Below are positions 1 through 32,484 of a stretch of 32,484 nucleotides of DNA, one piece after another (the stretch's first letter is position 1; every line of letters starts with the position of its first letter). The notes beneath the pieces were generated by a model. The model had not been told where the DNA came from. It searched no databases and worked only from the letters and a program-made list of their open reading frames with translations. A program made the translations under genes and the position numbers. This DNA comes from Bacteroidota bacterium (GTDB lineage Bacteria > Bacteroidota > Rhodothermia > Rhodothermales > Bin80): positions 1 through 32,484 of the forward strand of contig JAPOTE010000021.1 in the NCBI GenBank assembly GCA_026709335.1, given 5' to 3'.

Positions 1-70
1 TGGCGAAGGGACTTGAACCCCCGACCTGCTGATTACAAATCAGCTGCTCTACCAGCTGAGCTACGCCAGC
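1..70 (-). tRNA. tRNA-Thr (anticodon UGU), 3' end cut by window
   Basis: The minus strand reads as a tRNA starting GCTGGCG, with a D-arm containing TAGCTCAGCTGGTAGAGC, an anticodon stem-loop GCTGA-TTTGTAA-TCAGC and a T-arm with GGTTCAAGTCC. The loop places TGT at positions 34-36, so it decodes ACA (threonine). The 3' acceptor strand ends at CGCCA at base 1; the last two paired bases (GC), the discriminator base and any CCA lie outside the window. It is co-oriented with dedA and lies 57 bases downstream of the dedA stop. Confidence 0.95.
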
Positions 71-127
71 AACATAAGTTCCCATTTACACTAAAGCCTT
101 TGATTATACGCAATAAAATTGAAATAG

Positions 128-748
128 TCAAACTTTTTTACGAAACCGGCGAATTGCCTTATATAATTGCCAACCCAGGAAGAGCAAAATTATGGCTGAT
201 ATCAACTGTCCATAACGTGACAAATATGTGACTAGACGTTCCCATTCCTCCCCTAAAATATACCCAAGTACAGTGATCAGAGTTACCCAAACAGTTGCAC
301 TGAGGAACGCCAGAAATCCCACCGGCAAAGGTTTCATTCGGGTCATCCCGACTGTAAATGCAATGACTGTACGGGCTCCACTCAAAAATCGATTCGCGGC
401 CACCACAATATATCCTCGTGAACGAATCCAGTCTTGAACTCTCGAAATCGATTCGTTGGGCAGCCAACGCATCGCACGAGATTCAAGGAGTCTCGCGCCT
501 CCATAACGTCCCGCATAATACATGCACATAAAACCGAGTGTGCCCCCGAGTATACTGAATATGATCACCGGAAGGAGCGACATCGAGCCTATCGCCGCCA
601 AGTATCCAGCAAAGACGATTAGAACATCTCCTGGGATCGGCGGAAAGATGTTCTCAAGCCATGCAATAAAAAAAACCAGCGAATATCCCCATAGAACAGG
701 AACTTCACTAGTCCTTTCCAACAATTCTGCAAAGAATTGTTCCATCAC
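128..748 (-). CDS. DedA family (VTT/SNARE-associated domain) inner-membrane protein
   Basis: A 206-aa integral membrane protein of the DedA family, whose members act in the inner membrane and have been linked to phospholipid (polyprenyl-phosphate or aminophospholipid) translocation and membrane homeostasis. The family signature is visible: Glu32 followed by PPIPGD (residues 36-41) in the first re-entrant segment, then the second motif NRFLSGARTVIAFTVGM (119-135) with its conserved arginines. Hydrophobic stretches near 22-30, 42-76, 142-165 and 180-195 fit the usual topology, and the C-terminus is basic (RRFRKKV). It is the last gene of the queA-ispD-ispF-dedA set and starts 12 bases after the ispF stop. 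The exact substrate cannot be told from sequence. The start could be either of the two adjacent Met codons. Confidence 0.9.
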   Translation of the reverse strand: MMEQFFAELLERTSEVPVLWGYSLVFFIAWLENIFPPIPGDVLIVFAGYLAAIGSMSLLPVIIFSILGGTLGFMCMYYAGRYGGARLLESRAMRWLPNESISRVQDWIRSRGYIVVAANRFLSGARTVIAFTVGMTRMKPLPVGFLAFLSATVWVTLITVLGYILGEEWERLVTYLSRYGQLISAIILLFLGWQLYKAIRRFRKKV

Positions 749-760
749 AAGTCTACTGGA

Positions 761-1240
761 CTAAATTCCATGCAAGAGACATACTGCCCATGCTGCTGCA
801 CCTTCTTCACGCCCCACCATGCCCAATTTTTCAGAAGTGGTTGCTTTGACCGAAACCAGACCCGGATCGAGATCCAGATCCTGTGCAATTACCTGTCTAA
901 TTGCATCAATATATGGATGGAGTTTAGGTCGTTCAAGGGCAATTGTGGAATCAATATTCACAACTTTATACCCCGTGTCCAATACGATAGTATTCACCTT
1001 TCGAAGCAGTTCTCGACTGTCTGCTCCTTTCCAGCGTGCATCGGTATCGGGAAAGTGAGAGCCTATATCTCCTAATGCCACCGCCCCCAACAAAGCATCG
1101 CAAATAGCATGCAATAATACGTCGGCATCTGAATGCCCTGCTAAACCTCTCGGATAGGGAATTTCAACGCCACCAATGATGAGTACCCGTCCTCTGACGA
1201 GTTGATGCACATCATAACCCATTCCAATTCTGATGTTCAT
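761..1240 (-). CDS. ispF: 2-C-methyl-D-erythritol 2,4-cyclodiphosphate synthase
   Basis: IspF converts CDP-ME 2-phosphate to MEcPP with loss of CMP, the fifth step of the MEP isoprenoid pathway, as a cytosolic homotrimer. The 159-aa form starting at [14 protein letters not shown] has the usual family length. The metal ligands Asp10, His12 and His44 fit the family (E. coli D8, H10, H42), and [10 protein letters not shown] and [11 protein letters not shown] are present. An in-frame ATG 60 bases upstream (1300) would add 20 residues not seen in the family, so the internal start is preferred, although neither has a good Shine-Dalgarno. It lies next to ispD, which makes its substrate precursor, in the same minus-strand group. 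Confidence 0.95.
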
Positions 1241-1360
1241 TGGGCAGCTTTCATTGTTTATACCAGGTTTATCTTCTAGTTTATTTTTCGCAAAAAACAT
1301 AAATCCATATCAATCCCGATGCTTGAGCAGCGTTCAATCACTCTCATGCTTTCCCGGTTT

Positions 1361-2032
1361 TCATTCGCCCTCTTTCTTCCACACTTTGGAGGCCCAGTCC
1401 CAATCGGATTGCGTCGTGATTTTAATATTGGTTCGTTCTCCATGAACGATCTGGACTGTCTGTCCTATCGGATACACCAATTCAACATCATCTGTGGATT
1501 TGGACACATCTTCGGCTTGGCGAAATGCCTTGCGGAGAATCTCATGTCTAAATCCTTGTGGAGTTTGCATGGCGTATAGGTTTTCTCGGGATATTGTAGT
1601 AGTAAAACAGCCATCTTTCCCATACCGGACAGTATCGGTAATGGGCAATGCTGCTGCTGCCGCACCATAAGCCTTTGTAGAATCAATTACATCTGTAATC
1701 ACTTCCCCCGAAATAAACGGACGTGCAGCATCATGAATCAGTACAACTTCGATGGATTCATCAAGTACATCAAGGCCAGCTCGCACAGAATCCTGCCGAG
1801 TTGCACCTCCGGGTACGACCTGATATGGCTTGTCAAGAGGTATTAATATTTCCTTCACCGTATCGAGTGCATCCGGTGGGCCTACAACAACAAAGCAAGA
1901 GATATCAGGATGTCGATCAAAAACTAACGCAGTCTGAAGAAGTAAAGGAGCATTTCCCAAATGGCGCAACTGCTTCGGTAAGCCACCTAAACGTGACCCC
2001 GATCCAGCTGCTGGAATAATGACGGCAATCAT
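1361..2032 (-). CDS. ispD: 2-C-methyl-D-erythritol 4-phosphate cytidylyltransferase
   Basis: IspD transfers CMP from CTP to MEP, the third step of the MEP pathway. The 223-aa protein has the nucleotide-binding loop PAAGSGSRLGGLPKQ (residues 7-21), the family motif HDAARPF (100-106), GGATRQDSV and TPQGFR. Length and N-terminus (MIAVIIPAAG) match the family. Only 3 bases separate its start from the queA stop, so the two are almost certainly co-transcribed and probably translationally coupled. ispF follows, giving the common ispD-ispF pairing, although the genes are not fused. Confidence 0.95.
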   Translation of the reverse strand: MIAVIIPAAGSGSRLGGLPKQLRHLGNAPLLLQTALVFDRHPDISCFVVVGPPDALDTVKEILIPLDKPYQVVPGGATRQDSVRAGLDVLDESIEVVLIHDAARPFISGEVITDVIDSTKAYGAAAAALPITDTVRYGKDGCFTTTISRENLYAMQTPQGFRHEILRKAFRQAEDVSKSTDDVELVYPIGQTVQIVHGERTNIKITTQSDWDWASKVWKKEGE

Positions 2033-2035
2033 AGA

Positions 2036-3106
2036 TCAGATAATCAACATTGCATCCCCGAAAGAATACAGGCGATATTTTTCTTCAATGGCAACTGCGT
2101 AGGCTTCCTTGAGAAGTTCATAACCGGTAAAGGCGGCCGTGAGCATCATCAACGTGCTGGCCGGCATGTGAAAATTCGTGATCAACCGCTCGGTCACGGC
2201 AAACTCGTAGGGCGGGTAGATGAACTTGTCTGTCCAGCCTGTCTTTGCTTTTAGGTGACGGGAAACTGTAAGGCTTGTTTCCACAGTTCTCACAACCGTT
2301 GTCCCGCAAATAGTCACATGATTGTCACTTGAATCAAGCGCCTTGTTCACCTCATCTGCAGTTAATTTGGACACTGAATAATACTCTGAATTCATTCGAT
2401 GCTTGGTCAAATCCTCGACTCCAACATTACTAAAAGTCCCCAAACCTACATGCAACGTGATCGGCAGGACCTGAACTCCTTTCTCGATCAACTCGTTAAC
2501 CAATCTTGGTGTAAAATGTAGTCCGGCAGTTGGTGCAGCAACTGCTCCACGGTGTTCAGCAAAAATCGTCTGATAACGAGCGACATCCTCTTCCTCAACC
2601 TCTCTTTTGATGTAGGGCGGAAGTGGCGTTTGACCTTCCCGATCAATCAGTTGGTATAAATTCTCATTGGCTCCTTCGCAATCAAACCGAATCGTCCGCC
2701 CGCGCGAAGTAGTATTATCAATGACTTCTGCCGTGAGCCCATTATTAAAGAACAGTTTATTGCCGATTCGAATCTTACGCGCAGGATCAACGATCACATC
2801 CCAAAGTCTGCTACGAGCATTTAACTCCCGAAGCAAGAAGACTTCTATTTTTGCATCAGTCTTTTCTTTTCTCCCATGTAGCCTGGCAGGAAATACCTTG
2901 GTATCGTTGACGACCAAAACATCGCCTGATGTAAAATACTCCGTGATTTCATGAAAATAGCGGTGCTCGATCGTTTTTTTTGCCCGATCAACTACCATCA
3001 AGCGCGACGAGTCTCGAGGATCCGCCGGATACTTAGCGATCAGGTCTCTGGGAACTTCATACTTGAAGTGGGTGAGCTTGAGACGCTCCGTCCCCAATGT
3101 CAACAT
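2036..3106 (-). CDS. queA: S-adenosylmethionine:tRNA ribosyltransferase-isomerase
   Basis: QueA moves the ribosyl part of SAM onto the modified guanine at tRNA position 34 to make epoxyqueuosine, late in queuosine synthesis. The 356-aa protein matches the family along its length: FKYEVPRDLIAKYPADPRDSSRL near the N-terminus, VVNDTKVFPARL, RYQTIFAEHRGAVAAPTAGL (a strong QueA signature), LHVGLGTF and FHMPASTLMML. The ATG at 3106 is the only Met in the N-terminal region. It gives about nine residues before the usual beginning of the domain, so a shorter non-ATG start is possible. It is the first gene of the group, and the sequence upstream is non-coding. Confidence 0.95.
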   Translation of the reverse strand: MLTLGTERLKLTHFKYEVPRDLIAKYPADPRDSSRLMVVDRAKKTIEHRYFHEITEYFTSGDVLVVNDTKVFPARLHGRKEKTDAKIEVFLLRELNARSRLWDVIVDPARKIRIGNKLFFNNGLTAEVIDNTTSRGRTIRFDCEGANENLYQLIDREGQTPLPPYIKREVEEEDVARYQTIFAEHRGAVAAPTAGLHFTPRLVNELIEKGVQVLPITLHVGLGTFSNVGVEDLTKHRMNSEYYSVSKLTADEVNKALDSSDNHVTICGTTVVRTVETSLTVSRHLKAKTGWTDKFIYPPYEFAVTERLITNFHMPASTLMMLTAAFTGYELLKEAYAVAIEEKYRLYSFGDAMLII

Positions 3107-3543
3107 TCGCGTGTGAGTTTAACTTCGAAATTTATCGGGAAATTATCCATCGATCCAGCTTTAACACGATTTGCATTTTTTCGGTCGCAATAAAACCGAA
3201 AACACAGCTACCCTAGCTAAGCCTGCAGGTTCCCGCAGATTTTACAAATAACAGGGAAATTCCAGGAATGTGTTGTCGATACAATTGTTAAAACTTTATA
3301 AGCTTTATGTTTCACTCAACAGCCCGGCTCTGCTGTACTTGACTTGTACTGATTATCGATTTACCGAGCCTGGTGCTAGCATGGTTACTCGACTTTCGTA
3401 TACAACTCTGATCCGGGTGGATAATTGCGAATAACCAAGATGTTAATTCGTGTAGCTATACAAGGCACAGGTACCATAGTAATATGGGAATGTCAGGTAG
3501 TTGGGATAAATCCTATCTTTTGGTGAATGGACAACTTATTTCA
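3107..3543. other. Gene-free stretch upstream of queA
   Basis: I see no convincing ORF here on either strand. The promoter for the queA group should lie in the part next to 3106, but I found no clear sigma70-like or Bacteroidota-type (TTTG / TAnnTTTG) pair. The only structured element is the inverted repeat at 3178-3202. I looked for the continuation of the TonB-receptor fragment in the left part of this stretch and found none. Confidence 0.5.
3178..3202. repeat. Perfect 8-bp inverted repeat, 9-base spacer
   Basis: TTTTCGGT (3178-3185) and ACCGAAAA (3195-3202) are exact reverse complements around a 9-base A/T-rich loop, 72 bases upstream of queA. It has no T-run in either direction, so a terminator is unlikely. 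It could be an operator or a chance palindrome. Confidence 0.35.
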
Positions 3544-3897
3544 TCAAAATTGACACTGAAAGCCTGTTTGCTGATCCAAAAAAATTCCCGAATGCCGAGT
3601 AAGAATAATCCGCACGGAGACCATATCTTCCATTAGTTGTAAGGACGTAAACCCGATAAATGTTGCTCGTAATGTGTGGATCCCGGGACGAACGCTTAGA
3701 ATAGAGAAAGCGCCGTCAACATCTGTGACAGCACCGATAGTGCCTCCATCAATGACGACATTGCCCCCTGGCAGAGGATCATCATTTTGATCCACTACGA
3801 CACCTGCAATCTTTCCTGTTTGTGCGAAGGCAGAAACGGACGAAAATAAAAATGCCAGCGAGAAAAGGATCGTAAATCGGTAGATCATAATAGACAA
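3544..3897 (-). pseudogene. Orphan N-terminus of a TonB-dependent receptor (CarboxypepD_reg-like domain)
   Basis: A 117-aa ORF with a signal peptide (IYRFTILFSLAFLFSSVSAFAQ) followed by a CarboxypepD_reg-like beta-sandwich: GKIAGVVVDQNDDPLPGGNV, then GAVTDVDGAFSILSVRPG and TLRATFIGFTS. This domain normally begins outer-membrane TonB-dependent receptors of 800-1000 aa in Bacteroidota. Here the reading frame stops at the point (LDQQTGFQ) where the plug domain would follow, and nothing resembling plug or barrel is found downstream. It is most likely the remnant of a deleted receptor gene. A free-standing small secreted protein is the alternative. Confidence 0.6.
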
Positions 3898-4020
3898 CAG
3901 TTTATAGTGATGAGTCAGTATAATAAATACTATTTAAGATAATACCCTCCATTTGAATAATTTTCTTATAATTTTTTGTGTAAAAAATATGACTTAAGTA
4001 TAACAATCATGATGAACATT

Positions 4021-4038
4021 AGCGTTACTTCTAACGCT
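4021..4038. terminator. Hairpin just downstream of the oxygenase-like gene
   Basis: AGCGTTA (4021-4027) and TAACGCT (4032-4038) form a perfect 7-bp stem with a 4-base loop, 6 bases past the stop of the minus-strand gene at 4045. Position suggests a transcription end or mRNA-stabilising hairpin, but there is no T-run after it on the minus strand, so it is not a textbook intrinsic terminator. Confidence 0.3.
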
Positions 4039-4044
4039 GCACAC

Positions 4045-6423
4045 CTAACGGCTTTTGGATGCTACCTTGGCCTCCTCTATGCGCAGTATTCGCTCCTTCT
4101 CTCTGTTTCCCGATTCGTCTTGCGGCGCCACAGCTAACAACCTGTCCATGCAATGTAAGTCGTCAGAATATACTTTGCGCTTTTCCCGATAACTGGCTCG
4201 ATTCTTGGTACAGACCAATGTATATGGCCTATTCTTGCGGTCGGTTGTACAATCTATATCCAAATTTAGATTTTTTATCGTCCACTCAATATTTGCACGT
4301 ATATCTTTCTTAGCCTTGATACGATGAACACGCACTTCAGAACTCTGGCAAAACGCTTGAAGCTGAACGAAGAAATTGCTATAAAGCGGAATTTCTGCAT
4401 CTATTCTCCAGTCCTTGGGTTCTTTAGGAGGAATATTGCTACGTCGAAGCAGAAAATCAGCAGATTGCTGCCAGAGTAATTGATAGGCTCTCGAATCCCT
4501 GGCTTGTTTACCCTTATTCATCTCTTCAAGAACTTCAGGTAGTTTCCGATCCGGTGAAACTGCCTTCGGGAAATCAGCAACAGCTTTAGCTATATTGATA
4601 GATTCTTCAATTAAATCCAGACCCAAAACCAGTGCAAAGAGATTGGTGATTACCACAGTATCCAGAGGCTTCTTTTTATCAGATTCAAAAATATATCTAC
4701 GCCCCATCTCAGCTTCCGATCTTTGGATTGCCTCTGCCTTTTCCTGGCTTTTTGTATTCTCTTCCAGAACAGCACGAAAATTTGATGCGACTGTCCGGAT
4801 CATTTCTTGCTGTACATCACGCCAAACAGATTCGGTTTTTTCTAAATTCTTCGTGATCAGCATCAGTAAGGAAAGGATCTCTTTGGGGTACTTCCGAACA
4901 TGTTGCTTCACTATGTTGATCAAAAACTTCTTGGCAGCTTCGGTGCCAATGAGTTGCATCAGGCTAGCGATTTGCTCGTTTCCCTCACCATGGTAATCGG
5001 TTACGACGATCCGGCTAAGGAAATCTTCCGCAATGTCGGCATTTTTCGTCTCTACCAAGAGTTGAAGCATTTGAGGAAGCTTTCGATATGAAGAACCATC
5101 ATTATTTGGCCAAAGATCTACTAATTTGGACAGCAGGTGCTGCATTTCGGTATCACTGAGGCGATTGCGTTGCATTGTAACCCAAGACACTGCGCTGTGA
5201 ATACTCTCCCTCACCAATATCTCTAAGGTATTCTCCTTGGGCCATACAACAAGAGCCGCGAAGCGATAGATGAGATCCATTGTCGGACCATAGTTTCCCA
5301 TGTAATCCTCAAATAATTTCTCATCGGGCTCAGCATGATCTATTGCACCTGGTTGAATAACTTCTATTCCCTCCACTGAAAGTTCTCCGAATGGCGGGTT
5401 GCTACCATCACGGGCAATCCAGTTTTCCAATATTTCCTCCCGCTCAGACACTTCATGAATTGTGGATCCTGTCTCTCCCCAATCACCTACATTATAATCC
5501 ATATCGGGATAGCCACTTAATCGGATATACAATACCGCGGCATGAATATCACAATCAGCGCCATCAGCAGCTTCTCCTAAAACTTGGGCTACAGCTGCAT
5601 CAACTCCTTTCAAAGTATCAAAGGATAAACCCTCTTCGCTGTAAGAGTGATTGAGAACCCAAACTGCTTTTTCAGTCTCGACATGCTCTGCCCAGTCGTT
5701 CAAACAAGATTTGACTTCTTCTGTCAACATAGCATACTCAGGTGCTCCAGTCCATTTTCGGTCAGATTGAATAAACAAGTTGAAGACAAGGGATATCCGA
5801 TGCCCCTTAGTTACCGGTCGTACTTCATGGAGACAATCTGCATAAAACGCGGCATACGAAAGTTCAGAGGGCTCTTGTGCACTCATGTTGTAGACTGTCT
5901 CTTCGCCTCCATGACGGATTACCAGTTCTCCTCCCTCACCATCAACCGGTAATGATAACGTCAATGTAGCAATCATCCCAATCGCCTTTTCAGTGTCCCG
6001 ATGAGTAGCAAAGAATCCACCTTCTTGATAAATGAGAAGCTTGTACAACTCTGCACCAAGATCTCCTTTCTCGATTCCGAGACCTTCGGTCACGAAATTC
6101 ATGATTTTTGCGAAAGTATCTAGCCAAGCACCACCGGATACGTGAACTTGATCAGCATCAATCTGCCAGCAATCGCGAACAGATGTATCTAGGATCGTTT
6201 CGGTCCCCTTTCCGAAAGGAGCACGTTCCGCGACTTCGATCAGAGTATCAATTTGCACCTGAGACACGGGAAATCCAAGGGAGCCTACACCATCAATAAT
6301 GATCTGTGGCATTGGTACATACAGCTTATCGCCTACACAGTAATTTCCGGGTCGATCAACCGAATTTAGCAGATCATTCAAATGCTCAAGGAACCCCTCA
6401 GAATCAACAATTTGATTATCCAT
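4045..6423 (-). CDS. 2-oxoglutarate/Fe(II)-dependent oxygenase-like protein with long C-terminal extension
   Basis: A 792-aa cytosolic protein with no signal peptide. The N-terminal 220 residues resemble the prolyl-4-hydroxylase-type 2OG-Fe(II) double-stranded beta-helix: LYKLLIYQEGGFFATHRDTEK contains the metal-binding H-x-D (His141, Asp143). YADCLHEVRPVTKGHRISLVFNL supplies the distal His199 and the 2OG-binding Arg209. All core ligands are present, so it should be active. The remaining 570 residues are mostly helical and charged, and I do not recognise a domain in them. Similar oxygenases with long tails occur in fungi and scattered bacteria, with unknown substrates. It follows hsdR on the same strand after a 331-base gap, so it may belong to the same accessory block, but co-transcription is not shown. 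A role in protein or nucleic-acid hydroxylation is inference only. Confidence 0.75.
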   Translation of the reverse strand: MDNQIVDSEGFLEHLNDLLNSVDRPGNYCVGDKLYVPMPQIIIDGVGSLGFPVSQVQIDTLIEVAERAPFGKGTETILDTSVRDCWQIDADQVHVSGGAWLDTFAKIMNFVTEGLGIEKGDLGAELYKLLIYQEGGFFATHRDTEKAIGMIATLTLSLPVDGEGGELVIRHGGEETVYNMSAQEPSELSYAAFYADCLHEVRPVTKGHRISLVFNLFIQSDRKWTGAPEYAMLTEEVKSCLNDWAEHVETEKAVWVLNHSYSEEGLSFDTLKGVDAAVAQVLGEAADGADCDIHAAVLYIRLSGYPDMDYNVGDWGETGSTIHEVSEREEILENWIARDGSNPPFGELSVEGIEVIQPGAIDHAEPDEKLFEDYMGNYGPTMDLIYRFAALVVWPKENTLEILVRESIHSAVSWVTMQRNRLSDTEMQHLLSKLVDLWPNNDGSSYRKLPQMLQLLVETKNADIAEDFLSRIVVTDYHGEGNEQIASLMQLIGTEAAKKFLINIVKQHVRKYPKEILSLLMLITKNLEKTESVWRDVQQEMIRTVASNFRAVLEENTKSQEKAEAIQRSEAEMGRRYIFESDKKKPLDTVVITNLFALVLGLDLIEESINIAKAVADFPKAVSPDRKLPEVLEEMNKGKQARDSRAYQLLWQQSADFLLRRSNIPPKEPKDWRIDAEIPLYSNFFVQLQAFCQSSEVRVHRIKAKKDIRANIEWTIKNLNLDIDCTTDRKNRPYTLVCTKNRASYREKRKVYSDDLHCMDRLLAVAPQDESGNREKERILRIEEAKVASKSR

Positions 6424-6754
6424 GATATTGGCTAGATGTATGACTTAATTTGCATGAACTCCACTCTTTAGACTTCATGAGTACTTTATTCAGATCCATA
6501 AGATCTCGATAGATGAAAAGATTACAAGTCGTGACTTTCACTGCAAATATCTATCAACCATCGAAGGTATTTACAATCTTCATCTTGTCTGTCTGAATGC
6601 GATGAAACAGTAATTCCACCATCTTGATCAAGACAGAAGTTCAGAAATTGTCAACTTTTTTGCAATGGAATTCAACCACGTACTGCAAAGGGGAACAAGT
6701 CAAGAGTTTGAATAGATATGCACTCGGAAAAAGAGAGTGCGTAACCTGGGATCG
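6424..6754. other. Intergenic region between hsdR and the oxygenase-like gene
   Basis: No gene is supported here. Short plus-strand ORFs reading through it overlap hsdR antisense and have no protein-like features. A 12-bp perfect palindrome TCTTGATCAAGA lies at 6622-6633. This stretch should contain the 3' end of the hsd transcript and possibly a promoter for the 4045-6423 gene, but I could not identify either confidently. Confidence 0.4.
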
Positions 6755-9700
6755 TCAATTTATCAAACCGAAAAAACGATCGAAGAATCTTTCGAGCTTG
6801 CTGAGAGCCGATTGTTTCTTGACTGCATAGCTGTTATTCTGGCTGAATTTTGAGGTCGGTGGCAGAATCTTCGTGATTGCAGTTCCAGTCTCTGGAATTG
6901 CCCCGTCTCGGAAAGCATTCTCTACAAATATCTTCGTCTCCGAGGAATGTAGCCTTTCCTGATTGATGATCCGGTCCAGTTCGTTACGCATTTCGGTTTC
7001 AATAAATTCGACCCAAGCTGTGCCCAATTCAATCTTCGTGGAGACAGAGTCTACAAATTTCTCAATCAAATCTTTCTTGCTACGCAAACTTGGACTCGAG
7101 TTGACCGCACGTTGGATGGAAGCGCGAATTTCTTTATCCCCACTTTGCCCCTTTACTCTCAGGTATTCTTCCACTTTCATCAGAATGTAGTCCACATTAA
7201 TTTCAATAGATTTGATCAATTCGATCTCAAATACTAGATCATCAACAATTGACTCCTTTTCGGCGCCATTTGGAGGGATAATTTTTTCGTACAGATACAA
7301 ATAGCGGCTCTGATAATCTTGCGAAGCGCGGTCATCAATAATTTCGTTTCCTTCAAATTCATCAAAAGCGGTAAGAATATTTTTCAATCTGAGAATGGAT
7401 CCGAAAAGTCGGACAAATTCTTTTTGTGCCGATTCACTGTTGATTTCTTCATTCAGAGGAAAGTCGGATGTCAGGGTAGAAATCAAGTCTCTGTATTCCT
7501 CGTAATACGTAGCATAGGGTTTGAGCAGTACAATACCTTTGGCGTCCTTATTTCCGAAGAGGGCAAGGGCGTCATTAGTTGCTGTTTCAAGATCTCTGAA
7601 AGATACAATGTTGCCATAGGTCTTGACAGAATTGAGAATTCGATTCGTGCGAGAAAAGGCCTGAATCAACCCATGACTGCGTAGCCTCTTGTCAACCCAT
7701 AAAGTGTTGAGTGTAGTAGCGTCAAAACCTGTCAGAAACATATTCACTACAATCACCAGATCTAGCTCACGCTTTTTGAGCCGATCCGATACATCTTTGT
7801 AGTAATTTTGGAATTTGTCAGATGTAGTATCAAAGTTGGTGGAAAACAGGCTGTTATAATCACTGATAGCATCGTCCAAAAAATCACGTGAACTCTGATC
7901 TAGTTTGTCAGGCTCAAAGCCCTCCTCACCTAACAGCCCGTCAGATTCTTCCTCGTTGGGAGCGAAACTGTAGATCAGACCGATCTTGAGTCGTTTTTCC
8001 AGTGGTTCTTCTGGCTGTTGCTCGCTGAATTCATGATAGTATCGTTTCGCAGCATCAATAGATTCTGTTGCAAATATTGAATTGAATCCCGCAATTCGTT
8101 TCCCTGAATGATGATAGCCAATGTTCCGTTTGGTTTTTTGGTTGAAATGTACACGAATGTAATTCACAACCTGGGCAACTCGCTCAGGGTGTAGCAGAGC
8201 TTGTTCCGTCGCAATAGCTGAAACTTTCTCATCTTTGACCTTGGGAGAAGTCTTGACCGTATTAATGTAATCGATACGAAAAGGTAGTACATTCTTGTCG
8301 CTGATTGCGTCAACGATCGTATAAGCGTGTAGCTTATCCCCGAATACCTGTTCAGTTGTTCTATATTTTGGGTTTCCTTGGCTACTGGCATTATCGGCAA
8401 AAATCGGTGTGCCTGTAAATCCAAACAGATGGTAGCGCTTGAAGGCACGAGTAATCGTAGCGTGCATATCCCCGAATTGACTGCGGTGGCACTCATCAAA
8501 AATAATTACGACATGCATCCCGTACACAGCGTGTCTCTTATTCCTTTGTACAAAAAGACTAAGTTTCTGGATGGTAGTGATGATTAAGCGCTTACTCTTA
8601 TCCTCGAGTTGTTTTTGCAATTCTCTCGTTGAGGTGTTTGAATTAGCCGCTCCTTTTTCAAATCGATCATACTCTCGCATGGTCTGATAATCAAGATCCT
8701 TGCGATCAACCACGAATAGTACTTTATCTATCTCGGGAAGCGCCACAGCTAATTGGGCAGCCTTAAAACTGGTCAACGTCTTTCCGCTGCCCGTCGCATG
8801 CCAAATGTACCCTCCCCCGGAAATTTTTCCCAAGTTTTGAAAATTCGTTGCCGTCTTAATGCGCTGTAATATTTGCTCGGTTGCTACGATTTGATAAGGT
8901 CGCATGACGAGAAGTTTGCGATCTACATCAAACACGCAATATCGGGTCAAAATATTCAACAAGGTGTGCTTCGCGAAGAAGGTCTGAGTAAAACCATTCA
9001 GTTCGTTAATACGTCGATTCTTCGCATCCGCCCACCAAGTGGTGAACGAAAAACTATTGGATGTTTTGCGGCGCGATGGCTTACGACGTTCATCTAAATG
9101 CCCCATACGTACAGTGTTGCTGTAGTACTTGGTTAGCGTCCCATTGCTAATGACAAAGAGTTGGACATACTCAAACAAGCCGCATTCAGCCCAAAAGCTT
9201 TCCCGTTGATAACGATTGATCTGATTGAAAGCTTCACGGATATCTACACCTCGACGTTTGAGTTCTATATGCACCATTGGCAGGCCGTTAACCAGAACGG
9301 TCACATCGTAACGATTCGCACGCTTGCCTTTTGACTCATACTGATTGATCACCTGGAGCGAATTATTATGAATCTGCTCACGGTCAATGAGTCGGATATT
9401 CTTGAATGTACCATCATCGCGCACAAGCAACTGAATAGAATCCTCCTGAATCCGCGCGGTCTTTTCTGTGATTCCGTCATTAGAACCCGAGACTCTGGTT
9501 GTGAAGAAACGATCCCATTCCGCATCGGAAAATTTGAATTTGTTCAGCTTTTCGATTTGGGATCGAAGATTGACTATGAGCTCTTTCTCAGTAGTAATGT
9601 CCAGATACTCATAGGCCTGCGACTGGAGTTGCTCAATAAATTTTCTTTCCAGTTCTGCCTCGGACTGATAGGCCGTTTCTCGAGCTCCATCAGGCAAAAA

Positions 9701-9772
9701 TTCTGCAACAACCGTACTCTCTCCCGATACCGCGATTGGCTCAAAATGGGAAGAACTCTGCTTTTTGCTCAT
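6755..9772 (-). CDS. hsdR: Type I restriction enzyme, motor/endonuclease subunit (type IC, EcoR124I-like)
   Basis: HsdR translocates DNA using ATP and cleaves unmodified DNA in complex with HsdM and HsdS. The 1005-aa protein has an N-terminal PD-(D/E)xK nuclease (Asp156 in RYDVTVLV, Glu170-x-Lys172 in HIELKRRG), a position pattern shifted by five from EcoR124I D151/E165/K167. It then has an SF2 motor: Walker A ATGSGKT (326-332), DECH (426-429), GFTGTPI (451-457), and the later motifs VVNMFLTGFD and AFSRTNR. The C-terminal helical domain that docks to the methylase is present. Length is close to EcoR124I HsdR (about 1040). Its ATG overlaps the hsdS stop by 4 bases (ATGA), so hsdS and hsdR are translationally coupled. 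I see no damage, so it should be functional if a specificity subunit is made. Confidence 0.96.
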   Translation of the reverse strand: MSKKQSSSHFEPIAVSGESTVVAEFLPDGARETAYQSEAELERKFIEQLQSQAYEYLDITTEKELIVNLRSQIEKLNKFKFSDAEWDRFFTTRVSGSNDGITEKTARIQEDSIQLLVRDDGTFKNIRLIDREQIHNNSLQVINQYESKGKRANRYDVTVLVNGLPMVHIELKRRGVDIREAFNQINRYQRESFWAECGLFEYVQLFVISNGTLTKYYSNTVRMGHLDERRKPSRRKTSNSFSFTTWWADAKNRRINELNGFTQTFFAKHTLLNILTRYCVFDVDRKLLVMRPYQIVATEQILQRIKTATNFQNLGKISGGGYIWHATGSGKTLTSFKAAQLAVALPEIDKVLFVVDRKDLDYQTMREYDRFEKGAANSNTSTRELQKQLEDKSKRLIITTIQKLSLFVQRNKRHAVYGMHVVIIFDECHRSQFGDMHATITRAFKRYHLFGFTGTPIFADNASSQGNPKYRTTEQVFGDKLHAYTIVDAISDKNVLPFRIDYINTVKTSPKVKDEKVSAIATEQALLHPERVAQVVNYIRVHFNQKTKRNIGYHHSGKRIAGFNSIFATESIDAAKRYYHEFSEQQPEEPLEKRLKIGLIYSFAPNEEESDGLLGEEGFEPDKLDQSSRDFLDDAISDYNSLFSTNFDTTSDKFQNYYKDVSDRLKKRELDLVIVVNMFLTGFDATTLNTLWVDKRLRSHGLIQAFSRTNRILNSVKTYGNIVSFRDLETATNDALALFGNKDAKGIVLLKPYATYYEEYRDLISTLTSDFPLNEEINSESAQKEFVRLFGSILRLKNILTAFDEFEGNEIIDDRASQDYQSRYLYLYEKIIPPNGAEKESIVDDLVFEIELIKSIEINVDYILMKVEEYLRVKGQSGDKEIRASIQRAVNSSPSLRSKKDLIEKFVDSVSTKIELGTAWVEFIETEMRNELDRIINQERLHSSETKIFVENAFRDGAIPETGTAITKILPPTSKFSQNNSYAVKKQSALSKLERFFDRFFGLIN

Positions 9773-11000
9773 GCAACTTCCTTGAAGGTGAGTAACTTAT
9801 CACGATAGTACTCATATTGCTTGCGGCGCGCATTGATTTCTGCCGGGAGTCCAATCGAGAGATCGTTCACCAGTGCATCAAATTTGTCAAGAGTATCAAC
9901 AATTTTGTGTTGGATTTCAAGAGGAGGAACAGGAATGCGAAAAGGCGCAACATTCTTGATGTAAATGTGTGGTACACCACCTCCACGTTGTTTCATTTGA
10001 TAGATCTCATATTGATTTGATTTCAAGAAATAAAAAATGTATTTGGTGAGTGCTATAGACTCATCAGGTTTTATTGAAAAACCATCGGAAACAAAGATTG
10101 GCTCAGTCCAGAAACTGACAAATCCTGCGTGAGCTCCGGATCCCGCCACAACAATTGTCTCCCCACTACGATTGGCAGTACTATGATGATAGGCTGGTTT
10201 TCTGCCGCCTGCCACAACTGGAACATGACCAACAATAATATCTTTTCGTGTAATTGACGTCCCTCGTTGAATATATGCGATTTCCTCCAATGCTCTGTAT
10301 TTTGTATTATATTTTTGACATATGTGAGGGGGGGGGCACCGTCAAAATCGAGTAATCGATCTCTGTAATACTCATACTGCTTACGCCGTGCCTCTAACTC
10401 TGCCTCTAACTCTGCCTCTAACTCTGCCTGCAATTCTGAAAATGTATCCAAAATGTTCACGATCTCGCGCTGCACTTCAAGGGGCGGGACGGGAATGCGA
10501 AATGCTTTCATAATACGTGCATTCAGGTTTTTAATTGTAGTAAATTGTAACGCACTCTGCAAATATTTTTCAAAACTTCTACTAGTAAGTAAATGGAAAA
10601 GAAATCTTGGATTCAATAGCGTATTATCAGTACGAATCACTGCCATGAAAGCACCAAAAGAATAGTCGGTGTTGTGTTGACGAACATATGCTACTTTCCC
10701 AACATGTGCCTGAGAGCCACTTGCAGCACTGATTATAATATCATTATTCTTTAGCCATTGATCTGGGCGGATTCTTACAGTATTCTGGATTGATTTTACG
10801 CCATCAAAGTTTAGTGTGTTATTTATGAGTGTTATGTTATTTGATCTTAAAACTTTGATCGAGTCATGACTTGATCTATCTGATAATTCATCGGTTTTTT
10901 TGTAGGAAATCCCACGAGTATACGTACCTACCTCCCCTAAATACCTAAATTCCATCCCATTTGGACACAACTCAGCAATCAGCTTTTCAACCTTGTTCAT
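9769..11000 (-). CDS. hsdS: Type I specificity subunit, split by a homopolymer frameshift (phase-variable)
   Basis: HsdS carries two target-recognition domains (TRDs) that set the DNA site for HsdM and HsdR. The first reading frame starts at 11000 (MNKVEKLIAELCPNGMEFRYLGEV) and holds TRD1 and the central conserved region IPVPPLEVQREIVNILDTF plus RRKQYEYYRDRLL. At codon 222-224 it meets C9 (G9 on the plus strand, 10328-10336), and the frame then runs into unrelated sequence, giving a 309-aa product. The second half continues in the next frame (LEEIAYIQRGTS...), holding TRD2 and the second conserved region IPVPPLEIQHKIVDTLDKF plus RRKQYEYYRDKLL. Its ORF alone is 173 aa from a TTG at 10290. With ten C the frames join through FDGAPPPHICQKYNTKYRALEEI into a 410-aa protein of normal length. 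hsdM ends 6 bases upstream. In this state the gene is either off or makes a half-subunit. Confidence 0.93.
10328..10336 (+). repeat. G9 homopolymer inside hsdS (C9 in coding sense)
   Basis: Nine consecutive G on the plus strand sit exactly where the two hsdS frames separate, in the linker after the central conserved region. C9 yields ...GGT GCC CCC CCC CTC ACA, the truncating frame. C10 or C7 yields the frame that continues into TRD2. Homopolymers of this length are typical slipped-strand mispairing sites. Confidence 0.9.
10391..10438 (+). repeat. 12-bp tandem repeat in hsdS central spacer, 3 perfect + 1 degenerate copy
   Basis: CCTCTAACTCTG is repeated exactly at 10391-10402, 10403-10414 and 10415-10426, followed by the diverged copy CCTGCAATTCTG at 10427-10438. 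In HsdS it encodes LQAELEAELEAELEARR, a run of 4-residue units in the helix separating the two TRDs. The frame is kept by any change in copy number. The same place in EcoR124I holds the TAEL repeats whose number sets the spacer length of the recognised site. Confidence 0.9.
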
Positions 11001-11006
11001 TCACTA

Positions 11007-12575
11007 TCATCCCTCCAAGTCGACAACAATGGCGTCAATCTTTGTTCTCAATTCGGATTGCCTTACTACAATTATATCAATTTCGGTATTAAGCGCATGA
11101 ATATCTACTGGTTCACGGGTGTCTTCTTCTTCAACATATGATGAAACCGCAAGGTTATAATCGCTCTCAACAATCTCATTGTGGTCCACTAGACGTGCAC
11201 AATACTCAAGATCCTGGCGCGTGGCAAATATATCAAGGATCTTTTGTTGATGTTCCTGTAATAGTTTGTTCTTATTACCGCTTCGCACAAACTCTGCGGA
11301 TGCATCTATGAACAGTACCGCATTATCAATTTTTGACTTCTTCAATACGATAATACAAGTGGCTATACCTGTACCAAAGAAGAGATCCTGAGGTAACTGG
11401 ATAACGGTGTCAACGAAGTTGTTATCAATCAGATACTGGCGGATCTTTTGCTCCGCCCCACCCCGATAAAGAACTCCGGGGAATTCAACAATTGCCGCCG
11501 TACCATTTACCGCCAACCAGGACAGGATATGCATCGTGAAAGCCAAATCAGCTTTACTCGGAGGTGCAAGAACTCCTGCAGGCGCGTAGCGTGGATCATT
11601 GATTAACAGAGGGTTGTTCTTTCCCTCCCATTTGATGGAATATGGTGGATTTGAGACGATCGCCTCAAATGGCTCGTCGTCAATATGCGAAGGATCAGTC
11701 AAGGTGTCCCCGAGAGCAATCTCAAATTTCTCGAAATTGATATCGTGCAAAAACATGTTGATGCGACACAGATTGTAGGTGGTCAAATTAATTTCCTGGC
11801 CAAAGAATCCCTGACGTACGTTATCCTTGCCGAGTACTTTCGCAAACTTCAATAGCAGGGATCCAGAACCACAAGCAGGATCATAGACCTTGTTGACCTC
11901 TGTCTTACCAAACACAGTAATCCGTGCAAGGAGTTCAGAAACCTCCTGTGGGGTAAAGAACTCACCTCCTGACTTCCCCGCCGCAGATGCATACATCATC
12001 ATCAGATATTCGTATGCATCTCCGAACAGATCAATTGTATTGTGGGAAAATTTGCCCTTCTTACTCAATGGTAGATCTCCAATTGCATCCAGAAGCTTGA
12101 CCAGCTTTTCATTTCGTTTTCCGACGGTTGGGCCAAGTTTGCTGCTGTTAACATCCAGGTCATCAAACAATCCTTTCATGTCACTTTCGCTGTCTGTTCC
12201 GATGGCAGAACCTTCAATATTGCGGAAAATGCGACTCAGGGTTTCGTTGAGATTGAAGTCATGCCGTGCTCTGCCCCGCAAGTTGACAAACAGCTCCGAC
12301 GGCAGGATATAAAATCCTTTCTCATCGACAGTTGTACTGCGGGCTACTTCTGCTTCCTCATCAGTGAGGCTGGCGTAATCAAAATCGAGCTCCCCTGCCC
12401 TGTACTCCTGCTCATTGAGATAATCGGTCAGATTCTCGGAAATAAACCGATAGAACAGCATGCCCAACACATAGCTCTTGAAATCCCAACCATCTACAGA
12501 GCCCCGAAGGTCATTGGCAATGCGCCATATGATTTTGTGCAACTCGGCGCGTTCGACGTCTGTGTGCTGATTCAT
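11007..12575 (-). CDS. hsdM: Type I DNA adenine methyltransferase subunit (type IC)
   Basis: HsdM methylates adenine in the target chosen by HsdS, protecting host DNA. The 522-aa protein closely follows EcoR124I HsdM in layout: an N-terminal helical domain (RAELHKIIWRIANDLRGSVDGWDF near the start), then GKSGGEFFTPQEV (200-212), SAM-binding motif I DPACGSGSLL (232-241), GQEIN, and the catalytic NPPY (309-312). The C-terminal YNLAVSSYVEEEDTREPVDI segment is also typical. It is the first gene of the hsdM-hsdS-hsdR set. The 117 bases upstream should contain the promoter. No frameshift or missing motif is seen. Confidence 0.96.
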   Translation of the reverse strand: MNQHTDVERAELHKIIWRIANDLRGSVDGWDFKSYVLGMLFYRFISENLTDYLNEQEYRAGELDFDYASLTDEEAEVARSTTVDEKGFYILPSELFVNLRGRARHDFNLNETLSRIFRNIEGSAIGTDSESDMKGLFDDLDVNSSKLGPTVGKRNEKLVKLLDAIGDLPLSKKGKFSHNTIDLFGDAYEYLMMMYASAAGKSGGEFFTPQEVSELLARITVFGKTEVNKVYDPACGSGSLLLKFAKVLGKDNVRQGFFGQEINLTTYNLCRINMFLHDINFEKFEIALGDTLTDPSHIDDEPFEAIVSNPPYSIKWEGKNNPLLINDPRYAPAGVLAPPSKADLAFTMHILSWLAVNGTAAIVEFPGVLYRGGAEQKIRQYLIDNNFVDTVIQLPQDLFFGTGIATCIIVLKKSKIDNAVLFIDASAEFVRSGNKNKLLQEHQQKILDIFATRQDLEYCARLVDHNEIVESDYNLAVSSYVEEEDTREPVDIHALNTEIDIIVVRQSELRTKIDAIVVDLEG

Positions 12576-12692
12576 CGGCTGCCTATTCTTGTGACTTGTT
12601 TACCCTCAAAAAATATTCTTGGCCAACTTATGCCTCTGTTGCAAAGGAAAATGAATTACTGTTTTTGAATCTACTGAGAGACATACCGAACC

Positions 12693-13100
12693 TCATCCCA
12701 CGGAAATAGAATCATCCACACGAGTAATCTTATAATTCCTCATCCTGATGGCACCAAGCGCTCGCCCGTCATCAAAAGGAATCCAAAACAACCCTTCCGA
12801 ATCCCCCGTTTTCATTTCCAATGGCTTCATAGAGCCTTTAACATCTGTGAATTCTTCTCCCTCCAGAGACTCGAAAATAATCGTAAATCTATACTCCACA
12901 CCGTATTCATTGCGATTCTGTAGCATCATTACAACTCCGTCATTTTCGGCATCTGCCTTGGGGTAAAAAACATACAGGAAGCGAACCCCCTCATACACAA
13001 ATAATTCTTTCCAGGCTTCCTCTCCCGCAAATTCCTGTGCTATACTAGCTTGAGTGATAAGAAGGACTGCGAGACCAGTCAGTGCTCGAGACAATTTCAT
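12693..13100 (-). CDS. Small secreted protein of unknown function
   Basis: A 135-aa protein with a clear Sec signal peptide ([22 protein letters not shown], likely cut after AQ). The mature part is about 110 residues, rich in aromatic and acidic residues with alternating hydrophobicity, suggesting a small beta-fold; I do not recognise a family. There is no lipobox, so it should be periplasmic. Its ATG overlaps the transketolase stop by 4 bases (ATGA), which supports it as a real, translationally coupled gene. It is the last gene before the hsd block, with 117 bases to the hsdM start. Confidence 0.75.
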
Positions 13101-15082
13101 GCACCCAGAATTGCATCTCGTGCTACCTCTGCTACATGCTCCGCAGTAAAACCAAACTGTTCAAATAGCACATTGCCTGGCGCAGATGCTCCGAACCTGT
13201 CAAGGCATACCATGTGGCTGGCATACCGATCCCATCCAAGTGATACGGCAGCCTCCACAGCGACTCGAACGGAAACCGACTTTGGCAGGATTTTTTCTCT
13301 ATACGATTTAGATTGTGCAGCAAATAATTCCCAAGACGGCATGCTGACTACACGAGTGGGAATTCCCTCAGCCTCCAGAATTGGCGCAGCAGCGGTCGCA
13401 TACTGCAATTCACTCCCCGTTCCAATAAAAATGACTTGTGGTTCCGAAGCACTCTCTTTTGTCACGACATATGCACCATAGGCAACTTGATCCATATTAT
13501 CGGTAATCGAGGGAACCCCCTGCCGTGTCAGAATCAGAGCACTTGGACCATCCTTTCTCCGAATTGCCTCACGCCAAACATACCTAGTTTCATTTGCATC
13601 AGCAGGCCTAAAAACAACCAGATTGGGAATCGCACGGAGTGACATAATTTGCTCTATGCCCTGATGTGTGGGACCATCTTCACCAGTTCCAATGGAATCG
13701 TGCGTGAAGATATAGATGACAGGTATTCCCATCAATGCGCTCAGGCGGATTGACGGTCGCATATAATCACTGAACACCAGGAATGTCGCACAATAGGGCC
13801 GTAATCCTCCATGCAATGCGAGACCATTACTAATTGCCGCCATTGCGTGTTCACGAACACCATAGTACAGATATGTACCAGATTTTTGCTGACATGTGAA
13901 CACGTTTTGTACTTTCCCCTTCGTTTTATTAGACCCCGTCAAATCGGCTGATCCACCAATCAGGCCAGGTACTTTATCGAGAAGCAGGTTTAATGCCTGT
14001 CCGCTAGCCGCTCTGGTGGCCATCGCACTATCGACACTGAGTTCACTCAATGCTTCAGACCAACCAGCGGGTAACGTTTTCTCCCGGATAGCTTCCAATT
14101 CCGCAAGCTCTGCGGGATATAATTTCTGATACAAAGATCTTCGGGATACCCATTCTTTCTGATGCTCCATGCCAGATGAGATATTGTCCATAGCAGTTCT
14201 TACTTCCGGAGGGACAAAAAATTGGCTGTCTGTCTTCCAGCCCTGTGACTGCTTTGTGAGCGTAACCTCTTCTTGTCCAAGGGGAGCCCCATGTGAAGCG
14301 GCGGTACCAGCTTTATTTGGACTTCCAAACCCAATGGTTGTGCGAACACAAATCAATGAAGGATGATCTTGGCATTCCTTGGCCTCCCAGAGAGCATTAC
14401 GGATTGCCTCCAGATCTGTGCCATCCACACTGGGAATTACCTGCCAGTTATATGCGGCGAATCGGCCCTGAATATTCTCGGAAGAACACAAAGCCAGGTC
14501 ACCATCTATTGTGATCTGGTTGTCATCCCATAGATAAATCAATTTTCCCAAACCCAAGTGGCCTGCCAGCGAAGCGGCCTCATGTGAAATCCCTTCCATC
14601 AGGTCACCGTCCGAGACAATCCCATAGGTGTAATGATCTATGATAGTTGCCTCTTCACGATTGAAGCGTGCAGAAAGGTGTGCCTCTGCAATTGCCATGC
14701 CTACACCATTTCCAAAGCCTTGCCCAAGTGGACCCGTTGTCGTCTCGACACCAGGTGTTGAGCCATATTCCGGATGCCCTGGCGTCTTGCTTCCCCATTG
14801 ACGAAATTTCTTGATCTCGTCTAGCGGAAGGTCATAACCTGTCAAATGCAATAACGCATACAGAAGCATGGACCCATGCCCGGCAGAAAGAACAAAGCGA
14901 TCCCGATTAAACCAGTTTGGATCAGATGGATTATGACGCATGAACTCAGTCCAAAGAACATAAGCCATCGGAGCTGCACCCATAGGCATGCCTGGATGCC
15001 CACTTCGAGCACATTCAACAGCATCCACCGCTAACATCCGTATTGTATCAATACAGAGTCGTTCAAGGTCTTTGGTAATCAT
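13097..15082 (-). CDS. tkt: Transketolase
   Basis: Transketolase moves two-carbon ketol units between sugar phosphates in the pentose phosphate pathway, using thiamine diphosphate. The 661-aa protein has normal length and all landmarks: [20 protein letters not shown] near the N-terminus with substrate-binding His29, [40 protein letters not shown], the ThDP motif from [15 protein letters not shown] to DDNQITIDG, then [20 protein letters not shown] with the catalytic Glu, and [16 protein letters not shown]. It lies 3 bases after the VKOR-DsbA gene stop and overlaps the small secreted gene downstream, so the three form an operon without an obvious functional theme. Confidence 0.96.
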
Positions 15083-15085
15083 TAA

Positions 15086-16264
15086 CTATAGTTCGAGTTT
15101 GGCCTGCTCAACAAAATGAGTAAGACAAGCTAGGTTACGACTTGAACTACTCACTCGCCTGCTATTGACAATGATTGCAGGAACCCCTGTAAACCCCATA
15201 CCATCAAAAAATCCACGTGTTTGGACGGTCATCGAGGAGTATTTACGCTCTGCCAGTGCTCTACGAAAATCTGCTCCATCCAATCCAAGATCCTCTGCAA
15301 ATTCGGAAAGACGCTCCACGGACAAACCTGTGGTCGGAGACTGGTGTTCAAAGAGTAAATCTATCATTTCCTCAAAGACACCATTCTCATTCGCATAGTA
15401 GAGAGATGCAATCTCCTCCAGAGAATAGGTTGGACCTCCGACGATAGGCACCGGTTTGATGACAACTTTGACCGAGTCGGGGTACTTGGCAGCAAGAGCT
15501 TTTATAGTCGGATGTACCGCCTTGCAATGATTGCAATTTGGATCCAGGAATTCCATAATCAAAATCGGGGCATCCGGTGATCCAATCACGGGATCATAGT
15601 CCATAACAATTTGCTCTAGATTGTCATAGGCAGGATATTCAAAATCATAGGTGCAGGTGGACAGATCAATATCCACATGACTGACCGCAATCGGTTCTAT
15701 CGCTTCTCGATCACCTGATAAATTGTAATAATCAAGCCCGAGAAGAATCAGGAGAACTACAGCTGTACCTGCGTGGAAATATTTTTCACTTGTCGGCGCG
15801 GGCCGGAGCTGACGAAAGGCATTTTTTTTGAATAAACCATAAAATGTGACTACCGCAATCAATGTGGCAATTGAAAACGAGTAGAGACACAACTGACACC
15901 ATCCCTCTATAGCAGTGGCCTGCAGGACTGTTAAAAATAAAGAGTAAATCCAGCCCAGCCCAACTATAACAGCTCTGCCTCGGATGAGTCTGTTGCCCCA
16001 TCCCCCAATATTTCGTGCAATTAATAGGCTCCCCAAACCAATTGTGACGTAAAACACGAATCCCCACCATGCACTGGGAATTCCAAATGGAGCAGGATCA
16101 CTGGCAATGACACCGATACAGTTTGATCCGACTCCACAAAGTGGATCCCCGTCGCCACCGCCACCATCGTACCAGAGCGCAATGTGAAGGGTCAAGCCGA
16201 TACCGGCCAGAGCCAGAACATAAAGAAGACGTTCAAGAGTCTTGCGATACACGAATAAAGACAT
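15086..16264 (-). CDS. VKOR-DsbA fusion: disulfide-bond formation membrane protein
   Basis: A 392-aa fusion of an integral-membrane vitamin K epoxide reductase domain and a periplasmic thioredoxin-like (DsbA/DsbG-type) domain. Such proteins pass electrons from newly oxidised cysteines to quinone, replacing DsbB. VKOR part: TM1 near residues 12-31, loop cysteines Cys43 and Cys49 (same 5-residue gap as the Synechococcus enzyme), the PSAWWG segment, and the active CxxC Cys123-Cys126 (CQLC). Another TM lies near 166-180. The thioredoxin part has FLDPNCNHCKAVHP with Cys244-Cys247 and a cis-Pro loop GFTGVPAIIVN. All four VKOR cysteines are present. The start at 16264 gives MSLFVYRKTLERLL, a normal N-in leader. 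It is first in the operon with transketolase and divergent from trpE. Confidence 0.92.
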   Translation of the reverse strand: MSLFVYRKTLERLLYVLALAGIGLTLHIALWYDGGGGDGDPLCGVGSNCIGVIASDPAPFGIPSAWWGFVFYVTIGLGSLLIARNIGGWGNRLIRGRAVIVGLGWIYSLFLTVLQATAIEGWCQLCLYSFSIATLIAVVTFYGLFKKNAFRQLRPAPTSEKYFHAGTAVVLLILLGLDYYNLSGDREAIEPIAVSHVDIDLSTCTYDFEYPAYDNLEQIVMDYDPVIGSPDAPILIMEFLDPNCNHCKAVHPTIKALAAKYPDSVKVVIKPVPIVGGPTYSLEEIASLYYANENGVFEEMIDLLFEHQSPTTGLSVERLSEFAEDLGLDGADFRRALAERKYSSMTVQTRGFFDGMGFTGVPAIIVNSRRVSSSSRNLACLTHFVEQAKLEL

Positions 16265-16292
16265 AGATTCTATGTTAAGTTGCTGTAAATTT

Positions 16293-16430
16293 ATGAATTC
16301 TAATTATTACGATACATCAAACTGGTGGACAAGATTCAGGAATTTAAATTTATGGTATGATATGGCATTGAATTATTCGATCGTGCGTATAAGTGGATAT
16401 GACGAACCACGAATTTCAATCAACTGTTAG
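16293..16430 (+). promoter_or_regulatory. Possible trp leader ORF with tandem Trp codons
   Basis: An ATG at 16293 opens a short ORF (45 codons, stop TAG at 16428-16430) that reads MNSNYYDTSNWWTRFRNLNL and then WYD. Adjacent TGG TGG codons lie at 16323-16328 and a third TGG at 16353-16355, all within about 75 bases of the trpE start, with which the ORF overlaps out of frame. Tandem Trp codons upstream of trpE are the hallmark of ribosome-mediated attenuation. However, I find no clear terminator hairpin with a T-run between the Trp codons and trpE, so if it regulates, it may do so through overlap or translational coupling. It may also be a chance ORF. Confidence 0.35.
16353..16361 (+). promoter_or_regulatory. 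Weak extended -10-like site before trpE
   Basis: TGGTATGAT matches an extended -10 (TGn followed by TATGAT), 38 bases before the trpE ATG at 16399. No good -35 lies 16-18 bases upstream, and the site overlaps the possible leader ORF, so the two readings compete. Confidence 0.2.
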
Positions 16431-17892
16431 AGAGCAACGCTCAACGGGAACTGAGCGTTTCATCGTTCCGGTAAATCACCGCCTGAGTGCCGACCTTCTA
16501 ACCCCTGTAAGTGCACTTTTGGCGCTTCGACAAAATAGTAGCCGCGCATTTTTACTCGAAAGTGTAGAAGGCGGTGAAAATATGGCTCGATATTCATTTC
16601 TGGGCCGCAACCCCTATCGAATTGTACGAACTGCAGGAAATGTTATCACTGTCGAACACGTTCCAACAGGAGAAATTACCCGAACTCCCGAAACTGACAT
16701 TTTTGAGGTACTTCAACGCTTCATGGATGAGTTTGTGGAGGTGAAACTGCCTGAACTGCCTCGGTTCCACTGCGGAGCAGTGGGATACATGAGTTATGAC
16801 AGCGTGCGCCTTATTGAACATTTACCCAATCCTCCAATAGATGATCTTCATCTTCCAGATGCAATCTGGGGATTTTACGATACTCTCGCTGCCTTTGATC
16901 GACTAAAACACCAAATTGTGCTCATCGCGAATGTATTTGTTACTCCTGATTTGAATCTCAACGATGCCTATGCTCAGGCAGTGCAACGGCTTAAAGATTT
17001 GGAACGTGATCTGCGATCGCCATTTGATAGTCCCGAACCTGTAAAACTCGGATCTGAAAATTTCACATCAAATTTTGAACGTGACGATTTTGAAGCGGTA
17101 GTTGCCGAGACAAAGCAACGAATTTATGAAGGAGATATCTTCCAGGTTGTGCTTTCTCAGCGATTTTCTCTTCCATTTGCAGGGGATCCGTTTAATCTGT
17201 ACAGAGCTTTACGCCAAATCAATCCTTCTCCCTATCTGTTTTATCTTGATTTGGAGGAGGTTTCCCTCATTGGCAGTTCCCCGGAAGTTCTTGTGCGTGT
17301 CGAAGATAAACGTGCGGAACTACTGCCTATTGCTGGAACACGGCCTCGTGGCAAAACCGCAGAGGAAGACGAGTTCCTTGCCCAAGACTTACTCTCTGAT
17401 TCCAAAGAACGCGCTGAACACCTGATGCTGGTCGATCTTGGCCGAAATGACCTGGGACGAATCAGTAAACTGGGAAGTGTTACTGTTGATCGATATGCCT
17501 ATATCGAACGCTATTCTCATGTGATGCATATTGTGAGTGCCGTTTCTGGAAAACTCAAAGATGATATGACTGCCATGGATGTCCTGAGAGCATGTTTTCC
17601 GGCAGGTACTGTTAGTGGAGCCCCCAAGATTCGTGCTATGGAAATCATTGACGAACTTGAACCGACTCGTCGAGGCATCTATGCAGGGACCGTGGGATAT
17701 GTTGATTTTTCGGGCAATTTGGATATGTGTATTGCCATTCGAACGATGGTCGTTCAAGGTGATCACATCTTTATTCAGGCCGGTGCAGGGATCGTTGCAG
17801 ATAGCATTCCTTCACTCGAATATGAAGAAACTAAAAACAAAGCTCGAGCACTTAGGCAGGCCCTTCTCACTGCTGCGCAAGGACTCCTTTAG
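16399..17892 (+). CDS. trpE: Anthranilate synthase component I
   Basis: TrpE makes anthranilate from chorismate using ammonia delivered by TrpG, the first committed step of tryptophan synthesis. The 497-aa protein (from ATG 16399; a GTG two codons earlier is in frame) has the chorismate-binding core: SPEVLVRVEDK, IAGTRPRGKTAEED, LMLVDLGRNDLGRIS, FPAGTVSGAPKIRAMEII and GAGIVADSIPSLEYEE. The N-terminal part has AFLLESVEGGENMARYSFLG, including the LLES Trp-binding element, so feedback inhibition by tryptophan is likely. It is the first gene of the plus-strand operon, divergent from the VKOR gene with 134 bases between starts. TrpE and TrpG are separate, with trpG about 2.6 kb downstream. Confidence 0.96.
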   Translation: MTNHEFQSTVREQRSTGTERFIVPVNHRLSADLLTPVSALLALRQNSSRAFLLESVEGGENMARYSFLGRNPYRIVRTAGNVITVEHVPTGEITRTPETDIFEVLQRFMDEFVEVKLPELPRFHCGAVGYMSYDSVRLIEHLPNPPIDDLHLPDAIWGFYDTLAAFDRLKHQIVLIANVFVTPDLNLNDAYAQAVQRLKDLERDLRSPFDSPEPVKLGSENFTSNFERDDFEAVVAETKQRIYEGDIFQVVLSQRFSLPFAGDPFNLYRALRQINPSPYLFYLDLEEVSLIGSSPEVLVRVEDKRAELLPIAGTRPRGKTAEEDEFLAQDLLSDSKERAEHLMLVDLGRNDLGRISKLGSVTVDRYAYIERYSHVMHIVSAVSGKLKDDMTAMDVLRACFPAGTVSGAPKIRAMEIIDELEPTRRGIYAGTVGYVDFSGNLDMCIAIRTMVVQGDHIFIQAGAGIVADSIPSLEYEETKNKARALRQALLTAAQGLL

Positions 17893-18083
17893 TTACGAGG
17901 AATATACGCATGAGAACAAATGGAAAACATCAAAAACCCCGTCAAAACTCCAAGAACCCAGAAACAATGAACACGAGTTTGAACATATCTCCAAAATCTT
18001 GCCCGCTCCACTTGAACTGGCACCTTCATCGGCTTTTACATTGCCAGCGTTTCGTACGAAGAAAATATTGATAGGGAGATGAA

Positions 18084-18269
18084 GTGGCACTGTCTCATAA
18101 GAAAAAACCAAACATGTCAGATCAAGACAAAGAGCCTATGATGATACCTAGGCACGCGAACAAACTTCCAACCTCCATCATTGATGTAATGACTGAGGTT
18201 GATGAAGCATTGACCAAGTTTGAAAAAATGGACTTGATACGTTCAACCTATTCTAGTAATGACCAATAA
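18084..18269 (+). CDS. Small hypothetical protein, related to the tail of the next gene
   Basis: A 61-aa ORF starting at GTG 18084 behind AGGGAGATGAA, a good Shine-Dalgarno; an ATG at 18114 is an alternative start. It is hydrophilic with an amphipathic C-terminal helix. Its segment NKLPTSIIDVMTEVDEALTKFE resembles NDLPVHIQHGMVRADNALLRFE at the C-terminus of the next gene (LP..I...M...D.AL..FE pattern), so the two may be paralogous pieces. No known domain. It could be a real small protein or a duplicated fragment. Confidence 0.45.
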   Translation: MALSHKKKPNMSDQDKEPMMIPRHANKLPTSIIDVMTEVDEALTKFEKMDLIRSTYSSNDQ

Positions 18270-18419
18270 CCCAAGGCTACGAAGGATATCATTTTCAGAT
18301 ATTCTTCGCGTTCACCGCTACCTGCGAACTCAATAACTGGCTATTATCCTGATACTTCTGTCATATTACCTGATCAATCGAGTAGAAAAAATCACAATTG
18401 GAGCGCATCACCAAATATC

Positions 18420-18983
18420 ATGAAACCACGTAAACCTATAAGGTCTAGAAAAACCCCTATGGACGATATACCTGACCTGTTTCCCAGCATATTTGCCTAC
18501 GGTGCACTCGTACAATTCTGCCTGGAAAATATTCCGGAAGTAGCCAAAACTGGCTGGCATGACGAAACTGAGGTCATTAAAGCACTTGACCAAGCTCCAC
18601 TCCCTGTACAGGACGTAGCCAGTGCAATCTCAGAATATTTTGAAATCATGTTGGAAATCGATGAAGATAATCTCAGGCCCGGCGAAGATCCTCCTGATCT
18701 GAGTATCTATACACATCATACTCCAGAAGAATTGTATGGTAAGGTTGATACCAAGCACCTTTTGGCCACTGCTTTTCTCTTATATCTAAAGCAGTATTCC
18801 CCCAAACTGGGGGAAGAAGTAATGCAGAAATGGAAGAACAATGAAGATATTGAGACGGAGTCCTCGCAAACTCTCACCCACATGAACGACCTACCTGTCC
18901 ATATTCAACATGGAATGGTCAGGGCTGATAATGCCTTACTCCGTTTTGAAGAATGGGCTAATTCTGGAAAATCTGAACCCTGA
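18420..18983 (+). CDS. Hypothetical protein inside the trp operon
   Basis: A 187-aa acidic, cytosolic, mostly helical protein with no signal peptide or TM segment. Visible features are a basic N-terminus (MKPRKPIRSRKTPM), a central acidic stretch (EIDEDNLRPGEDPPD), and a C-terminal helix shared with the small ORF upstream. I do not recognise the family. It is co-oriented with trpE and trpS and has 150 bases of non-coding sequence before it, so it may have its own promoter. The ATG at 18420 lacks a Shine-Dalgarno. Confidence 0.6.
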   Translation: MKPRKPIRSRKTPMDDIPDLFPSIFAYGALVQFCLENIPEVAKTGWHDETEVIKALDQAPLPVQDVASAISEYFEIMLEIDEDNLRPGEDPPDLSIYTHHTPEELYGKVDTKHLLATAFLLYLKQYSPKLGEEVMQKWKNNEDIETESSQTLTHMNDLPVHIQHGMVRADNALLRFEEWANSGKSEP

Positions 18984-19048
18984 TTACCTGATCAGATTTT
19001 CTTCAATAATGTTCCACGCAAATAATTCCCTTGCTTTAAATTCAATTC

Positions 19049-19516
19049 ATGACGATTAAAGATCTTAAATCAATTTTTCTGAGAAAGGGCTGGGCAGGAA
19101 AAACACTCAGCCGTGAGGAAACTGCGCAGCGGTTGAATCCATTAATCGAAGCGCATGTAAAGTTAAAACATGCCTACGCCAACCTGTCTAATCACCTTGC
19201 ATCAGATCGTGAACGGAATGATCTCGAATCCATTCTGAAGACTCTCCGGCTTGATATTGGTAAGCTCAAAGAACTTGTCTTCAGTTGTGGTGAAACAGCT
19301 TTCAATGGAATTTCTCTGGAGCCTGAATCATTCGAGCTCTCGGGGAATGCCCCCTATGCAGATTTGCTGGAGCGTGAAAATTCGGTCCGCACATTATTGG
19401 ATGTCGAGCAACCTATCGAGCATCAAATTCGTACTGAAGCGGTCCTGACACGCCTACGAAAGAACAGTAATTCCAGACTTTCTTTCGCAAGATCGTGTGT
19501 ACGGGCATACGCATAA
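19049..19516 (+). CDS. Hypothetical helical protein upstream of trpS
   Basis: A 155-aa soluble, helix-rich protein (LNPLIEAHVKLKHAYANLSNHLASD, then ILKTLRLDIGKLKELVFS). The heptad-like spacing suggests a small helical bundle. No signal peptide, and no motif I can assign. Its stop lies 16 bases before the trpS ATG, so it is probably co-transcribed with trpS. The tail RLSFARSCVRAYA is basic. The ATG at 19049 has no evident Shine-Dalgarno. Function unknown. Confidence 0.65.
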   Translation: MTIKDLKSIFLRKGWAGKTLSREETAQRLNPLIEAHVKLKHAYANLSNHLASDRERNDLESILKTLRLDIGKLKELVFSCGETAFNGISLEPESFELSGNAPYADLLERENSVRTLLDVEQPIEHQIRTEAVLTRLRKNSNSRLSFARSCVRAYA

Positions 19517-19532
19517 CTGCATCAACCTCCGT

Positions 19533-20549
19533 ATGACACACTACCCATTTACACCTGATGAAACGATCGTCGTTTCAGGAATTCAATCTTCCGGGAAGCT
19601 ACACTTGGGAAACTATTTCGGTGCAATTCGACAGCATATCGCCCTTCACCAGAATCATCCTTCGTACTATTTCATCGTGAATTATCACGCGATGACATCC
19701 GTTCGCGATCCTATTGCCCTTAAAGCGCACACCCTTGACGCAGCGCTGACGTATCTTGCGCTCGGATTTGATCCCTCCAAAGGCGATCTATTCGTGCAGA
19801 GTGATGTACCCCTACTGAATGAGCTTACATGGATATTCTTCTGTCTAACTCCGGTCTCACAGCTGGAGAAAGCAACTTCGTACAAGGATAAGGTTGCCCA
19901 GGGACTTTCATCAAACTGTGGTTTATTTAATTATCCAATCTTGCAGGCAGCCGACATTCTCATCTACGGAGGAACACTGGTTCCCGTGGGGGCTGATCAG
20001 AAGCAACACATTGAAATTGCACGAGATACCGCACAGCGCTTTAATCATGTCTGGTCTCCCGACCAACCTATGTTTCCACTTCCCGATCCCTATATCGTGA
20101 AAAATGTGGCGATTGTCCCCGGGATTGATGGACGAAAAATGTCAAAAAGCTACGATAATACAATTGGAATATTTGACGAAGGCAAAGAACTCGATCGCCG
20201 CATCAAGCGTATCGTGACCGACTCAACGCCCCTTGAAGCCCCCAAAGATCCAGATACGGACAATGTATTTGCCTTGATTCGGCTTTTTGCCTCTGAGGAA
20301 CAGCAATCTGAAATCAGAGAAGCATATCAGTGTGGAGGATACGGATATGGACACGCCAAGAAGGTGTTGACAGGATTAATTACCGAATATTTTGGAGATG
20401 CACGTGAAAGAAGAAGAGAACTGCTCAAGAATCCCGACTATATTCAGGATGTACTTCGCCAGGGCGGCATCAATGCACGGCAACGGGCAGAGGCTTGTAT
20501 GGACAAGGTTCGAGAACTTACCGGTCTGATGACCACATACCAGTTTTGA
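19533..20549 (+). CDS. trpS: Tryptophanyl-tRNA synthetase
   Basis: TrpS charges tRNA-Trp. The 338-aa class Ic synthetase has the HIGH-type motif in SGKLHLGNYFGAIRQH, KMSKS as GRKMSKSYDNTI, and the family segments YFIVNYHAMTSVRDP, LNELTWIFFCLTPVSQLEKATSYKDK and VPVGADQKQHIEIARD. ATG 19533 gives MTHYPFTPDETIVVSGIQSSG, matching family N-termini; an in-frame GTG at 19497 would overlap the upstream gene. The stop overlaps the trpG TTG start, so trpS and trpG are coupled. A trpS copy inside a trp biosynthetic operon is uncommon. Whether another trpS exists in the genome cannot be told here. Confidence 0.96.
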   Translation: MTHYPFTPDETIVVSGIQSSGKLHLGNYFGAIRQHIALHQNHPSYYFIVNYHAMTSVRDPIALKAHTLDAALTYLALGFDPSKGDLFVQSDVPLLNELTWIFFCLTPVSQLEKATSYKDKVAQGLSSNCGLFNYPILQAADILIYGGTLVPVGADQKQHIEIARDTAQRFNHVWSPDQPMFPLPDPYIVKNVAIVPGIDGRKMSKSYDNTIGIFDEGKELDRRIKRIVTDSTPLEAPKDPDTDNVFALIRLFASEEQQSEIREAYQCGGYGYGHAKKVLTGLITEYFGDARERRRELLKNPDYIQDVLRQGGINARQRAEACMDKVRELTGLMTTYQF

Positions 20550-21124
20550 TCTTAGTTATAGATAATTACGATTCCTTCACCTATAACTTGGTGCAGCTGC
20601 TCGGCTGTACCACGAATGATATTCGTGTGGAGCGTAATGACGCGGTGACTCCTTCAGAGATCAATGCAATGAAGCCGGATGGAATTGTAATATCTCCGGG
20701 GCCAGGTCGCCCAGCCGATGCGGGAATATGTAACGATGTAGTGGCCAAACTTGGTGCTAAATTTCCAATTCTGGGAATTTGCCTGGGACATCAGATTATC
20801 GGAGAGGTTCATGGAGCGATCGTCACCTATGCTCCATCCCTTATGCATGGGAAAACCAGCATGATTCGCCACACCGGAAACGCCCTGTTTACCGATATAC
20901 CTGACATATTTGAAGCTACACGATACCACTCACTGGTACTGGATCCCGAATCAATTCCTGATTGCCTTGAGGTGACTGCTTCAACACACGATGGCATAGT
21001 CATGGGAGTTCGGCATCTCCATCAGCCTGTTGAAGGAGTACAATTTCACCCTGAAAGCATTAGAACGCATGATGGCCATACCCTGCTTAATAATTGGCTC
21101 AAGAATATTGGACTGAGATCATGA
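20546..21124 (+). CDS. trpG: Anthranilate synthase component II (glutamine amidotransferase)
   Basis: TrpG releases ammonia from glutamine for TrpE. From TTG 20546 the protein is 192 aa and begins MILVIDNYDSFTYNLVQLLG, the exact family N-terminus. The in-frame ATG at 20495 would add 17 residues read from trpS and is rejected. Class I amidotransferase features are present: oxyanion loop SPGPGRPADAG, nucleophile Cys in GICLGHQ, YHSLV, and His-Glu in VQFHPESI. The TTG overlaps the trpS TGA, and the TGA overlaps the trpD ATG, so it is translationally coupled on both sides. Confidence 0.95.
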   Translation: MILVIDNYDSFTYNLVQLLGCTTNDIRVERNDAVTPSEINAMKPDGIVISPGPGRPADAGICNDVVAKLGAKFPILGICLGHQIIGEVHGAIVTYAPSLMHGKTSMIRHTGNALFTDIPDIFEATRYHSLVLDPESIPDCLEVTASTHDGIVMGVRHLHQPVEGVQFHPESIRTHDGHTLLNNWLKNIGLRS

Positions 21125-22146
21125 CAGAGTACTTGCAGATCCTCTCTCGTGGCGAATTTCTTTCGGGGAAACAAGCGACTGATGCAATGCATCAGATCAT
21201 GCAAGGAGATGCTGATCCTGTTCAAATCTCCGGCCTGCTGATGGCCATGAGAGCCCGTGGAGAATCCATTGAAGAGCTCACCGCCTTTGTGCAGGTGATG
21301 CGAACTTATTTTATCCCGGTAAACTGTCCTGATCCACATGCGATTGATGTATGTGGGACAGGCGGAGATGGTAGCCATACATTTAATATTTCTACCGCAG
21401 CAGCACTTGTCTGCGCGGGTGCTGGTGTCACTGTTGCAAAACATGGCAATCGAAGTGTATCATCCAAATCTGGTAGTGCTGATGTGCTTGAAGCATTGGG
21501 AGTTAATGTTGATCTCAATGCGAATAAGATTGCTTTATGCATCGAAAAAACTGGGATTGGATTTATCTTTGCTCGGCACTTTCACCCCGCTATGCGTCAT
21601 GTGATGCCGGTTAGAACCGTACTTCGCTCACGTACGGCCTTTAATATTTTAGGACCACTATGCAACCCTGCAGGTGTTCGGCGCCAGGTCATTGGAGCTT
21701 TTAATCTGGAAACAGCACAAACCATTGCTGCAATCATGCATCAATTGGGAGCTGAACATATCCTTACCCTTCATTCCAGAGATGGCCTTGACGAAGCTTC
21801 TATTTCTGCACCCACAGCGGTGATTGAATACCGTAAGGGAGAGGATGCTCCAACCACTTTTCATATTGAACCCGAAAATTACGGCCTGACACAAGCAGAT
21901 CTCTCGGCTCTTGTGGGTGGGAATGCCAAACAAAATGCCTCCATGATCCGAGCAGTTCTGGATGGACATACAGGCCCCTGTCGAGACGTTGTTATTCTGA
22001 ATAGTGCGCTGGGGCTCTGGGTATCCGGACGATATGAAAGTATTGAAGACTGCATTAAGGCTGCACAGATAAGTATTGATTCCGGGGCTGCGCGAGAACG
22101 TCTACGGATACTGTGTGAATTCAGCAATACACATGACGGTTCTTGA
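21121..22146 (+). CDS. trpD: Anthranilate phosphoribosyltransferase
   Basis: TrpD joins anthranilate to PRPP. The 341-aa protein from ATG 21121 begins MTEYLQILSRGEFLSGKQAT and has the PRPP loop CGTGGDGSHTFNIST, KHGNRSVSSKSGSADVLEALG, RTAFNILGPLCNPA and HSRDGLDEAS. The ATG overlaps the trpG stop by 4 bases. A GTG-style extension to 21094 is possible but would start inside trpG. Its 3' end overlaps the start of trpC by 14 bases. Confidence 0.96.
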   Translation: MTEYLQILSRGEFLSGKQATDAMHQIMQGDADPVQISGLLMAMRARGESIEELTAFVQVMRTYFIPVNCPDPHAIDVCGTGGDGSHTFNISTAAALVCAGAGVTVAKHGNRSVSSKSGSADVLEALGVNVDLNANKIALCIEKTGIGFIFARHFHPAMRHVMPVRTVLRSRTAFNILGPLCNPAGVRRQVIGAFNLETAQTIAAIMHQLGAEHILTLHSRDGLDEASISAPTAVIEYRKGEDAPTTFHIEPENYGLTQADLSALVGGNAKQNASMIRAVLDGHTGPCRDVVILNSALGLWVSGRYESIEDCIKAAQISIDSGAARERLRILCEFSNTHDGS

Positions 22147-22933
22147 CCGAATTGTAACGGATGTGCAGGCTGCACTGAATCGGCGAAAACGCCTTGTTCA
22201 CCTGCATGAGTTGAAAGCATCCATCGATTATGAAAAGCCCGTGAGAGATTTTCAGACAGCCTTGAGCGTGCCCGGAATGGCAATCATTGCTGAAATCAAG
22301 AAACGCTCTCCTTCGAAAGGCCTCCTGCGAGAATCATTTGACGTCCCTGCTCTTGCCAAAGATTATTCGCAGGCTGGTGCAAATGCAATTAGTGTATTGA
22401 CCGAAGAAGATCATTTTGATGGATCACTTTCATATCTGGATCTTGCAGCTCGCCATTCTCAACTTCCAATTCTGCGCAAAGATTTTATCGTTGATCCCTA
22501 TCAGTTATATGAAGCTCGATCTTATGGAGCGGCAGCGGTGTTACTGATTGCAGCTATCCTTGACTCCTCACAAATTCATGATCTACTCAGCCTCGCAACC
22601 GAATTAAACCTGGCATGCCTGGTTGAAATATATGACCCGATTGAGCTGGATAAAATCGACCTTAACCAAGTCTCTATTCTTGGAGTCAATAATCGAAATC
22701 TTCATACTTTCGAGGTAGACATTAAGCACTCTCTACGGGTATTTGAATTGGTAGACAAAAACCTTGTCAAAGTATCTGAAAGTGGGCTTCGATCCTCAAA
22801 AGATCTGGCTTACTTACATCAAAGGGGAATTGATGCGGTGTTAATCGGTGAAACCTTCATGTGCGCGGACCAACCCGGCACGACCCTACGAGCACTCCGG
22901 GAAGAAACTGATGCTCTACTCAATTCAGCATAA
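22133..22933 (+). CDS. trpC: Indole-3-glycerol phosphate synthase
   Basis: TrpC closes the indole ring (CdRP to indole-3-glycerol phosphate, with loss of CO2 and water). The 266-aa TIM barrel from ATG 22133 (MTVLDRIVTDVQAALNRRK) has IIAEIKKRSPSKG with the catalytic Lys, SVLTEEDHFDGSL, LPILRKDFIVDPYQ, VNNRNLHTFEVD and SESGLRSSKDL. It overlaps the trpD end by 14 bases, indicating coupling. It is not fused to TrpF, which follows after a 150-base gap. Confidence 0.96.
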   Translation: MTVLDRIVTDVQAALNRRKRLVHLHELKASIDYEKPVRDFQTALSVPGMAIIAEIKKRSPSKGLLRESFDVPALAKDYSQAGANAISVLTEEDHFDGSLSYLDLAARHSQLPILRKDFIVDPYQLYEARSYGAAAVLLIAAILDSSQIHDLLSLATELNLACLVEIYDPIELDKIDLNQVSILGVNNRNLHTFEVDIKHSLRVFELVDKNLVKVSESGLRSSKDLAYLHQRGIDAVLIGETFMCADQPGTTLRALREETDALLNSA

Positions 22934-23083
22934 ACCTTTGGAAGAATTCGGTTGGGATAGTCGGACCAAAATGATTTCTATGACAAGTTCGCACCTTCAA
23001 CATGTTTGCCTCCCGGAAGTCTAATATATTTTTCGAACTATACATGTTTATGCCTTACATAAAACTGAGTCAGATAGAATCAG

Positions 23084-23725
23084 ATGTCATGTAAAGTGAA
23101 AATTTGTGGCCTGACAACCTTGGCAGATGCACGATTCTGTGCGGGTGCTGGGGCTGATTATCTGGGGTTTATTCAGCACCCCCCAAGCCCACGATATATC
23201 TCACCCGATCGTGCAAAGGAAATCAAAGAATGGGTTCATGGACCTGAAACGGTCGGAGTATTTGTGAATGTAGATGCAGAAACTGTCAATCTAAGCAGTG
23301 AAACAGCAGGTTTTGACATCGTCCAATTACACGGAGATGAGTCTCCTGCTTACTGTAGGCGTATCACTCGTCCGGTGATCAAAGCATTTAGCATCCGACC
23401 AAATGATACGGTTCGTGCACTTTCAAGAATTATGGACGCATATCAGGGTTGTGTAGACTACTTCCTTCTTGACACCTGGCACTCTGAACTTCCGGGTGGA
23501 ACAGGGAAAGTTTTTGACTGGAGTATTGCCAAGAACTTGGCTACGAATTTTCCCACATTGCTGGCAGGTGGCCTGAATCCCTCCAATGTGAAAGAAGCTG
23601 TTCGAACTGTTTCACCCTGGGGTATTGATCTATCCAGTGGGATCGAAGAAATCCCCGGCACTAAGGACTTTGACTTGGTAACCAAATTTTTTGAATCAAT
23701 CAGCGAGGGAGACACTGAACTATAA
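23084..23725 (+). CDS. trpF: Phosphoribosylanthranilate isomerase
   Basis: TrpF performs the Amadori rearrangement of PRA to CdRP. The 213-aa TIM barrel has VKICGLT (catalytic Cys), [52 protein letters not shown] (catalytic Asp) and [10 protein letters not shown]. The 150 bases before it (22934-23083) hold no gene; an internal promoter is possible but none is evident. The order trpC-F-B-A is common in bacteria. Its 3' end may overlap the trpB start. Confidence 0.95.
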
Positions 23726-24899
23726 CGCACCTGATGAGAACGGGCGCTTTGGACCTTATGGTGGAGCTTTCGTTCCAGAAATATTGATTCCTGAATTACG
23801 CGCTGTCCAGGCAGCATTTGAGGAGTCATGGACTGATTCAGAATTTCGCAACGAATATCTGAATCTGCTAAGAACTTATGTTGGCCGACCTACTGCTCTG
23901 ACTTTTGCTGAAAGATTAAGTAATGAGCTGGGTAGAGGAAAAATATTCTTAAAACGAGAAGATTTATGCCACACTGGTGCACATAAAATCAATAATACGA
24001 TTGGTCAGATTTTGCTTGCCTGCAAGATGGGCAAGACTCGCATTATTGCTGAAACCGGTGCAGGCCAACATGGAGTCGCTACCGCCACCGTCGCAGCCAA
24101 ATTTGGGCTCCAATGTATTGTCTATATGGGCGCTGAAGACATGGAACGCCAAGCCCTGAATGTAGCTCGCATGCAACTACTGGGGGCCGAAGTTCGTGCA
24201 GCTACCAGTGGAAGTCAGACGCTCAAAGATGCAACCAATGAAGCAATCCGTGATTGGGTTTCCAATCCAACAGATACTTTCTACATCATTGGCTCCGTTG
24301 TTGGGCCACATCCATATCCCATGATGGTACGTACTTTTCATAGTATCATCGGCGAGGAAGTTCAGGATCAATTAATAAATATAGCAGACATAGAAACCCC
24401 TGATGTGCTCGTAGCATGTGTGGGTGGAGGATCCAATGCAATTGGATTATTTTATCCTTTTATTAATTCCCCTGAGGTGCAGATGTATGGAATAGAAGCC
24501 GCCGGTGAAGGTCTCGATGGACGCCATGCTGCGACATTGACTCGAGGAACTGTGGGAGTGCTTCATGGCGCAATGAGCTACCTGCTACAGGATCATGATG
24601 GACAGATTACCCTTGCACATTCCGTTTCGGCGGGTTTGGATTACCCTGGTGTGGGTCCCGAACATTCCTGGCTTAAGGACCTTGGTCGAGTAACATACCT
24701 GACCGAGACGGATGAGTCGGCTTTAAGAGGTGTCTCACTCCTGTCCAAGACCGAGGGAATTATTCCTGCACTTGAAACTGCTCATGCTATTGCCGCGCTA
24801 GAAAAAATAGTTGCAAACGTTGAACATGACTCGATCATCGTCGTGAACTGCTCTGGTCGAGGGGATAAGGATATGCAAACTATTCTGAATCATACATGA
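23691..24899 (+). CDS. trpB: Tryptophan synthase beta subunit
   Basis: TrpB condenses indole with serine using pyridoxal phosphate. The protein (402 aa from TTG 23691) has [18 protein letters not shown], the PLP lysine in [56 protein letters not shown] and [10 protein letters not shown], all typical of the canonical TrpB1 type that works with TrpA. There is no ATG near the start. TTG 23691 would overlap trpF by 35 bases, whereas CTG at 23715, behind GAGGGAG, would give the more family-like N-terminus [13 protein letters not shown]. The start is therefore uncertain by 8 codons. Confidence 0.96.
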
Positions 24900-25720
24900 G
24901 TTCTCGATTATCCATCAGATTGCGCTCACTCCATTCAAAGGGCGAAAAAGCGATGGGAATTTTTCTCACCAGTGGATTCCCCCATCCTGATGTAACCAAT
25001 CTGCTATTGGATGCCGTTGACCAAGGCGAGGCGGACTTCATTGAATTGGGGATGCCCCACAGTGACCCTCTGGCAGAGGGTCTACCAATTCAGCGATCCA
25101 GCACACGCGCACTCAAAGCCGGCGCTACGATGGAAAGTACATTGGATGCAGTGATACAGTTCAGAAAACAGAGTGAAACTCCATTACTGCTTATGGGCTA
25201 CATCAATCCGATTTATCGATTTGGTATCGAAAATTTTTGTGCTCAAGCATCCTCTGCAGGAGTCGATGGATTAATTATACCCGACCTGCCTCCACAGGAA
25301 GCTCCCTTATTACGCGAACATGCAAGAAATCATAATCTGGATATGGTCTTTCTCGTCGCACCAAATACTCCAACCGAGCGCATGAACGAAATAGATCTCT
25401 TGTCCAGTGGTTTTGTCTATTGCGTTTCAATCACAGGCCTTACCGGGACTGGACTTGAAGGGAAAGTAGAACAGATCAATACCTATCTAAAGCGTGCAAA
25501 TGAAGCCATTCTACAAAACCCACTTCTGGTAGGTTTTGGTATTCAAACTCGTGAAGATGCAGCTAGACTCTCCAAACATACGAATGGTTTTATTGTTGGG
25601 TCTGCGGTGGTAAACAAAATTGAACACCTCTGGGCGCAAGGTAACCTGTCTCTACCCCAGCGCTGTCAGTACCTGACACATTTTGTGCGCTCACTTAAAC
25701 TAACTGTTAACCCCAAATGA
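24896..25720 (+). CDS. trpA: Tryptophan synthase alpha subunit
   Basis: TrpA cleaves indole-3-glycerol phosphate and channels indole to TrpB. The 274-aa TIM barrel has [33 protein letters not shown] (catalytic Glu50), [35 protein letters not shown] and [10 protein letters not shown]. The usual second catalytic Asp in DPLADGP is Glu61 here, and the usual Phe before SDP is His. The ATG overlaps the trpB stop by 4 bases and the stop overlaps the next gene the same way, so coupling is tight. Confidence 0.95.
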
Positions 25721-26844
25721 CCATGCGACGTATTACATTCCTATTGACTGTAATGCTGTTTTCCCAAGGCTGTGGAGATGGCGGGCTACTTGGTGGAGAT
25801 TATCGACCCGATGCAACAGGCATTGAAGGCCAGATTACAGTTGTAATTGACTCCGTGCTATGGAATGGAACTGTGGGTGAAGCCTTACAAATTCATGTGG
25901 GCGGTTCAATTGAAACACTCCCGTCTGCCGAACCAGAGTTTGACTTGGAAGCAATCGGCTTGACTTCATCCGCTGCCTTTGATATGGCAAAAGATCGGAA
26001 AAACGTCATGATCGTAGGCTTGATTGCAGATTCAAGTTCCGAAAACATAACAACCGAAAGCGAATACCTCAATACGATCTTCAGTAATGACTCCTTACGT
26101 CAGATGATTTTGGAAGGATCACCTGCGCTTGTCGCAAGACCCAACCACTGGCGCAGGAATCAACTTGTCTATTATCTGGCTGCAGCCTCCCCCAGTGACC
26201 TAATCATGTCTCTTGAACAAAATTCGGAGCAACTCAGGTACCATTTTAACGAAGTTTCCAGAACCCGCCTTCATCGTGACATGTTTGATATTGGCCGTCA
26301 ACATGATATAGAACAAGCTCTAATAGAAGAGCATCAATTTGCAGTGAATGCACAACATGATTATTTCATCGCCATTGATACAACCCAATTCGTATGGCTA
26401 CGCCGTTCCCTTACAGATACGTGGCGAAGCCTGTTCGTCTACTATGAGGAGGAAGGAGATCCCTCAAAATTAAATGCTGACTGGATTGCTCGTGCACGCG
26501 ATGCACTCACCCAACGCTATATTAGTGGTACTGCTGGGGGATGGATCGAAATTGACCGACGCCGTCCGATGACGATACAAGAAATCAATTTCAAAGACAG
26601 ATATGCCATCGAGTTCAGAGGACTATGGCATATGGTAGGCGAAGATAATGGACGTAAGTTCCCCTTTGGAATGGGCGGCCCTTTTGTGACCTATGCCTTT
26701 TATGATGAACCGACTCAACGGCTCTATCTGATCGATGGAATGGTATTCGCTCCCAATTTTTCCAAACGTGAATTCATGAGGCAAATGGAAGTCATTGCAT
26801 ATACCTTCCGCACTCTTCAAGAGGTGGAAGGTGAGAGCGTGTAG
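25717..26844 (+). CDS. DUF4837-like lipoprotein
   Basis: A 375-aa probable lipoprotein: signal FLLTVMLFSQGC with acylated Cys19 after SQG. The mature start GGDYRPDATGIEGQITVVIDSVLWNGTVGEAL is typical of the DUF4837 family of Bacteroidota, which is of unknown function. The middle (MIVGLIADSSSE..., ARPNHWRRNQLVYYLAAAS) and the C-terminal KFPFGMGGPFVTYAF with YLIDGMVFAPNFSKREFMRQMEVI also fit. The ATG overlaps the trpA stop (ATGA), so it is expressed with the trp operon although no link to tryptophan is known. Confidence 0.8.
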   Translation: MTMRRITFLLTVMLFSQGCGDGGLLGGDYRPDATGIEGQITVVIDSVLWNGTVGEALQIHVGGSIETLPSAEPEFDLEAIGLTSSAAFDMAKDRKNVMIVGLIADSSSENITTESEYLNTIFSNDSLRQMILEGSPALVARPNHWRRNQLVYYLAAASPSDLIMSLEQNSEQLRYHFNEVSRTRLHRDMFDIGRQHDIEQALIEEHQFAVNAQHDYFIAIDTTQFVWLRRSLTDTWRSLFVYYEEEGDPSKLNADWIARARDALTQRYISGTAGGWIEIDRRRPMTIQEINFKDRYAIEFRGLWHMVGEDNGRKFPFGMGGPFVTYAFYDEPTQRLYLIDGMVFAPNFSKREFMRQMEVIAYTFRTLQEVEGESV

Positions 26845-27157
26845 GCGGTGCCTGATCATAACTCTGGCCTTTTGCGCTGCTTGTTCCGATCGCGAACGGG
26901 AACTTGCAACAGAGCCCGTGGATAGTCTGATGATCGAAATTTTTATCGATATACATCTGAGTAATGCACGTTCCGAATTGGGGTATGGGGAAAACGACAC
27001 CCCGCTTGATTCAATGATTATCCGGCATGGCCTTTCTAGGATAGAATACGATCAAAAACTCATTTTTTACTCTGAAAACCCCGACACCTACTTGGCAGTG
27101 TTGAATCAGGTCACAGAGCGCCTTGCGGAGGAATCCAGACTAATTGGAGGCTTTTAG
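26831..27157 (+). CDS. DUF4296-like lipoprotein
   Basis: From GTG 26831, just behind GAGGTGGAAG, a 108-aa lipoprotein precursor MRACRRCLIITLAFCAACSD with lipobox FCAAC. An earlier ATG at 26795 would put 12 charged residues before the signal and is rejected. The mature protein has MIEIFIDIHLSNARSELGYG and RHGLSRIEYDQKLIFYSEN, helices resembling the Bacteroidota DUF4296 family; its function is unknown. It overlaps the end of the DUF4837-like gene by 14 bases, and the two families often occur in envelope contexts. Confidence 0.65.
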   Translation: MRACRRCLIITLAFCAACSDRERELATEPVDSLMIEIFIDIHLSNARSELGYGENDTPLDSMIIRHGLSRIEYDQKLIFYSENPDTYLAVLNQVTERLAEESRLIGGF

Positions 27158-27178
27158 GATGTCATCGACAAATTACTC

Positions 27179-28225
27179 ATGACTCCACGAGTGGCAGTCA
27201 TCGTCGTATCCTATAATGGTCTCCCCATTATCCAGCAATGCCTTCCCTCAGTAGTGCAAACTAAATGGGACAACCTTCAGATCATATTTGTGGATAATCA
27301 CTCCGGTGATGACTCCGTTGCCTGGGTCTCAAATCAGTTTCCTGAAATTCAAATTCTGGCCAATCCTGATAACTGGCTCTTTAGTCGTGCAAACAATGAG
27401 GCTATTCGCAACATTGACTGTGATTATGCTGTCCTTTTGAATAATGACGTTGCTGTTCCCTCTACTTGGCTGCAACCTCTAATTGCGTATGCAGAAATAC
27501 ATCCTCAAATTGCTGCGCTACAACCAAAAATTTTACAATTCGATCGTCGAGATCATTTTGAATACGCGGGGGCATCCGGTGGATACCTTGACCAACTTGG
27601 ATATCCGCTGGCTCGTGGTCGCATCTTTGATTATACAGAGAAAGATCAAGGGCAATACGATTCCCCGGCTACAATTGACTGGGCAAGTGGAGCTGCCATG
27701 CTGCTGAGGCGAAGTGCCTTGGATGAAGTGGGATTGCTTGACGAGCAATTCGGACTCCATATGGAGGAAATCGATCTTTGCTGGCGACTACGCAGGGCCG
27801 GATATGAAATTGGAGTCATTCCCGAAAGTAAGGTTTATCACATAGGGGGTGCCACACTCTCCAGAGAAAGTAGCCGCAAACTCTACTACAATATTCGCAA
27901 TGGTATTTTGATGCTATACAAAAATTTGCCACCTACTGAATTCAGGCTAATATTTTTCCAGAGAATTCTCCTAGATCATGCGGCGGCATTTGTATGGTTT
28001 CTATCTGGCAAATGGAGCCACAGCAAAGCTGTCATCCGGGGCTACCTGGACGCTCACAATATGAAAAACCATTATTCTCCACCAAACAACGCTACTGCTC
28101 TTCCTTCTTACCGTGGGCGAATTCTTCTGGACTATCTGTTAAAGCGAAGGCGCCGCTTCTCCGACTTACCTGTAGATAAATTCCAGATCAATCACGCAAA
28201 CGATCCACCCGAGCCAACACCTTAA
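27179..28225 (+). CDS. Family 2 glycosyltransferase (rhamnosyltransferase-like)
   Basis: A 348-aa GT-A enzyme expected to add a sugar to a cell-surface polysaccharide or lipid-linked glycan. Motifs: VIVVSYNGLPIIQQCLPSV at the N-terminus, IIFVDNHSGDDS, the metal/nucleotide site LLNNDVAVP, WASGAAMLLRR, and the acceptor/catalytic-base region HMEEIDLCWRLRRAGYEIG followed by KVYHIGGATL. The C-terminal 100 residues have hydrophobic aromatic stretches that may touch the membrane. It starts 21 bases after the preceding lipoprotein gene and ends the operon. The sugar specificity is not readable from sequence. Confidence 0.9.
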   Translation: MTPRVAVIVVSYNGLPIIQQCLPSVVQTKWDNLQIIFVDNHSGDDSVAWVSNQFPEIQILANPDNWLFSRANNEAIRNIDCDYAVLLNNDVAVPSTWLQPLIAYAEIHPQIAALQPKILQFDRRDHFEYAGASGGYLDQLGYPLARGRIFDYTEKDQGQYDSPATIDWASGAAMLLRRSALDEVGLLDEQFGLHMEEIDLCWRLRRAGYEIGVIPESKVYHIGGATLSRESSRKLYYNIRNGILMLYKNLPPTEFRLIFFQRILLDHAAAFVWFLSGKWSHSKAVIRGYLDAHNMKNHYSPPNNATALPSYRGRILLDYLLKRRRRFSDLPVDKFQINHANDPPEPTP

Positions 28226-28436
28226 GATTGCGAGCTAATACACGGATCGAGCCGGACAGGAATACATACCCCAGAATAGGGGCAAACCCCGACACAGCTA
28301 TTTCTAGGAAATTAGCTCCACCACCAAACCAAAAATCAAATCCCCCACTACTCCACAAAAAATAATAGTAGAGAGTCGAGAATAATACATCGGAACTTCC
28401 CCCCTTTCTGATTTCTTCAAAGGTACAATAATCCCC
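28188..28436 (-). pseudogene. 3' stump of a membrane-protein gene cut by an insertion sequence
   Basis: On the minus strand a frame without any start codon runs from the palindrome at 28433-28448 to a TGA at 28188-28190, about 80 codons: TFEEIRKGGSSDVLFSTLYY, then FWFGGGANFLEIAVSGFAPI and LGYVFLSGSIRVLARNLKVL. It has two hydrophobic segments and a basic tail, like the C-terminus of an inner-membrane protein. It converges on and overlaps the 3' end of the glycosyltransferase gene by 38 bases. The upstream part is absent and replaced by IS sequence. I do not recognise the family. Confidence 0.45.
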
Positions 28437-28455
28437 AGAATTTTGGGGTTATTTT
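28433..28455 (+). terminator. Near-perfect palindrome with T-rich tail
   Basis: CCCCAGAATTTTGGGG (28433-28448) folds into a short stem and is followed by TTATTTT. It could terminate plus-strand transcription 208 bases after the glycosyltransferase stop. Because it sits exactly where IS sequence begins, it may instead be part of an IS end. Confidence 0.3.
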
Positions 28456-28648
28456 GTAAAAAAGACAGCCACCAGAGGCGGCAAATTCAGAGGAGTTTCT
28501 GTCAGTTCACCGAACTGGTAGACGAAGAAAGTTGGATTCCTAAAAGCTTGAATGCCCGCCTTTGTGTAGAGGAGTGTCCTTCCATCAGGATGGTCTTGTG
28601 GGTCTTGTCTGTTTTTATTTTTGGAACCCCCGTCAGGCGGCACAGCCC

Positions 28649-28692
28649 TGACAACTCTTCCATTACCGCCTGACAACTCTTCCATTACCGCC
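28649..28692. repeat. 22-bp tandem duplication in transposase remnant
   Basis: TGACAACTCTTCCATTACCG plus CC is present twice in tandem (28649-28670 and 28671-28692), with a partial third start after it. Because 22 is not a multiple of 3, it shifts the transposase frame. Removing one copy restores a family-like C-terminus. Confidence 0.9.
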
Positions 28693-29260
28693 TGATAACT
28701 CATCGCCTTTCCGCCATCTGCGGTTCGTTTGGTGCGAGCTTTCTTTGTGGTCTTCGCCGACGGCTTGGCCGGCTCTACAATACTCTTGCGCTCTGCCTTC
28801 TTTCCTTCGGGATCCTCTTCCGAAAACAGCATTGGCGCCAGCTTCTGCCGCAGGTGATACTCCACATAATAGGCCAGCATGCACAAAAAGATATGCGCAA
28901 CCACCCGTTCCTGCTTGCGATGATGAATGAGCCGCACCTGCAACGACATGGACTTCATCGTACGAAAGGCCCATTCCACCGATGAAAGACGCTTGTAATC
29001 TGCCACCAACTCCTCCGCCTGTTGCTTCACACTCGACCGGATCGCATACACGCCGTCGAGGCGCTCCGCTCTCTGAATCGCTTCGGTGTTGCGCGTATAT
29101 GAAAAATGTCCCTCCTCAATCTCCCATGTAAAGAATTTTCTCATCTTGTACTTTTGAAACACCTTCCCGACCCGAACCCCAATCTTCCCTTTGTCCTTCA
29201 ACCGGCGCGGCTTGCCATGAACCGACTGCACAATCCGGTCCAGCCTCGCCTCTACCTTGA

Positions 29261-29283
29261 CCAGCATCGCGTCCAGCATCGCG
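29261..29283. repeat. 11-bp direct repeat at the transposase deletion junction
   Basis: CCAGCATCGCG occurs at 29261-29271 and again at 29273-29283, just where the transposase protein loses its catalytic core (around AMLDAMLVKVEARL). The repeat may mark slippage or the recombination that produced the deletion. Confidence 0.6.
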
Positions 29284-29829
29284 CTGGTGGTCAGTTTGCT
29301 GGCAGGAGCCAGGACGCGGGCCGCAATCATGCCGAGAACCAGTCGACGGAAGCGGGAATTGTTTGGCGCAATGAGTTCAGCCATCCCAAGTTGCTTCATC
29401 ACTCCCAGCACCGCCGCGACATGTCCGTGCGGTTTGTTGCTCTTCACATCAAACGCATCTTCAATGGACTGGACCGCGGTGCCGCCCCGGAAGAGAATTC
29501 TGAGTCCTTCAATGACAGGCTTCGGGAACCCGGTAATATTGGCGATGGTGGTTTTGATGATTTTATTGCCGTCTCGTTTGGACTCTCGGACGAGGATGGT
29601 GGGGGTGGAGTTTCGGTTGGGGATTTTCTCGACATACATGGGCAGGCAGTTTAAGACATTAAAGAGGCTGAAATTCGACAAATTGCAGGCAAAATCCACA
29701 AAAATCGGCGCTAGGAAGCCCGAATCAAAGACCAGTGGTGAAGAAAAATTCGCTGGATTCCCCTAATCCGAGGTTTTTAGGGAGGAAGTTCAGGTATATT
29801 TAACGGTATACACATACCACATCCAGTTC

Positions 29830-30261
29830 ATGTTTATTCGACTCCTCCGACGAACTACCACCAAGAATGTCGGCGTCAAGATTGTCGAGAATGAGCGCAA
29901 TTCCAAGGGGCAAACCCGCCAGCGTATTCTCCGGCACATGGGAAGTGTCCCCGAGGGGAAGCCGCTAAAGGCCCTGACTCGGCTTGCCAAGTTCGAGATG
30001 GAGAAACTCCAAGAACAGACCAAGCCAACGCTCTTTCCGGGGGGATCCTATGTGGAGGAGGTGGTCAAGACACGCATGGAACCCAAGGACACCGGCCCGC
30101 TCCCCATTGCAGATGCCCGGAAACTGGAAGAAGAACGGCGAATCTGTCTGGGCTTTCATGAGACTGTAGGCACCTTGTATGAGCAGTTGGGGATTGCGAA
30201 GGTCTTTGATGCCCCAGAACATCTCGGAATGCCAGATTCCTGCCTTGATCAAGACGGCTGA
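29830..30261 (+). pseudogene. Truncated IS1634-like transposase, N-terminal part
   Basis: A 143-aa ORF: MFIRLLRRTTTKNVGVKIVE, then QTRQRILRHMGSVPEGKPLK and FEMEKLQEQTKPTLF. This resembles the N-terminal part of a second IS1634/IS4-type transposase, different from the one at 28503-29639 and in the opposite orientation. It ends abruptly (EHLGMPDSCLDQDG) with no catalytic domain downstream. The adjoining sequence belongs to no gene and then to an ISAzo13-like fragment, so it was probably cut by a later insertion or deletion. Not functional. Confidence 0.7.
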
Positions 30262-30414
30262 ATCTGCTTTGGTAGATTCAACTGAAAAAATCGTGAAAAT
30301 TCATCGTCTATATCTCGGCTTCGTAGCTCGCTACTCAGCCTCCATGCAGCCCAACATTTCATGACCCATCTTCGATATTTTCTTCAGGAAAATACTGATT
30401 TCTGTGCCAATTTT

Positions 30415-30703
30415 GGCCATTTTTACCCCAGTAGAGCCTCAAAATGGAATCCAATTGAAAATCGTGCCTTCTGTGAGGTATCGAAACGATGGGCAGGGAT
30501 CCCGCTTACGTCTTTGAAATTCATGCTGGATTGCATCAGGCTACAACCACGAAAACTGGACTGACCGTCTCCGGCAGCTGAATGAACGTGAATACGAACG
30601 AGGAATAAAAATCAGTGATCACGAAATGAGTCTGCTTAATCTGGAGCATAACGCGTCCTTGCCAAGATGAAACTACGTCATCAAACCGCAACCAAACGGC
30701 TAA
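30415..30703 (+). pseudogene. ISAzo13-like transposase C-terminal remnant, frameshifted
   Basis: Reading the plus strand in three successive frames gives a family-like C-terminus: GHFYPSRASKWNPIENRAFC and KRWAGIPLTSLKFMLDCIR (30415-30540), then ATTTKTGLTV, then LNEREYERGIKISDHEMSLL and NLEHNASLPR followed by TGA where a Trp codon is expected, then NYVIKPQPNG and stop at 30701-30703. The SKWNxIExR and TTTKTGL elements are typical of ISAzo13 transposases. Two frameshifts and one stop make it dead. The stretch before it (30262-30414) shows nothing I can assign. Confidence 0.75.
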
Positions 30704-30866
30704 AAAACGTGAAATTGTAGGAGAATTTTATTTTGCCAGCCCTAAGGTACGCCTAAGCGGTATTCGGGGCGCGTGGACTGGGGACACGGTAACTGATTCT
30801 ATTGAAAATTATTGTTGTATATTACGTGTGGTCAAAGCAACAACAAATACTTTGGGAAGGTAAAGA

Positions 30867-31580
30867 ATGTTGAACCACAGTTTTCTGGCTCTATGCCGCG
30901 GTTTCCTGCCCTTTTTGATTTTAACATATTTTTTGGTTGGATGCTCTGATGACGCCTTAGTTACCGTCGAGGATACTACCACGATGAACAACGTTGCACC
31001 GGGTGAGCGACATGCGACTGAGCAATCAGATTCTCCTGTTACGGTAGAAGATTATGTTTCCGCAATTATGAGTTCTGCCAGTACAATTTCCAATCCTGCT
31101 CACTGCGTGATTTCAGACATTGCAGAGATCAAAGTTGAATCTGGAATGATTCAGGCACATCTGGACAGTGCCCTACCCGATGGGGACGAAAATGAAATCA
31201 GTAAGGCGGTGGATGATTCGAAATCTTTGTTCGATAGATTAGCTGTGAATTGTTCTGGACTAAAAACAATTAAGACGCTTGCGGAAGAAATGTATGGAAA
31301 GTTTCCCGACTTACTTGAAATGAATCAAGTTGAGTTGCGAAATTTATTATATAGCCATGCTAGATTGAACAAGCAAACTGATTGTGAGGAGCGTTGTGCA
31401 GCCACTGCTGTATTCCATATTGCAGCCGTAGAAGTCGCTTGGGCAGCCGCAATGGGGCTTTGTGTTGGGACAACTATCGGCTATCCTGCCTGTGCAGGAG
31501 CTGCAACAGCAGTAAAATACCTGACTTTAACTGCAATAGGGATAGATCTTGCAAGCTGTCTGGAGGCTTGCAAAGGATGA
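30867..31580 (+). CDS. Lipoprotein with Cys-paired hydrophobic C-terminal hairpin, unknown function
   Basis: A 237-aa protein with a lipoprotein signal (FLPFLILTYFLVGC, acylated Cys26), an acidic linker (27-62), a helical middle with Cys80 and Cys129, and a striking C-terminal 65 residues. That tail has CEERC (Cys173, Cys177), an Ala-rich hydrophobic helix, Cys199 and Cys209 flanking a GTTIGYPAC turn, a second hydrophobic helix and CLEAC (Cys231, Cys235). Two CX3C pairs at the ends of a helical hairpin suggest disulfide stapling in the periplasm. I cannot name the family. GGAAGG lies a few bases before the ATG. It is coupled to the next gene by an ATGA overlap. Confidence 0.75.
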   Translation: MLNHSFLALCRGFLPFLILTYFLVGCSDDALVTVEDTTTMNNVAPGERHATEQSDSPVTVEDYVSAIMSSASTISNPAHCVISDIAEIKVESGMIQAHLDSALPDGDENEISKAVDDSKSLFDRLAVNCSGLKTIKTLAEEMYGKFPDLLEMNQVELRNLLYSHARLNKQTDCEERCAATAVFHIAAVEVAWAAAMGLCVGTTIGYPACAGAATAVKYLTLTAIGIDLASCLEACKG

Positions 31581-31996
31581 TCCGCCAGCGTAAAGCAATG
31601 TCTGAGAAAGAAATAAGATTCGTTATATTCAAAGTGTATGCTCGCGGTTGGATTTTGCTAAAATGGAGCAAGGTGCTCTTTTTTATTGCTTTGATTCTGG
31701 GTGGTTTTAGTGTTTTTCTTAGCGCATGGATGTGGTCAAGTACTCCGCATACTTTTACCGTATGGAGTGGCTTGTTTTACGTTTGCATGGGTATCTTGAT
31801 AGCGTTTTCAGCAATAATTGCATTTGGGTTTCCTCACAGATTATTGACAGTTCCCTTACGGAAACATCTTATACCCGAGGGCCATGTTAGGCAGTATTAC
31901 GACAGTTGTGTTGAATCGCTGAAACTGGGTGTTCCCATAATTGACCCGAAAACTGGTCAATTATCCAAATTGGAGGGGACTCCCGATCAGTGTTAA
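31577..31996 (+). CDS. Two-TM membrane protein coupled to the upstream lipoprotein
   Basis: From ATG 31577, overlapping the upstream TGA by 4 bases, a 139-aa protein: basic N-terminus MIRQRKAMSEKEIRFVIFK, then two TM helices (WSKVLFFIALILGGFSVFLS and SGLFYVCMGILIAFSAIIAF), then a soluble C-terminal tail of about 55 residues (RLLTVPLRKHLIPEGHVRQY...). Longer in-frame extensions to 31394 only shadow the lipoprotein. No family recognised. The coupling suggests the two products act together at the membrane, for example as anchor, immunity or export partner; that is inference. Confidence 0.65.
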   Translation: MIRQRKAMSEKEIRFVIFKVYARGWILLKWSKVLFFIALILGGFSVFLSAWMWSSTPHTFTVWSGLFYVCMGILIAFSAIIAFGFPHRLLTVPLRKHLIPEGHVRQYYDSCVESLKLGVPIIDPKTGQLSKLEGTPDQC

Positions 31997-32280
31997 TTTG
32001 TTTCAGTGGGTATGTGCCAAATTTAGTTGAAGTTCGCTGGTTGCGAATGGCAGGAACCTTGTATATCTGCTTACTGTGATATTTGTTCCATGAGGATTGT
32101 TTTCAATTTTGCCAAGTCCTGTATAATGAGATCAGAGTTCGCACCGAATGAGATGAAAAAACGCACCCAAGTGATGGCCTATTTTTAGAGTTTGCGTTTT
32201 ACATGTATTTTGGGGTTCGTATGAGTCTGTTTTGAGATTGTTTCTTAGCCGGACAATTCGTTCATTTCTAAACGGTTCGT

Positions 32281-32484
32281 GTGCCCGAAGATCCCGAACC
32301 ATCTACCCCGGTTTCCGAACCAACCCCCATCCCCGCCGGCTCGCCGTCTGTGCTTCCCGAATATGGAAATGAGGCTTCGCTGGACAAAACACGCGCGGAA
32401 GCCTTGGAGGCATTTCAATCCCGTCCTCTCGACAAACATTGCTATGTCGTCTTATGGATGGATAAAGTCCACGTTTGGGGGCAT
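32281..32484 (+). pseudogene. IS256-like (mutator-type) transposase fragment, runs off the window
   Basis: A frame opens after a TAA at 32269-32271; from GTG 32281 it is uninterrupted to the window end (68 codons). EALEAFQSRPLDKHCYVVLW followed by MDKVHVWG resembles the start of the IS256-family catalytic domain (the RPL...YVxLWxDxxxV pattern, with the first catalytic Asp in WMDK). The usual N-terminal 100 or more residues are lacking and replaced by a Pro/Glu-rich stretch. It is probably a truncated copy, but the rest lies outside the window. Confidence 0.5.

Follow-up and report, generated by a model that had tools for sequence, protein, structure and literature searches.

The SitA proteins of Myxococcus xanthus are reported to be lipoprotein toxins without a dedicated exporter (PMC5562445, PMC8546572). 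CdzC and CdzD of Caulobacter crescentus are reported to be small glycine-zipper proteins that use type I export (PMC5380434). The window, by which we mean the whole 32,484-nucleotide stretch of DNA analysed here, is the entire contig C65 of a 2.81 Mb genome in 125 contigs and carries a gene pair, the sole copy in its genome, that resembles both systems in part. As in SitA/SitI, the family of this pair combines a lipoprotein of conserved N-terminal and variable C-terminal part (PMC5562445, PMC8546572) with a proposed immunity gene directly downstream (here assigned by position, in 18 of 20 copies), several versions per genome and mobile surroundings. As with CdzC/CdzD and CdzI, the product would be cell-associated and probably membrane-acting and the immunity protein a small transmembrane protein, whereas a lipid anchor and a Cys frame are not described for Cdz in the available portion of the report (PMC5380434).

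The differences from SitA/SitI are that the C-terminus of our protein is a six-Cys helical hairpin with no known nuclease domain, that the partner is an integral membrane protein and that no sitB-like gene was noticed. A nuclease domain was sought in the hairpin proteins, and no Pfam domain scored above the cut-off in the proteins scanned. The pattern of a conserved carrier with a polymorphic C-terminus is present in the genus of the window (g1), and we liken this carrier to the SitA escort domain by pattern alone. Transfer of SitA depends on TraA/TraB; a scan of the window's own genome with TIGR04201, presumably a TraA repeat model, gave no match and no control match either. By analogy, the pair may work like SitA/SitI and would not be a member of that family since no nuclease domain was found.

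Other known proteins share single features with the pair. Pore-forming colicins have integral-membrane immunity proteins and a membrane target. Halocin C8 is a Cys-rich hydrophobic peptide at the end of a larger precursor with an N-terminally fused immunity part; our protein also ends in a Cys-rich segment but differs from halocin C8 in its Cys pattern. No halocin C8-like match was obtained with the models of the NCBIfam release used. The plant alpha-hairpinins and vicilin-derived hairpins have four Cys and shorter arms and, like our protein, form a helical hairpin in which each arm bears a CX3C motif; a profile match to 6o3q, presumably a hairpin of this plant type, was not significant (E 6.8). 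Sublancin-type glycocins are small secreted glycosylated peptides with nested disulfides across a helical hairpin, in contrast to the lipoprotein carrier here, and in conotoxins Cys frames serve as hypervariable toxin scaffolds. Two candidates were rejected. The twin-CX3C small Tim/CHCH proteins have a short CX3C-to-CX3C spacing, whereas the spacing here is 3-21-n-21-3 with no Pfam match, and similarity to the entericidin lipoprotein toxin reached 16.6 bits (L003a) against the required 94, over 26 residues on the signal peptide.

The hairpin lipoprotein and its membrane partner

Table 1. Coordinates, strand and basis of features in the window.
Feature	Position	Strand	Basis or remark
ORF with VKOR-family domain	15086-16264	-	Domain at 15845-16219, 56.1 bits (cut-off 27.5); same contig as hairpin gene
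Transposase ORF (DDE type)	28449-29699	-	40% identical to transposase ORF beside L029
Hairpin lipoprotein gene, 237 aa	30867-31580	+	ORF and homologues
Signal peptide and lipobox (Cys26 codon 30942-30944)	30867-30944	+	Sequence
Six-Cys hairpin with 21-residue arms	31383-31571	+	Cys spacing, predicted structure
Two-TM partner, 139 aa, ATGA overlap, proposed immunity protein	31577-31996	+	Sequence, family

The sequence-only reading had described a lipoprotein with a twin-CX3C hairpin, overlapped through ATGA by a gene for a small two-TM membrane protein, and this anatomy was confirmed (Table 1). The signal peptide ends in the lipobox LVG-C (LTYFLVG-C26-SDD), and the S-D-D behind Cys26 supplies acidic residues similar to those of the surface-export signal in Bacteroidota lipoproteins. 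Near the C-terminus, the Cys residues 173, 177, 199, 209, 231 and 235 (codons at 31383, 31395, 31461, 31491, 31557 and 31569) have precisely the claimed spacing of 3-21-9-21-3. The spacing is mirror-symmetric, with 173+235, 177+231 and 199+209 each summing to 408, a symmetry needed for three rungs to span an antiparallel hairpin. Both helices are rich in Ala and hydrophobic, with mean Kyte-Doolittle values of +1.58 and +1.10. This description suits the present member and does not extend to the family, where the mean hydropathy of helix 1 reaches from +1.58 (the window) down to -1.66 (L029). In the partner, the hydrophobic segments lie at residues 33-51 and 66-84. Promoter and terminator scans at the gene pair stayed near the shuffle expectation.

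In the AlphaFold model of the full-length protein (mean pLDDT 64.1), helices were predicted at residues 173-200 and 206-235, with a pLDDT of about 76-86 there. A hairpin-only model built from 20 sequences had a mean pLDDT of 94.5, and DSSP assigned to it a single helix at 2-69, at odds with the break at 201-205 in the full-length model. Its end-to-end superposition on a two-helix ATP-synthase c subunit (68 of 70 residues, 2.1 A) leads us to read the hairpin-only model as a hairpin with a helical turn. The c subunit, although the best match (VIA Z 8.9), was rejected as a functional clue since the arrangement is common, and structure searches with either model returned generic helical matches alone, none at E <= 0.001. 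Disulfide rungs C1-C6, C2-C5 and C3-C4 would staple the hairpin. The VKOR-domain ORF of the window likely encodes a disulfide-forming enzyme, to judge from its domain.

The pair had also been placed among IS remnants. One was confirmed upstream, where the transposase ORF matches DDE_Tnp_1 at E 6.8e-4 (below the Pfam cut-off); downstream, the ORF at the contig end has no Pfam match. Transposases are also found near two relatives, L002 and L031. A run of trpD-, trpF-, trpB- and trpA-like genes followed by a DUF4837 gene (21094-26844, + strand) is ordinary chromosomal context.

Distribution, cysteine frame and partner association

Judged by sequence similarity, the pair in the window is part of a patchy, unnamed two-gene family in the class Rhodothermia. 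When 99 genomes were searched with the complete protein, 28 gave matches at E <= 1, and four were accepted beyond its own genome (G014, G057, G013 and G019), one of them, G057, with two tandem hairpin copies, and G014 and G057 both belonging to the same family and order as the window; matches at E >= 3.9e-4 were dropped, though L010 and L014 among these later proved real by profile. A profile search in the window's order, Rhodothermales, recovered 11 copies from 9 of 114 genomes, and an earlier profile search of the class gave 14 of 244 genomes. The widened profile gave 15 of 244, from which G003 (a broken remnant alone) and G076 were discarded, leaving the family in 13 of 244 Rhodothermia genomes plus one spacing variant in G274. 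The profile-search rows dropped were L057, L035, L122 (G003), L123 (G076), L134 (G002:C12) and L136. Outside Rhodothermia, nothing convincing was found in two samples of 394 genomes from the phylum, and tblastn of the hairpin against plasmids gave no match. The proteins scanned had no match above the cut-offs in Pfam, NCBIfam, PADLOC or PHROGs, and none of our literature searches listed the six-Cys hairpin/partner family. Similarity to VanA (E 0.043 and E 0.072) was dismissed as chance, being confined to one short stretch far under the cut-off.

Among 20 copies compared, only the six Cys are invariant, with a loop of 6 to 26 residues between arms of constant length. This set was chosen with a pattern that fixes the 21/21 arms, so support for the spacing comes from copies found earlier or via partners. 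All five copies from the whole-protein search (including L004) have 21/21 arms. So do all 11 from the order-wide profile search, which makes 11 of 11 for the copies found by whole protein or gapped profile without use of the spacing, and three more besides. In g1, seven hairpin copies were reached via the partner gene, six of them with full 21/21 arms and the seventh, L091, without the fourth Cys. The Cys frame is thus more than chance, since homologues found independently of the spacing keep both 21-residue arms. Copies outside the 20-copy set are L091 (fourth Cys lost), L086 (sixth Cys lost), L055, which has four Cys (C-x23-C-x9-C-x21-C), L036, and the broken or altered L082, L084, L098 and L102. 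Homologues without the conserved Cys, named in advance as the finding that would speak against the toxin-like reading, are confined to L055, the variant L036 and decayed copies. Besides the protein of the window, 12 intact copies have a lipobox, three of them recognized by eye after the pattern had missed them.

Two outliers differ in architecture. L036 (1206-2148, - strand, in G274) is a lipoprotein with a symmetric Cys spacing of 6-14-13-14-6, behind which lies an 86-aa ORF with three hydrophobic segments; it was the single match in 116 relatives of its genome. L027 (1291-2433, - strand) encodes a 380-aa protein with the same hairpin, no lipobox, a Cys-rich tail and no partner, and the tail resembles Dickkopf_N (E 4.3e-4, below the cut-off).

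The search of other genomes, proposed as a check on the pair, found the hairpin with a small hydrophobic ORF directly 3' in 18 of the 20 copies, with the ATGA overlap recurring at L028, L031 and L059. The exceptions are L003b, where a second hairpin gene intervenes before the partner, and L027, the one homologue without a partner and itself a non-lipoprotein outlier; a homologue of this kind had likewise been named as a point against the pair. A single automatic neighbour rule recognized a partner at 8 of 12 hairpin genes versus 1 of 86 other genes at the same loci, the four misses being these two exceptions, L004 (one segment over the threshold) and L026 (at +160, just outside). Subfamilies differ in the number of hydrophobic segments of the partner, from two to four, and the partners appear too diverged for common descent as one family to be established. 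By eye, no other shared neighbours, type I secretion genes included, were seen in ten loci, and no candidate delivery system stood out. A match of the partner to Phage_holin_5_2 was rejected as weak (E 0.054; 14.2 bits against 29.2), and nothing favours the export role that had been offered as an alternative to immunity.

Divergence and asymmetric decay

Within the genus of the window, the pair has multiplied into paralogues. The four-TM partner of the L056 pair has matches in 11 of 39 genomes, with up to eight per genome, and the upstream sequence was read for 29 stretches around these matches and for one P0002 match. Hairpin genes recognized by strong profile matches precede seven of the partners (L081, L088, L089, L091, L094, L095 and L101), three of which, L089, L094 and L101, share one genome. 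In 19 of the 21 pairwise comparisons among L088, L089, L091, L094, L095, L101 and L127, the carriers are 45-76% identical versus 5-33% for the hairpin helices; the exceptions are L089/L091 (97-98% throughout, helices 95-100%) and L094/L127 (carrier 76%, helices 57-67%). For the 14 remaining pairs with full-length partners, partner identity is 37-61%. Between L088 and L091, DNA identity is about 0.75-0.9 before the hairpin, falls to 0.4-0.63 inside it and rises again in the partner, and the drop was milder in two other pairs tried. The dN/dS values of six pairs, 0.42-1.05 for the hairpin versus 0.22-0.41 for the carrier (the seventh pair, L056/L081, being excluded for its broken frames), suggest faster protein change in the hairpin, and do not establish positive selection or a ratio above 1. 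Taking all 18 pairs together, hairpin and partner divergence are correlated (r 0.68, a value attained in 0 of 5000 permutations). The same holds inside g1 (r 0.87, 91 of 5000) but not for the 11 pairs outside it (r 0.08, 1333 of 5000).

The two genes also decay unequally. In 5 of the 20 copies (L002, L060, L056, L081 and L088), a frame break or stop severs the hairpin from its signal, and the partner is open in all five; L028, at a contig end, stays outside this judgement. Assembly errors may lie behind such breaks, since the genomes are drafts or were assembled from metagenomes. In L056 and L081, which come from two species, the lipoprotein signal is in a different frame from the hairpin, which suggests an old pseudogene or, with lower probability, a programmed frameshift, and the dN/dS of the hairpin frame is 0.78 versus 0.37 and 0.46 for the two partners, all from small counts. 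The partner is doubled in both of these loci, and in L082 and L055 a fusion has doubled it.

At 10 of 27 partner places searched upstream, there was no trace of a hairpin. Six of these have an unbroken partner match (L083, L092, L097, L099, L105 and L108), one has a single stop in the match and keeps an ORF of 137 aa (L085), and three have a broken partner (L096, L103 and L107). The contrary cases are L102, L104 and L109, where the partner is broken or short beside hairpin remnants. The orphan partners L105 and L108, from two species, are both located some 650 bases behind one and the same gene, presumably cysS.

Possible functions of the pair

Of the options in the sequence-only reading, a mobile pair of toxin-like hairpin and membrane-bound immunity partner fits the evidence best, short of proof; it would account for a hypervariable hairpin on a conserved carrier, duplicated and orphan partners, broken hairpins and IS neighbours. 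We estimate at roughly one in two the probability that the pair is a member of a diversifying two-gene toxin-immunity family. The reasons for a polymorphic toxin-immunity system are that the variation falls mainly in a single Cys-framed domain of the anchored carrier, that a membrane partner is coupled to it, and that spare or orphan partners and hairpin-only loss are frequent. More tentatively, the family may be a new class of polymorphic weapon, in which a hypervariable hairpin framed by three Cys rungs on a lipid-anchored carrier is matched by a cognate integral-membrane immunity protein and radiates within single Rhodothermales genomes.

From the anatomy and the family pattern we infer toxicity, immunity and delivery along the following lines. 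By its sequence, the first gene encodes an exported lipoprotein, and the C-terminal hairpin of predicted fold would be locked by the three rungs in the oxidising envelope. The hairpin, exposed on vesicles or at the outer membrane, would reach a neighbouring related cell and insert into, or disturb, its membrane. A membrane target is suggested by the integral-membrane nature of the proposed immunity protein, as with CdzI and the pore-forming colicins, and given the range of hydropathy, membrane insertion is not obvious for every hairpin. The translationally coupled partner would protect the producer and its kin by blocking the hairpin. The copies compared do show that hairpins far outpace their carriers while keeping the Cys frame, and that the pair is patchy, duplicates and decays, often with a broken hairpin gene beside an open partner.

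The hypervariable part on an anchored carrier and the patchy distribution would fit equally well if the hairpin were a surface ligand or decoy that acts with the membrane partner in self recognition, adhesion or the exclusion of phages or plasmids, with no killing involved. We consider such a module unlikely, as orphan and duplicated partners and hairpins broken beside open partners would be less expected and no PADLOC or PHROGs match of note was obtained. Translational coupling, disulfide staples and the amphipathic or hydrophilic helices of some copies could instead point to a structural or stress-sensing envelope complex of lipoprotein and partner with the stapled hairpin as a docking rod. 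This is harder still to credit for a pair that is so patchy among the 244 genomes, unlike a housekeeping complex, with helices so dissimilar between paralogues of one genus and with one partner commonly decayed. The same two-gene cassette, with its ATGA coupling and nearby transposases, might also be a self-directed toxin-antitoxin or lysis pair in which the membrane protein acts as an antidote or a holin, and broken hairpin genes beside open partners fit here too. It is the least probable of these explanations, since no relative was found in the viral contigs scanned with P0001 and the L089 protein, and since addiction modules are not usually exported as lipoproteins, hypervariable or built on a conserved carrier longer than 100 residues.

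If the toxin-immunity reading is true, lipoprotein-borne polymorphic toxins would reach beyond the myxobacteria to the Rhodothermia and would include a non-enzymatic, disulfide-stapled scaffold with an almost freely changeable surface. The family would then provide a natural library of hairpin/immunity pairs for studying how membrane-acting toxins are discriminated. Whatever its function, this unnamed and fast-changing six-Cys family, which has kept its 21/21 arms across genera, merits a family model.
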